A DNA stretch of 50,981 bases from Elusimicrobiota bacterium. Its GTDB lineage: Bacteria > CAYTYR01 > UBA6262. The stretch is taken from NCBI GenBank assembly GCA_003153935.1, contig PMCA01000009.1:1-50981 (forward strand). The letters run 5' to 3'. Every line of letters starts with the position of its first letter. Positions within the stretch are counted from its first letter, which is position 1. The position numbers and the translations under genes are program-made. Positions 1 to 50,981 of this stretch are shown here, piece by piece. Below the pieces are notes generated by a model, which saw only the letters and a list, made by a program, of their open reading frames with translations, ran no database searches and had not been told where the DNA came from.

Positions 1-270
1 AATTATGGCTGGGAATGGGACTTGAATTCATTAAAAATGGCCGATTCCGCTCAGAAAAACATTGTCAATAATATAAAGTCTGCAGAGGTTTCTAGAATTG
101 ATCTGATTATCCGTTGGGGAGGGCGAAGAAGATTGAGCGGGTTTTTACCGGTTCAATCGAGCTACGCTGATTTTTATGTACTTGATGATTATTGGCCGGA
201 TTTCAAACCGGATCACTTCTTCCAAGCACTAAACTGGTATCAGGAACAAGACGTCACTTTGGGCGGTTGA
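1..270 (+). CDS. C-terminal part of an unrecognised protein (cut by window edge)
   Basis: The frame is open from base 1 to a TGA at 270, giving at least 90 residues. A TTG at 22 and an ATG at 37 are in frame, but neither has a convincing ribosome binding site and the frame stays open leftwards, so this is most likely the tail of a longer gene. The visible part is polar and aromatic-rich (Trp and Tyr clustered near the end), with no membrane segment or motif I recognise. A strong intrinsic terminator follows at 303-335, which fits the end of a transcription unit. Function unknown. Confidence 0.55.
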   Translation, partial: NYGWEWDLNSLKMADSAQKNIVNNIKSAEVSRIDLIIRWGGRRRLSGFLPVQSSYADFYVLDDYWPDFKPDHFFQALNWYQEQDVTLGG

Positions 271-302
271 TGCAGAGGGCGAGGAATTGTGCGTTGATGA
301 AG

Positions 303-335
303 GCTATGATCAGATAATGATCATGGCTTTTTTTT
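303..335 (+). terminator. Rho-independent terminator
   Basis: A 10-bp stem (GCTATGATCA pairing with TGATCATGGC through one T-G wobble), a 5-base loop and eight T residues. It ends the partial gene to its left. A nearly identical terminator lies at 6530-6562, and in both places the stress-type direct-repeat promoter starts a few bases downstream. Confidence 0.85.
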
Positions 336-339
336 GTGG

Positions 340-400
340 GATAAAAGTCAATAAAAAGGTAAGTTAGACAATTCCAATTATCTTTTCATTATAGTATAAT
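340..400 (+). promoter_or_regulatory. Direct-repeat promoter, site A (Mg2+ ATPase gene)
   Basis: GTCAAT at 347-352 and GACAAT at 367-372 are separated by 14 bases, each preceded by AG or TAG. TATAAT sits at 395-400, 22 bases after the second box. No -35 hexamer is present at the usual distance, so the downstream box occupies about -40 to -35. The same geometry recurs at 3221, 6154, 6579, 34476 and 49928. The predicted start of transcription near 407 leaves a short leader carrying a GGGAGG ribosome binding site. Reading this as an activator-dependent promoter is an inference. Confidence 0.7.
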
Positions 401-423
401 GTAATAGAAAGGGAGGCGATGAA

Positions 424-2943
424 ATGAACCAGCCCGAAAATGATTTCTATAGCGTGCCTGCGGAGCAGATCCTGGTATCCCTGCAAACAAAGATAGAGGG
501 ATTAACAACTGAGGAGGCTGATAAGAGGGTTTTGCTTTATAAAGATGACCTTTTAAAACCCCCGAAGCGAAACAGTGTCTTAACGCTTTTTATAGCTCAA
601 TTTACAACTCCGCTCACTCTCATGCTTTTATTCGCTGTCGGGTTGTCATTTTATGTGCATGACAGCACGAATGCGCTGATCATCCTTACCATCGTCATGT
701 TCAGCGGTATATTGGGATTCCTGCAAGAAGCCAGGGCGGCGGGAGCGGTAGAGAAGCTGCTTTCAATAATAAAAATAAAAGTGCAGGTACTGCGCGATAA
801 TAAAGAGGCGGATGTTTTTATTGAGCAGGTAGTCCCGGGGGACATTGTCGTGTTGAACGCTGGGGATGTTATCCCGGCGGATTGCCGGCTCCTGGAAGCC
901 AGGGACCTGTTCGTGGATGAAGCGACGTTTACGGGAGAAACTTATCCGGCTGATAAATCTACAGCGGTACTGCCGGCTGGCACTGTCCTATCCGGGCGGA
1001 CCAATATACTCTGGATGGGGACGCACGTGGTCAGCGGCAGCGGCAAAGCGGTGGCCGTGGCCATTGGCAAGAAAACTAAATATGGAGAGATATCACAACA
1101 TCTGAAGCTCCGGCCTCCAGAGACCGAATTTGAACATGGCATCAGGCATTTTGGGTACTTCCTGATGGAGGTTACGCTGGTCCTGGTCATCATTATCTTC
1201 GCGATCAATGTTTACCTGGCCCGGCCGATGTTGGAAGCTTTTCTTTTCTCCCTGGCCTTGGCAGTCGGTTTGACTCCGCAATTGTTACCCGCGATCATCA
1301 GTATAAACCTGGCCCATGGGGCCAAACGCATGGCAGCGCAGAAAGTCATCATTAAGCGACTAGCCTCGATAGAAAATTTTGGCAGTATGAACGTATTATG
1401 TTCCGATAAAACCGGGACCTTAACCCAGGGATCAGTTAAATTGCAGTCGACTCTGGATATTAGCGGAAATTCTAACGATAAAGTCCTGCTTTACGCGTAT
1501 TTGAATTCCTATTATGAAACGGGATTTACCAATCCTATTGATGAGGCGATTTGTTCATATCGCCAGCTTGACCTGGCGGGTTATCAGAAGGCGGATGAAA
1601 TCCCCTATGATTTTGCCCGTAAGAAATTAAGCATCCTTGTGTCTAAGGGAGACGCGCATTTGATGACCACCAAAGGAGCGGTGGCTAATATCCTGGAAGT
1701 TTGCTCAGCGGCGGACGCGGGAGACGGGAAAATGACGGATATGTCTGCCGTAAAGGAGCAAATCTTGAAGCGGGTGGAGGAGCTTAGCCGGGGTGGTTTG
1801 CGCGTTTTGGGGCTGGCCTATAAAGAAATGAAAACCGATAAGATTAGCAGAGCCGATGAAGCAGGTATGACATTTTTAGGGTTACTGGTTTTTGCCGATC
1901 CGCTCAAGACCAATATCATGGAAACGATCGAATCCCTGCGGAAGTTAGGCGTTTCCTTAAAAATAATTACCGGCGATAACCAGGCGGTGGCCGCCACGAT
2001 AGGCCGGCAGATCGGACTAACCAATCCTATCGTGCTCAGCGGATCGGATTTGCGTAAAATAAGCGACGCGGCGTTAATTAAACAGGTAACCGCGGTGAAT
2101 ATTTTTGCCGAGGTAGAGCCCAACCAGAAAGAGCGCATAATTATAGCGCTTAAGAAAGCGGGTTACGTAGTTGGCTACATGGGTGACGGCATTAATGACG
2201 CCTCGGCGCTGCACGCGGCGGATGTAGGAATTTCCGTAGATAGCGCGGTGGATGTGGCTAAAGAGGCGGCTGACATTGTGTTGCTGGAGAAGGATTTAGG
2301 CGTCCTGGTGCAAGGGGTCAAAGAGGGTAGGGTGACCTTCACCAATACCCTCAAGTATGTTTTTATGGCTACGAGCGCCAATTTCGGGAACATGTTCAGC
2401 ATGGCGGGGGCTTCGTTATTCCTGTCTTTCCTGCCGTTATTGCCGAAACAGGTCCTGATGACCAATTTACTGACCGACTTCCCGGAGATGGCTATTGCCA
2501 GTGATAATGTAGACGAAGAGAGTGTTGATAAACCGCGGCGTTGGGATATTAAGTTCATCCGGAAATTCATGATAGTATTCGGACTGATCAGCTCGGTTTT
2601 TGACTTCCTGACCTTTGGCGCCCTGATGTTCATTTTGCATGCCACGCCGGATCAGTTCAGGACCGGGTGGTTCCTGGAATCCGTCATTTCCGCGTCTCTG
2701 ATCGTATTTGTCATCCGCACGCGGCGGCATTTTTTGAAAAGCAGGCCGGGCAAGTATCTATTGATAGCTACCATAGGCGTCGTTGTCGTTACGCTCATCA
2801 TGCCCTTTACGCCCTTGGCGGCGTTGTTAGGTTTTGGCTCGATGCCGCTGGAGTTTTTTGTGATCTTGGGGGCGATAGTGGTTATGTATATGGTTACGGC
2901 GGAAATAGCTAAAAGGACCTTCTACCGGGTAGTTAAATATTGA
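424..2943 (+). CDS. mgtA: Magnesium-translocating P-type ATPase (MgtA/MgtB type, P3B)
   Basis: This is a membrane ATPase predicted to import Mg2+. All P-type hallmarks are present: TGE at residues 170-172 (actuator domain), the phosphorylated Asp328 in DKTGTLT, and the hinge GDGIND at 587-592. The subclass follows from the M4 region (GLTPQLLPAI before the phosphorylation site, where MgtA usually has PEMLP) and from the C-terminal NLLTDFPEMAIASDNVD motif, both typical of MgtA. Hydrophobic segments lie near 50-100, 245-300 and 640-830. At 839 residues it is slightly shorter than enterobacterial MgtA, mostly at the N-terminus. The start ATG follows GGGAGG. It appears monocistronic and is driven by the direct-repeat promoter at 340-400. 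The PEMLP to PQLLP change lies in the transmembrane ion site, so ion preference could differ from MgtA. Confidence 0.9.
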   Translation: MNQPENDFYSVPAEQILVSLQTKIEGLTTEEADKRVLLYKDDLLKPPKRNSVLTLFIAQFTTPLTLMLLFAVGLSFYVHDSTNALIILTIVMFSGILGFLQEARAAGAVEKLLSIIKIKVQVLRDNKEADVFIEQVVPGDIVVLNAGDVIPADCRLLEARDLFVDEATFTGETYPADKSTAVLPAGTVLSGRTNILWMGTHVVSGSGKAVAVAIGKKTKYGEISQHLKLRPPETEFEHGIRHFGYFLMEVTLVLVIIIFAINVYLARPMLEAFLFSLALAVGLTPQLLPAIISINLAHGAKRMAAQKVIIKRLASIENFGSMNVLCSDKTGTLTQGSVKLQSTLDISGNSNDKVLLYAYLNSYYETGFTNPIDEAICSYRQLDLAGYQKADEIPYDFARKKLSILVSKGDAHLMTTKGAVANILEVCSAADAGDGKMTDMSAVKEQILKRVEELSRGGLRVLGLAYKEMKTDKISRADEAGMTFLGLLVFADPLKTNIMETIESLRKLGVSLKIITGDNQAVAATIGRQIGLTNPIVLSGSDLRKISDAALIKQVTAVNIFAEVEPNQKERIIIALKKAGYVVGYMGDGINDASALHAADVGISVDSAVDVAKEAADIVLLEKDLGVLVQGVKEGRVTFTNTLKYVFMATSANFGNMFSMAGASLFLSFLPLLPKQVLMTNLLTDFPEMAIASDNVDEESVDKPRRWDIKFIRKFMIVFGLISSVFDFLTFGALMFILHATPDQFRTGWFLESVISASLIVFVIRTRRHFLKSRPGKYLLIATIGVVVVTLIMPFTPLAALLGFGSMPLEFFVILGAIVVMYMVTAEIAKRTFYRVVKY

Positions 2944-2981
2944 ATGTAAAATTATTCGAGCCTCCCTGCCTTAGCGCATGG

Positions 2982-3188
2982 ATTCAGGTAACTGTTGCTT
3001 TTTCTTGCGCAGACTCTTTTTAACGCCAAAGGTCATCGTCTTTTCGGTGGCTGCGGAACTCGCGACCCTGGCGGAGCAGGGATCGCTCAAACATCCTCGC
3101 CACCCGCTTTAGATGCGGGTGACCCGAAAAGACTCAGCTGCTTTGGCTAAATCGCTGCGTCTGCGAAAAACCAACAAGTTCCTTGAAT
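2982..3188 (+). repeat. Structured dispersed repeat, copy 1
   Basis: About 207 bp, nearly identical to 37940-38143. It is built from nested inverted repeats: ATTCAGG...CCTTGAAT at the ends, then AACTG/AGTT, CGCAGAC/GTCTGCG, GCCAAAG/CTTTGGC and CTTTTCGG/CCGAAAAG. Two inner hairpins follow (CCCTG...CAGGG, and CACCCGC with GCGGGTG). Most differences between the copies fall in loops or bulges. It contains no credible open reading frame. The gene-free stretch 2944-3309 holds only this repeat and the promoter at 3215-3274. Confidence 0.85.
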
Positions 3189-3214
3189 ATTCCTTGAGCG
3201 GTCGGCTCGGGCAG

Positions 3215-3274
3215 ATAAAAGTCAATAGAAAGGGCTATTAGCCAATGGCGGAACGCCTGGGATAGGTATAAAAT
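3215..3274 (+). promoter_or_regulatory. Direct-repeat promoter, site B (DUF883-like gene)
   Basis: GTCAAT at 3221-3226, a 14-base gap, GCCAAT at 3241-3246, a 22-base gap, and TAAAAT at 3269-3274. The core GATAAAAGTCAATA is shared almost base for base with the site at 6148. Transcription would begin near 3281, which rules out the in-frame ATG at 3280 as the start of the next gene. Confidence 0.7.
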
Positions 3275-3309
3275 TATATATGGCAGATCATCTAATAAAG
3301 GAGGATGTT

Positions 3310-3564
3310 ATGAATGGACAAAAAGAAAATGGTACGCACAAAGCAGTGAGAAAAAGCAATGGAAAGTCCCATGGGGTTGGCACTAATATCGAGCAGAAAT
3401 TTGAAATGGTCCGCGACGCCATGCAAGAAGGCGGGGAAAAAGTAATGGAAGTCGGCGCTATCGTCGATAAGAAAGTGAAAGAAAATCCCTGGCTTTTTTT
3501 GACAGGAGCGGCATTATTAGCGCTCTCGGTAGGCTATATTATTGGCGGCTCGCGGAGAGCTTGA
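3310..3564 (+). CDS. DUF883 (ElaB/YqjD)-like membrane-anchored small protein
   Basis: An 84-residue protein with a charged, probably helical body and one C-terminal transmembrane segment ending in basic residues (GGSRRA). The ENPW motif just before the membrane helix is typical of the ElaB/YqjD/DUF883 group, which in enterobacteria are inner-membrane, ribosome-associated stress or stationary-phase proteins. The start is placed at 3310 because AAAGGAGG lies six bases upstream and the alternative ATG at 3280 falls at or before the predicted transcription start. It is followed after 31 bases by an exported protein gene, probably in the same operon. Expression is predicted from site B. Confidence 0.7.
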   Translation: MNGQKENGTHKAVRKSNGKSHGVGTNIEQKFEMVRDAMQEGGEKVMEVGAIVDKKVKENPWLFLTGAALLALSVGYIIGGSRRA

Positions 3565-3595
3565 TCAAAATGTTATTTGCATCAGGAGGCGGGAT

Positions 3596-4126
3596 ATGTT
3601 GAAGCAGTTGCTAAGATTCAAGAGAATTTTGGTGATTATATTAATGCTGGCCATGTTTTCTCCCAGCGCGTTCGCGCAAGGAAATAACGGAGGTGGCGGC
3701 GGAGGACGCGGTGGTGGCAGGTATTACTATCACAATGGGGGCTTCTATAGACATGGCTGGTTTGGGTGGGGTGTTCTTGTTCCCATGCTTATTATAGGAG
3801 CGATCATTGAGTCTTTGCCGCCCAGGCATACCACAGTTGTCGTTGAAGGCACCCCGTACTACCATGATGACCAGTATTACTACAAGCGCTTACCTGACGG
3901 CACCTATGTGGTGGTTCCGCCGCCGGTGACAGTGCAGCCTCAGCCGCAAATCCAAAACCCGGATTATCAAAATCCGGATATATCAACTGTAAACATTCCT
4001 AATTCCAGAGGTGGGTACACGTCTGTAACGTTGAGAAGATCGGGTAGTGGATATGTCGGGCCGCAAGGGGAGTATTATCCAACGTACCCTACGGTAAGGC
4101 AATTGCAGAATATGTATGGTAATTAG
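3596..4126 (+). CDS. Exported Gly/Tyr-rich protein, DUF6515-like
   Basis: A 176-residue protein with a clear Sec signal peptide (basic start, hydrophobic core, cleavage after AFA at about residue 28). A Gly-rich stretch, a hydrophobic segment (about residues 56-70) and a domain with YYHDDQYYYKRLPDGTYVVV follow. That domain resembles the repeated 'Y-y-D-G-x-Y' pattern of DUF6515-type envelope proteins. The C-terminus (GPQGEYYPTYPTVRQL) looks like the small domain often found at the end of such proteins. The start at 3596 follows AGGAGG; an upstream in-frame extension would overlap the previous gene. Function unknown. Its 3' end overlaps the convergent PAP2 gene by four bases. Confidence 0.65.
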   Translation: MLKQLLRFKRILVIILMLAMFSPSAFAQGNNGGGGGGRGGGRYYYHNGGFYRHGWFGWGVLVPMLIIGAIIESLPPRHTTVVVEGTPYYHDDQYYYKRLPDGTYVVVPPPVTVQPQPQIQNPDYQNPDISTVNIPNSRGGYTSVTLRRSGSGYVGPQGEYYPTYPTVRQLQNMYGN

Positions 4127-4791
4127 GCAGGAAGCTTGAACCAGGGAGCTTTAAAATAAAACTTGAGGATAATGCCCAGGTAGATAAAGCCGAATAAGTA
4201 TCCCCCGATCACATCCGTGGCCCAATGGGCGCCGAGATAGATGCGGGAGAACGAAACTGTCAGTATCAAGAAAGCGGAAAGTAAACCAACTAAAACCCTC
4301 CAAAATGAAGAAATATTTTTACCCACGATCATCACTGTCAGAAGAAACCCAAAAAATACTACATAATGGACCACATGCCCGCTGGGGAAACTGGATTGGC
4401 TAAAGTCCATAAATAATTTAGCGTTGGCCAATGTCGGTCGGGGACGATGGATCAATAATTTAATCAGGACATTAGCGAGATCAGCGAGAATTACCGTGAG
4501 AGTAAAGACCGCTTCCCGGCGGCGATTGGCTAAATAGAAGAACAATGATGCTAAGATGATAGAAAGAGGAGCAATTACCATATTACCAAAAACACTGATG
4601 GATTTCATGAAAAGCGTGGGGTCCCAAGATCTATGTTCCTGAATCTCCTTAGTCACATGGATATCAAAAGGGGAAATGGGATAAAAATGGACAAAATAAA
4701 TCAAACCAATAATACCAACCGCGACTAAGGCATAAAAAACTATCAGTTGTTTACTAAATGGCCTAATCCTATTTTTTGGGGACCAAAACAT
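4123..4791 (-). CDS. PAP2-superfamily membrane phosphatase
   Basis: An integral membrane phosphatase of the PAP2/PgpB type, which removes phosphate from lipid phosphates such as phosphatidate, phosphatidylglycerol phosphate or undecaprenyl pyrophosphate. The three PAP2 motifs are present in order: K111...RPRP119, PSGH at 136-139, and SRIYLGAHWATD at 182-193 with the catalytic His and Asp. Five or six hydrophobic helices span the 222 residues. Its start overlaps the end of the diacylglycerol-kinase-like gene by 23 bases, implying translational coupling. With the upstream kinase and phosphatase it forms a three-gene minus-strand operon acting on lipid phosphates. The exact substrate cannot be read from the sequence. 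Confidence 0.85.
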   Translation of the reverse strand: MFWSPKNRIRPFSKQLIVFYALVAVGIIGLIYFVHFYPISPFDIHVTKEIQEHRSWDPTLFMKSISVFGNMVIAPLSIILASLFFYLANRRREAVFTLTVILADLANVLIKLLIHRPRPTLANAKLFMDFSQSSFPSGHVVHYVVFFGFLLTVMIVGKNISSFWRVLVGLLSAFLILTVSFSRIYLGAHWATDVIGGYLFGFIYLGIILKFYFKAPWFKLPA

Positions 4792-5668
4792 TTATCGCTC
4801 CTGGGATGATCTTGATATTAACCGGCATTTCCTTTAAGACTTCGCCGTCACATTGAACCGTTTGCGCCGGGGTGGAGGTAACGCTGATCTCTTTGCCTTG
4901 CCAGTGCTTCACCAGTTCCCAATTTTCCGGCCGTTCCCGCTTGATCATGGTAACGATCATATGATTAAGCAAGCTGATAGTCGCTTTCCGCAAGACCAGA
5001 ACATCCAGTAAACCATCGCTGACATCTATATGCTTATCGAAAGATATGGTGCTAAACCCCATATTCCCGGTATTAGCGATCATACAGGTTAATCCCTGGA
5101 CTTCGTGCTCTTTCCCGTCGATCTTAATATGGTAAGTGACTTTTTTAAGTTTTCTTAAGGCCTTGGCCGCGGAAATAAAATAGGCAAAGATGCCGATCTT
5201 ATTTTTGGTCCCGCGATTAGCGCCTTGGACCATATCCGCCTCAAACCCTATACTTATCCCGGTAATAAAATAACGCTTACCGAACTGCCCTATATCCAGG
5301 GGTTTTTTCTTAAGATGGCCCTGGGCCAGGAGCGCGCAGGCTTCCTTTAGGTCCATGGGTATGCCCAGCTCAGTGGCCATGACATTCGCCGAGCCTCCCG
5401 GCAGAATAACCAAAGGGATATCTGAGCCCATCATGCCGCTGATCGCTTCCATAACCGTGCCGTCGCCGCCGTAAACAGCGATGGCATCGACTTTTTCTTT
5501 GACGGCTGCCTTAGCAAACTCGATCCCATCACCAGCTTTGTGCGTAATTAACCCTTCCCACTTAATGCCGGCTTCCTTCATGGCGCTATTGATAACCGGT
5601 AAAATAGCTTCATCTTTACCGGCGGCGGGATTAATAATGACGTGGATATATTTAATTTTCTTTTCCAT
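4769..5668 (-). CDS. Diacylglycerol kinase-family lipid kinase (DagK/YegS/BmrU type)
   Basis: A 299-residue soluble lipid kinase. It has the DAGK-catalytic-domain motifs NPAAGK (13-18), GGDGT (67-71) and PGGSAN (90-95), and a C-terminal beta-rich half ending in a PGAI motif typical of YegS/BmrU proteins. It probably phosphorylates diacylglycerol or a related lipid at the inner membrane. The start is set at the ATG at 5668, which follows AAAGG. A TTG 21 bases upstream would overlap the preceding phosphatase gene and has no better signal. It sits between a dual-specificity phosphatase and a PAP2 phosphatase, so kinase and phosphatase activities on lipid head groups are encoded together. Confidence 0.85.
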   Translation of the reverse strand: MEKKIKYIHVIINPAAGKDEAILPVINSAMKEAGIKWEGLITHKAGDGIEFAKAAVKEKVDAIAVYGGDGTVMEAISGMMGSDIPLVILPGGSANVMATELGIPMDLKEACALLAQGHLKKKPLDIGQFGKRYFITGISIGFEADMVQGANRGTKNKIGIFAYFISAAKALRKLKKVTYHIKIDGKEHEVQGLTCMIANTGNMGFSTISFDKHIDVSDGLLDVLVLRKATISLLNHMIVTMIKRERPENWELVKHWQGKEISVTSTPAQTVQCDGEVLKEMPVNIKIIPGAINVLVPKK

Positions 5669-5673
5669 AGCTA

Positions 5674-6123
5674 TTACCTTTTCTGCCAATATTTTTCATA
5701 GGCTTTGATCTGCCTGTGGATGTACCACCTTCTGGGATCAGCGGCTTTACGGGCGGTGGTTAATAAGTCAATGGCCTGATCGCAGGTATACCCCATACTA
5801 ATAAGGATGGCGGCGGCCATGGCCACACTGCGCCGTTTGCCTTGCTGGCAAAAAACTAATACCTTGCCTTTGTTTTTAATAATAGGCAGAGCGGCCTCTA
5901 CTCCGATATGCAGTTTTTTGACCGAGATGGGAGTAAAGAAGGTATCATACGTTTTGATCCATAAGGTTTTGAAGGGCGGAAGGGTATAGATCTCATCGGG
6001 CGGCATTTGCCCGATCATGGAAATGATCAAATTAAAATTGAGCATCTTCAACTCCTCGGCATGTTCCTGTCCGATCCTGGAGCCCACGTATAAATAATCG
6101 GTTACTTTGGATATATCGATCAT
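5674..6123 (-). CDS. Dual-specificity-phosphatase-like protein, His of the active-site motif replaced by Phe
   Basis: A 149-residue cysteine phosphatase fold. It has an N-terminal TDYLYVGSR motif characteristic of DSPs and an active-site loop with Cys92, Arg98 and Ser99 (C-Q-Q-G-K-R-R-S). The residue before the catalytic Cys is Phe, not the His of the usual HCxxGxxR(S/T). The frame extends upstream to 6264, but that extension is hydrophobic and unlike the family. The ATG at 6123 lies just where transcription from the -10 at 6130-6135 would start, so the mRNA is probably leaderless. It is the first gene of an operon with a lipid kinase and a PAP2 phosphatase. A lipid-phosphate substrate, as for PTPMT1, is therefore possible but only inferred from context. 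Confidence 0.75.
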   Translation of the reverse strand: MIDISKVTDYLYVGSRIGQEHAEELKMLNFNLIISMIGQMPPDEIYTLPPFKTLWIKTYDTFFTPISVKKLHIGVEAALPIIKNKGKVLVFCQQGKRRSVAMAAAILISMGYTCDQAIDLLTTARKAADPRRWYIHRQIKAYEKYWQKR

Positions 6124-6129
6124 ATGGTT

Positions 6130-6158
6130 ATAATAATCCTCGACAGGATAAAAGTCAA
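6130..6158 (-). promoter_or_regulatory. Minus-strand promoter of the lipid-phosphate operon
   Basis: On the minus strand TTGACT (6158-6153) and TATTAT (6135-6130) are 17 bases apart, a good housekeeping promoter. The predicted start of transcription falls on or next to the ATG at 6123. The -35 hexamer lies inside the first box of the plus-strand direct-repeat promoter (site C), so the two divergent promoters share DNA. Confidence 0.65.
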
Positions 6159-6207
6159 TAAAAAGGGTTATTAGCCAATGGTAGAGTTTGAATATCAAGT
6201 ATAAAAT
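6148..6207 (+). promoter_or_regulatory. Direct-repeat promoter, site C (DUF2934-like gene)
   Basis: GTCAAT at 6154-6159, 14 bases, GCCAAT at 6174-6179, 22 bases, TAAAAT at 6202-6207. The block is almost identical to site B over about 30 bases. The first box overlaps the -35 of the divergent promoter at 6130-6158, so a protein bound here could switch the two directions in opposite senses. Confidence 0.7.
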
Positions 6208-6252
6208 ATAGTTATGAAGGAATAAGAAGTAAAATACAGGGAGGTGAGTATT

Positions 6253-6441
6253 ATGGGCGAGCACAATTGTTACAATACAGATGTACAGGAGTGTATTAAG
6301 GAAAAAGCTTATGAATTATGGGAAAAAGACGGGCGTAAAAATGGCAATGATATGTATTATTGGCTGGAGGCGGAAGGTACGGTAAAGCCCCATCATAATC
6401 ATAAAGAGCGCAATAGCCATACCAAATCAAACAGCCAGTAA
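6253..6441 (+). CDS. DUF2934-like small protein
   Basis: A 62-residue soluble protein. The central pattern (I-K-E-K-A-Y-E-L-W-E-K-D-G, then Y-W-L-E-A-E) matches the DUF2934 signature, a short helical domain ('I..rAYelWe..G...d..W..AE') found in many environmental Gram-negatives, often next to stress genes. The tail is rich in His, Asn and Ser. The start is the ATG at 6253, six bases after GGAGGTG. The GTG at 6244 overlaps the ribosome binding site and is unlikely. It has its own direct-repeat promoter and a terminator at 6530-6562, so it is monocistronic. Molecular role unknown. Confidence 0.65.
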   Translation: MGEHNCYNTDVQECIKEKAYELWEKDGRKNGNDMYYWLEAEGTVKPHHNHKERNSHTKSNSQ

Positions 6442-6529
6442 AGCAAGCGGATAGCGGTAAGAGCAAAAGACGTTCGTCGTTAGCCGTTGGTCGTTCGTGG
6501 TAAGAGTTGATGATGAGGAAGTTTTAAAA

Positions 6530-6562
6530 GCTATGATCAGACTATGATCATGGCTTTTTTTT
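6530..6562 (+). terminator. Rho-independent terminator
   Basis: A 10-bp stem (GCTATGATCA with TGATCATGGC), a 5-base loop and a run of eight T. It is a near copy of the terminator at 303-335 and ends the DUF2934-like transcript. The short spacer from 6442 to 6529 holds only a small repetitive patch around 6469-6500 (repeated CGTTCGT units) with no recognisable function. Confidence 0.85.
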
Positions 6563-6572
6563 GTGTTAGTGG

Positions 6573-6632
6573 ATAATAGTCAATAATAAACGGCATTAGC
6601 CAATTCCTATAATTCTTCTATCCGTCTATAAT
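6573..6632 (+). promoter_or_regulatory. Direct-repeat promoter, site D (DUF6629 and cyclic-glucan synthase genes)
   Basis: GTCAAT at 6579-6584, 14 bases, GCCAAT at 6599-6604, 22 bases, TATAAT at 6627-6632. Together with the terminator just upstream it repeats the terminator-plus-promoter block of 303-400. The predicted leader is about 30 bases and carries GAGGAGG before the ATG at 6669. Confidence 0.7.
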
Positions 6633-6668
6633 TAAGAAATAAAGGACATAGCCAGATGAGGAGGAAAT

Positions 6669-7340
6669 ATGTGCTTTTCGGCAGGAGCGAGTTTTACTTC
6701 AGGCGTGCTGCTTACGTTTGTCGGTACGGAAACGCTAAGAAAAGTTCATAAGCCTGCCCAGATCGGGTTAGCGAGCATCTCATTATTTTTTGCTTTTCAG
6801 CAATTCACAGAAGGCGTTTTATGGCTGACCATAGGAAAGCCGGGTTATGGGGGGCTGCAAACAGTCTTGACCTACATTTTTATGATAATGGCGGAGGTCA
6901 TTTGGCCCCTCCTGGTGCCGCTATCCGTTTTAGTGATGGAAGAAAATAAAACCCGGAAAATAATTTTGCGCGCGCTGATGACGGTTGGCGCGGCCGTGGC
7001 CCTGTACTATTCATATCGCCTGGCGTTTTATGATATGCACGCGGAAATAAGTCGCAGGCACATTGTCTATCAAAGCTCCGCTCCGGATTATTCAGAATAC
7101 GTATCCATATTTTTTTACCTGGTGGCGACCATAGCGCCTCTCTTTGTCTCCAGCGTTAAAAGGATCTATTGGGTCGGAATCATTATGGGGTTAGCGTTCA
7201 TTATCACGGCCCTGTTTTACAAGCAGTTCCTGATATCCGTGTGGTGCTTTTTTGGGGCGGTGTTAAGTTTCGTAGTTTTTTATATCATCAGGGAATCACA
7301 TAAGAAGTTTCATTTTAGCAAACAGGCAGAGAACAAATGA
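6669..7340 (+). CDS. DUF6629-like polytopic membrane protein
   Basis: A 223-residue protein with six or seven hydrophobic helices and short polar loops. It begins MCFSAGASF, a start typical of the DUF6629 family (MCFSA-x-ASF), whose function is unknown. The Cys at residue 2 is not behind a signal peptide, so it is not a lipobox. The gene is expressed from site D and lies 44 bases upstream of the cyclic-glucan synthase gene with no terminator between, so the two are probably cotranscribed. That suggests, without proving, a role connected with the inner membrane under osmotic stress. Confidence 0.7.
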   Translation: MCFSAGASFTSGVLLTFVGTETLRKVHKPAQIGLASISLFFAFQQFTEGVLWLTIGKPGYGGLQTVLTYIFMIMAEVIWPLLVPLSVLVMEENKTRKIILRALMTVGAAVALYYSYRLAFYDMHAEISRRHIVYQSSAPDYSEYVSIFFYLVATIAPLFVSSVKRIYWVGIIMGLAFIITALFYKQFLISVWCFFGAVLSFVVFYIIRESHKKFHFSKQAENK

Positions 7341-7384
7341 TCTGCAAGTATCTGGCGATTTAATTATTGGCAGGGGTTACCGGG

Positions 7385-10300
7385 TTGAATAGAATTATAA
7401 CTGAAAGCACTCTATTTTATATGCGTTTGTACGCGCGCCTGCGCGGCGAGCATTTAGTGAAAAAACACAGGGTGGGGGAGATGCCATTACGCTCGGAGCT
7501 GTTTAGCAGCGGGCGGATGAAGCAGCATGGCAAAACTCTGGCCGGTTTGCATAAATTAACAGTCAGGCACTCTGCCAAAACGCTTTTGACCAGATTAACG
7601 GAGAATGAAGATGTCCTGGTGGAAACCCATGCCTTGCTGACTGAGGCGGTTAAGGCGAAACGCCTGATCGCGCCGGCAGGGGAATGGCTCCTGGATAATT
7701 TTTATTTAATGGAAGAACAGGTTCGTACGGCCAAGAGGCATTTACCGAAGAGTTACCATCGGGAACTGCCTCTTTTAAGCAATGGACCATCGGCTGGCCT
7801 GCCCCGCGTTTATGATATTGCCAAGGAGCTGATCGCCCATGGTGATGGACGGGTGGATCAGGAGATCCTGAGCAATTTTATGGTGGCTTACCAGGAAGTT
7901 ACCACTTTAAAACTGGGCGAATTGTGGGCGGTCCCGATCATGTTGCGCCTGACCCTGATCGAAAATCTGCGCCGGGTGGCCACACGCATCGCCGCCGAAA
8001 GGGCCGATCAGGAGTTGGCCGATCTCTGGGCGGATAAGATGGCCGAGATCGCAGAAAGGGATCCTAAGAGTTTGATTTTGGTCGCCGCCGATATGGCGCG
8101 GTCAAAACCACCCATGTCGAGCGCGTTTATCGCCGAGCTGACCCGCCGCCTGCAGGGACAGAGCCCCTCTCTGGCCTTACCACTTACCTGGATCAAGCAG
8201 TGGCTTTCTGAGGCGGGATTGACAGTCGAGCATTTGATTAATTTGGGGAACCAGAATCAGGCGGCTGACCAGGTTTCTATCAGTAATAGCGTCGGTACCC
8301 TGCGTTGGTTGGGCGCCATGGATTGGCGCGTGTTTGTTGAGACGATGAGCGCAGTCGAGCGGATACTGCGTGAGGATCCCAGCGGGTTTTATAGCCGGAT
8401 GGACTTTGCCACCAGGGATAGTTACCGTCACGTAATTGAAAAAATAGCGAAAAGCAGTAAGCTCCCTGAAAGCGCGGTAGCGCAAAAAGCGATCCAATTG
8501 GCACTAGATGCTGCCGGAAAAAATGGCACCAACGATCGGGCGGTCCATGTCGGATTCTATTTGATCGATAAAGGCCTGTCGCAGCTTGACCAAGCCAGCC
8601 GGGCGAAACGTATCCCGGTGTCGCTATATCTGGGCGCCATTGCCCTGGTCACCTTTCTTTTAGCGGGGGCACTGACCTTAGCTCTAAATACCAGGAACGT
8701 CCCTTATGGGGAAGTTATTGTTCTTGGTATTTTTTTAGTTATAGGCATTAGCCAGTTGGCTTTAGAACTGGTCAATCGTCTGGCAATGTCTATGGTAAAT
8801 CCTAAGTCTTTGCCGCGTATGGACTTTTCCCTGGGGATCCCGGCGGAATTTCTTACCTTAACGGTTGTGCCAACTATGATCACCAGCCCGAAGAACATAG
8901 AGGACCTTATCGAGGCGATGGAAGTACGGTTCCTGGCTAATCGTGATGAACATTTACGTTTTGGTTTATTGACTGATTTTCGTGACGCGCCGCAAGAAAC
9001 CCTGCCTGAGGACGCGGCGCTGCTAGGGCTGGCCAGGGATAGAATTGAAGAGCTTAACGCCAAATATAAAACAGGTGATGATATTTTCTTTCTTTTCCAC
9101 CGCCCGCGACGTTGGAATCCCCAGGAAAAATTATGGATGGGTTATGAGCGTAAGCGGGGAAAACTGGCCGACCTGAATTGGCTTCTGCGCGGAGGGCCCA
9201 AGGAGAACTTTTTACTCATAGTCGGGGATATGGCAGTTTTGACCAACGTGAAGTACATCATCACCCTGGACACGGACACGCAATTACCGCGTGATTCCGC
9301 GCGGCACCTGGTGGAAACCATGGCTCATCCCTTGAACAGGGCCTGTTACGATGAAAGCAAGCAATTTGTTTGTGAAGGCTATGGTATCCTGCAGCCGCGG
9401 GTAAGTATGAGCTTGCCGGGAGCGAATCGTTCCTGGTACGCACGTTTATACGGAGGCGAGCCGGGGATAGATCCTTATACCCGGATGATTTCCGATGTTT
9501 ACCAGGATCTATTCGCGGAAGGCTCGTACATCGGCAAGGGTATCTATGACCTGGATATTTTTGAAAAGGCGTTAAAGGGGCGGATGCCCGACGGTAAGAT
9601 ACTTAGCCATGACCTGTGGGAGGGGTGTTACGCTCGTTCGGGGCTGGTAAGCGATGTGGAATTGTATGAAGAATTTCCTTTCCGTTACAGCGCGGACGTT
9701 AAGCGCAGGCGTCGTTGGATACGCGGGGATTGGCAATTAATAGGATGGTTAAGGTCCAAAGTCCCGGCTGCGAACGGCCAGGAACAGAAAAATACCCTAT
9801 CCATATTATCGCAATGGAAACTTTTTGATAATTTACGGCGCAGCCTGGTGCCGGCTTCATTAATGATCCTGTTAGTGATGGGTTGGGCGATCTTGTCAGC
9901 TCCCTGGTTTTGGACATGTATGGTCATGGGGATCATCTTTCTCCCGTCGTTGATCAGTTCTGTTTTAGAGATGTTTAACAAGCCGAAGGAAGTTTTGCTA
10001 AAGCAACATTTAAACGCGCTCGCGCGTTCGACAGGTTGGCGTTTTGCTGAAAGAGCCTTTACCTTCGCCTGCCTGCCCTATGAGGCCTTCTTTAGCCTGG
10101 ATGCGATAGTGCGCACCGCGGTACGAATGCTGATAACCCATAAACGGCTGCTGGAATGGAATTTGTCCCCGGATACAAATGGAGCGGATCTTATCAGCTC
10201 ATTCCGTTTAATGTGGATATCTCCCGTGACGGCAATGCTGGTGTTTATTTATATCGGGGCTGCGAATCCCTTATCCTTGACCGTGGCCGGACCAATATTA

Positions 10301-13300
10301 TTGTTATGGGCCGCATCCCCGGCTATAGCCTGGTGGATTAGCCTTCCTCTGACGCGGCGGGAAGCAAAACTTAGCGCCGGGCAATTCCTTTTCCTCCGCA
10401 AGCTCTCACGAAAAACCTGGTCTTTTTTTGAGACTTTAGTCGGTCCCGAAGGCCATTGGTTACCGCCTGATAACTACCAGGAATATCGCAGCGTCAAGAT
10501 CGCGCATCGCACCTCACCCACAAATATAAGCCTGGCGCTGCTGGCGAATTTGTCGGCGTATGATTTTGGCTATATTACAGCCGGTACGCTGATCGAACGC
10601 ACCCAAAATACCTTTAACACCATGGCCGGTTTGCAACGATTCAAAGGCCATTTTTATAACTGGTATGATACGCAGTCTTTACAGCCTCTCCTGCCCAGCT
10701 ACATATCAACAGTGGATAGCGGCAACCTGGCCGGGCATCTATTGACCCTGAGGCCGGGATTGCTGGCTCTGGGCGATGATAAGATCGCCGGGGCGCGTTT
10801 ATTTGCCGGCCTGCAAGACACGCTTATGGTCCTGCTGGATTCTATAAAAGATATCAATTTACTTTCGATCGACCAGCTACTGAAAGACCTGAGGCTGGCT
10901 TGCGAAGTGAGGCCAACTACTCTGGAGCAGGCTCGTCTGGGTCTGGAAACTCTGACCCGGTACTCCGAAGAACTCAGCAGTAAACTTTCTACCGCTACAG
11001 AGGGCGAAGCGGCGGAGTGGGTTCAATCTTTTATACGGCAAGGCCGCCAGGCTCTTGATGACCTGACATTCCTGGTCCCGCAGGATATTCCTGGCCTTAC
11101 AGGGATCCCGACACTGCGGGAGCTGGCCAAAATTGACGGCGAGGTTGGCGTGCGCGCGCAAAAACGGATCACAGAAATTGAACGCTTGGTCCGGCAAGCC
11201 GGCGAATTCGCGCAGATGGAATATGATTTTCTCTATGACCCGGCCCTACACTTATTGAGCGTGGGATACCACATAGAGGAGCGTAAATTGGACCCAAGTT
11301 TTTACGATCTACTGGCCTCGGAAGCGAGGGTGGGTTATTTCACGGCGATCGCCCAGGGAAAAGTTCCCCAGGAAAGCTGGTTCGCCCTGGGACGCTTGCT
11401 GACGAATACCGGCGGGAAACCGGTGCTTTTATCCTGGAGCGGTTCGATGTTCGAATACTTGATGCCGCTGTTGGTGATGCCAACCTATGAAAATACCCTG
11501 CTGGAGGAGACTTACCGGTCGGTGGTGGATATACAGATAGAATACGGGAAACTGCGCGGCGTAGCCTGGGGTATGTCGGAGTCCGGTTATAATACCATGG
11601 ACGTTAATTTTAACTACCAGTACCGCGCGTTCGGCGTACCGGGGTTGGGATTCAAGCGCGGGCTGGCTGAGGATCTGGTCATCGCGCCCTATGCCTCCAT
11701 ACTGGCCTTGATGGTGGCTCCCGAGCAGGCCTGCCTGAATTTGCAGCGACTGGATCAGGAAGGGGTGATGGGAAGATTCGGATTTTATGAAGCAGTCGAT
11801 CACACTCCGTCCCGTCAGCGGCGCGGTGAATCGAGTGTGGTGATCCGTTCATTTATGGCACATCACCAGGGTATGAGCTTTCTTTCTCTGGCCTATTTAT
11901 TATTAGATCGCCCCATGCAAAAACGGTTTCAGTCCGATCCGCTTTTCCAGGCAACCATGTTATTGCTGCAGGAGAAGGTTCCTAACGTCAGGCCGTCCTA
12001 TACCCATGCCGACGAACCAGACGACATCCGGACACTTTCCGGAGAAACGCAAATACCGGTCCGCGTTCTGAAAACTCCTGACACCCTGATACCAGAGGTA
12101 CAATTATTGTCCAACGGCCGGTATCATGTGATGGTGACGAACGCGGGAGGAGGATACAGCCGCTGGAAGGATATGGCCGTCACCCGCTGGCGTGAGGACA
12201 GCACCTGCGATAACTGGGGCGCGTTTTGTTATATTCGCGACCTGTCGAGCGGGGAGTTCTGGTCTACCGCTTATCAGCCGACGCTGCAAAAGCCCAAGAA
12301 TTATGAAGCGATTTTTTCCGAGGGACGCGCGGAGTTTCGCCGACGCGATCATGATATCGATTCCCATACTGAGATCGTGGTTTCGCCGGAAGATGACATC
12401 GAATTGCGCCGCGTGCACCTTACTAACCGATCATGGTTGAAGAGGACGATCGAGGTAACCAGTTACGCGGAGGTGGTCCTGTCCTCAGATGCCGCGGACG
12501 CACTGCATCCCATGTTCGGCAATCTTTTTGTCCAAACGGAGATTATCCAGCGGCGGCAGGCGATCCTGTGTTCCCGGCGCCCCCGTTCCCTGGACGAACA
12601 CCCGCCGTGGATGTTTAATTTAATGGCCGTGCATGGCGCCGAGGCCCAAAAGGTTTCTTATGAAACGGATCGTACACGGTTTATCGGGCGAGGCTATAGT
12701 ATGGCCGCACCTTATGCCATGAGCCAGGCTACACCGCTTTCCGGGAGCCAGGGTTCGGTGCTGGACCCGGTAGTGGTTATCCGCAGCCAGATCGTCGTTG
12801 AGCCGGACCAGACAGTCATCATTGATATGGTTTCCGGCATTGGTGAAACGCGGGAGTTGGCTTTAGCTCTCATTGAAAAATACCGGGACGAGAGGATAGC
12901 GGACCGGGTGTTCGAACTGGCCTGGACGCACAGTCAGGTAGTATTGCGGCAGATCAACGCCACTGAGGCGGACGCGCAACTTTATGGAAAACTGGCCGGC
13001 TCAATTATTTACGCTAATTCTTCACTGCGTGCGGACGCCAGTGTTCTGACGCAGAACCGCCGCGGTCAAAGCGGTCTCTGGGGTTACGCTATTTCCGGCG
13101 ACCTGCCTATAGTTCTCCTGCAGATCGGGGATACGGATAATATCGAGATGGCTCGCCAGATGGTGCAGGCGCACGCCTATTGGCGCTTAAAAGGGTTAGC
13201 GGTCGACCTAGTGATCTGGAATGAAGCTTTGTCCGGTTACCAGCAATTAATGCAGGAACAGATTATGGGTATGATCACGGCGAGCGTCCAGGAGAAGATA

Positions 13301-15925
13301 GCCCGTAATACCGGTGAGATATTCGTGCGCCCGGCCGAACAAATATCCAACGAGGAACGTATCCTGCTGCAGTCAGTGGCGCGGGCCATTATTTCGGACC
13401 GCCGGGGAACATTAGCCGGCCAGATCAACCGTCGTAATACCGGAGAATTTCCCATTCCGCGGTTTATACCGGTTAAAACGTATCGTCCCGAACTTGTATC
13501 GGCAGGGGGTGAGTCCGGAAAAGAGTTGGTATTTTTTAATGGCTTGGGAGGCTTTGCTCCGGACGGGCGTGAATACGTCGTCAAACTTGCGCCGGGCCAC
13601 GTAACACCAGCGCCATGGGTGAATGTCTTGGCGAATCCGCATTTCGGCACCGTGGTTTCAGAGAGCGGGATGGCTTATACGTGGAGCGAAAATGCCCATG
13701 AATATCGCCTGACGCCCTGGAACAATGATCCCGTGAACGATCTGGCCGGAGAAGCTTTTTATTTGCGTGATGAAGACACGGGCCATTTCTGGTCCCCAAC
13801 GCCTAAGCCGGTTAATTCAGGACAGCCTTACCTCAGCCGGCATGGATTCGGCTATAGCGTATTTGAGCATGATGAGGGAGGCATTCATTCGGAATTATGG
13901 GTCTATGTAGCTTTGGATACAGCGGTAAAGTTCTCCGTCCTTAAAATTCGTAACCTGTCCGGCCGGGACCGCCGGCTTTCCGCCACCGGTTATGTGGAGT
14001 GGGTTCTGGGAGATCTCAGACCCAAAACAATTATGCAGGTAAGCACCGAAGTTGATCTTATAAGCGGCACGCTCTACGCGCGCAATCCGTACAGTACGGA
14101 ATTTTCTGGTACCGTGGCTTTCTTCTCGGTAGATGATGTCTCAGGAACGGTCAGCGGCGATCGCACGGAATTCATCGGGCGCAATGGCTCACTACAAAAT
14201 CCGGCGGCTATGTCACGCGCGCATCTTTCCGGTAAAATAGGAGCGGCTTTAGATCCCTGCGCCGCACTACAGGTCCCATTTGACCTGGCTGACGGGGAAA
14301 AACGGGAGATAGTTTTTACGCTGGGCGCCGGTAATGGCCTGGATGAGGCTCGTAATCTGGTGCAGCGTTTCGGCGGAGCGGACGGGGCGCATGAGGCTTT
14401 GACAGCGGTGTCCGAGTACTGGACGCGCACATTGGGAGCAGTGCAGGTGGAAACGCCGGATAAATCGCTCAACGTGCTGACCAACGGCTGGCTGCTTTAT
14501 CAAACTCTGGCTTGCCGTGTGTGGGCGCGCAGCGGTTTTTATCAATCCGGCGGCGCGTTCGGTTACCGCGACCAGTTACAGGACGTGATGGCTCTTATCC
14601 ATAGTGAACCACGTCTGACGCGGGAGCATTTGCTTTTATGCGCAGCCCATCAATTTAGCGAGGGAGATGTCCAGCATTGGTGGCATACGCCAGCGGGCCG
14701 GGGCGTGCGCACCCATTGTTCGGATGATTATCTCTGGTTGGCATTAGCCACCAGCCAATACGTTCTCAGTATCGGGGACACGGGAGTATTGGATGAATTG
14801 ATCCCTTCCCTGCGCGGCCGGTTGGTGAACGCGGAAGAAGACTCGTATTATGACCTGCCCAGCCAGTCACCGGAGAAAATCAGTTTGTACGAGCATTGCC
14901 AGCGAGCTATTATCAAGGGTCTTAATTTTGGGGAACACGGGTTGCCCCTGATGGGATCGGGAGATTGGAACGATGGGATGAACCTGGTCGGCCAAAAGGG
15001 CCAGGGGGAAAGCGTTTGGCTGGGATTCTTCCTGTATGAAGCGCTGATGAAGTTTAGCCAGATCGCCGAGCAGCGTGGTGACCTGGCTTTCGTGAAGACC
15101 TGCCGAACCCAGGCGGCTAAGTTGCGTCAGAATATTGAAAGGGATGGTTGGGACGGTGAGTGGTACAGGCGCGCGTATTTTGATGACGGGTCGCCTCTCG
15201 GATCTGCGAGTAATACGGAGTGCCAGATAGATTCTATCGCCCAAAGCTGGTCGGTCCTTTCCGGGGCCGGCGATCCCCAGCGGGCGCGCCGGGCTATGGA
15301 GTCACTCTCTCAGCGTCTGGTTCGCCGGGACAGCCGGATCATCCAACTCCTGGATCCGCCGTTTGATAAATCCAGTTTGAACCCCGGCTATATCAAGGGT
15401 TATGTTCCCGGTGTGCGTGAAAATGGCGGACAATATACTCATGCGGCTATCTGGGCGGCTATGGCCTTTGCCCGGCTGGGCGACAACCGGCAGGCCTGGG
15501 AACTTCTCGGGATGATCAATCCCATTAATCACGCCAGATCTGCGGCTGATGTTAATACCTATAAGGTAGAGCCTTATGCCGTCGCGGCCGACGTGTACGC
15601 GGTGGCGCCCCACACCGGACGGGGCGGGTGGACCTGGTATACCGGCTCGGCCGGGTGGATGTACCGCCTGGTCCTGGAATCGCTGTTGGGGTTAAAACTG
15701 GAAGTAAATAAGCTGACGATAGAACCCTGCTTGCCAGCGGATTGGCCGTCATGCAAAATACGCTACCGGCATCAGGAGACAATTTATGATATCGAAGTGA
15801 TACGCCTGACCGACGGCAGCAAGCAGACCGTGATAAAAATAGATGGATTTAAACAAGAGAACAGGAGCATTCCGCTTAATGACGATCACCAGGAACACCG
15901 CGTTGAAGTGCAAATTCCCGCCTAA
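7385..15925 (+). CDS. ndvB: Cyclic beta-1,2-glucan synthase (NdvB/ChvB type)
   Basis: A giant inner-membrane enzyme of about 2846 residues, the normal size for NdvB/ChvB, which builds cyclic beta-1,2-glucan (an osmoregulated periplasmic glucan) from UDP-glucose. Domains in order: an N-terminal helical region; membrane helices near 410-465; a GT84 glycosyltransferase domain (about 520-800) with DTDT at about 629 and a QxxRW-like RRRRWIRGDWQ; further membrane helices (about 825-985); a glycoamylase-like domain (about 1280-1520, with GMSESGYN); two sugar-binding supersandwich domains; and a C-terminal GH94 phosphorylase domain with GSGDWNDGMN (about 2525-2532) that trims chain length. The start is uncertain: TTG at 7385 has AGGGG eight bases upstream, while TTG 7367 and ATG 7421 are alternatives. 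The upstream gene and site D suggest stress-controlled expression. Confidence 0.92.
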   Translation: MNRIITESTLFYMRLYARLRGEHLVKKHRVGEMPLRSELFSSGRMKQHGKTLAGLHKLTVRHSAKTLLTRLTENEDVLVETHALLTEAVKAKRLIAPAGEWLLDNFYLMEEQVRTAKRHLPKSYHRELPLLSNGPSAGLPRVYDIAKELIAHGDGRVDQEILSNFMVAYQEVTTLKLGELWAVPIMLRLTLIENLRRVATRIAAERADQELADLWADKMAEIAERDPKSLILVAADMARSKPPMSSAFIAELTRRLQGQSPSLALPLTWIKQWLSEAGLTVEHLINLGNQNQAADQVSISNSVGTLRWLGAMDWRVFVETMSAVERILREDPSGFYSRMDFATRDSYRHVIEKIAKSSKLPESAVAQKAIQLALDAAGKNGTNDRAVHVGFYLIDKGLSQLDQASRAKRIPVSLYLGAIALVTFLLAGALTLALNTRNVPYGEVIVLGIFLVIGISQLALELVNRLAMSMVNPKSLPRMDFSLGIPAEFLTLTVVPTMITSPKNIEDLIEAMEVRFLANRDEHLRFGLLTDFRDAPQETLPEDAALLGLARDRIEELNAKYKTGDDIFFLFHRPRRWNPQEKLWMGYERKRGKLADLNWLLRGGPKENFLLIVGDMAVLTNVKYIITLDTDTQLPRDSARHLVETMAHPLNRACYDESKQFVCEGYGILQPRVSMSLPGANRSWYARLYGGEPGIDPYTRMISDVYQDLFAEGSYIGKGIYDLDIFEKALKGRMPDGKILSHDLWEGCYARSGLVSDVELYEEFPFRYSADVKRRRRWIRGDWQLIGWLRSKVPAANGQEQKNTLSILSQWKLFDNLRRSLVPASLMILLVMGWAILSAPWFWTCMVMGIIFLPSLISSVLEMFNKPKEVLLKQHLNALARSTGWRFAERAFTFACLPYEAFFSLDAIVRTAVRMLITHKRLLEWNLSPDTNGADLISSFRLMWISPVTAMLVFIYIGAANPLSLTVAGPILLLWAASPAIAWWISLPLTRREAKLSAGQFLFLRKLSRKTWSFFETLVGPEGHWLPPDNYQEYRSVKIAHRTSPTNISLALLANLSAYDFGYITAGTLIERTQNTFNTMAGLQRFKGHFYNWYDTQSLQPLLPSYISTVDSGNLAGHLLTLRPGLLALGDDKIAGARLFAGLQDTLMVLLDSIKDINLLSIDQLLKDLRLACEVRPTTLEQARLGLETLTRYSEELSSKLSTATEGEAAEWVQSFIRQGRQALDDLTFLVPQDIPGLTGIPTLRELAKIDGEVGVRAQKRITEIERLVRQAGEFAQMEYDFLYDPALHLLSVGYHIEERKLDPSFYDLLASEARVGYFTAIAQGKVPQESWFALGRLLTNTGGKPVLLSWSGSMFEYLMPLLVMPTYENTLLEETYRSVVDIQIEYGKLRGVAWGMSESGYNTMDVNFNYQYRAFGVPGLGFKRGLAEDLVIAPYASILALMVAPEQACLNLQRLDQEGVMGRFGFYEAVDHTPSRQRRGESSVVIRSFMAHHQGMSFLSLAYLLLDRPMQKRFQSDPLFQATMLLLQEKVPNVRPSYTHADEPDDIRTLSGETQIPVRVLKTPDTLIPEVQLLSNGRYHVMVTNAGGGYSRWKDMAVTRWREDSTCDNWGAFCYIRDLSSGEFWSTAYQPTLQKPKNYEAIFSEGRAEFRRRDHDIDSHTEIVVSPEDDIELRRVHLTNRSWLKRTIEVTSYAEVVLSSDAADALHPMFGNLFVQTEIIQRRQAILCSRRPRSLDEHPPWMFNLMAVHGAEAQKVSYETDRTRFIGRGYSMAAPYAMSQATPLSGSQGSVLDPVVVIRSQIVVEPDQTVIIDMVSGIGETRELALALIEKYRDERIADRVFELAWTHSQVVLRQINATEADAQLYGKLAGSIIYANSSLRADASVLTQNRRGQSGLWGYAISGDLPIVLLQIGDTDNIEMARQMVQAHAYWRLKGLAVDLVIWNEALSGYQQLMQEQIMGMITASVQEKIARNTGEIFVRPAEQISNEERILLQSVARAIISDRRGTLAGQINRRNTGEFPIPRFIPVKTYRPELVSAGGESGKELVFFNGLGGFAPDGREYVVKLAPGHVTPAPWVNVLANPHFGTVVSESGMAYTWSENAHEYRLTPWNNDPVNDLAGEAFYLRDEDTGHFWSPTPKPVNSGQPYLSRHGFGYSVFEHDEGGIHSELWVYVALDTAVKFSVLKIRNLSGRDRRLSATGYVEWVLGDLRPKTIMQVSTEVDLISGTLYARNPYSTEFSGTVAFFSVDDVSGTVSGDRTEFIGRNGSLQNPAAMSRAHLSGKIGAALDPCAALQVPFDLADGEKREIVFTLGAGNGLDEARNLVQRFGGADGAHEALTAVSEYWTRTLGAVQVETPDKSLNVLTNGWLLYQTLACRVWARSGFYQSGGAFGYRDQLQDVMALIHSEPRLTREHLLLCAAHQFSEGDVQHWWHTPAGRGVRTHCSDDYLWLALATSQYVLSIGDTGVLDELIPSLRGRLVNAEEDSYYDLPSQSPEKISLYEHCQRAIIKGLNFGEHGLPLMGSGDWNDGMNLVGQKGQGESVWLGFFLYEALMKFSQIAEQRGDLAFVKTCRTQAAKLRQNIERDGWDGEWYRRAYFDDGSPLGSASNTECQIDSIAQSWSVLSGAGDPQRARRAMESLSQRLVRRDSRIIQLLDPPFDKSSLNPGYIKGYVPGVRENGGQYTHAAIWAAMAFARLGDNRQAWELLGMINPINHARSAADVNTYKVEPYAVAADVYAVAPHTGRGGWTWYTGSAGWMYRLVLESLLGLKLEVNKLTIEPCLPADWPSCKIRYRHQETIYDIEVIRLTDGSKQTVIKIDGFKQENRSIPLNDDHQEHRVEVQIPA

Positions 15926-16040
15926 ATCCTTGAATTATTAACAATAATCATGATAAAATCAATTATGGATCAATAAAGCTTTGCAAGTAATATGGTAGAA
16001 GTAGGTGTCCGGCAGGGAAAGGGAAGGACAGTAGTTACAA

Positions 16041-17105
16041 ATGTTCTGGACAATATTAATTATATTCGTGTCATTGATGCAGATATATGTCTTCTGGCGC
16101 GCGGCCACAGTGCCGTGGATACAGCGCCATGTGCCGCGGAAATATCTCATCTGGGGCGGCATAGTCATTTGGCTGGCTTTTGTCCTGGGGCGGAATCTGC
16201 TGCATGATCCATATACCATTATCTGGTTAGGTATGGTGTTCCTGCTGGCTGTCGCTATGCTGGCGGCGGATATTATAACGCTGTTTGGTTGGCTCTTTCG
16301 CAAAACTGCCCCGGTCATCAGGGGATACGCGCTGATAGCTGGCGGGATATTAATAATAATAGCAATAGTACAGGGGGTGCGGCCGCCGGTGGTGAGAGAC
16401 TACGCGGTAGATATGCCTGGCCTGCCAAAGAAGCTGGATGGTTTAGTGATAGTAGCGCTGGCAGATACGCATTTGGGGTCGATCCTTGGTCCCCAGTGGC
16501 TGGATGAGCGCCAAATACAGGTACAGGCTATGCAGCCGGATATGATCTTCTTTCTCGGTGATACCATTGACCGCTATGACCCGTCATCCGTGGATATATT
16601 CTTACCGGGGCTCAAGAAATTTACCGCTAAGTACGGGGTATGGGCTATCTCCGGTAATCATGACCGACAGGAAGACAGGATAGCAATGCTCCGGAAAGCG
16701 GGATTTAAAGTACTACTCAACCAGTGGACTGAGGTTCAGCCGGGTCTTATCCTGGCTGGCGTTGAGAGCCCGGATCATCATGGTGAAACCATAAACAAAG
16801 ATCCGCTTATTGATAAAACGCTTAAAGGTAAACCCGCGAAAACAACAATATTGCTCTCGCATGAGCCCTTAGGGTATGTACGGGCTGCCTCTTCAGGCGT
16901 AAACTTAATGCTGAGCGGGCATACGCATGGGGGGCAAATATGGCCGTTCAATTACCTGGAGCGAATAGAATTTCCTTTAATAGCCGGCAGGTATGAAGTG
17001 GACAGGATGACTGTTATCGTGAGCCGGGGGACGGGCAGCTGGGGGCCGCGGATGCGGCTTTGGTATCCGGGGGAAATATTAAGGATAACGTTAAGGAGTT
17101 TTTAG
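16041..17105 (+). CDS. Membrane-anchored metallophosphoesterase (YkuE-like)
   Basis: A 354-residue protein with four hydrophobic helices in the first 110 residues and a calcineurin-like phosphoesterase domain after about residue 130. The five metal-ligand blocks are all present: D142-T-H144, GDTID at 173-177, GNHD at 205-208, SHEP at 273-276 and GHTHG at 293-297. This matches the YkuE/YaeI branch, which in some bacteria acts on UDP-diacylglucosamine or related envelope substrates. Substrate here is not known. The domain order implies the catalytic part lies on one face of the inner membrane. GGAAGGA lies 12 bases before the ATG, a rather long spacing. A strong inverted repeat follows directly on its stop codon. 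Confidence 0.85.
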   Translation: MFWTILIIFVSLMQIYVFWRAATVPWIQRHVPRKYLIWGGIVIWLAFVLGRNLLHDPYTIIWLGMVFLLAVAMLAADIITLFGWLFRKTAPVIRGYALIAGGILIIIAIVQGVRPPVVRDYAVDMPGLPKKLDGLVIVALADTHLGSILGPQWLDERQIQVQAMQPDMIFFLGDTIDRYDPSSVDIFLPGLKKFTAKYGVWAISGNHDRQEDRIAMLRKAGFKVLLNQWTEVQPGLILAGVESPDHHGETINKDPLIDKTLKGKPAKTTILLSHEPLGYVRAASSGVNLMLSGHTHGGQIWPFNYLERIEFPLIAGRYEVDRMTVIVSRGTGSWGPRMRLWYPGEILRITLRSF

Positions 17106-17155
17106 GCTGTCTCGGGTCGATTTCTTGGACGCGAAATCAACACCGCGACAGCTAA
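17102..17155 (+). other. Long imperfect inverted repeat after the phosphoesterase stop codon
   Basis: Two 23-base arms (17102-17124 and 17133-17155) pair over about 20 positions around an 8-base loop and include the TAG stop of the preceding gene. No T-run follows, so it is not a classical terminator. It could protect the upstream mRNA from exonucleases or be a remnant of a mobile repeat. I cannot decide between these from the sequence. Confidence 0.55.
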
Positions 17156-17204
17156 TCAAAATATAAGAAAACGGTTGCAAATAATTTAGCAGGAGGTTGA
17201 TCGT

Positions 17205-17885
17205 ATGAATATTTTGCGGAGAATGGTGAGTTTATTGTTGGTTGCTGGTTTAGCAGTTATGCTGGCGGGGTGCGCATCTACCGGGGGGAAGCTGCCCCAA
17301 GTGAAAGTTATACAGGTGCCTTTAATGGTTTATTCGCTGGCGGTGCCCAATGTTGAAACCAGGGGTAAGAATTATATCATAACTTCTGCTATGAAAGACC
17401 TGGGAGATGAGGACCTGGAATTCCAGGAAGCGGCCCGGTATGTCAGGAATGCCCTGTCACAAAGAGGATACACCCTGGTTGACAGCAAAGAGAAGGCCGA
17501 CCAGGAGGTCCGCTTGGCCTATGGAGTAGGGGAGCCACAGACAACCACTACTACAACCACTACCGGGGGTTACGGCTATCCTGTTGGCTGGTGGTGGAAT
17601 TTCGTGCCGCCTACTACGCAGACAGACCAAACTACGGTTTATACGACTAGTGTAGTATTAGCGGCATATGACCTGAAGACCCCGGGCAAGCTGGCCCAGA
17701 TATGGAAAACCAATTTGTCATATGAGAGCATCTGGCAAACAACACCTAAGAATTCTTTAGTATTAGTAGAAATGCCAAATATGCTGGCAGCGGCGGTAGA
17801 TTATATAGCGACCAATAAGGGGCATATGTCTATCTTCCTGTATGCGGGGGAATGCCAGGCGGTGGCGGATATTAAGAAGCAATAA
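17205..17885 (+). CDS. Outer-membrane-type lipoprotein, DUF4136-like
   Basis: A 226-residue lipoprotein: basic start, hydrophobic stretch and the lipobox LAGC with the acylated Cys23. The body has a DUF4136-like layout: an early domain ending in a conserved R-x-A-L-x-x-x-G-Y-x-L-V element, a low-complexity Thr run followed by Gly/Tyr/Trp-rich sequence (about residues 110-130), then beta-rich sequence with an alanine-helical end. DUF4136 proteins are periplasm-facing lipoproteins of unknown function. The start follows AGGAGG. It heads a run of closely spaced + strand genes for small or exported proteins. Confidence 0.65.
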   Translation: MNILRRMVSLLLVAGLAVMLAGCASTGGKLPQVKVIQVPLMVYSLAVPNVETRGKNYIITSAMKDLGDEDLEFQEAARYVRNALSQRGYTLVDSKEKADQEVRLAYGVGEPQTTTTTTTTGGYGYPVGWWWNFVPPTTQTDQTTVYTTSVVLAAYDLKTPGKLAQIWKTNLSYESIWQTTPKNSLVLVEMPNMLAAAVDYIATNKGHMSIFLYAGECQAVADIKKQ

Positions 17886-17899
17886 AAGGGAGGTAAAGA

Positions 17900-18130
17900 A
17901 TGGCTGTTTGTGAGATATTGACCATGTGTATTTTTTTCAATGATCAGATGGAGAATATGCCGGGTACGGCGGATTTTTTCAAGAAGAAATACTGCCAGGG
18001 GGATAATAGCGAATGCGCGCGGCATATGGTACTTGTGAAATTGGGAAGGCCGAATGTGCCCAAGGACATGTTTCCTAACCAGATAGAAAGAGCGAAGAAA
18101 CTAATAGAAATCGCTGGGGACAAGGATTAA
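17900..18130 (+). CDS. Small Cys-containing protein of unknown function
   Basis: A 76-residue soluble protein with cysteines at positions 4, 10, 32 and 39, and Y-C-x-G-D-x-x-x-C-A-R in the middle. The pattern looks conserved in kind (a metal site or redox Cys set) and I believe similar short proteins occur widely in deltaproteobacterial-type genomes, but I cannot name a family. AGGGAGG lies upstream. It sits 14 bases after the lipoprotein gene and 22 before the SH3-like gene, so it is in the same operon. The 57-residue protein at 48019 also has cysteines at 4 and 10. Confidence 0.6.
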   Translation: MAVCEILTMCIFFNDQMENMPGTADFFKKKYCQGDNSECARHMVLVKLGRPNVPKDMFPNQIERAKKLIEIAGDKD

Positions 18131-18152
18131 GAAGGCGATACAAAGGAGTAAA

Positions 18153-18524
18153 ATGAGAAAGATCAGCTTCCTTATTGTATTAATATTCGTTATCATGGCA
18201 GGGACGGCGGTATTCTCCGCTGAGCCGCAATACATACTGATCAAAGAACCTGGTCAATACATCAGGGCAGGCGCCTTTGACACAGCCAAAATTATCGCTA
18301 AAGCCAAAGTGGGTGATGCTTTCAGGGTGATTACCTTGAAAGAATTCTTTTTCGAGATAGTTCTGCCATCGGGGGAAAAAGCTTATGTACCGATCGATGT
18401 CGCTACTATTATAACCGTAAAAGAGCTTGAGGATATTAGGGCAGAAAGAGCTCATAAGCAGGCCGCAACCCCTGGGACCGCACCTGAACCCAAAGTCCAG
18501 GATAAACCAGCAAAAGTAGAATAA
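18153..18524 (+). CDS. Exported SH3-like domain protein
   Basis: A 123-residue protein with an N-terminal signal peptide (cleavage likely near residue 23, after FSA) and one bacterial SH3-like domain. The domain shows the usual pattern: a short strand, R-A-G-A-F-D-T-A-K-I-I-A-K and V-G-D-A-F-R-V. The last 30 residues are Ala/Pro/Lys-rich and probably disordered. Such domains bind peptidoglycan stem peptides or partner proteins in the periplasm. It follows the small Cys protein by 22 bases with an AAAGGAG site. Role inferred from the fold only. Confidence 0.6.
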   Translation: MRKISFLIVLIFVIMAGTAVFSAEPQYILIKEPGQYIRAGAFDTAKIIAKAKVGDAFRVITLKEFFFEIVLPSGEKAYVPIDVATIITVKELEDIRAERAHKQAATPGTAPEPKVQDKPAKVE

Positions 18525-18626
18525 AGGAGTCAGGAGTGGCGGTTTGGGCTGCGTCTCAACCAGCGAACTGAAAATAGACTAGCGCACGAGATAGACCATG
18601 TGCATAAGTATTTTGGGGAGGATGAA

Positions 18627-19163
18627 TTGTCACGACGGTGGAAAATATTTATAGGGACTCTATTAATACTTATAATGATAGTTACGGGCTATCTTATCTA
18701 TATGAAAGAGCAGGGTAATTTTCACGCCATCACTCCGGGCGAGGCTTATCGTTCGGCGCTTCTGGACAGGGATGAGCTGGAGAAGTATATTGATAAATAT
18801 CAGATAAAAAGCATCCTGAATTTACGCGGCGAGGATATGCAGGGGCGATGGCACACGGATGAGATCCAGATAGGCATAGAACGAGGCCTTAGGCATTATG
18901 ATGTTTCTATTTCAGCCATTCATGAGCCAAGCAGTGACAATGTAAAACGAATTATGGATATATTTGCCAAAGCACCCCGGCCTATTTTGATACATTGCCA
19001 GTCTGGCGCGGATAGGTCCGGTTTGGTAGCGGCTATGTGGAAGGTGGTCGTGGATAAAGAACCTAAAGATAAGGCAGCCAGGCAGCTTTCCCTGAGGTAC
19101 GGGCATATACCGTGGGGGTCGACCGCTGCTATGGATAAATTCTTTTGGAAGTGGACCCCATAG
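18627..19163 (+). CDS. Membrane-anchored tyrosine/dual-specificity phosphatase
   Basis: One transmembrane helix near the N-terminus is followed by a cysteine-phosphatase domain carrying the intact signature HCQSGADRSG, with catalytic Cys and Arg. An Asp-containing general-acid loop probably lies upstream. The family (DSP/PTP-like, related to SIW14 and bacterial periplasmic phosphatases) removes phosphate from phosphotyrosine or inositol/lipid phosphates. The helix orientation puts the domain in the periplasm or on the outer face if the N-terminus is inside. The start is set at TTG 18627 because GGGGAGG lies five bases upstream. A GTG at 18600 is in frame but has no ribosome binding site. The next gene begins within its stop codon. 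Confidence 0.75.
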   Translation: MSRRWKIFIGTLLILIMIVTGYLIYMKEQGNFHAITPGEAYRSALLDRDELEKYIDKYQIKSILNLRGEDMQGRWHTDEIQIGIERGLRHYDVSISAIHEPSSDNVKRIMDIFAKAPRPILIHCQSGADRSGLVAAMWKVVVDKEPKDKAARQLSLRYGHIPWGSTAAMDKFFWKWTP

Positions 19164-20416
19164 TGAGCGTAAAACAACACAGAGGTAATATAATAGTAGT
19201 AGGCGGCGGGCCGGCGGGGATGATGGCGGCCGGGCGGGCGGCGGAGCTGGGAGCGAAGGTGACGCTGGTAGAGAAGACCTCCCATCTCGGCACCAAACTG
19301 CTGATGACCGGCGGCGGCCGGTGTAATATCACCAACAGCGCTGAAATAAAGGATTTTGTTAAGGCCTTTGGGAAGAACGGCAAATTCCTTTACCGGGCGT
19401 TGACGACTTTCTCAAATAAGGACCTGATGGATTTCTTCCGGGAGCGCGGTGTGGAGACCCGGATCGATCCGGACGGAAAAGTTTTCCCGGCGGATGATAA
19501 GGCGGCCAGCGTTCTGAAGGTCCTGCGCGAGTACCTGGAACAAAACAAAGTATATATCCGTCATAATACAGTAGTGACGGAAATAGTCCGTGCGGGCAAT
19601 AGTGTGACCGGAGTCAAGATAGCCGATGGTTCTATACTTGAAGCGGATAAGGTAGTGGTCGCCTGCGGGGGTATTTCCTATCCTATGAGCGGCTCTACCG
19701 GTGACGGCTACCATCTGGCCAAGAAATGCGGGCACACGATAGTGCCGCTCCGGCCGGGACTTACGTCATTGGAATCGGATGAAACATTTATCAAGGATTT
19801 ACCGGGATTAACCCTAAAACATATACTTATATCGGTAATAGTTGACGGCAGAGTGAAAGCTTCCGGGGAAGGCGATCTTTTATTCACACATTTCGGCGTG
19901 TCCGGGCCCAGGGTACTGGTATTAAGCGACGCGGCTGTGGACGCTTTGGACGCGAGGAACCGGGTAGAGATATCACTGCACCTGTTGCCGGAGTATTCGG
20001 CCCAAGAGTTTGAGCGTTATTTGCAGGAAGAGCTGGAGTCGCGCGGGGCGAAAACATTTGCCCAATATGTAAAAGATATACTGCCGGATTCACTAGCGCC
20101 GGTTTTTGTGCAACGATGCGCTGTGCCTCCGGCCACGAAATGTAGTATAATAGACCGGGATCAGCGTAAGAGAATTGCTAAAGCATTTACTGATTTCCGC
20201 ATACATATAACCAAACCGCGACCGATAGAAGAGGCGACGGTCACCAGGGGTGGGGTGTCGCTGAAAGAGATAGACCCGCTGACCATGGAGTCAAAGTTGG
20301 TGCATGGATTGTATTTTTGCGGCGAGATGATAGATGTTGCCGGTATAACCGGCGGGTTCAACCTGCAAGAGGCGTTCTCCACCGGCTACCTGGCCGGGGA
20401 AGCTACAGCAACATAA
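19163..20416 (+). CDS. FAD-dependent oxidoreductase, HI0933/BaiN family
   Basis: A 417-residue soluble flavoprotein. It has an N-terminal Rossmann FAD-binding motif (GGGPAG), the HI0933-family block TGGGRCNITN shortly after, and the C-terminal second FAD contact (TGGFNLQEAFSTGYLAG), which together define the HI0933/BaiN group. Members are flavoprotein reductases; BaiN reduces bile-acid enones, but the physiological substrate in most bacteria is unknown. The GTG start at 19163 overlaps the last base of the preceding stop codon. The upstream TTG at 19145 is possible but unlikely. It is translated as part of the same run of genes and is followed after 20 bases by the ankyrin gene. Confidence 0.85.
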   Translation: MSVKQHRGNIIVVGGGPAGMMAAGRAAELGAKVTLVEKTSHLGTKLLMTGGGRCNITNSAEIKDFVKAFGKNGKFLYRALTTFSNKDLMDFFRERGVETRIDPDGKVFPADDKAASVLKVLREYLEQNKVYIRHNTVVTEIVRAGNSVTGVKIADGSILEADKVVVACGGISYPMSGSTGDGYHLAKKCGHTIVPLRPGLTSLESDETFIKDLPGLTLKHILISVIVDGRVKASGEGDLLFTHFGVSGPRVLVLSDAAVDALDARNRVEISLHLLPEYSAQEFERYLQEELESRGAKTFAQYVKDILPDSLAPVFVQRCAVPPATKCSIIDRDQRKRIAKAFTDFRIHITKPRPIEEATVTRGGVSLKEIDPLTMESKLVHGLYFCGEMIDVAGITGGFNLQEAFSTGYLAGEATAT

Positions 20417-20436
20417 AACGGTAAAAGGAGAAATTT

Positions 20437-21297
20437 GTGACGGAAATCAAAAAAGTATTCGGAATATGCTTCTTGGTCGCCATGATCATGTTTAGCGGGA
20501 TAGTTTTCGCCGGGGAGCAGGAGAATGTAGCACTGTTAAAAGCCGCAGGCGCCGGGGATATTGCCCAGGTTAAGGCCCTAATAGCCAAAGGAGCCGATGT
20601 TAAGGCTAAAGCCGGTGACGGATCTACGCCTCTTATGTGGGCGGCAAGTAAGGGGCACTTGGATGTAGTGGAGCTGCTGATCAGCAAGGGCGTGAAGATA
20701 GATGAAAAGAGTAATAAAGGCGGTACCGCGCTGATGGTGGCTTCGGCTACCGGCCAAAAGGGGGTAGTAGAACTGCTCATTGCCAAAGGCGCGGACGTGA
20801 ATATCAGGTATGATACCGGAACAACTCCTCTGATGTCGGCGGCGATGTACGGCCATAAAGAAGTGGCGGAATTATTGATAGCCAAAGGCGCCGATGTCAA
20901 CGCTAAAGATAAGACCGGCTTCACCGCGCTGATGGTGTCGGCGCAGGAAGATAAACGGGATATGGCAGAACTGCTTATAGCTAAAGGAGCAGAATTAAAT
21001 GCCAAGGATGGCACGGGAAGCAATGCGCTCATGATAGCCTCGATGTACGGCAACGGCGAAATTGCGAAGATGCTTATTGACAAAAAGGCGGATGTTAACG
21101 CTAGTGAAAATTATGGCGGTACCGCGCTGATGGTGGCGGCGCAGAAAGGGCATAAAGAAGTGGTGGAACTGCTGGCTGTTGCAGGAGCTGATTTAAACGC
21201 CAAAGATAACGCGGGCCTGACCGCGCGGATGGTAGCGACGAAAGCAGGCAATACGGAAATAGCGGATTTCCTGATAAAAGCCGGCGCTAAGGAATAG
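20437..21297 (+). CDS. Exported ankyrin-repeat protein
   Basis: A 286-residue protein with a signal peptide (first 25 residues, cleavage near VFA-G) followed by about eight ankyrin repeats of 33 residues filling the rest. Each repeat shows the A-L-M-x-A-(A/S) helix start, V-V-E-L-L-I-A-K-G-A-D-V-N ending and the loop Asp/Asn residues. Ankyrin stacks bind partner proteins; in periplasmic bacterial versions they are often linked with catalases or peroxidases, but no such gene is adjacent. GTG start with AAAGGAG. A bacteriohemerythrin gene follows after 42 bases. Confidence 0.85.
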   Translation: MTEIKKVFGICFLVAMIMFSGIVFAGEQENVALLKAAGAGDIAQVKALIAKGADVKAKAGDGSTPLMWAASKGHLDVVELLISKGVKIDEKSNKGGTALMVASATGQKGVVELLIAKGADVNIRYDTGTTPLMSAAMYGHKEVAELLIAKGADVNAKDKTGFTALMVSAQEDKRDMAELLIAKGAELNAKDGTGSNALMIASMYGNGEIAKMLIDKKADVNASENYGGTALMVAAQKGHKEVVELLAVAGADLNAKDNAGLTARMVATKAGNTEIADFLIKAGAKE

Positions 21298-21339
21298 GGC
21301 GCGATAGGGGTACGGGAATACAGATATAAGGAGGATTGT

Positions 21340-21747
21340 ATGCCATTTATTGAATGGGATAAAAAATTCAGCGTCAATGTCAAAGAAATAGATATCCAGC
21401 ACCAGGGACTGTTTAAGATCATTAACGACATGGATGAGGCGATATCCGCGGGAAAAGCGCAGGAGGTAACACAAGAGATAGTACAGAGAATGAATAAATA
21501 CGCTGTGATCCATTTCGACACGGAAGAAAAATATATGATCAAATTCATTTATCCTGGTTACGCGGAACATAAGAAGGAGCATGAACAATTTATCATCAAG
21601 GTAGGGCAAATGAACGGGCGCATAAAAGCAGGAGTGAGCGTCATGTCCTCGGAAATAACCAGGTTCCTTAAAGACTGGCTGATGAATCATATCCTGGTTA
21701 CGGATAAAAAATACGGGCCGTATTTCAACGAGAACGGCCTGATCTAA
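21340..21747 (+). CDS. Bacteriohemerythrin
   Basis: A 135-residue four-helix di-iron oxygen-binding protein. All seven iron ligands are in place: His21, His58 and Glu62, His77 and His81, His117 and Asp122, with the usual spacing, and the ends match the family (an N-terminal FIEWDKKFSV segment and a C-terminal Y-G-P-Y-F). Bacteriohemerythrins bind O2 for delivery, storage or sensing and sometimes NO, and are common in microaerophiles and anaerobes that meet oxygen. Strong AAGGAGG upstream. The surrounding genes give no partner, so a free cytoplasmic role in oxygen handling is the simplest reading. Confidence 0.92.
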   Translation: MPFIEWDKKFSVNVKEIDIQHQGLFKIINDMDEAISAGKAQEVTQEIVQRMNKYAVIHFDTEEKYMIKFIYPGYAEHKKEHEQFIIKVGQMNGRIKAGVSVMSSEITRFLKDWLMNHILVTDKKYGPYFNENGLI

Positions 21748-21756
21748 TCTTAAGAC

Positions 21757-21791
21757 GATTACACAGATTAGATAAAGAGATTACACGGATT
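21757..21791 (+). repeat. Two GATTACAC(A/G)GATT direct repeats 22 bp apart
   Basis: Two 13-base copies differing at one base (21757-21769 and 21779-21791) lie between the hemerythrin and Smr genes. The spacing of two helical turns could suit a protein binding site. Similar short intergenic repeats are seen in many genomes, so function is doubtful. Confidence 0.6.
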
Positions 21792-21823
21792 CGTGAAGAA
21801 TGGGGCAGGGACACTGAATAAAT

Positions 21824-22102
21824 ATGGCGAAAATAAAACTGGACCTGCACGAGATATTTAATAAGGGTGAAAAGATCGAAGAAGCTCTCAACCGGGTGAT
21901 CTGTGAGGCAGTCAGTAAAAGAATACCACTGGTGGAGATCATCCCGGGTAAAGGCAGTGGCCAGCTCAAAAAACATGTCCTGCGGTTCCTGGCCAAGCCG
22001 GAAATAAAATGCCAGTACTTCCGGATAGAAAAAGACGCGGATAATTATGGCCGGGTCTTTGTGCATTTCCGGCATAAAAATACCAATGCTTATCATTCAT
22101 AA
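21824..22102 (+). CDS. Stand-alone Smr domain protein
   Basis: A 92-residue protein made of a single Smr domain: LDLH at residues 6-9 near the start and GKGSG at 42-46, the two signature elements of the MutS2 C-terminal Smr nuclease fold. Stand-alone Smr proteins are implicated in DNA nicking or in cutting mRNA on stalled ribosomes. The ribosome binding site is weak (GGGGCAGGG about 18 bases upstream), so expression may be low or depend on upstream translation. It lies between hemerythrin and an unknown gene with no clear operon logic. Confidence 0.8.
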   Translation: MAKIKLDLHEIFNKGEKIEEALNRVICEAVSKRIPLVEIIPGKGSGQLKKHVLRFLAKPEIKCQYFRIEKDADNYGRVFVHFRHKNTNAYHS

Positions 22103-22134
22103 GCGGTGTAGGGAAATACGGAGGGGCAGGAAAT

Positions 22135-22581
22135 ATGGAAAATGTAGTCGTGATAAAAGATAAAGATTCTTTATTGCTGGCAGCGGATTACCTGCATGAC
22201 TCCGGTTTTAAAATGGAGGATATTATTTATTCTCCTGAAGGTAAAACATTTACCATGCGCGCTAAAGAATATGTCTGTCATAATGTTTTTTTTGTTTCCT
22301 GGAAAACAGATATCGTAAAAAACCAATTTGAGTTGAACCTGGATGGGGTGGAAAGCTGTGAGATCAAAGAGCGGGACCGAAAGGGGTATGAAGCGGTGCA
22401 AGAGGATTATTTTAATGAGTTAAAAGTGGGGGATGATGATAGCATTTTAATAAAAATGACGTTCCATGAGGTGAAACTTAACTTGAGCAGATTTGCCGGT
22501 TTGCTGCTGGGGGAAAGAAAATCCGGCGAAGCGATCATGATTGACGATAATTCTAAAGAAGAACCCAAGGAAATAAGTTAG
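22135..22581 (+). CDS. Unrecognised soluble protein, 148 residues
   Basis: I do not recognise this protein. It is acidic, with no signal peptide or membrane segment. The first 90 residues look alpha/beta, with a Y-x-P-E-G-K-T-F turn and a strand-rich stretch around a Trp-Lys-Thr. The last 20 residues are charged and probably disordered. One His/Cys pair (V-C-H-N) lies near residue 48. A GGAGGGG site about 8 bases upstream supports the ATG start. It lies in the same + strand run between Smr and metallo-beta-lactamase genes. Confidence 0.6.
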   Translation: MENVVVIKDKDSLLLAADYLHDSGFKMEDIIYSPEGKTFTMRAKEYVCHNVFFVSWKTDIVKNQFELNLDGVESCEIKERDRKGYEAVQEDYFNELKVGDDDSILIKMTFHEVKLNLSRFAGLLLGERKSGEAIMIDDNSKEEPKEIS

Positions 22582-22616
22582 GCGCGCGGGAGCATATATC
22601 AAGAAAAGGAAGTAAT

Positions 22617-23291
22617 ATGGCTGGAGAATTAAAAATAATCAACCTGGGATTTGTGAACGCATATTTAGCGGAGGTGGCGGACGGTTTTATTCTGGTGGAC
22701 ACCGGGATACCGCAACAGTGGGAGTTGCTGGACGGCCAGCTGGCCGCTGCCGGTTGCGTGCCGGGAAAACTGAAATTGGTGATAATTACCCACGGTGATG
22801 TGGACCACTTAGGAAATTGCGTTAAAGTAAAACAAAAATATCAGGCCCGGATCGCCATGCACCCGGACGAAGCGGTTATGGCGGAAAAGGGTCTGAGGTT
22901 AAAACGTAAGGTCAGGACCCTGGCGGGTAAGCTCTTTTTCCTCTACAGGAATATGTTAAGGAAAATAAAAGGGATAAAATTCGTCTTTGACACGTTTACA
23001 CCGGACATATTATTGACGGATGGGCAAAGCCTGGCGGAATATGGCTGGGACGCGAAAGTATTGCATTTGCCGGGACATACCAAAGGCTCTATAGGTATCC
23101 TGAACGCGGCCGGCGAACTGATCGCCGGGGATACTCTGGTAAATTCCCATAAGCCTGATATCGCCGTCTATATAGATAATTATGAGGATCTAAAGAACAG
23201 CATCAATAGATTGAAACAGTTACCGATAAAAATAGTGTATCCGGGACATGGGAAGCCGTTTAAGCGGGAGGAAATGATATGGCCTCGTTAA
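22617..23291 (+). CDS. Metallo-beta-lactamase-fold hydrolase
   Basis: A 224-residue soluble MBL-fold enzyme. The first metal motif is T-H-G-D-V-D-H (58-64): the His59, Asp63 and His64 ligands are present but the second His of HxHxDH is Asp61, a variation that is common in this glyoxalase-II-like branch. PGHTKGS supplies the next His, and YPGHGKPF near the end supplies the last. The function is a hydrolase (thioester or phosphodiester) of unknown substrate. Its 3' end overlaps the next gene by 13 bases, implying coupling to the lipoprotein encoded there. Confidence 0.82.
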   Translation: MAGELKIINLGFVNAYLAEVADGFILVDTGIPQQWELLDGQLAAAGCVPGKLKLVIITHGDVDHLGNCVKVKQKYQARIAMHPDEAVMAEKGLRLKRKVRTLAGKLFFLYRNMLRKIKGIKFVFDTFTPDILLTDGQSLAEYGWDAKVLHLPGHTKGSIGILNAAGELIAGDTLVNSHKPDIAVYIDNYEDLKNSINRLKQLPIKIVYPGHGKPFKREEMIWPR

Positions 23292-23788
23292 AGTTCATAA
23301 TCATTACGGGTGTTATATTGACAGTTTTATTGCTGGCTGGATGCGGGGGCAAAGAGCCGGGTCGGTATTATGACGCTGGGAATAAATTCTCCATTAAGTT
23401 CCCGGCCGGCTGGCAGGTCACGGCGATACAATCCGGCGGGCAGGAGAACGAAGTGCTGACCGCGTCCAACCCGGATAACACGGCTACATCTAGTATAAGA
23501 GTCCAGAAGTACGGATTGGGAACAGCGCTCACAATATTCAGCAAAGAACTTTCGCAGAAGCTCGGGGCCGGTAAACAGCTGGAAGGCGGGATAGTGAAGA
23601 TAGACAGCCGCGACGCTTACTGGTTAGTTTGCGACGGCAATGGGGCCGGGCCGGAGTTCACTACTTTCTATTATTGCCTGACGATGGAGGATAAGATATA
23701 TTCTATAATTTTTATAACCGGTAGCGATAAATTCAGCACCCGCCGGCCGGAGCTGGAAGCGATAGCCAACAGCTTCAAATTCATGTAA
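23279..23788 (+). CDS. Lipoprotein with PsbP/DcrB-like domain
   Basis: A 169-residue lipoprotein: hydrophobic leader and lipobox LAGC (Cys22). A compact alpha/beta domain follows, starting Y-x-x-x-N-K-F-S-I-K-F-P-A-G-W and ending in E-A-I-A-N-S-F-K-F, a pattern of the PsbP/DUF1795 (DcrB) fold. Such proteins sit on the periplasmic side of a membrane as small accessory factors. The start lies inside the 3' end of the MBL gene, directly after GGGAGGAAA. Role unknown. Confidence 0.65.
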   Translation: MASLKFIIITGVILTVLLLAGCGGKEPGRYYDAGNKFSIKFPAGWQVTAIQSGGQENEVLTASNPDNTATSSIRVQKYGLGTALTIFSKELSQKLGAGKQLEGGIVKIDSRDAYWLVCDGNGAGPEFTTFYYCLTMEDKIYSIIFITGSDKFSTRRPELEAIANSFKFM

Positions 23789-23799
23789 CAGGGTGGAAA

Positions 23800-24186
23800 A
23801 TGTTAAATTTCCCTAACATTAATATTTATATTTCCAATTTCCTGGCCGGAATAGCGGCGTCCATGGGATCTTTATGGATTTCTTTCCTGTTCTTCGATGT
23901 GGAAGGGTCTCTGCAGAAGGCTTTATGGATATCGGTTCTGGTGAGTTTTGTTAATTTGATCCCGTTCGTGGAGCACTTTTTCGCCATCCCGTTACTGGCT
24001 TTCCTTTTGTACCGGAGAGTCAATTTATCGGCCAGCGGTATTATAATCATAACGCTGGTATGGCTGACCGTAAATACCGCGGCCTATGCCTTGATGCAAC
24101 AATATATGGGACTAAAATACACAATGGAACTGCCGGGAATGCAAAACCTGATCCAGGCAGTAAATAAATTCATTGGGAAAAAATAA
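23800..24186 (+). CDS. Small polytopic membrane protein of unknown function
   Basis: A 128-residue protein with three hydrophobic helices (about residues 8-30, 40-68 and 74-98) and a C-terminal amphipathic tail ending in Lys. I see no family motif. It follows the PsbP-like lipoprotein by 11 bases and is probably the last gene of that operon, since a separate promoter region lies downstream. Confidence 0.6.
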   Translation: MLNFPNINIYISNFLAGIAASMGSLWISFLFFDVEGSLQKALWISVLVSFVNLIPFVEHFFAIPLLAFLLYRRVNLSASGIIIITLVWLTVNTAAYALMQQYMGLKYTMELPGMQNLIQAVNKFIGKK

Positions 24187-24198
24187 TGGGTGAAAAAA

Positions 24199-24257
24199 GT
24201 CAGAGAAAAGGGGAACCAGCCGGTTCTAAAAAATCTGGTTTTGTCCTATGATATAAT
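24199..24257 (+). promoter_or_regulatory. Degenerate direct-repeat promoter, site G (TPR protein gene)
   Basis: AAAAGTCAGA at 24195-24204, a 14-base gap containing AAAAGGGG, then GCCGGT at 24219-24224, a 22-base gap and TATGAT at 24247-24252. The first and second boxes depart from GTCAAT/GCCAAT at two bases each, but the spacings are exactly those of sites A to F. An overlapping extended -10, TGATATAAT (24249-24257), is an alternative and may be the real one. Confidence 0.4.
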
Positions 24258-24286
24258 TGGGGTTAAATCTGAGCAGGGGGCGCGGT

Positions 24287-24787
24287 ATGAATATTAAAAT
24301 AGTTTCACTTAGTCTGGCAACAATGTTATTTTTGGGAACAGGAATGTTGGCGCAGGCGCAATACGGGGACGGGCCACCGCCGCCGGCGGCTGATTTCAGC
24401 TCTCCTGAGCCAAGCGCCGGAACCACTATATATAACCAGGGTATTCAGGCGTTTAAATATAAAAGTTACGATAAAGCCCTGGGATATTTTAAACGGGCGC
24501 TAAAAAATGATAAAAATAATCCCGACATATTGGTCATGGTAGCCAATACCCAGGTTGAGCTTGGGTTGTACGATGAAGCGATAGATAACTACCGGAAAGC
24601 TCTTAAGATAAAGCCGGTTTTCCCCAAAGGCCGGGAACTACTGGGCGAAGCCTATATACGGGCGGCGGTGCAGGAGATGGACACCCTGAAAAGTTACGGC
24701 ACTAGCGGGCAGGACCAGCTGCAGCAGCTGAATTTGTATTTTACCAATACTTATGAGAACTTGATCAAGTGCAAAGTCTGTCCTTGA
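24287..24787 (+). CDS. Exported TPR-repeat protein
   Basis: A 166-residue protein with a Sec signal peptide (cleavage near residue 24, after AQA), a Pro/Ala-rich linker and two or three TPR motifs. These show the Y-x-x-G, Y-D-x-A-L-x-Y-F-x-x-A-L and Y-x-x-A-L-x-I-x-P pattern at about residues 50-120. TPRs mediate protein contacts, here in the periplasm. It ends in a Cys-x-x-Cys-Pro, a possible disulfide or metal pair. The ATG at 24287 follows a G-rich site; an in-frame ATG 30 bases upstream lies too close to the -10. Confidence 0.7.
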   Translation: MNIKIVSLSLATMLFLGTGMLAQAQYGDGPPPPAADFSSPEPSAGTTIYNQGIQAFKYKSYDKALGYFKRALKNDKNNPDILVMVANTQVELGLYDEAIDNYRKALKIKPVFPKGRELLGEAYIRAAVQEMDTLKSYGTSGQDQLQQLNLYFTNTYENLIKCKVCP

Positions 24788-24828
24788 TTTACCGAGCTGG
24801 TTTGGTATAAGATAACGGAGAGGTAAAG

Positions 24829-25623
24829 TTGGCAAAATTCAAGGAAGCAATGAAAAAGATATTGGGTAGAGATCCGGCAGCTGATAACCGCCAGGCCGCG
24901 TCTGCTGATCCTGATCAGCTGGGTCATGCCGAGAAGATGAAGATAATCGATGAATTGGCCAGTGGCCTGGCCCATGAAGTTAAAAACCCGTTAGCTATCA
25001 TATTGCAGGGGGTAGACTTCCTGGCCAGCCGGGTGAAGAACGAAGATCCTAACGTGGCTGTGACCATTGAGTATATACAGGACGCGATCAAAAGAGTAGA
25101 TAAGCTTATTGGTGAGTTCCTGGATTTCTCCAGTATATCCGGGTTAAATATCGAACTAACAGACTTAAATGAGGTTATTAATAATTCATTATTATTGATC
25201 CATAACCAGCTTGAGGCTAATAAGATAGAAGTTGTTAAGAATTACCGCTCTGATGTGCTGGAAATCAGGATGGACAAAAACAGGATCACGCAGGTCCTGG
25301 TCAACCTGATGCTGAACGCTGTCCAGGCGATGCCTCAGGGAGGTAAGCTAACGCTCAGAAGCTATATAGATCGGTCGTTAGAGACAAATAACGGACAAGG
25401 GGCGATAGCGGTCGCAGAAGTAGAGGATTCCGGTATAGGGATCCCGGAGGAGGATCTGCCTAAGGTTTTTGACTTTTTCTATACCTCCCGTCGCAGTAAG
25501 GGAAATATTGGGTTGGGCCTGTCCACCGCCAAGAATATCATGGATATGCACGGCGGCAGTATAAACCTGCAGAATCGCAAAGATAATAACGGTATAAAAG
25601 CAATTATCAGGTTAAAAGCTTAG
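24829..25623 (+). CDS. Soluble sensor histidine kinase without a sensor domain
   Basis: A 264-residue cytoplasmic histidine kinase core. The dimerisation helix has the phospho-acceptor His49 in H-E-V-K-N-P-L, and the ATPase domain has an N box (NLMLNAVQAMP), a G1 box (DSGIGIPEEDL), an F box (FDFFYTS) and a G2 box (GNIGLGLS). There is no membrane helix and only about 30 residues precede the kinase core, so it must receive its signal from a partner. The receiver-only protein 16 bases downstream is the likely partner. TTG start with GGAGAGG upstream. Confidence 0.85.
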   Translation: MAKFKEAMKKILGRDPAADNRQAASADPDQLGHAEKMKIIDELASGLAHEVKNPLAIILQGVDFLASRVKNEDPNVAVTIEYIQDAIKRVDKLIGEFLDFSSISGLNIELTDLNEVINNSLLLIHNQLEANKIEVVKNYRSDVLEIRMDKNRITQVLVNLMLNAVQAMPQGGKLTLRSYIDRSLETNNGQGAIAVAEVEDSGIGIPEEDLPKVFDFFYTSRRSKGNIGLGLSTAKNIMDMHGGSINLQNRKDNNGIKAIIRLKA

Positions 25624-25639
25624 GTAAAGGAGAAGTCCG

Positions 25640-26062
25640 GTGGCTAAAAGGACAATTTTGATCATCGATGACGAAGTCAGTTTTGCCGAGATGGTGAAAT
25701 TGAATCTGGAAGACACTGAAGACTATGAAGTAAGATCAGAATATAAGGGGATAGAAGGCTTGGCCGCGGTTAAAGAATTCAAACCGGACCTGGTGCTGTT
25801 GGACATCATGTTGCCGGACAAGGACGGCTTTGCCATACTGGAAGAACTTAAAAAGGATCCGCAAACCAAACCGATACCGGTTATCATGCTGACCGCCTTA
25901 AAGAGCGATCCGGTAAAATTCAAGGCCGCTATGTTATATGCGGATGATTTTATCGTCAAGCCGGTTACCGTCAGGAACTTAGTAGAAAAAATAGAGGAAG
26001 TCCTGGATAACCGCATTGTGGAGAAGTTGAAGAAGGACTCACGAGGGATAATTGAGCATTAA
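25640..26062 (+). CDS. Single-domain response regulator (receiver only)
   Basis: A 140-residue CheY-like receiver domain: acidic pair Asp10/Asp11, phosphorylated Asp55 (L-L-D-I-M-L-P-D), Thr85 and Lys107 all in place. No output domain follows, so it acts by protein contacts or as a phosphorelay carrier. GTG start behind AAAGGAG. It is cotranscribed with the histidine kinase upstream and overlaps the NlpC/P60 gene downstream by 11 bases, which suggests this small two-component system and the cell-wall hydrolase are expressed together. Confidence 0.88.
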   Translation: MAKRTILIIDDEVSFAEMVKLNLEDTEDYEVRSEYKGIEGLAAVKEFKPDLVLLDIMLPDKDGFAILEELKKDPQTKPIPVIMLTALKSDPVKFKAAMLYADDFIVKPVTVRNLVEKIEEVLDNRIVEKLKKDSRGIIEH

Positions 26063-26870
26063 AAAAATATATTTGTTGATGATCTGTTTAATCTGCATGG
26101 TCTTCCTGGGGACCGCCTATAAAAGCCCGAAGTTGATGGTGGTCAGGGCTAAAGTCGCCAATGTCCGGGCCAAACCGGTCGAGCACAGCGGGCGGTATGA
26201 ACTGGATCCTTTCCAGAATACCCAGGTGGAAGAAGGCGAGGCGGTCTGGGTCCTGGAAGAGTCGCATGGCTGGGCGCGGGTCCAGTGCACCGACCAGTTG
26301 ATCTATAATTACACAAAACACCGCTGGGAAGGCTGTCCGGGCTGGGTCCGGGCCAGTTTGCTTACCTCTGACCTCAATAAAATGAAAAAATTAGTCAGGC
26401 ATGAATTGCCGGTGGAACAACTGCGCAAAATAGTGATACTTAAGGCCGCTCAGCACCTGGATACTATGTATCTGTGGGGCGGTTGCTCCCTCTTTGACCC
26501 CGATAACACCGAAACCGCTACCGGAGTTGATTGTTCGGGACTGGTAAACTGGTCCTACCGCTGGATCGGCTTGATAACTCCGCGTGACGCCAATGACCAG
26601 CATACTAAGGCTCGTGTCATAAAGAAGAGCAATGAATTACAGCCCGGCGACCTGGTGTTCATAGCCAGCGCTTATAAGCGTAAGGAAGTGCGGCATGTTT
26701 TGATATATACGGGTGGGGAAGAAATGATCGAAGCGCCTAAGTCGGGAGAATTTGTCCGGCGGATAACTTTCCAGGAAAAGATCGGGCTGCCGCTGGTAAA
26801 ACTGCGCAATGGCCTGCGGGTCGGCGATAAGGTTGTGTATTTTGGCACTTTATTCGAAGGAGGTAAATAA
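26052..26870 (+). CDS. Exported SH3 plus NlpC/P60 peptidoglycan endopeptidase
   Basis: A 272-residue protein with an N-terminal hydrophobic signal/anchor (residues 5-23), an SH3-like domain (about 30-105, with V-R-A-K-x-A-N-V-R-A-K-P) and an NlpC/P60 domain from about 120. The catalytic Cys161 (G-V-D-C-S-G-L-V) and His215 (R-H-V-L-I-Y-T-G) are both present, so it should be an active gamma-D-glutamyl-diamino-acid endopeptidase that cuts peptidoglycan stem peptides. The TTG start follows GAGGG and overlaps the receiver gene. The architecture matches YkfC-like cell-wall hydrolases. Confidence 0.85.
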   Translation: MSIKKIYLLMICLICMVFLGTAYKSPKLMVVRAKVANVRAKPVEHSGRYELDPFQNTQVEEGEAVWVLEESHGWARVQCTDQLIYNYTKHRWEGCPGWVRASLLTSDLNKMKKLVRHELPVEQLRKIVILKAAQHLDTMYLWGGCSLFDPDNTETATGVDCSGLVNWSYRWIGLITPRDANDQHTKARVIKKSNELQPGDLVFIASAYKRKEVRHVLIYTGGEEMIEAPKSGEFVRRITFQEKIGLPLVKLRNGLRVGDKVVYFGTLFEGGK

Positions 26871-26873
26871 AGT

Positions 26874-27578
26874 ATGAATACTTTTGTATGGCTGAAATTT
26901 TTAAATCCCTTGCTGGGGATATCATTCCTGGTGCAGGCGGTGACCGTGGCTTTGATGCTATCAGGGCATGGCCGCGGCCTGGTCGGGGAGATTCATGTTA
27001 TGAACGGGATAATTTTTATACTCCTGGGATTAATACATTTACTGCTCAACTGGGGCTGGGTGAAAGCGAATTTTTTCAAGAAGAAAATTAATCCGGAAAA
27101 GATAGTACTGGTCCTTTTAGCTTTCGGCTTGTTGTTCCCGGCGCGGTCCTACGCGGATGATGACGACCATGGCGCGTTCCGGCAGGGGATCGAGCAAATG
27201 AAGAGCGGTAATTATGACGGAGCGATAAATACCTTCAACGGGATGCTTAATGACGAAAAGTACCAGCAGAACCCCTCAGTACATTTTCATCTGGGGATGG
27301 CATATTACAACAGCGGCCGGTATGACCAGGCGTTGGAGCAATTTAAACTGACCCAGGGATATAACGGCGGGAAGTCCATGTCCTATTATTTCTGCGGTTT
27401 GATATACGAAGCCAAAGCCCTGGAGCCCGGTAACCGGTCCCAGAGCAGGGACCTGAAGCAGAAAGCCCTGGATTCCTGGATGTCTTTCCTGCGCAACGCG
27501 GACCCGGAGAGGAAAGAAAGAATCGAAGTGGCCAGGAAGCATATAGACACGCTCAAGGGGGACCTAAATGAGAAATAA
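26874..27578 (+). CDS. Membrane protein with C-terminal TPR domain
   Basis: A 234-residue protein in two parts. Residues 1-100 form three hydrophobic helices (about 12-32, 42-62, 75-95) with a His near each of the first two, resembling the helix layout of DUF4405/cytochrome-b561-like domains. Then comes an acidic D-D-D-D-H linker and about 120 residues of TPR-like repeats (Y-D-G-A-I-N-T-F, Y-N-S-G-R-Y-D-Q-A-L-E-Q-F). The TPR half is predicted to face the periplasm. It lies four bases after the NlpC/P60 stop and overlaps the CsgG-like gene by 11 bases. Confidence 0.65.
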   Translation: MNTFVWLKFLNPLLGISFLVQAVTVALMLSGHGRGLVGEIHVMNGIIFILLGLIHLLLNWGWVKANFFKKKINPEKIVLVLLAFGLLFPARSYADDDDHGAFRQGIEQMKSGNYDGAINTFNGMLNDEKYQQNPSVHFHLGMAYYNSGRYDQALEQFKLTQGYNGGKSMSYYFCGLIYEAKALEPGNRSQSRDLKQKALDSWMSFLRNADPERKERIEVARKHIDTLKGDLNEK

Positions 27579-28266
27579 ATTTTGGTTGGTCGCCCTGGCG
27601 GCGCTGCTGTGCCTGAGTCTGGGTTGTTCCACTGCCACCATCGCCCTTAAGAGCGGTTATGATTTCAGCAAGGTCAAAAAGATAGCGGTACTGAGATTTA
27701 ACGGCGTACCGGAAAATCCCAACTCAGGTGACATGGTAGCCGATATCTTCGCCAAGAATCTGCTGAACGCCGGGTATACCGTGATAGAGAGAAATGACCT
27801 TGATAAGATCATAGCGGAACGCAAGCTGGACCTGAGCGGCAATATCAGTAATGCACAGATAATGGAGATAGGGAAGGTTACGGGCGTGGATGCGGTGATC
27901 ACTGGCACTATACCGGTGTACACCCCGGAAAGAAAAGAAGTGGTCGTAGTGAACATCAAGAATTTCAATACTAACCGGACCTATGACGTGCGCGCTGTCC
28001 CCAGAAAAGATGACCCGACTAAATATGAGACGCAAACCCAGGCCATAGATACGCGCACTTTTACAGAGGAAGAGATGCCGGTCACGCATACTATCGAAGC
28101 GGAAGTAGGAGTTACCGCTAAGATGCTGGATGTGGCGACGGGGGAGGTTATCTGGATCGCGTCGGATACTTATCAGGGGACGAATATACAGACGGCGGCG
28201 GAGTACCTGATATCGGGAATGGTTAAGGAATTGGAAAAGCAGATAAAGAAATCAGAGAGGAAATAA
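27568..28266 (+). CDS. CsgG-like lipoprotein
   Basis: A 232-residue lipoprotein with lipobox LGC (Cys20) and a CsgG/LpoB-type fold: an initial strand K-K-I-A-V-L-R-F, then V-A-D-I-F-A-K-N-L-L-N-A-G-Y-T-V-I-E-R-N-D-L-D-K-I and G-V-D-A-V-I-T-G-T. CsgG proteins form the outer-membrane curli secretion channel; the wider family includes LpoB-like activators and orphan lipoproteins. No curli subunit gene is near, so the latter is more likely. Its stop codon overlaps the start of the next gene by one base, suggesting coupling. Confidence 0.78.
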   Translation: MRNKFWLVALAALLCLSLGCSTATIALKSGYDFSKVKKIAVLRFNGVPENPNSGDMVADIFAKNLLNAGYTVIERNDLDKIIAERKLDLSGNISNAQIMEIGKVTGVDAVITGTIPVYTPERKEVVVVNIKNFNTNRTYDVRAVPRKDDPTKYETQTQAIDTRTFTEEEMPVTHTIEAEVGVTAKMLDVATGEVIWIASDTYQGTNIQTAAEYLISGMVKELEKQIKKSERK

Positions 28267-29735
28267 TGAAGAGAGTTGCAATCATAGGCTCGGGACTGGG
28301 TGGACTGGTCGCGGGCAACCTTTTAGCGAAGAAGGGCCATAAGGTTACCATTTTCGAATCACACAGCGCACCCGGCGGATATACCGCTGGGTTTTGGCGC
28401 CAGGGATACTATTTCGAGAGCGGCACGTTCTCCCTGGAATATTCGGATATGGTCTTTTCCCTGATGAAGAAGATAGGAGTATTCGATAAGGTGGAGTTCG
28501 TCCGGCAGAAAAGCAGGCTGGTATCGGCAGATTTTGACGGTTCTCCGGAGAACTACGCCGACCTGAAGAAAATGTTCTATGACGCCTACCCCGCGGAAAA
28601 AGCGCGTCTGGATAAATATTTCGCGGAAGTGGACAAGATGGTCGGAGCCCTGGAGCCGTTTTTACTTAAGTCAAGTATTTGGGCCAAGCTGGCCGGCGGC
28701 GTAAAAATGGCGGGGTTGTATAAAAAGTACCAGCATATGACTATGAGCCGGTTCATTGGCCAATACTTCGAGAAGGATTCCAATCTCTACCGGTTTTGGT
28801 CACGAATAGTCTATCCGGATACGGCCGCCTTGATGGTTGGCGGGGCGATAATCTCTTTCATTAATGATTACTGGACGGTGAAAGGCGGCATGCAATCCTG
28901 GGCTGACGCCCTGACGGATAATTTCCGGGCTTTGGGCGGGGAGCTTAAGCTTAATACTTATATTGATAAAATCATAACGGAAAAGGGGAAAGCTACCGGA
29001 GTGGCCCACGGCCAGGAAGTGTGGCCGGTGGATGAGGTGATAGCAGCGTGCGATTATAAGGAAACTTTCCTGAAGTTGCTGGATGACCAGTGCTTGCTGC
29101 CGTTGGCCGCAACGGATAAGATCAGAAAGGCCGCTGTCAGCGAAGGTTTTATGGTAGTGTACCTGGGATTAAAGATGAACAACGACGAGCTGCGCAAGAT
29201 CATGAAGCTTCCTCACGTAACCCTTTTTGATGAGCAACCGGACTGTGATATTTATAATAACTGCGATGAGCATTTCTTTGAGAAGAACAGCATAGGCCTC
29301 TATTCCTTATCCCTACTGAACCCGAAGCTGGCTCCTAATGGTAAATCCTCGCTGATGCTGGCGGCTATGGCCTCGGCGAGTTGGATGGATAACTGGGGTG
29401 GCGGGGATAAGCAGAAATATAAGGAACTAAAGGAAAGAGCTAAAAACGATATGATCGCCAAGGCCGAAAACCTCATCCCTGGACTGCGTAACCTAATAGA
29501 ATATGAAGACGCGGCTACCCCATTGACTTACGAAAGATTTACCCATAACACGGGTGGTGCGACTTCGGCCTGGAGCTGGAACCCGGAAAAGAGATTTTAC
29601 GATAACATGATGGGTAACCATGTGGATACGCCGGTGAAGAACCTATACATTGGCTCCTGCTGGGCCGCGGAGATGGGCGGCGTGCCTGGAGCCATCGCGG
29701 CGGCCTTGAAAACGGTCAAAAGGGTCGGCGGCTGA
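28266..29735 (+). CDS. FAD-dependent oxidoreductase of the phytoene desaturase/CrtI-like family
   Basis: A 489-residue flavoprotein with the FAD-binding motif GSGLGGLVAG at 8-17 and the acidic end of the second strand (I-F-E-S), followed by P-G-G-Y-T, the signature of the CrtI/CrtISO/amine-oxidase-like family. The C-terminal G-G-V-P-G-A-I-A-A contact is also present. Substrates in this family include carotenoids and retinol-like polyenes, but no carotenoid genes are nearby, so the substrate is unknown. The ATG overlaps the preceding stop. It ends the long operon-like run that began near 24.8 kb. Confidence 0.8.
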   Translation: MKRVAIIGSGLGGLVAGNLLAKKGHKVTIFESHSAPGGYTAGFWRQGYYFESGTFSLEYSDMVFSLMKKIGVFDKVEFVRQKSRLVSADFDGSPENYADLKKMFYDAYPAEKARLDKYFAEVDKMVGALEPFLLKSSIWAKLAGGVKMAGLYKKYQHMTMSRFIGQYFEKDSNLYRFWSRIVYPDTAALMVGGAIISFINDYWTVKGGMQSWADALTDNFRALGGELKLNTYIDKIITEKGKATGVAHGQEVWPVDEVIAACDYKETFLKLLDDQCLLPLAATDKIRKAAVSEGFMVVYLGLKMNNDELRKIMKLPHVTLFDEQPDCDIYNNCDEHFFEKNSIGLYSLSLLNPKLAPNGKSSLMLAAMASASWMDNWGGGDKQKYKELKERAKNDMIAKAENLIPGLRNLIEYEDAATPLTYERFTHNTGGATSAWSWNPEKRFYDNMMGNHVDTPVKNLYIGSCWAAEMGGVPGAIAAALKTVKRVGG

Positions 29736-29753
29736 GGCCGGCAAGATAAACGG

Positions 29754-29783
29754 TTGACAAAAAGGGCGTCATACTGGTATAGT
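29754..29783 (+). promoter_or_regulatory. Housekeeping-type promoter of the nitronate-monooxygenase-like gene
   Basis: TTGACA at 29754-29759, an 18-base spacer, then TATAGT at 29778-29783 with an upstream TG (extended -10). Transcription is predicted from about 29790, leaving a leader of roughly 93 bases before the ATG at 29883. Confidence 0.75.
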
Positions 29784-29872
29784 GTACGTATAAATGGTCA
29801 TATATATGTACCCAAAGATTAGATAATTTTAAGCCGTAAAGGACGCCCACTAACCTTTCGGTTTTCTTTTTT
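29784..29872 (+). promoter_or_regulatory. Structured leader ending in a terminator-like hairpin (attenuator or riboswitch candidate)
   Basis: The leader holds two stems. The first pairs GTACGTATA (from 29784) with TATATGTAC (ending 29811). The second pairs CCGTAAAGG (29834-29842) with CCTTTCGG (29854-29861), one base bulged, and is followed by TTTTCTTTTTT. That is an intrinsic-terminator layout placed directly against the ribosome binding site AAGGAG at 29873 and the start codon at 29883. This suggests transcription attenuation of the gene. It matches no riboswitch consensus I can recall. Confidence 0.55.
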
Positions 29873-29882
29873 AAGGAGAAAA

Positions 29883-30956
29883 ATGAGCTTAGAACTTAAG
29901 GGACTAAATTTAGGCGGTTTAATAATAGAAGTGCCGATAGTGCAGGGCGGTATGGGAGTGCGGGTCTCGAATTATTCTTTGGTGTCCGCGGTTTCGAATG
30001 AAGGCGCCCTGGGAGTGATCGCCGCGGTCGGGCTCGGCGAAGAAGGCCTGGATGAGGGACATGATTACAAAACCCGCTCACGCCTGGCCTTTGTCAGGAG
30101 TATCAGGGAAACCAGGGAGCGGACCAAAAAGCCTTTTGGCGTGAATATTATGTGCGCTCTGGCCAATTATGACGACCTGGTTGACGCGGCCCAGACAGAG
30201 AATGTGGATGTGATAATTTCCGGGGCCGGCTTGCCTCTGAAAATGCCTTCTTTGATCAAGAATGACCGGACTAAACTGGTACCCATAGTGTCTTCCGGCC
30301 GGGCCACCCAGATCATTTGCAGCACCTGGCAGAGAAGGTACAAGCGTTTGCCTGACGCGATAGTTATAGAAGGTCCCTTGGCGGGCGGGCATTTGGGCTA
30401 TAGCCTGGAGGAACTGAAAGATAGCGCCAACTTTAACCTGGATAAGATCCTGCAGGACGTGTTGGCGGTGACCAAAACATTTGAAACTGATAAACATAAG
30501 ATCCCGGTGATAGCGGCCGGCGGTATTTACGACGGCAAGGATATCGCCAGGGTGATCCGCTTGGGCGCCAGCGCCGTACAGATGGCGACGCGGTTCGTTT
30601 GTACGCATGAATGCGATGTGTCCATGGAATACAAGGAAGCTTATATTAACGCGAAAGATGAGGATATAATTATAATACAAAGCCCGGTGGGCATGCCGGG
30701 TCGGGTGATCCGCAATGATTTTGTGCGCCGGATCGCTGCAGGGGAACGGATGGACCTGGGCTGCGAGTACCAGTGCCTGGTTACCTGTGACCCGAAAAAG
30801 GTAAACTATTGCATCGGCAAGGCTCTGCTTAACGCGGCCCGTGGCAACATGGACAAGGGATTTGCCATGTGCGGGAGCAACGCCTCCCGTATCAAGGAAA
30901 TAGTTTCGGTGAAGCAGTTGATCACGGAGCTAATGGAAGAAGCCAGGAACTCTTAA
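29883..30956 (+). CDS. Nitronate monooxygenase-family flavoenzyme (FabK/NMO-like)
   Basis: A 357-residue TIM-barrel flavin enzyme. The N-terminal P-I-V-Q-G-G-M-G-V-R-V and the early G-A-L-G-V-I-A segment are typical of nitronate monooxygenase and FabK enoyl-ACP reductase. The E-G-P-L-A-G-G-H-L-G segment carries the catalytic-site His, and A-A-G-G-I-Y plus G-A-S-A-V-Q-M-A-T-R-F bind FMN phosphate. The C-terminal part has a run of cysteines (C-E-Y-Q-C-L-V-T-C and C-I-G-K), which is unusual for a classical NMO and may bind a metal. It could oxidise nitronates or act as an enoyl reductase. Strong AAGGAG start. A terminator follows at 30973-31007. Confidence 0.78.
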   Translation: MSLELKGLNLGGLIIEVPIVQGGMGVRVSNYSLVSAVSNEGALGVIAAVGLGEEGLDEGHDYKTRSRLAFVRSIRETRERTKKPFGVNIMCALANYDDLVDAAQTENVDVIISGAGLPLKMPSLIKNDRTKLVPIVSSGRATQIICSTWQRRYKRLPDAIVIEGPLAGGHLGYSLEELKDSANFNLDKILQDVLAVTKTFETDKHKIPVIAAGGIYDGKDIARVIRLGASAVQMATRFVCTHECDVSMEYKEAYINAKDEDIIIIQSPVGMPGRVIRNDFVRRIAAGERMDLGCEYQCLVTCDPKKVNYCIGKALLNAARGNMDKGFAMCGSNASRIKEIVSVKQLITELMEEARNS

Positions 30957-30972
30957 ATAGGGATATAAACTA

Positions 30973-31007
30973 AACAGCGCCAGGCAGAAGCTATGGCGCT
31001 GTTTTTT
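30973..31007 (+). terminator. Rho-independent terminator
   Basis: Perfect 10-bp stem AACAGCGCCA / TGGCGCTGTT with an 11-base loop and a T-run to 31007. It ends the NMO-like transcript. Confidence 0.9.
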
Positions 31008-31015
31008 ATTTTATG

Positions 31016-31024
31016 TGGTATAAT
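31016..31024 (+). promoter_or_regulatory. Extended -10 promoter of the ABC-F gene
   Basis: TGGTATAAT, a TGn-extended -10, with no -35 hexamer upstream. Transcription would begin about 6 bases before the ATG at 31037. No Shine-Dalgarno sequence is present, so the message is essentially leaderless. Confidence 0.6.
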
Positions 31025-31036
31025 ACTAAATAAATT

Positions 31037-32893
31037 ATGATAAAAATTGAAGAACTTTCCAAGTCATTCGGCGCCCAGGAACTGTTCAAGGACCTGAGCT
31101 TTACTATCGCGCCCGGCGAGAAGATCGGCCTGGTCGGCCGTAACGGTTACGGCAAAACGACTCTATTTCAGATGCTGACGGGACAGATGGAGCCGGATGC
31201 CGGAGAGATCTCCGTGCCGAAGAATTACCGCATCGGCTATCTCCAGCAGCAGATACATTTCACCAAGGATACGGTGTTGCAGGAAGGCTGCCTGGGATTG
31301 CGCGAGGACGCGCAGATCAATGGCTGGAAGGTGGAGAAGATTCTGGCCGGCTTAGGTTTTAGCCGGGAGGACCTGCACCGCCATCCGCAGGAGTTTTCTG
31401 GCGGGTTCCAGATCAGGCTGAATCTGGCGAAAGTGCTGGTTTCCGAGCCGGACCTGTTATTACTGGACGAACCGAACAATTACCTGGACATTGTCGCTAT
31501 ACGCTGGCTGGTCAGTTTCCTGCGCAACTGGAAAAAAGAACTGCTCCTGATCACGCATGACCGGATGTTCATGGATGAGGTCACCACCCATACCATGATC
31601 ATCCATCGCCACCGGGTGCGAAAAGTGAAGGGCGGCACGCAAAAGGTTTACCAGCAGATCGCGCTGGAAGAAGCGGTACACGAAAAGACCCGGTTGAACG
31701 ACGAGAAGAAGAGAAAACAGCTGGAGGTCTTTATCAGCCGGTTCCGGGCCAAGGCGCGGCTGGGCGGCCTGGTGCAATCGCGCGTAAAGATGCTGGAGAA
31801 GCAGGAACGGCTGGAAGCGCTGGGTAAGATCGAGGGCCTGGAATTTTCTTTCCGCCACGCGGATTTCCCGGCGGCGCAAATGCTGTCAGCTCATAATCTG
31901 AGATTCTCATATAACGGCCAGGAACCCTGGCTGATGGATAAGCTTTCGTTCAACATTGCCCGGCGGGAACGGACTTGCGTGATCGGCCGGAACGGCAAAG
32001 GAAAAACAACTTTGTTGCGAATTATTGCTGGAGAATTGCCGATCGGCGGTGGTACAATAAAACAACACCCGGTGCTCAAGAAGGCTTATTTCGGGCAAAC
32101 GCCTTTATCCGGGTTGAACGAACAAAAAACGGTCTTTGAGGAGATCATGAGCGCGGATGCCGAACTGATGCCGCAACAGGCGCGCAGTATCTGCGGCGCG
32201 ATGCTGTTCAGCGGGGACTTGGCCCTGAAACCGGTCAGTGTTCTGTCAGGCGGGGAACGCAGCCGGGTATTGTTGGGGAAGCTGCTGGCGACTCCCAGTC
32301 ATTTGCTGCTGCTGGATGAGCCGACCAATCACCTGGACCTGGAGTCCTGCGAATCACTGCTGGAGGCCATAGAAGAATTCCCGGGTTCGGTGATCATGGT
32401 GACCCATAACGAGTTATATTTGCACCGGCTGGCGACGCGCCTGATAGTATTTGACCGGGGCCAGGCCAGGGTCTTTGAAGGGACCTACCAGGAGTTCCTG
32501 GATAAAGTGGGCTGGGAGAGCGAAGATGAAAACCAGTTAACAGTTGGCAGATCGCAGATAGCAGTAAAAACAAAACCAGAGGATAAGAAATCCTTAAAAC
32601 TGAAGAAGGCGGCTCTGGTCCAGGAAAAATCCCAGGCGCTGAAGCCGCTGGAGGGCGAGATCACCCTTCTGGAAAAGAATATCGCAGCACTGGAAAAAGA
32701 ACTGCATCACTGCACGGAATCCCTGGTCCAGGCATCGGGTGAGGGCAATGCCGCAGTGATCACCGAGATGTCCAAAAAGTCGCACCGGCTACGGCCGGAG
32801 ATCGAAAAAAATTACCGGCAGTTGGATAAAGTACTGGCGGAATATGAGGACAGGGTTAAAGAATATAAGGATAAAATGGCGGAATTAGGATAA
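31037..32893 (+). CDS. ABC-F family ATPase (ribosome-associated type)
   Basis: A 618-residue soluble protein with two ABC domains and no membrane segment, the hallmark of ABC-F translation factors and ribosome-protection proteins. The first domain has Walker A GRNGYGKT (34-41), an F-S-G-G-F signature and Walker B L-L-L-L-D-E-P. The second has GRNGKGKT near 318-325, the LSGGE signature and [10 protein letters not shown]. An Arg/Lys-rich linker lies between, and a C-terminal charged coiled coil (about 530-615) resembles that of Uup. Uup-like DNA or ribosome binding is therefore plausible. Its start has no ribosome binding site (leaderless). It is followed by the aspartic-protease-like gene seven bases later. 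Confidence 0.9.
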
Positions 32894-32900
32894 GAATAGT

Positions 32901-33611
32901 ATGGAGAAATACTCACTGGAAGAGATAGATAATCATATCATTGCCGTGATCGGCGGCAAACGGGCGCTGATCGATACCGGGTCCCCGATCAGTATCGGTG
33001 ACAGTCCGGAGATCGTTATATTGGGTCAATCCTACAGCCTGGAAAAGAAGCTCCTGGACCTGGATGTCAAGCAGATAGGCGAATTAGCCAAGATCGATAT
33101 TAATGTGCTACTGGGAATGGATATATTGAGTAAATTCATTTTTTACATCTCTCCCGGGCTCAGGGGGATGATCTGCAGTGAATTTTTCATAAACTTCACG
33201 GATAAGATGCAGGATGTGCCGGTGGCTTACAGCGGTACGATACCCGTGCTGGATGTAACGGTAGAGGGCGTGAACCTGAAAATGCTGTTCGATACCGGGG
33301 CTAAATTGTCGTATTTGAACCGAGGCTTTTTCAGCGACGGCAAGGTCCTCGGGGTAAAAGAGGATTTTTATCCGGGAGTGGGCGAATTCAGCACAGCGGT
33401 TTACAATATCCCCCTGGAGATCAGGGGTAATAAGCTGGACTTTGTTTGCGGTGATCCCCCGGAGTGGCTGCAAAAGAACCTTTATAGTTTAAAGTGTAAC
33501 GGTATTTTGGGCGCTGATATCCTGCGCTACTTTAATATACAGTTCAATTTCAAGAATAACCGGATTTGGCTGGTAGAAAAGCCCCAAGTGGCGACGGGCC
33601 AGAGGAGATAA
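32901..33611 (+). CDS. Two-lobed retropepsin-like aspartic protease homologue
   Basis: A 236-residue soluble protein containing two copies of the retropepsin half. Each has an active-site triad and a second flap-side hydrophobic-Gly motif: D25-T-G-S with L-L-G-M-D-I-L at 70-76, and D131-T-G-A with I-L-G-A-D-I-L at 202-208. This is the layout of an internally duplicated aspartic protease, as in pepsin, in which each lobe supplies one catalytic Asp, but with lobes of only about 110 residues. No signal peptide, so it is probably cytoplasmic. It lies directly after the ABC-F gene and before a small membrane protein. The function is unknown; proteolytic activity is inferred from the two intact DTG triads. 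Confidence 0.75.
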   Translation: MEKYSLEEIDNHIIAVIGGKRALIDTGSPISIGDSPEIVILGQSYSLEKKLLDLDVKQIGELAKIDINVLLGMDILSKFIFYISPGLRGMICSEFFINFTDKMQDVPVAYSGTIPVLDVTVEGVNLKMLFDTGAKLSYLNRGFFSDGKVLGVKEDFYPGVGEFSTAVYNIPLEIRGNKLDFVCGDPPEWLQKNLYSLKCNGILGADILRYFNIQFNFKNNRIWLVEKPQVATGQRR

Positions 33612-33620
33612 GAGGAGAAA

Positions 33621-33782
33621 ATGGAAAAAACCTTGTACATGGTAGCGCTAACCATTGGCGGATTTGTTGGCGGGTACGTCCCTGCTCTCTGGGGAGGCAG
33701 TATGTTCTCGTTCTCGGGCTTATTCTTTAGTACTTTAGGGTCCATAGCGGGTATATGGGTAGTTTATAAGATGAATCATTAG
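33621..33782 (+). CDS. Small glycine-rich membrane protein, 53 residues
   Basis: A short gene with a clear ribosome binding site (AAGAGGAG) and an ATG at 33621. The product has two hydrophobic segments rich in Gly, G-G-F-V-G-G-Y and G-S-I-A-G-I-W-V-V-Y-K, separated by a W-G-G-S-M-F-S-F-S-G turn. It resembles widespread two-helix glycine-zipper proteins that begin with a similar G-G-x-x-G-G-Y-x-P motif and end near G-I-x-x-G-Y-K. It fills the gap between the aspartic-protease-like gene (9 bases upstream) and the exported archaemetzincin-like gene. Function unknown. Confidence 0.7.
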   Translation: MEKTLYMVALTIGGFVGGYVPALWGGSMFSFSGLFFSTLGSIAGIWVVYKMNH

Positions 33783-33800
33783 AGGAGCGTTAGCGTCAAA

Positions 33801-34394
33801 ATGAAATCTAAACTGAGCATACTGGTTTTGTTTGTATTGGCAGGGGTGTTGGCCCTGGTAAATCCCGTTAAAGGGGAAAGTAATAATATCAGCAATATTG
33901 AACTGGTTGAATTAGGGGATATTGACGATCAGGTTTTATTTGACTTGCGCGAGCGATTGGAAAAATTGTTCGGGATAAGCGTATCGATCATCACGCACAT
34001 GCCTGATACGGATTATGCCTATGACGGTAATAGAAATCAGTATGATTCGATGGCTATTCTGTCCAAAATGCCAAAGCCGGATGATAAAAATCTGAAGATA
34101 GTGGGAATCACGGACCATGACCTTTATGCCCCCGGCCGGAAATTTGTCTTTGGCGAAAACGATGCGGCCAAGGGAGTATGCGTTATATCCTTAGCCCGTC
34201 TGCATCAAAGTTATTATGGCTTCCCGGAAGATAGGGCCCTGTTCCTCGAGCGAGCCTTAAAAGAAGTGGCACATGAAGTAGGCCATCTGATCGGCTTATC
34301 CTATTCTCCTGAAGCGGATAATGTCATGCATCCTTACGAGAACATTGAGGAGATCGATTGCATTAATAATTATTATTGTATCGACAAGAAATAA
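33801..34394 (+). CDS. Exported archaemetzincin-like protein with altered zinc site
   Basis: A 197-residue protein. After a signal peptide (about 25 residues) it follows the archaemetzincin fold: Y-D-G-N-R-N-Q-Y-D-S-M-A-I-L, G-I-T-D-H-D-L-Y-A-P-G, F-V-F-G-E and V-I-S-L-A-R-L, then H158-E-V-G-H162-x-x-G165, V-M-H (Met-turn) and two late cysteines. In archaemetzincins the motif is HExxHxxGxxH followed by a Cys; here the third His is Tyr168, the next position is Ser, and the second Cys of the short zinc loop is Asn. Two His ligands and the Glu remain, so activity may be reduced or different. Archaemetzincins are normally cytoplasmic, so export is unusual. Confidence 0.8.
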   Translation: MKSKLSILVLFVLAGVLALVNPVKGESNNISNIELVELGDIDDQVLFDLRERLEKLFGISVSIITHMPDTDYAYDGNRNQYDSMAILSKMPKPDDKNLKIVGITDHDLYAPGRKFVFGENDAAKGVCVISLARLHQSYYGFPEDRALFLERALKEVAHEVGHLIGLSYSPEADNVMHPYENIEEIDCINNYYCIDKK

Positions 34395-34420
34395 CTTTTC
34401 GCTAAAAGAAAACTAGACCA

Positions 34421-34447
34421 AACCCCGGGCTTTTCCGGGGTTTTTTT
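34421..34447 (+). terminator. Rho-independent terminator
   Basis: Stem AACCCCGG / CCGGGGTT, six-base loop and a run of seven T (34441-34447). It ends the operon from the ABC-F gene to the archaemetzincin-like gene. Confidence 0.88.
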
Positions 34448-34469
34448 ATTGGTTGCCCTCAGCGAGGGG

Positions 34470-34529
34470 AATTAGGTCAAGAAAAAGGGGAATTGGACAA
34501 TTTACTTTTTACTCACAAGAGCCTAAAAT
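34470..34529 (+). promoter_or_regulatory. Direct-repeat promoter, site F (msrAB)
   Basis: GTCAAG at 34476-34481, 14 bases containing AAAAAGGGG, GACAAT at 34496-34501, 22 bases, TAAAAT at 34524-34529. One base differs from GTCAAT. The spacing is identical to sites A to D, which makes chance unlikely. Transcription is predicted from about 34536, giving a 25-base leader with GCAGGAG before the GTG start. Confidence 0.6.
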
Positions 34530-34560
34530 TTAACATATAGCATAAGAGCAGGAGATTCTG

Positions 34561-35604
34561 GTGAAGCAATTTAAAATAATCATAATGATCAGCGCCCTTG
34601 CTTTATGGGCCGGTACGATGATGGGTAGTGCTCAGGATACGGGAGGTAAGAAGAAAATGGAATTGGCGACATTCGCCGGCGGTTGTTTTTGGTGCATGCA
34701 GCCGGTATTTGTAAATCATCCCGGGGTCAGCGGCGCGGTAGTGGGTTATACCGGCGGACAAACTAAGAACCCTACCTACGAAGAGGTATCTTCCGGTACC
34801 ACCGGACATGTGGAAGCGATCCAGATAACTTTTGACCCCGCCATAGTCACTTACCAGAAACTACTGGATATTTTCTGGCGGGAGATAAATCCCACTGATG
34901 AGGGTGGGCAGTTTGTGGACCGGGGGACGCAATACAAACCGATGATCTTCTACCATAGCGAAGAACAGAAGAAAATAGCTGAGGAGTCTGAAACTATGTT
35001 GAAGAAGTCCGGAGTGTTTGCGCAGCCGGTCATGGTGAAAATAGTGAAAGCGTCGGAATTCTATCCGGCGGAAGAGTACCACCAGCTGTACTTTAAAAAG
35101 AACCCGATTAGGTATAATCTTTACAAGATGAACTCGGGGCGGGAGCAATTTCTGAAAAAGACCTGGACCGGGAAGAATGTGGACACGGAATTAAAAAAGA
35201 AACTCACCCCGGAACAGTACAATGTGACCCAGCAATGCGGCACGGAGCCGGCTTTTAACAATGAATACTGGAACAACCATAAGGAAGGGATCTATGTGGA
35301 CATAGTTACCGGTGAACCGCTCTTCAGTTCTACCGATAAGTATGACTCCGGCACCGGCTGGCCCAGCTTTACCAAGCCGTTGGAACCGCAGAATGTGGTG
35401 GAAAAAGAAGATAAGAGCCTGTTCATGACCCGGACCGAGGTGAAAAGCAAGAACGGCGATTCACATCTCGGGCATGTTTTCCCGGATGGGCCAAAGCCAA
35501 CCGGGCAGCGTTTTTGCATCAATTCCGCCGCCCTGCGTTTCATCCCTAAAGAAGACTTGGAAAAGGAAGGATACGGACAGTACCTGAAACTGTTTAAAAA
35601 ATGA
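34561..35604 (+). CDS. msrAB: Exported fused methionine sulfoxide reductase A and B
   Basis: A 347-residue two-domain repair enzyme. A signal peptide (about 24 residues) is followed by MsrA with G-G-C42-F-W-C45 and then MsrB, whose tail has the G-D-S-H-L-G-H-V-F segment and catalytic Cys319 in R-F-C-I-N. MsrA reduces S- and MsrB R-methionine sulfoxide in damaged proteins, here on the periplasmic side. The domain order A then B matches known fusions. GTG start behind GCAGGAG. Its ATGA end overlaps the start of the phosphoribosyltransferase gene. The site-F promoter suggests stress induction. Confidence 0.93.
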
Positions 35605-36302
35605 GAAGCGGATTAATGAGTAAAATACGGATAATATCACAAAGTGACGAACCTTTTGCTGACCGCGTAGAGGCGGGCAGGCTTTTAGCTAAAGAGCTTG
35701 ATGACCTGCGCAACAAGAGAGCCGTGGTACTGGGTATACCTCGCGGGGGCCTGGTAGTGGCGCATGTATTGGCTAATAACTTAAATGGTTATCTGGACAT
35801 AGTGCTATCCCGCAAGTTGGGCGCTCCCGGCAATCCCGAGCTGGCTATCGGCGCCATCAGTGAAGAGGGCAAAATATTCTTGAATGATGAAGTGGTTTTA
35901 ATGACGGGCACACAGAAAGAGTATATCCAGAGGGAAAAGAAGCTCCAATTGGAAGAGATGTCCGAACGGGCCAAAATTTACCGGAAAGTGCGCGCCAAAG
36001 TATCACTGCAGAATAAAGACGTTATTATAACCGATGACGGTATCGCCACCGGGGCTACCATGCGGGCGGCGGTATTGACGGCGCGGCAGGAAAATCCGAA
36101 GAGATTGGTAGTAGCACTCCCAGTAGGAGCGGAGGACAGCGTACGGGGACTGGGTGAATATTGCGATGAGATAGTGGTTCTGCGCGCCCCCAGCGTCTTA
36201 ATGTACATAGGCGATTTTTATCTAGATTCTAAACAGACCACGGATGAAGAAGTAATAGAGATACTGAAGGAAGCCAGCTTAAAACAGGATACGATTTACT
36301 AA
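35601..36302 (+). CDS. Phosphoribosyltransferase-like protein
   Basis: A 233-residue protein of the PRTase (ComF/HPRT-like) fold. The PRPP-binding motif [13 protein letters not shown] lies at 141-153, preceded by R-x-A-K and followed by a helix. Members of this small group, often annotated as putative phosphoribosyltransferase, are also found next to erythromycin-esterase or dienelactone-hydrolase genes; no such neighbour is here. The ATG overlaps the msrAB stop (ATGA), so translation is coupled and expression would follow the stress promoter. An alternative ATG lies at 35616. Substrate unknown. Confidence 0.8.
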
Positions 36303-36351
36303 TCTTGCTAAAATATTGTAAAATATCTCTAAACGAAGGGGGGTGAATGAG

Positions 36352-36852
36352 ATGAAGAAAATGATAAGTATGTTCTTGGTTTTAAGTTTGCTGGCTATTT
36401 CGTTAACTGGTTGTTACGGTTCTTTCCAATTGACCAGGAATCTGTGGAAATGGAACGGCACTGTTGGCGAGAAATGGACCAATGAGTTGGTATTTTTAGT
36501 CTTAAATATCGTCCCGGTTTATGCCGTGGCAACTTTGGTGGATGGTATCGTTATCAATTCGGTTGAGTTCTGGACCGGGAAGAACCCGGTTACCGCTGAT
36601 AAAGGCCGGACCATTAAAGTAGTCTCAGCCCGGGATCAACAGGCAGTTCTGGCTTTCTATAAGGATAACAGGATGAAAATGGACCTGTTCCGCGGTAATC
36701 AGCCGGTGCAGACCTTGTATTTTGAAAAGGATAGCGCGGGTAACGCCATAGCCAAAGACAAGAGTGGAGCGGTGTTAATGACCGCTAAAACCCTGAACGA
36801 TGGCAGTATGGTCCTTCTGGACAGCGCCAATCGCGAGATAGCTCATAAGTAA
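36352..36852 (+). CDS. DUF3332-like lipoprotein
   Basis: A 166-residue lipoprotein: L-T-G-C lipobox with Cys21. The sequence C-Y-G-S-F-Q-L-T-R, N-E-L-V-F-L-V-L-N-I-V-P-V-Y and V-E-F-W-T-G-K-N-P-V is the characteristic core of DUF3332. It includes a hydrophobic helix near residues 48-70 and a beta-rich C-terminal half. Function unknown; it is a periplasmic-side lipoprotein found across Gram-negatives. The ATG at 36352 follows GGGGGGTG; a GTG at 36343 overlaps that site. It stands alone, with a strong hairpin between it and rlmN. Confidence 0.82.
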   Translation: MKKMISMFLVLSLLAISLTGCYGSFQLTRNLWKWNGTVGEKWTNELVFLVLNIVPVYAVATLVDGIVINSVEFWTGKNPVTADKGRTIKVVSARDQQAVLAFYKDNRMKMDLFRGNQPVQTLYFEKDSAGNAIAKDKSGAVLMTAKTLNDGSMVLLDSANREIAHK

Positions 36853-36876
36853 GGGCTAACCAGGAAGTTATTGTTA

Positions 36877-36914
36877 ACAAGGTGGTGCCTAAAAGCACCA
36901 CCTTGTGCTATAAT
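36877..36914 (+). promoter_or_regulatory. Perfect 12-bp inverted repeat plus extended -10 before rlmN
   Basis: ACAAGGTGGTGC and GCACCACCTTGT (36877-36888 and 36895-36906) pair perfectly around a 6-base loop. The right arm runs straight into TGCTATAAT (36906-36914), a TGn-extended -10. There is no T-run, so it is not a plain terminator. It could end the DUF3332 transcript or be an operator controlling rlmN. Confidence 0.65.
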
Positions 36915-36920
36915 AGTATT

Positions 36921-37946
36921 ATGATCTCGGAAATAAAGGATTTTAACCTGGAGGAATTAAAGAAGGAATTGGCCCGGCGGGGCATCCCGGAATTCCGCGC
37001 CAGCCAGGTCTTCCATTGGCTATATAAGCAGCAGGTAGCCAGTTTCTGGGAGATGAATAACCTCCCCCGGGACATGATCAAACTGCTGGAGGAAAATTAT
37101 TCCCTGAGCGCTGTTACCACGGCGCAGGAATTTATATCCAAGGACGACTCCAGGAAATACCTGCTGAAACTAAAAGACGGCAACCAGATCGAGACGGTTT
37201 TGATTCCCAATCCTGACCGCCAGACGGTCTGCCTGTCCACACAGGTAGGGTGCAAGTTTTGCTGCCGGATGTGCGCCAGCGGTTTGAAGAAATTCGTGCG
37301 CAACCTGACGGCGGCGGAGATATTAGAACAATTGCTGTATGCGCAGAAAAAAGCCGGGTCCCGGATCACCAATATCGTTTTTATGGGTATGGGAGAGCCG
37401 CTGGAGAATTTCGACCAGGTGATAAAAGCCATCAGGGTTATCAATAGTTCGGAAGGTCCGGAAATAGCGGCGCGCAAGATCACCATTTCCACCGCCGGAT
37501 TCATTCCCGGCATCAAGAAGATTGCGGAAATCGAGCTGCAGTTGAATCTCTCCGTCTCCCTGCATGCTACCACTGATGAGCTGAGGAACGAGCTGATGCC
37601 GATAAATAAGACTTATCCTATCCGCGACCTGGTAGCCGCCTGCCAGAACTACTTCCAAAAGACCAAACGTATCGTAACTATAGAATATGTCCTGCTTAAA
37701 GGGAAAAATGACGCGGTGGATGACGCCAGGCGACTGGCGGGGATAGTCAAGGCGTTGAAAGGCAAGGTTAACCTGATACCCTTCAACCCGTATACCGAAT
37801 TGAAACTGGAGCCGACGGCCAGAGAGGATATGGAGAGGTTTAAATACTGGCTGGAACGGGACCAGGTACCGGTGACGATCAGGGATTCACGGGGATCTGA
37901 TATAATGGCCGCCTGCGGGCAGCTGCTGGGCAAAGCGGGTCAGTGA
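36921..37946 (+). CDS. rlmN: Dual-specificity RNA methyltransferase RlmN
   Basis: A 341-residue radical-SAM enzyme that methylates C2 of adenosine in 23S rRNA and in some tRNAs. The cluster motif C-x3-C-x2-C is at Cys111, Cys115 and Cys118, within S-T-Q-V-G-C-K-F-C. The G-M-G-E-P motif, conserved N-R-N-L-type segments and C-terminal Cys332 (A-A-C-G-Q-L), equivalent to the methyl-carrying Cys of E. coli RlmN, are present. The ATG at 36921 lies only six bases after the TATAAT box with no ribosome binding site, so the mRNA is leaderless. An in-frame upstream codon at 36882 falls before the promoter. The last two codons and the stop lie in the structured repeat at 37940-38143. Confidence 0.93.
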   Translation: MISEIKDFNLEELKKELARRGIPEFRASQVFHWLYKQQVASFWEMNNLPRDMIKLLEENYSLSAVTTAQEFISKDDSRKYLLKLKDGNQIETVLIPNPDRQTVCLSTQVGCKFCCRMCASGLKKFVRNLTAAEILEQLLYAQKKAGSRITNIVFMGMGEPLENFDQVIKAIRVINSSEGPEIAARKITISTAGFIPGIKKIAEIELQLNLSVSLHATTDELRNELMPINKTYPIRDLVAACQNYFQKTKRIVTIEYVLLKGKNDAVDDARRLAGIVKALKGKVNLIPFNPYTELKLEPTAREDMERFKYWLERDQVPVTIRDSRGSDIMAACGQLLGKAGQ

Positions 37947-38143
37947 ACTGTTATTTTTTCTTGCGCAGACTCTTTTTAACGCCAAAGGTCATCGTCTTTT
38001 CGGTGGCTGCGGAACTCGCGACCCTGCGGAGCAGGGATCGCTCAAACATCCTCGCCACCCGCTTTAGATGCGGGTGTCCCGAAAAGTCTCAGCTGCTTTG
38101 GCTAAATCGCTGCGTCTGCGAAAAAACAACCAGTTCCCTGAAT
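37940..38143 (+). repeat. Structured dispersed repeat, copy 2
   Basis: About 204 bp, over 90% identical to 2982-3188 by eye. Left arm TCAGTGAACTG and right arm CAGTTCCCTGAA pair at the ends; the inner stems (CGCAGAC/GTCTGCG, GCCAAAG/CTTTGGC, CTTTTCGG/CCGAAAAG, CCCTGC/GCAGGG, CACCCGC/GCGGGTG) are all intact. The left end contains the TGA of rlmN. A short region from 38144 to 38210 contains TTGACA at about 38170 and a ribosome binding site for the following gene. Confidence 0.85.
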
Positions 38144-38210
38144 TAACGGTTAGCGGGGGTGGCGCATGGTTGACAGGACCCGCGCGGCGTGATATTGAGG
38201 AAGGTATTTA

Positions 38211-38855
38211 GTGAAATATAAGATGGTAGTGTTTGATATGGATGGGACGTTGACGCGGCATGTGAGCTCGTGGCAGCTGGTGCATGAGAAGCTGGGCCTG
38301 TGGGATGACGACGCCAGCCGGTACCAGGAACAATTCCTGAAGGGAAAGATAAGTTACAAAAAGTTCTGTGAACTGGACGCGATCCGCTGGCAAGGGATCC
38401 CGGTTAAAAAGGTAGAAAAAATATTACACGCTATCAAATATACCAGGAATGCTGTTAAGGCTACTCGGCAATTGCAAGCACTGGGGTTGAAACTGGCGAT
38501 CATTTCAACCGGGCTCGATATTCTGGCGAATAAGGTCAAAAAGGAATTAGGGATAGACTATTGTGTATCCAATAAACTGTTCGTTCACAGGGGTAAACTT
38601 ACCGGGAAGGTAAAAATTGCAGTAAGCCACGGCGAAAAAGGGAAGATGTTCAGGAAACTGGTAAAGCAGGCCGGGATAATGCCCCAGGAAGCGATATTCG
38701 TGGGTGACAGCGCCACCGATGTCCCGGCGGCCAGAGCCGCGGGCTACGCGATAGCCTTCAATACCGCCAACCGGGAACTGGAACGGATCGCCGACCATGT
38801 TTGTAAAACCGGGGATTTCAGGGAAGTGTTGTCCGTCATAAAGAGTAAGATATAA
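38211..38855 (+). CDS. HAD-superfamily phosphatase (phosphoserine-phosphatase-like)
   Basis: A 214-residue soluble HAD-IB-type phosphatase. The nucleophile motif D9-M-D11-G-T-L-T starts the domain, motif II is I-S-T-G-L-D near 100, and the acidic motif is V-G-D-S-A-T-D-V-P with A-A-R-A-A-G after it. A helical cap insert between motifs I and II is typical of phosphoserine phosphatase relatives. The substrate is a small phosphate ester, possibly phosphoserine, but specificity cannot be read. GTG start with GAGGAAGG upstream. A TTGACA at about 38170 with a weak -10 may be its own promoter. Confidence 0.82.
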   Translation: MKYKMVVFDMDGTLTRHVSSWQLVHEKLGLWDDDASRYQEQFLKGKISYKKFCELDAIRWQGIPVKKVEKILHAIKYTRNAVKATRQLQALGLKLAIISTGLDILANKVKKELGIDYCVSNKLFVHRGKLTGKVKIAVSHGEKGKMFRKLVKQAGIMPQEAIFVGDSATDVPAARAAGYAIAFNTANRELERIADHVCKTGDFREVLSVIKSKI

Positions 38856-38875
38856 ATTTAAGACCGGGAGAACCG

Positions 38876-39658
38876 ATGACGAAGTTAGGTTGCGTAAAGG
38901 ACGGATTCGATGACCGGGATTATCTGATGCGGGCGTATTTGCCGGTGGTCAAACTGCCCAAGAAAGTGGACTATACCGGCAAAATGTCCCCGGTGCGGGA
39001 CCAGGGGGATGAAGGCACGTGCGTGGGATTTGCCACTACCGCGGGTATGAAGGAATACCAGGAAAAACAGGACTATGAAAAATTGGTGCTCCTGTCACCC
39101 AGGTTTTTATATAACGAATGCAAGAAAATAGACGGCCTGCCGGGAGAAGAGGGCACGACCATCCGGACGGCGATGAAGGTGCTGAAAAAGGCCGGGGTTT
39201 GCCAGGAAAAGTTCTGGCCTTATAAGCCGCACCAGAAAGATAAACCCAAACCGGGCGCGGGTACGAACGCCGCTAAATTCCGGGTGCTGACATTCGCCCG
39301 TATATTGAACCTGGCGGAGCTGAAGATGAACCTGGCTAACAAAGGGCCCTGCGTGATGGGTATCCAGGTGTTCCAGGGTATGATGGACACCAAAACCGGT
39401 GTAGTGCCACTGCCCAGGAGCGGGGAATCTCCGTTAGGCGGTCACGCCATCTGCCCGGTTGGATATGACGATAGCAGCAAATCTATCAAGTTCAAGAATT
39501 CCTGGACAGCAGAATGGGGCGACCAGGGTTACGGCTATTTGCCTTACGCCTATATCGAGAAATATATGATGGATGCCTGGAGCACGGTGGATATCGAAGA
39601 TCCTAATCCACTGACCCTGGCCAGTATACTGAAAACCATCAAAGAAGCGGTGGTTTAA
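38876..39658 (+). CDS. Papain-like (C1) cysteine protease
   Basis: A 260-residue C1 peptidase without a signal peptide. Catalytic residues: oxyanion Gln43 and Cys49 in D-Q-G-x-E-G-T-C-V-G-F-A, His190 in G-G-H-A-I, and Asn208 in F-K-N-S-W. These have the normal papain spacing, and W-G-D-Q-G-Y-G follows. The N-terminal D-D-R-D-Y lead resembles that of other bacterial C1 members. It probably cleaves proteins in the cytoplasm, or is exported by another route. It starts the tightly packed operon 38.9-44.1 kb; only two bases separate it from the epimerase gene, and the preceding HAD gene ends 20 bases upstream. Confidence 0.88.
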   Translation: MTKLGCVKDGFDDRDYLMRAYLPVVKLPKKVDYTGKMSPVRDQGDEGTCVGFATTAGMKEYQEKQDYEKLVLLSPRFLYNECKKIDGLPGEEGTTIRTAMKVLKKAGVCQEKFWPYKPHQKDKPKPGAGTNAAKFRVLTFARILNLAELKMNLANKGPCVMGIQVFQGMMDTKTGVVPLPRSGESPLGGHAICPVGYDDSSKSIKFKNSWTAEWGDQGYGYLPYAYIEKYMMDAWSTVDIEDPNPLTLASILKTIKEAVV

Positions 39659-39660
39659 TT

Positions 39661-40650
39661 ATGAAACCAGGGAAAAGAGCCTTGATCACCGGCGGCGCGG
39701 GATTCATCGGTTCCCATCTGGCCGAGGAGCTTCTGGCGGGCGGCTTTAAGGTAACGGTGATCGATAACCTAAGCACCGGCTGCCGGGAAAACATCGGGCA
39801 CCTGCTAAAGAATAAAAATTTCCGTTTTCATAAAAATACGATCATGAATGAGCGGTTAATGAGCCGCCTGATCCGGGACTGCGATATAGTCTATCACCTG
39901 GCAGCGGCTGTCGGCGTTAAGTATATATTAGACCATCCGCTGGATTCCATCCTGACCAATGTGCAAGGGACCGAGGTCGTTTTGCGGCTGGCGGATAAAT
40001 TTCACCGGAAGGTTTTGCTCGCTTCCACTTCGGAGATCTACGGGAAGGACCTGAGTTCCGCCAGCAGTGAAGACGATGACCGCACCCTGGGACCGACCAG
40101 TATCGGCCGCTGGAGTTATTCGGATTCGAAGGCCATAGACGAGTTCCTGGCGCTGGCCTACGCTAAAGAGAGAAAATTACGGGTAGTGATCGTACGAATG
40201 TTCAATACGGTTGGGCCGCGGCAGGTGGGGAGTTATGGTATGGTCCTGCCCAGGTTCGTCCAAAGCGCCCTGGCGGGCAAACCCATAACCGTTTATAGCG
40301 ACGGGCTGCAGGCGAGGTCATTTACTTATGTAAAAGACGCCGTTTGGGCGATAGTAGGGCTGAGCTTGCACAAAAAAGCCGAGGGCGGGGTTTTCAATGT
40401 CGGCAGCGACCAGGCGGTGAGCATCAAGGACCTGGCGATCAGGATCAAGACCCGGAGCGGGTCTCGTTCCAAAATAGTCTTTATACCCTACGCCAAGGCT
40501 TTTGGCAAAAGGGCGGCGGATTTCGAGGATATGGGATGCCGCATACCAGATATTTCCCGGGTCAGGAAGCTGTTGAATTACCGGCCGCATTTTGACCTGG
40601 ATATGATGATAGACGAAACCTTAGATCATTTTAAAGGGAAAAGAAAATGA
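39661..40650 (+). CDS. NAD-dependent sugar-nucleotide epimerase/dehydratase (SDR)
   Basis: A 329-residue extended SDR enzyme: the NAD-binding motif GGAGFIGSHL at 11-20, the catalytic pair Tyr153 and Lys157 in Y-S-D-S-K, and Ser123/Thr near T-S-E-I-Y. It converts UDP- or GDP-sugars (for instance UDP-glucuronate decarboxylation or UDP-galactose epimerisation), supplying precursors for a polysaccharide. Its neighbours are a YaiO barrel, a HEAT protein and a GT2 synthase, which fits this. Only two bases separate its ATG from the protease stop. Its own ATGA stop overlaps the YaiO gene. Specificity cannot be read. Confidence 0.88.
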   Translation: MKPGKRALITGGAGFIGSHLAEELLAGGFKVTVIDNLSTGCRENIGHLLKNKNFRFHKNTIMNERLMSRLIRDCDIVYHLAAAVGVKYILDHPLDSILTNVQGTEVVLRLADKFHRKVLLASTSEIYGKDLSSASSEDDDRTLGPTSIGRWSYSDSKAIDEFLALAYAKERKLRVVIVRMFNTVGPRQVGSYGMVLPRFVQSALAGKPITVYSDGLQARSFTYVKDAVWAIVGLSLHKKAEGGVFNVGSDQAVSIKDLAIRIKTRSGSRSKIVFIPYAKAFGKRAADFEDMGCRIPDISRVRKLLNYRPHFDLDMMIDETLDHFKGKRK

Positions 40651-41459
40651 GAACAAAAGGTTATTTATTTTTGGCGCTGTTGCTAATGTTATCCGGCCGG
40701 CCGGACCGCGCTGGGGCGGAATCGCCGCTGGAACAGCAGATGAAAGAACGGAAGTATAATTTCCAGAATTTATATTTCAGCAATTATTACGAATATGGGC
40801 GGGTGACGCTGGGCGAGCGCAACGGCCTGTGGCGAACTTTTACCAATGATGTGGGATACCGCTTGAATAATATTTTTGCGCCTTACCTGGAAGCAGTGGC
40901 ACTGGACCGTTTCGGCGAGCAGGATTACACGCTGGCGGCCGGTTCTTACCTGGACCTGGGAGCAGCCGGTTCCGCGCAAGTGGAGGCGGGCTGGGGGATC
41001 AACCGGGATTACGTTTATCGCTGGCAAGCCCGGGGAGAATATGAACATAAGCTCATTAATAACTGGGCTGGCGCGCTCGGTTACCGCTATCTCGATTACG
41101 CGGCCGGGAAAGTTAATATTATTTCTCCGGGATTGATCTATTATTTTGGCGACAATTACCTGGAAGGTTATTATAACCTGGCTCATACAGCCGGCAGGGG
41201 TAACGCCCAATCAGGAGTACTAAAAGCTAACGTGTCAGTGAACAAGTACCTCAGCGCCTGGCTGGGCGCCGCCCTGGGAGAGCGTCTTTATGATATTTAT
41301 GAGCTGCCAGCGGCGGAGCAAAAGGGATATATAATATTTTACGGAGTTGAATTTGGGTTAAGCAAGGGACTGAGCCTGAAGATCGGGTCATCCTATTCCC
41401 AGGAAAGGCCTAATTTCGTGAACCGGAGCCTGGATGCCGGTATGACGATAAAATTCTAA
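40647..41459 (+). CDS. YaiO-family outer-membrane beta-barrel protein
   Basis: A 270-residue exported protein with a signal peptide (cleavage near residue 25, after A-G-A). A transmembrane beta-barrel domain fills the rest. It shows the alternating pattern ending in Phe at the C-terminus (M-T-I-K-F) required by the BAM machinery, plus aromatic girdles. The strands (F-S-N-Y-Y-E-Y-G-R-V-T-L, G-A-L-G-Y-R-Y-L) match the YaiO family of barrels in polysaccharide secretion. In the family it is next to GT2 and HEAT or TPR proteins, as here. ATGA overlap with the epimerase and one base shared with the HEAT gene. Confidence 0.8.
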   Translation: MRTKGYLFLALLLMLSGRPDRAGAESPLEQQMKERKYNFQNLYFSNYYEYGRVTLGERNGLWRTFTNDVGYRLNNIFAPYLEAVALDRFGEQDYTLAAGSYLDLGAAGSAQVEAGWGINRDYVYRWQARGEYEHKLINNWAGALGYRYLDYAAGKVNIISPGLIYYFGDNYLEGYYNLAHTAGRGNAQSGVLKANVSVNKYLSAWLGAALGERLYDIYELPAAEQKGYIIFYGVEFGLSKGLSLKIGSSYSQERPNFVNRSLDAGMTIKF

Positions 41460-42721
41460 TGTTCAATAACCTGACCGAGCTGATCATAAAAGCGGACAAG
41501 ATATTATTCGTGGCTGCCGTAGCGCTGGCGCTGGCTACGATCATTTTCGCGGCGGCCAGGGAATCGGTGGTCCGGAGACGGGTCTTGAACCTGGAGAAGA
41601 TCAAAAAAAACCTGCAGCGCATGGTACGCGCCGATCGGGAGAAGATAGAAGAAACCATTCCCGTATTCGTCGATGAATTTTCGCCGCAGCAGTTCAGTCT
41701 CCTGTCAAAAGAAGACTACCTGAAACTTTCTCCGGGCCTGGAACAAGAGATCAAGGACAATTTTATAAGTTCCGGTAAACTGGAGGCGGTTGAGCAAATG
41801 GCGCATAAGGGCCGGGATAAATGGGACCGCGTTGAAGCCTTGATAACGTTGGGATACATCAACAGTCCGGCCACCCTGGGGATCTTGCAAAGGTCATTGC
41901 TGGACCGAGATGAAGATATAAACTATTTTGCCCTGCAGGCGCTGGGCCAGTTAAAAAGCCAGGAAGCCGCCAAGGTTATGCTCGATTTCCTGGCGAAGAA
42001 CCCGCACCGGGGCTACGGCATAGCCTTATTGTTGGAAGCGTTTCCGGCCACGATCAGCGCTGAATTATATGAAGCCGCCGCGAGCCAGTACGGGGTGGTT
42101 CGTTACTGGGCGGTTAAGCTGATCGGCAAATTTAAGGCCCGGGACTATCTACCCCGGATCGAGGGACTGACCGCTGATAGTAACTCGGATGTGCGCGCGG
42201 CCGCTTGCGAATGCCTCGGCTTGCTGGAGGATAAGGAAGCCGGCGCGGTCATAAAGACCTGCCTTAAGGATAAGCTCTGGTTTGTGCGCATGCATGCCGT
42301 CAGGGCTTTAGACCTGATCATGGGCGCGACCGCTTTACCGGACGCGCTTCCTTTGATCGACGACCCGGCAGCCAAGGTCAGGGAGGGCGTTAAAAATATC
42401 CTGGCCCGGAACATCCAACAGGCCCTGCCCTATCTGGAAAAATATTTGTTTAGCCATGACCAGGCTGTCAGGAGATGCTGTGCGGAAGCGCTGGTGGACG
42501 CCGGGTATATTCCGGTCATCCTGAAGGATATCTTAAGCGAGGACCCCGATGTAGAGCAAAAGGCCATGCGCTTACTGGCGGGCTTAGTCAAGTCCAGGAT
42601 CTATTTCGGCTTGAAGAGGGCGCTGGAAGATCTTAGCGTGGAGGAAAAAAACCGGGTCCTCTTAATAGTAGCGGCGATGGACCAGGGTCTGGCTGAACGT
42701 ATCAAACAGGAGAACAAATGA
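41459..42721 (+). CDS. Membrane-anchored HEAT-repeat protein
   Basis: A 420-residue protein with one N-terminal transmembrane helix (about residues 13-32), a charged linker, then about ten HEAT-like repeats from residue 110 to the end. Their pattern is A-L-x-x-L-G x2 and V-R-x-x-A-x-x-x-L-G, for instance D-V-R-A-A-A-C-E-C-L-G-L-L near 240. HEAT arrays are scaffolds for protein contacts. Flanked by the YaiO barrel and the GT2 synthase, it may link the two membranes in a polysaccharide export machine. Its ATG overlaps the last base of the YaiO stop and its own stop overlaps the GT2 start (ATGA). That role is an inference. Confidence 0.8.
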   Translation: MFNNLTELIIKADKILFVAAVALALATIIFAAARESVVRRRVLNLEKIKKNLQRMVRADREKIEETIPVFVDEFSPQQFSLLSKEDYLKLSPGLEQEIKDNFISSGKLEAVEQMAHKGRDKWDRVEALITLGYINSPATLGILQRSLLDRDEDINYFALQALGQLKSQEAAKVMLDFLAKNPHRGYGIALLLEAFPATISAELYEAAASQYGVVRYWAVKLIGKFKARDYLPRIEGLTADSNSDVRAAACECLGLLEDKEAGAVIKTCLKDKLWFVRMHAVRALDLIMGATALPDALPLIDDPAAKVREGVKNILARNIQQALPYLEKYLFSHDQAVRRCCAEALVDAGYIPVILKDILSEDPDVEQKAMRLLAGLVKSRIYFGLKRALEDLSVEEKNRVLLIVAAMDQGLAERIKQENK

Positions 42722-44124
42722 GCGCCTTCGCCTGGGATATGAACATTTTATTCATAATATTTTCTTCTTATTTCGGCTTGCAGGTCATCTACGCCCTGAT
42801 ACTGGGGGCGGTCGGGTTCCGGGAGAACCGCCAGCGCTCCAAGCAGACCGAAGCGGAGGATTACGCCAATTTCGCCATCTCCAGTTTTACTATCCCGGTA
42901 AGTTTTATTATCCCGGCCCGTAACGAACAGGAATGGATCAACGAAACACTGCAGTCGATCCTGAACCTGAATTATCCGGAATACGAAATTATTATCGTCG
43001 ACGACCAATCAGCCGACAGGACCCTGGCTGTTTTGACGGAAAAGCTGAAGCTCGAAGCCGTCAGTAATCCGTTTGTCGACCGCTTTGCCCAGGGTAAGAT
43101 CCGCGGCGTTTTTAAATCAAAGAAATATGGGAACGTAACCGTATTGACCAAGATCAGCGGTTTTAAAAAGGCCGGAGCGGTTAACGCCGGATTGAACTTC
43201 GCCCGCTATAAATATGTCTGCGTGATAGACTCCGATATTATTTTAGAGCCGGAGGCGTTGCTGAAGGTGATGTCCCAGGTGCAAAAGGACCCGGATAATA
43301 TTATCGGGATCGGCAGTTCCTTTGGTTTAGTGAACGGGTTTAAAATAAGATCGGGCAGGGTGGTAGAAAAAAGTTTCTCCTATAATCCCCTGATCGCTTA
43401 TCAAAATATAGAATATATCCGCGCTTTTATCGGCAACCGCATTGCCTGGAGCCGGTTCAACGCCTCCCCGATCATCAGCGGGGGATTCGGTATCTGGCGG
43501 CGGGATATTTTGCTGGAATTAGGTGGATTTGACGCCCAATTTACCTGTGAGGACCTGGAGTTCACTTTCCGGGTGAGAAAATACATTACGGAAAATAAGA
43601 AGCTGGATTATAAAATATTAACCTTGCCTTATTACGTGGGTTGGACCGAAGGCCCGGGCAATTTCCGTTCGTTATTCTCGCAACGGGGCCGCTGGCAGCG
43701 AGTGACGAATGAAACCGTTTCCAGTTATTTGAAAATGGTCCTGAATCCGCAATATAAATGGTTCGCTTTCGTGATCTTGCCTTATTTCCTGCTGTATGAG
43801 GTCTTAGGAGTATTTTTCGAGGTTTCCAGCATCGGGATGGTATTATTCGGCTGGCTGGCGGGGCTGCTGGATATAAGAATGTTCCTGGCGTTTTTTGCTT
43901 TAATGGTTCTAACCCAAACCTTGATCTCACTGATCTCCATATTCGCTTATATCAGGGAAGAGAGTTTGTTCAGGGTAAGGGATATTGCTTATTTTATCGG
44001 ACTGTGTTTCCTGGAGGTATTCTGGTACCGTTGGGTCATAGCCATAGCCAAATTATGGGGGACCATCGGGTATCTGCGCGGCGTCAAGACCTTCGACCAA
44101 TATGTCCGGACCAAGTCCGGTTGA
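42718..44124 (+). CDS. Membrane-bound GT2 polysaccharide synthase
   Basis: A 468-residue family-2 glycosyltransferase of the BcsA/PgaC-like processive type. It has one N-terminal helix, P-A-R-N-E and V-D-D-Q-S-A-D (donor site, 67-101), D171-S-D173 (metal-binding DxD), E278-D279 (catalytic base), and Q-R-G-R-W (322-326), the QxxRW motif of processive synthases. Three or four C-terminal helices form the polymer channel. It would make a surface polysaccharide from a nucleotide sugar, possibly N-acetylglucosamine-like. It ends the coupled block of protease, epimerase, YaiO, HEAT and GT2 genes. A thioredoxin-like gene follows after 36 bases. Confidence 0.88.
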   Translation: MSAFAWDMNILFIIFSSYFGLQVIYALILGAVGFRENRQRSKQTEAEDYANFAISSFTIPVSFIIPARNEQEWINETLQSILNLNYPEYEIIIVDDQSADRTLAVLTEKLKLEAVSNPFVDRFAQGKIRGVFKSKKYGNVTVLTKISGFKKAGAVNAGLNFARYKYVCVIDSDIILEPEALLKVMSQVQKDPDNIIGIGSSFGLVNGFKIRSGRVVEKSFSYNPLIAYQNIEYIRAFIGNRIAWSRFNASPIISGGFGIWRRDILLELGGFDAQFTCEDLEFTFRVRKYITENKKLDYKILTLPYYVGWTEGPGNFRSLFSQRGRWQRVTNETVSSYLKMVLNPQYKWFAFVILPYFLLYEVLGVFFEVSSIGMVLFGWLAGLLDIRMFLAFFALMVLTQTLISLISIFAYIREESLFRVRDIAYFIGLCFLEVFWYRWVIAIAKLWGTIGYLRGVKTFDQYVRTKSG

Positions 44125-44160
44125 CGATTTACAGCAAGGCAAAAATAAACGGGGGATAAA

Positions 44161-44622
44161 ATGAAAAAAGTCATAATTGGTGCGGGAATCGTGGTGGTTA
44201 TCCTGGTAGCGGCGATATTGATCGCCAGCCAGAAATATATCGCGCAAAGCGATAAAAAAGTGCAGGCCGTTAAGCAGAGCGCCGGACTGACGGATAAGGT
44301 GGCGCTTATTTCCACCGGAGCGGAAGTGGACCTGAAAAATTACCTGGTCAAGGATAAGGTCGTGATCTTTGATTTTTACGCGGACTGGTGCGGCCCCTGC
44401 AAAATGATCAGCCCAAAACTGGAAGAGCTGGCCAACCAATACAGCGATGTCGTGGTACGCAAGATAGACATAATCAACTGGAGTTCCCCGGTAGCCAAGC
44501 AATACCAGCTGTCCTCCATCCCCAATGTCCGGGTGTATGATAAGCAGGGAATGCCGGTAGGGGAGCCGACTTACGATTATAATGTGGTCCTGGAAAACGT
44601 GAACACGGCCAGAGCTAAATAG
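44161..44622 (+). CDS. Membrane-anchored thioredoxin-like protein
   Basis: A 153-residue protein with an N-terminal hydrophobic anchor (residues 5-22) and a thioredoxin fold with active-site W-C77-G-P-C80 and the cis-Pro at I-P-N-V-R-V. It probably reduces or rearranges disulfides on the periplasmic side; a disulfide-reductase partner is not evident nearby. It lies 36 bases downstream of the GT2 gene and 32 bases before the PAP2 gene. Good signal GGGGGAT near the ATG is weak. Confidence 0.85.
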   Translation: MKKVIIGAGIVVVILVAAILIASQKYIAQSDKKVQAVKQSAGLTDKVALISTGAEVDLKNYLVKDKVVIFDFYADWCGPCKMISPKLEELANQYSDVVVRKIDIINWSSPVAKQYQLSSIPNVRVYDKQGMPVGEPTYDYNVVLENVNTARAK

Positions 44623-44654
44623 CAGAACAGATTAAATCGGGAGAAAAGCCTAGG

Positions 44655-45446
44655 ATGTTGAACAGGATACTAAGCGCAGCGCTATTAGTGAGTTTGCTGC
44701 TTACCGGGATAACCGGGATATCGATCGCGGGATCACCTGCCAGTACCCCATCAACAGTAACACCGATCATTGTCAATCCATTGAAGAGTCCATCATTTTG
44801 GCTAACCACGGCTTTTATAGCCGGGGGCGCAGTATTACTATATAACAAGGATGATGAGATAAAAAATTGGGTGCAGAAGAAGAGGAATGGTACCACTGAC
44901 CGGCTGGCTGCCGTTGGCGATATCTTTGGTAATGGCGCCTATACCCTGCCGCCATTGTGTTTAATGTACTTGTATGGCCATTACACCGGCGACGTAAAAC
45001 TCATAAGAACAGGAGTCCTGGGCGTTGAAAGTTTCGTTGTAGCGGGAGCGTTGACCACCGGGCTAAAGTATGCCACGCACCGCGGCCGGCCCACTGAAGC
45101 TGAGTCTTTCGGAAATTTTAACGGTTTTGGCTTTTCCAGTCATGATGTATCATTTCCCTCAGGGCATGCCACTTCCGCGTTTGCCGTAGCCACTGTAATT
45201 GCCACACAATACGGCGATCATATAGCGGTACCGATCATGGCCTACAGCCTGGCCGGATTAACCGCGGCGGCGCGCTTGAATGATAACGCGCACTGGGCGT
45301 CAGATGTGTTCGTGGGATCGGCGATAGGTTACCTTACAGCCAAAATGCTGATCAGGATAGACAACATAAAGAGTGCCAAGAAGCTGGAAGTAGCCCCGGT
45401 GCTATACGGTCGTAATTTAGGGTTATCCCTGACCTATAGATTCTGA
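44655..45446 (+). CDS. Exported PAP2-family phosphatase
   Basis: A 263-residue PAP2 enzyme. A signal peptide or anchor (first 26 residues) and one further hydrophobic helix precede the three motifs: K139-x6-R-P146, P168-S-G-H171 and A-R-L-N-D-N-A-H214-W-A-S-D. The first Arg/His blocks and the catalytic His are present, although SR of motif three is A-R. It differs from the 4.1-kb enzyme in size and in having an exported, less membrane-spanning form, like periplasmic class-A acid phosphatase relatives. It ends the run; the next gene has its own promoter at 45477-45518. Confidence 0.82.
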   Translation: MLNRILSAALLVSLLLTGITGISIAGSPASTPSTVTPIIVNPLKSPSFWLTTAFIAGGAVLLYNKDDEIKNWVQKKRNGTTDRLAAVGDIFGNGAYTLPPLCLMYLYGHYTGDVKLIRTGVLGVESFVVAGALTTGLKYATHRGRPTEAESFGNFNGFGFSSHDVSFPSGHATSAFAVATVIATQYGDHIAVPIMAYSLAGLTAAARLNDNAHWASDVFVGSAIGYLTAKMLIRIDNIKSAKKLEVAPVLYGRNLGLSLTYRF

Positions 45447-45476
45447 CCGGCAGGAAATTCTTCAGTGCCAATATTG

Positions 45477-45518
45477 TACCCGGGTATAATTGACTATTTT
45501 TATGGCCAGGATTATGCT
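45477..45518 (+). promoter_or_regulatory. Promoter with TACCCGGGTA palindrome (phosphorelay operon)
   Basis: A perfect 10-bp palindrome TACCCGGGTA (45477-45486), three bases, TTGACT (45490-45495), a 17-base spacer and TATGCT (45513-45518). The site at 47931-47972 has the same blocks at the same spacings. The palindrome would centre near -43, a typical position for an activator. TATAAT inside the overlap (45485-45490) is an alternative -10 but has no -35. Confidence 0.7.
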
Positions 45519-45542
45519 TTAGGAAAAAAGGAGGGCAAGTAT

Positions 45543-45932
45543 ATGCCTGCAGAACAAGAACGCTTATATATTGTCGACGATAACGAGTCAGTATGCCGCT
45601 CGCTTAAATTATTATTAACGACATATGGGTTTGAGGTGAGCACTTTCACTTCCGCGGAGAAATTTTTCGGTACGGTGTCGGACAAGGATCGGGGCTGTTT
45701 GATCATGGACATCCACATGCCGGGTTTGAGTGGATGGGAAGCGTTAAAGCGGATCGTCGAATTCAAGATAGACTGCCCGGTTATTATGATCTCGGCCAAT
45801 AAGACCGATGGTAATCCAGAGCGGGCTTTAAAATCAGGGGCGGTGGGGTTTTTGCTAAAGCCGTTTACTGACAAAGCCTTGGTCGACCTTATTCACTCTG
45901 CGCTGGAAAAGCCGACAACGGCCCTGGCTTAG
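45543..45932 (+). CDS. Single-domain response regulator (FixJ-type receiver)
   Basis: A 129-residue receiver domain with the acidic pair Asp12/Asp13, phosphorylated Asp56 (M-D-I-H-M-P-G), a Ser/Thr near 84 and Lys near 104 (L-L-K-P-F). It is closely similar to the receiver part of the FixJ protein at 47255 and probably arose with it by duplication. No output domain, so it may be a phosphate sink or intermediate between the kinase and FixJ. Start at 45543 with GGAGGG. An in-frame start at 45465 would precede the promoter. Confidence 0.9.
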   Translation: MPAEQERLYIVDDNESVCRSLKLLLTTYGFEVSTFTSAEKFFGTVSDKDRGCLIMDIHMPGLSGWEALKRIVEFKIDCPVIMISANKTDGNPERALKSGAVGFLLKPFTDKALVDLIHSALEKPTTALA

Positions 45933-45955
45933 CCATAACCATGGGGGGAAAGCAA

Positions 45956-47254
45956 ATGAAAAAGAAAACAACAATTAGCAAGCGCTTAGCCATAGGTAAA
46001 ACCAAAAACGGAGAGCAAAAACGCCTAAAAGGGGTAGTGGCAGGCTTGCGCAAGAACCGCAACGGGTTGAATGATAAAATCCGCAAACAAAAAAACGCGC
46101 TAGTGAAGAAAAATGGGGAATTAAGGAATGGGGCGGAGAAACAAGTAAGGGCGGAAGAGCAGATCCACATCCGTACGAAAGCTATGGAATCCGCTGTCGA
46201 CGGTATTTTTATTATTGACGCCCAAAAACAGGATTATCCAATTATCTACGTCAACCAATCATTTCAAAAGATGACCGGCTATCAAAAAAAGGAAATCCTG
46301 GGTCAAAATTATTTCTTATTGTATGGTTCTGAAGCCGATCCGCAAGTCATCGAGAAGATAAAACAAACGATACGCAAAGAAAAAGCTTACCATGGCGAAA
46401 CGCCAAATTATAAAAAAGATGGCAAAAAACATTGGAATCTATTGCGCATTACGCCAGTCCAGGATGCCAGAGGCGCGATCACTCATTATGTCGGTATCCA
46501 GACCGATGTCACAATGATGCGGGAGAAGCAGAAAGAGATCGATGAACAGCGCGAGGAGCTATTGCACGTCACCAGGGTAGGAAAACTGGCGGAATTCGTT
46601 TCGTCCCTGGCTCACGAGATCAGCCAGCCTCTTACTTCCATTCTTTCTTACGCCCAGGCCGCCCAACGCATGCTCGCCGACCGGGAACCTAAACTGCGGG
46701 AGATCCTCTCGTATATCATTGATGATGACCAGCGGGCGGCTGAGGTCATACATCGGCTGCGGACACTATTAAAGAAGAGTAAGCCGGATATGAAACAGCT
46801 CGATATTAATACCCTTATTAACGATACGGTGGAACTGATCACTACTGATGCTACCGTAAGGAATGTTGATTTAAAGAGAGATTTTGCCAGCCACCTGCCT
46901 TTGGTCACCGGCGACCGGGTACAACTGCAGCAGGTGCTCCTTAATCTTATCAGTAATAGTTTTGAAGCTTTGGAGAGCAGCCGCGATGTGCGGGAAATAT
47001 CGATACGCACCTCGCTGCAGGATAACGACACGATCAGGGTTGAGGTGAAGGATACAGGAGTCGGGCTCCCCGTAGAGAATATACCTAAACTTTTTACCCG
47101 GTTTTTTACGAGCAAGCCGGATGGTTTGGGTATGGGGTTGTCCATCAGCCGTTCCATAATAGAAGCCCATGGCGGCCGACTGGATGTGGATAATAATCCT
47201 GGTAGCGGCGTAACCGCTTATTTCACCATACCTATCAGTACAAAGGATGCTTAA
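45956..47254 (+). CDS. PAS/LOV-domain sensor histidine kinase (FixL-like) with Cys to Tyr change
   Basis: A 432-residue soluble kinase: a basic helical N-terminus (1-70), a LOV-type PAS domain (about 75-187), then a FixL-like kinase with phospho-acceptor His220 (S-L-A-H-E-I-S-Q-P-L) and an N box, G box and L-G-M-G-L-S. The PAS domain matches LOV strongly: G-Q-N-Y119 in place of G-R-N-C, Asn151 in N-Y-K-K-D-G, Asn161 in W-N, and Gln182 in G-I-Q-T-D. The spacings from the Cys position (32, 42 and 63) equal those between C450, N482, N492 and Q513 of oat phototropin LOV2. The flavin-binding residues are thus in register but the adduct-forming Cys is missing. ATG 45956 follows GGGGGGAAAG; the ATG at 45941 is in frame. 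Confidence 0.88.
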   Translation: MKKKTTISKRLAIGKTKNGEQKRLKGVVAGLRKNRNGLNDKIRKQKNALVKKNGELRNGAEKQVRAEEQIHIRTKAMESAVDGIFIIDAQKQDYPIIYVNQSFQKMTGYQKKEILGQNYFLLYGSEADPQVIEKIKQTIRKEKAYHGETPNYKKDGKKHWNLLRITPVQDARGAITHYVGIQTDVTMMREKQKEIDEQREELLHVTRVGKLAEFVSSLAHEISQPLTSILSYAQAAQRMLADREPKLREILSYIIDDDQRAAEVIHRLRTLLKKSKPDMKQLDINTLINDTVELITTDATVRNVDLKRDFASHLPLVTGDRVQLQQVLLNLISNSFEALESSRDVREISIRTSLQDNDTIRVEVKDTGVGLPVENIPKLFTRFFTSKPDGLGMGLSISRSIIEAHGGRLDVDNNPGSGVTAYFTIPISTKDA

Positions 47255-47881
47255 ATGACCGCTCACCAGCCGCTTATCTATGTTGTTGATGACAACGTCT
47301 CCATCTGCCGGGCCCTGAAATTGTTACTACAAGCCTATGGGTTTAAAGTTGAAACGTTCACTAAGGCGGCAGATTTCCTGGCCTATAAGCATCCCAGACA
47401 GCAGTCCTGCCTGGTCCTGGATATCCGCCTGCCGGATATCGATGGGCTGGCCCTGCAAGAGATAATGGCAAAAAAGGGCATCACGATACCTATTATCTTT
47501 ATCACCGGACACGGCGATATTCCCATGAGCGTAAAAACTATGAAGGCCGGAGCTATTGATTTCCTTCCCAAACCTGTTACCAAGATGAAGCTGCTCAATG
47601 CTATTACCCTGGCTATATCAAAAAGCCAGGCGCAACTTAAAAAACAAGCTGAGATAGATAAGATCAAACGCCGCGTCAAAACATTATCCCCTAAAGAATT
47701 GGAAGTTTTTCAACTGGTAGCCAAGGGAATGCTGAGCAAACAGATCGCTTACAAGCGCGGCACTTCCCTGCAAACTATCAAGGTACACCGCAGCAGGGTC
47801 ATGCAAAAAATGCAGGCAGAAACCGTGACCGACCTCATCCGCTTCGCCCAGATGGCAGGCCTTACGTCATCCCAGAATTAA
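47255..47881 (+). CDS. FixJ-family response regulator with LuxR-type HTH
   Basis: A 208-residue transcription factor: receiver domain with Asp12/Asp13, phosphorylated Asp56 (L-D-I-R-L-P-D), Thr and Lys residues, followed by a LuxR/FixJ-type helix-turn-helix (about 140-205; L-S-P-K-E-L-E-V-F and G-T-S-L-Q-T-I-K-V-H-R). Its ATG starts directly after the stop codon of the kinase. It is the likely output of the LOV-like kinase and the single-domain receiver. The TACCC[GA]GGTA boxes at 45477 and 47931 are plausible targets, since one is in its own operon promoter. The exact operator cannot be assigned. Confidence 0.92.
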   Translation: MTAHQPLIYVVDDNVSICRALKLLLQAYGFKVETFTKAADFLAYKHPRQQSCLVLDIRLPDIDGLALQEIMAKKGITIPIIFITGHGDIPMSVKTMKAGAIDFLPKPVTKMKLLNAITLAISKSQAQLKKQAEIDKIKRRVKTLSPKELEVFQLVAKGMLSKQIAYKRGTSLQTIKVHRSRVMQKMQAETVTDLIRFAQMAGLTSSQN

Positions 47882-47930
47882 TCTCTTCCCAGCACTTCCC
47901 AGACACCATTCCCAGGCAAATCCCCTGTTA

Positions 47931-47972
47931 TACCCAGGTATAATTGACTCCTTTTATGATTAAGCCTATGCT
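47931..47972 (+). promoter_or_regulatory. Second TACCC-GGTA promoter (Cys-rich and OmpA genes)
   Basis: TACCCAGGTA (47931-47940), three bases, TTGACT (47944-47949), 17 bases, TATGCT (47967-47972). About 35 of the first 45 bases agree with 45477-45521. Transcription is predicted from about 47979, giving a 40-base leader to the ATG at 48019. Confidence 0.7.
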
Positions 47973-48018
47973 TAAGCCATCAAGAAAATAAGTGTAACAA
48001 CTCTAAAAGGAGGCGGTT

Positions 48019-48192
48019 ATGAGCTTGTGCGGTTATCATTTAAGATGTCTGAACTATGGGGAAAATTGCGCCAACTGTGAGCATAATCATATGGAAAACG
48101 CTAAGGATTATCTTCATGATAAGTTAAATGTATGGCCCAAAGGTAAAGACTCGATCTTTGCTAATGAAGATGAGCAGCCGAATAGATTATAA
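48019..48192 (+). CDS. Small Cys-rich protein, possible zinc ribbon
   Basis: A 57-residue protein with cysteines at 4, 10, 17 and 20 (C-x5-C-x6-C-x2-C) and a His-rich stretch E-H-N-H right after. Four Cys plus nearby His are typical of a small zinc-binding domain. The rest is acidic and helical. ATG follows AAAGGAGG. It is under the TACCC-GGTA promoter and is likely the first gene before the OmpA gene, about 100 bases downstream. Function unknown. Confidence 0.7.
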   Translation: MSLCGYHLRCLNYGENCANCEHNHMENAKDYLHDKLNVWPKGKDSIFANEDEQPNRL

Positions 48193-48292
48193 CCTTATGG
48201 TAAGCGGGCTTTAGTCGCGTTTCTAAAAGGAGGCAAGCTCAATTTAAGAGCATATGAAGATTTGGATCCAAAAATATAAAGGAGGAATCTGT

Positions 48293-49888
48293 ATGAAGAA
48301 AACATTAATCGTATTGTTTATTTTCGCCGCATTCTTGTTGATGAAGGAACCCCAGGCAAAGGCGGCTCCAGTAGTGGAGACACCGCTCTACCAGGTCACA
48401 GTGGTACAAACCCCTGCTAAAGCTATCAATTACCGGGACCTTAAAGGTTCCGTAGACATTGATTTCAATGGCACCGTGCTCCTGCCTGCTGCTAAGGGAG
48501 AAGCTGAAATCAAGAACAGAGCGGGCATAATAGGAATTGAAGCCAAATTTATGAACTTAACGGCGCCGGCGCAATTCGGTCCTGAGTATATGACCTATGT
48601 TTTATGGGCCATATCCCCGGAAGGCCAGGCTACCAACCTGGGAGAACTTATCGTTAAGGATGGTAAGAGTCAACTGGACGCAAAAACGCCGCTACAGGCT
48701 TTGAGCCTGTTCGTAACCGCGGAGCCGTACTTCGCTGTCTCACAACCGAGCAATGTGGTTATCCTGGAGAACGCAATCAAGCCCGGCAACACAGACAAGA
48801 TAGCGTTAATTGACGCTAAATACGAGCTGCTGCCGAGAGGGCAATACACTAAGAACATCGCCGCGACGGACCTGCAGCCGGTAGTAATGGATAAGAAGAC
48901 GCCTTTCTACGTTTACCAGGCGCGGAACGCCGTGCAGATAGCCAAAGCAGCGGGCGCGGAAACTTATGCGGCAGACGGTTTTAAAAATGCCGAAAGACTT
49001 CTGGCCTTGTCTGAAACAAAAGAGGGCGGCATGAAAGGCCGTTCAATGACGGCGCGTGAAGCCGTGCAAATCGCTGAGGACAGCCGTTCTATGGCCGTGA
49101 AACGCCAGGCTGAAGAAGCTCTCTCCAGTGAACGCAAGGACGCGAAGGATCAGATCCTCAGCGCTAATAGTAAAGCTACCAACGCCATCGCCGGTCGGTC
49201 AAAAGCGGAAGACGCTCAGGCCAAAGCCGAGCTAGCCAAAGGGCAATCGGATACCGAACGCACCGCGGCTTTAGCTCTGGCGACCAGCGCTGCAGCTTCC
49301 TCAACCGTTTCCCAAGCAGACGCGACTGAAGCTCGGACAGCGGCAAATGATTCCAAGATGCAGATGGACGCCGCTAATAGCAGGGCAAAGATGTCAGATG
49401 ATAGGGCACAACTGGCTGATGATAGAGCCACAGCGGCCGAGGGCGATAAAGTCGCCTTGCGCGCCCAACTCCTGGCACAGTTAAACGCAGTCCTGCAAAC
49501 GCAGGATACCGCCCGGGGACTGATCGTCAATATGTCCAATGCCCTGTTCCAAACGGGGAGTTCAGTATTGCAACCGATGGTCCGCGAGAAATTGGCAAAA
49601 ATCGCCGGGATCGTATCGGCTTATCCCGGTTTAAAATTAGACGTTGAAGGATACACTGATAACGTTGGTGGTGATGAATACAATCAACAGTTGTCGGAAA
49701 AAAGAGCCCAGTCAGCGCAGAATTACCTGGTAAGCCAGGGCGTGCCGGCGGACTCCATTGTGTCGCAGGGATTTGGGAAAACTAACCCCATCGATTCAAA
49801 TGAAACAGTTCAAGGCCGGCAGAACAACCGCCGGATCGAGATAGTGGTGAGCGGCGCTCCGATAGGGTTATCGGCGAAGGCTGAGTAA
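48293..49888 (+). CDS. OmpA-family protein with coiled-coil middle
   Basis: A 531-residue exported protein with a signal peptide (about 24 residues, ending K-A-A). A beta-rich N-terminal half (25-200) is followed by a long Ala/Asp/Glu/Arg-rich coiled coil (about 225-395). The C-terminal OmpA domain (about 410-525) carries N-A-L-F-x-x-G, G-Y-T-D-N-V-G and N-R-R-I-E-I, which bind peptidoglycan. It could link the cell wall to an envelope partner through a rod-like coiled coil. ATG 48293 follows AAAGGAGG; the ATG at 48254 is in frame. It lies 100 bases after the Cys-rich gene with no terminator visible between. Confidence 0.88.
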   Translation: MKKTLIVLFIFAAFLLMKEPQAKAAPVVETPLYQVTVVQTPAKAINYRDLKGSVDIDFNGTVLLPAAKGEAEIKNRAGIIGIEAKFMNLTAPAQFGPEYMTYVLWAISPEGQATNLGELIVKDGKSQLDAKTPLQALSLFVTAEPYFAVSQPSNVVILENAIKPGNTDKIALIDAKYELLPRGQYTKNIAATDLQPVVMDKKTPFYVYQARNAVQIAKAAGAETYAADGFKNAERLLALSETKEGGMKGRSMTAREAVQIAEDSRSMAVKRQAEEALSSERKDAKDQILSANSKATNAIAGRSKAEDAQAKAELAKGQSDTERTAALALATSAAASSTVSQADATEARTAANDSKMQMDAANSRAKMSDDRAQLADDRATAAEGDKVALRAQLLAQLNAVLQTQDTARGLIVNMSNALFQTGSSVLQPMVREKLAKIAGIVSAYPGLKLDVEGYTDNVGGDEYNQQLSEKRAQSAQNYLVSQGVPADSIVSQGFGKTNPIDSNETVQGRQNNRRIEIVVSGAPIGLSAKAE

Positions 49889-49921
49889 ATATAACAGAAG
49901 AGTGCGGCGTAAAGAATGTGG

Positions 49922-49980
49922 AAAAAAGTCATAAATAAGCGGAGTTAGACAATTGTTTTGGTTTTCTAAAAGCTTATAAT
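49922..49980 (+). promoter_or_regulatory. Direct-repeat promoter, site E (GlsB/YeaQ-like gene)
   Basis: GTCATA at 49928-49933, 14 bases, GACAAT at 49948-49953, 21 bases, TATAAT at 49975-49980. The first box differs at two bases and the -10 spacing is one base shorter than in sites A to D. Transcription near 49987 rules out the in-frame ATG at 49982 as the start of the next gene. Confidence 0.6.
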
Positions 49981-50032
49981 TATGAATAAAGGAGAAGACG
50001 TAAGCTTAAAAAGTAACCGGAAACAACAAAAA

Positions 50033-50058
50033 GCCTGCCTTCAGGCAGGCAAGGAGGC
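50033..50058 (+). promoter_or_regulatory. Alternative hairpins at the ribosome binding site of the GlsB-like gene
   Basis: GCCTGCC (50033-50039) pairs perfectly with GGCAGGC (50044-50050) across a four-base loop, leaving AAGGAGG (50051-50057) free. The same 5' arm, GCCTGCCTT, can instead pair with AAGGAGGC (50051-50058) with one bulged G, which would hide the ribosome binding site. The two pairings exclude each other. Regulation is an inference. Confidence 0.45.
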
Positions 50059-50065
50059 AACAAAC

Positions 50066-50329
50066 ATGTATGATAATAATGTTGGATATTGGATTTGGTT
50101 CCTGTTTATCGGTGGAGTGATCGGATGGCTGGCGGGGCTTATTGTCAGAGGCCGGGGATTCGGGGTCATCGTAGATATCGTGATCGGGATCGTTGGCGCT
50201 ATGCTGGGCGGATGGATGTCAGGGGTATTAGGACTATCTGCCGGTAGCCCGGCTGGTTCGTTCCTGTGGGCGCTTATTGGCGCAGTGGTTTTAGTAGGCA
50301 TAACACGCTTCTTTGTAAGGCACGCCTAA
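50066..50329 (+). CDS. GlsB/YeaQ/YmgE-family small membrane protein
   Basis: An 87-residue protein with three hydrophobic helices and Gly-rich repeats (G-G-V-I-G-W-L-A-G, G-A-M-L-G-G-W), characteristic of the GlsB/YeaQ/YmgE (transglycosylase-associated) family, a group of inner-membrane stress proteins. The start is placed at ATG 50066 after AAGGAGG; the longer in-frame start at 49982 precedes the predicted start of transcription. It carries the direct-repeat promoter at 49922-49980 and a potential switch at its ribosome binding site. Confidence 0.85.
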   Translation: MYDNNVGYWIWFLFIGGVIGWLAGLIVRGRGFGVIVDIVIGIVGAMLGGWMSGVLGLSAGSPAGSFLWALIGAVVLVGITRFFVRHA

Positions 50330-50350
50330 GCGTCAGATCGTGTTTAAGAT

Positions 50351-50377
50351 ATGCGGGTAGAGGGAATCTACCCGCAT
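50351..50377 (+). terminator. Hairpin after the GlsB-like gene
   Basis: A perfect 11-bp stem ATGCGGGTAGA / TCTACCCGCAT with a 5-base loop. It is followed by A-rich rather than T-rich sequence, so it is weak as an intrinsic terminator; it may end transcription with help from another factor or serve as a stabilising hairpin. Confidence 0.55.
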
Positions 50378-50403
50378 AGTTAAATAAAAAAATGGAGGTT
50401 TCG

Positions 50404-50981
50404 ATGAGATTGAATTATTGGAAATTAATATTGTCAGTGACAGCGGCTATGATGCTCATGAGCGTATTAGCCAGTGCTTCAGAAACGGACAAGCGTATCG
50501 AATCATCCGCTAAACAGTCCTATGTGTTCAAAACGTATCTCAAGAACGATGCCGTTAAGGTCCAATCCAGCGAGGGCGTCGTCAAGCTGACGGGAACCGT
50601 CGCGGAACAATCCCACAGGTCATTAGCCGAAAATACCGTGGAAAGTTTGCCCGGTGTCAAAAGCGTAGACAATCAACTGGTATTAAATGGTAAGGCGCCG
50701 GCGGAAAGTTCTGACGGCTGGATCAGTACGCAAGTGAAGTATTCGCTTCTTTACCACCGGTATGTGAGCGGCGTCAGTACCCATGTATCCGTCACCGCCG
50801 GGATCGTAACGTTAAGCGGTAAAGCCGATAACCAGGCGGAAAAGGACCTGGCCAGTGAATACGCTAAGGACATCAAAGGCGTCAAAGAGGTCAGGAATGA
50901 TATGACCATAGTTAAAGCTGCCACCCTGCCGAAACAGACCATGGGTGAGAAGATCGATGACGCTTCCATAACCGCCCAGGT
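50404..50981 (+). CDS. BON-domain (OsmY-like) exported protein, cut by window edge
   Basis: At least 192 residues from the ATG at 50404 (preceded by ATGGAGG) to the window end. A signal peptide (about 22 residues, ending A-S-A) is followed by two BON domains. The first includes V-K-L-T-G-T-V-A-E and L-P-G-V-K-S-V-D-N; the second I-V-T-L-S-G-K-A-D-N, I-K-G-V-K-E-V-R-N-D-M. A third domain begins D-D-A-S-I-T-A-Q-V at the edge. BON proteins such as OsmY bind membranes in the periplasm under osmotic shock. It fits with the neighbouring stress genes. Confidence 0.85.
   Translation, partial: MRLNYWKLILSVTAAMMLMSVLASASETDKRIESSAKQSYVFKTYLKNDAVKVQSSEGVVKLTGTVAEQSHRSLAENTVESLPGVKSVDNQLVLNGKAPAESSDGWISTQVKYSLLYHRYVSGVSTHVSVTAGIVTLSGKADNQAEKDLASEYAKDIKGVKEVRNDMTIVKAATLPKQTMGEKIDDASITAQ

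Follow-up and report, generated by a model that had tools for sequence, protein, structure and literature searches.

The soluble FixL-like histidine kinase encoded in this 50,981-nucleotide stretch of DNA (the window, by which we mean the whole of it) carries a PAS domain of LOV lineage in which a tyrosine occupies the place of the photoactive cysteine. Comparison across the family points to a LOV-derived domain that has been retooled and is probably flavin-free; we consider it the probable reading that it modulates a stress-type FixJ system, which can do without it, and is not a photosensor. The PAS domain would thus probably no longer be a light or flavin sensor.

The kinase ORF spans 45941-47254; ATG 45956 is the more probable start, with the better ribosome-binding site (GGGGGGAAAG) upstream and in agreement with the residue numbering of the preliminary description. 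From this start the gene (45956-47254; forward strand, as are all features of the operon, its promoters and its predicted targets given here) encodes 432 aa (437 aa from ATG 45941) arranged as coiled coil, LOV-derived PAS, HisKA and HATPase_c, for which Pfam returns PAS_9 (4.3e-22), HisKA and HATPase_c (1.9e-25). The PAS domain lies at 46199-46513, the phospho-acceptor His of HisKA (HEISQP) at 46613-46615, and the HATPase_c catalytic domain, with its N, G1, F and G2 boxes, at 46910-47236. Upstream is a single-domain response regulator of 129 aa (45543-45932; Pfam Response_reg, 9e-26; phospho-acceptor Asp at 45708), whose longer GTG start (45465), overlapping the promoter, is unlikely; downstream is a FixJ-like response regulator in which Pfam finds a receiver and a LuxR-type HTH (47255-47881; phospho-acceptor Asp at 47420). 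The arrangement is that of a FixJ-type two-component system, a HisKA/HATPase kinase with intact motifs adjoining a receiver-LuxR regulator, and the regulator's NCBIfam FixJ score of 196 bits lies below the 255-bit cut-off. The operon order receiver, kinase, FixJ-like regulator recurs at orthologue loci, with the single-domain receiver on either side. Elsewhere the window holds another soluble histidine kinase, one with no recognisable sensor domain (24829-25623) and a 2852-aa cyclic beta-glucan synthase-like protein (7367-15925; NdvB-like by eye), a similar gene to which lies near the kinase in L072.

The LOV ancestry of the domain is supported by several lines of evidence. Its closest solved relatives are LOV domains, the first being MrLOV (9vf7, 1.3e-29); an AlphaFold2 model built from ten orthologues has a pLDDT of 84.7, and a Foldseek search with this predicted fold ranks LOV structures first, with 45% identity to MrLOV over 103 columns; the domain tree described below agrees. 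The alignment to LOV2 runs without gaps, and the match is therefore not due to chance. In this register Tyr119 (46310-46312) stands at the Cys450 position, as the preliminary description had it, and Asn151 (46406-46408), Asn161 (46436-46438) and Gln182 (46499-46501) do correspond in the window member to the polar residues N482, N492 and Q513. The GxNCRFLQ motif with its adduct-forming cysteine is replaced by a Tyr version, so the earlier claim that a Cys-flavin adduct cannot form gains support; a conventional photoadduct LOV was rejected, Cys occurring in 0/35 homologues. The cysteine is not the only residue to have changed: the window domain also has Arg451 to Phe, Gln454 to Tyr, Val416 to Phe and Thr418 to Ile. 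The window's own genome contains no other LOV-like domain, only three PAS stretches of 27-31% identity, and in a small set of five genomes from its own phylum the only matches are those of the window.

Orthologues were sought by a genome-wide scan and in 384 genomes from the phylum to which locus L005 belongs, and a coherent set was found, 50-69% identical across the domain, mainly in Omnitrophota with one from Firestonebacteria. Among 35 non-identical domains, compared with 17 Cys-LOVs, the Cys450 position is Tyr in 31, Phe in three and Ser in one. The preliminary description had proposed asking whether this residue is conserved among homologues: an aromatic at the Cys site is indeed conserved (34/35), but the flavin-contact residues vary. 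The neighbouring substitutions are family-wide, position 416 being Phe in 34/34, 418 Ile in 29/34, 451 Phe in 33 and Leu in two, and 454 Tyr in 30, with Arg451 and Gln454 each lost in 35/35. The polar contacts erode across the family while the aromatic plug stays conserved. N492 is kept in 18 domains and lost in 17 (Ser in 13), Q513 has become Lys in 11/35 and N482 Ser in 5/35, and N449 is altered in 8/35. At least one of these four contacts is lost in 25/35, all four being kept in 10/35, the window member included; all 17 of the Cys-LOVs compared keep all four. A match of Asn, Asn and Gln in one sequence alone, this comparison warns, does not show a flavin sensor. At informative distances the LOV-derived domain shows a dN/dS of about 0.05-0.3, with constraint somewhat weaker than in the core in most pairs, and it is therefore under purifying selection and maintained where present.

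In the domain tree the Tyr family forms one clade (support 100/100) that joins the Cys-LOV group (97/87), apart from MmoS and from LOV-like domains of the Pro type; with support of 86/51, the tree allows both nesting inside the Cys-LOVs and a sister position. Loss of an ancestral Cys in the Tyr clade is likely. Omnitrophota also encode, at L051-L053, L059 and L060, one-component proteins of ~310 aa in which a canonical Cys-LOV is joined through a coiled coil to an HTH of LuxR type, and these are likely true blue-light regulators in this phylum. Proteins at L025, L026, L054-L057, L061 and L062 have this LOV-coiled coil-HTH layout too, but Pro takes the place of the Cys (GKTPxxLQGP); with the Asn/Asn/Gln set kept, they stand nearer than the window domain to the Cys-less LOV* domains already known.

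What the family-wide substitutions would do to a flavin is suggested by their positions. At 18 positions that we take, after LOV2 structures, to contact the flavin (the side-chain volume table being likewise our assumption), the family carries 253 Å3 more side-chain volume than the Cys-LOVs, in sums that ignore backbone shifts; random sets of other columns gain a mean of 28 (sd 72), and 0.13% of sets reach 253 Å3. Residues equivalent to R451, L453, Q454, 416 and 418 line the flavin pocket, and in W619_1-LOV the counterparts of the first three (Arg54, Leu56 and Gln57) normally contact the ribityl or phosphate (PMC5314338); for AsLOV2 V416M, no soluble holoprotein was obtained (PMC11151830). The volume sums, which do not substitute for a structure, argue for a filled pocket across the family: the Tyr or Phe at the Cys site, together with Phe416, Ile418, Phe451 and Tyr454, would fill positions lining the LOV flavin pocket.

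These data bear directly on the flavin-based redox or light sensor that had been proposed for this kinase, which in its explicit form would be a Cys-less LOV* domain that binds flavin and signals by (photo)reduction, the Tyr beside the flavin ring giving up an electron or a proton and Gln513 serving as the relay. The LOV fold and register agree with such a sensor, as does the presence of N449, N482, N492 and Q513 in the window member, and Cys-less LOV domains are able to signal via a neutral semiquinone, with natural examples (PMC4682037). Against it stand the family-wide R451F, Q454Y, V416F and T418I, the variation of the polar contacts with its losses in 25/35, and the dispensability of the domain in the family described below. 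The signature residues point the same way: the natural Cys-less LOV* set was defined by absence of Cys with at least nine other conserved residues kept (Yee et al. 2015, PMC4682037), and recognition of LOV receptors has been set at eight or more signature residues (PMC11151830), whereas the window domain keeps 6/9 other than the cysteine and the family 2-6/9, below both thresholds. We therefore do not favour the proposed sensor, and hold it to be rather improbable.

The loss of contacts has to be read with some care. MmoS PAS-A has been described as an FAD-based redox sensor, and it is without several of the same flavin contacts as the window domain, so contact loss is no proof that flavin is absent. 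Weak or altered flavin binding is possible in the window member, because it keeps all four polar contacts. A more specific variant, in which some members, the window's included, bind flavin and run a BLUF-like cycle on a LOV fold, with the Tyr donating its electron in a proton-coupled step, strikes us as very improbable indeed; if true, it would give a stress kinase a novel kind of switch driven by light or redox state.

The strong conservation of the new residues under purifying selection could also reflect a pocket re-shaped for another small ligand, the kinase being a metabolite sensor, as many PAS domains bind metabolites. The substitutions make the cavity smaller, however, some of the former polar pocket is free to vary, and deletion of the domain, repeatedly and with the circuit kept, speaks against an indispensable ligand input; we regard a metabolite sensor as improbable.

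That deletion became apparent from a search with the kinase core (residues 186-437) as query. Some orthologues, 68-77% identical and with frames of ~300-340 aa, have no PAS domain at all yet still begin with the coiled coil and keep the linker that leads into HisKA; others bear a different PAS domain. On the kinase tree the PAS-less form requires four changes, at least three of them forced by well-supported branches; the PAS-less kinases are not one clade, a single origin being rejected (AU p = 0.0008), and a single clade for the LOV-form kinases is rejected as well (p = 0.0003). The excisions observe a conserved register. Counting only rows in which both anchors are readable at the same site, the stalk with the LOV-derived domain is 134 residues long (162 in one), always 1 mod 7, and the stalk without it is 23, 16 or 9 residues long, always 2 mod 7. 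In photoreceptor kinases the heptad register of such linkers is known to matter for the polarity of the signal (PMC11164954). The kinase, the FixJ-like regulator and the single-domain regulator are retained whether or not the LOV-derived domain is present; judged from these orthologues, the domain is dispensable in the kinase family. Repeated excision and contact erosion are what one might see in a non-functional remnant on its way out, but dN/dS well below 1, core motifs that are invariant across deeply diverged genomes and a domain length that is exactly retained make a remnant very unlikely.

The circuit itself can be followed through its promoter. Upstream of the operon a 7-2-7 palindrome, TTGTACC-CG-GGTATAA (45474-45489), a predicted binding site of the FixJ-like regulator, directly precedes a sigma70-type promoter (45490-45518) made up of TTGACT (45490-45495), a 17-base spacer and TATGCT (45513-45518); the element is repeated as TTATACC-CA-GGTATAA (47928-47943), followed by TTGACT-17-TATGCT (47944-47972). 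The two palindromes were first picked up as a repeat within the window and are conserved at orthologue loci. A 22-mer pattern occurs in the window above chance (0 expected); a loose 14-mer pattern does not exceed chance there. Across genomes the module reads TTATACC-NN-GGTAYAA, then directly TTGAYT, then a -10 hexamer 16-18 bases on, a -10-like hexamer at this distance being present in 104/106 motif sites vs 29% in shuffles. The exact 19-mer is found in 27/37 genomes with the kinase vs 11/347 without it, in related genomes for which Fisher p-values are indicative and overstate independence; a reversed control pattern is in none of the genomes listed. The window's genome carries the module a third time, in weaker form, upstream of a predicted secreted protein (G000:C34:4633-4648, L117).

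The motif is equally common where the kinase is without the LOV domain (7/9). One genome, G195, has six motif sites and a 71% identical FixJ-like regulator without an orthologue of the window kinase, and among 14 control genomes that lack both motif and kinase none has such a regulator at E <= 1e-30; the element therefore goes with the regulator. By its distribution among these genomes, then, it is the regulator that the promoter element follows, rather than the LOV domain. In G195 (C32, L203) the regulator orthologue sits beside a different, unrelated PAS kinase, indicating partner exchange.

The genes behind the element suggest what the system may control. Single-domain receivers are the commonest (a cluster of 33/100 sites), a STAS/ABC-like protein, its identity read from the sequence by eye, follows at 5/100, and further genes encode secreted proteins, a low-affinity iron permease, DUF1328, entericidin and Fe/Mn superoxide dismutase. 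In the window the elements precede the operon itself, a 57-aa Cys-rich small protein (48019-48192; predicted target, no Pfam match) and, behind the second promoter, an OmpA-family protein (48254-49888; possible target, Pfam OmpA 1.3e-22), with a transglycosylase-associated protein and a BON protein further downstream. The 57-aa protein, encoded directly behind the promoter module, contains CGYHLRCLN...C..C and ...NVWPKG; at each of two orthologue loci (L065 and L099) a relative of it likewise follows the motif. The predicted target set resembles general or envelope stress regulons, with a shared promoter element seen upstream of stress-type genes and regulator binding and induction predicted. 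A literature search on Omnitrophota two-component systems returned nothing relevant.

We thus envisage a LOV-lineage domain, converted clade-wide to a pocket-filled and probably flavin-free PAS module, that would sit within the coiled-coil stalk and act on the FixL-like kinase not as a photosensor but either as a module that sets helix register in the dimer or as a surface for protein interaction. The kinase would pass phosphate to the FixJ-like activator, with the single-domain receiver as a second partner, either sink or relay; the activator, acting on TTATACC-NN-GGTAYAA beside the -35, would activate both its own operon and genes of envelope or stress type.

Several known systems share parts of this design. 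With LOV photoreceptor kinases (YtvA-LOV, MrLOV, Brucella LOV-HK and the engineered YF1 with its FixL kinase and FixJ) the window kinase has in common the LOV fold and ungapped register, an N-terminal sensor position, solubility, a coiled-coil joint and a FixJ-type partner; it differs in having neither Cys, Arg451 nor Gln454, in the aromatics in its flavin pocket and in orthologues that lose the domain. It resembles BAT-LOV*, which binds flavin, in being LOV-like without the adduct-forming cysteine, but LOV* domains have residues such as Ala, His or Pro at that site with the signature kept (PMC4682037), while the window family has Tyr or Phe and a depleted signature. In Caulobacter a LOV kinase and single-domain regulators are linked to the general stress response through LovK, LovR and MrrA (PMC5964349); the pairing of LOV-type kinase and single-domain regulator, the link to a stress regulon and control by that regulon (predicted in the window) are alike, but the photoactive cysteine is absent here and the output is a FixJ-like DNA-binding activator with a 7-2-7 site in place of PhyR/NepR/sigma. 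FixL-FixJ shares the kinase core and FixJ-like partner architecture, yet the window sensor is not a heme PAS, and the window's proteins miss both equivalog cut-offs, that for FixL by a wide margin; FixL-like heme sensing was rejected, the family alignment having no invariant F-helix His and the FixL equivalog scoring 205 bits vs 850. Flavin redox PAS proteins (MmoS, NifL, Aer) share the PAS fold, with contact losses partly similar to those of MmoS PAS-A; unlike MmoS, the window family groups with LOV domains, in a tree that includes neither NifL nor Aer, and its aromatic plug is not seen in MmoS.

Together, these kinases make up a natural series in which one kinase carries a plugged LOV-derived domain, carries another PAS domain, or has had the domain excised at one coiled-coil register, and which lets the contribution of LOV and PAS domains beyond light sensing be examined. 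Further, the stress-type regulon and promoter code predicted here are now testable for uncultured Omnitrophota and their relatives.
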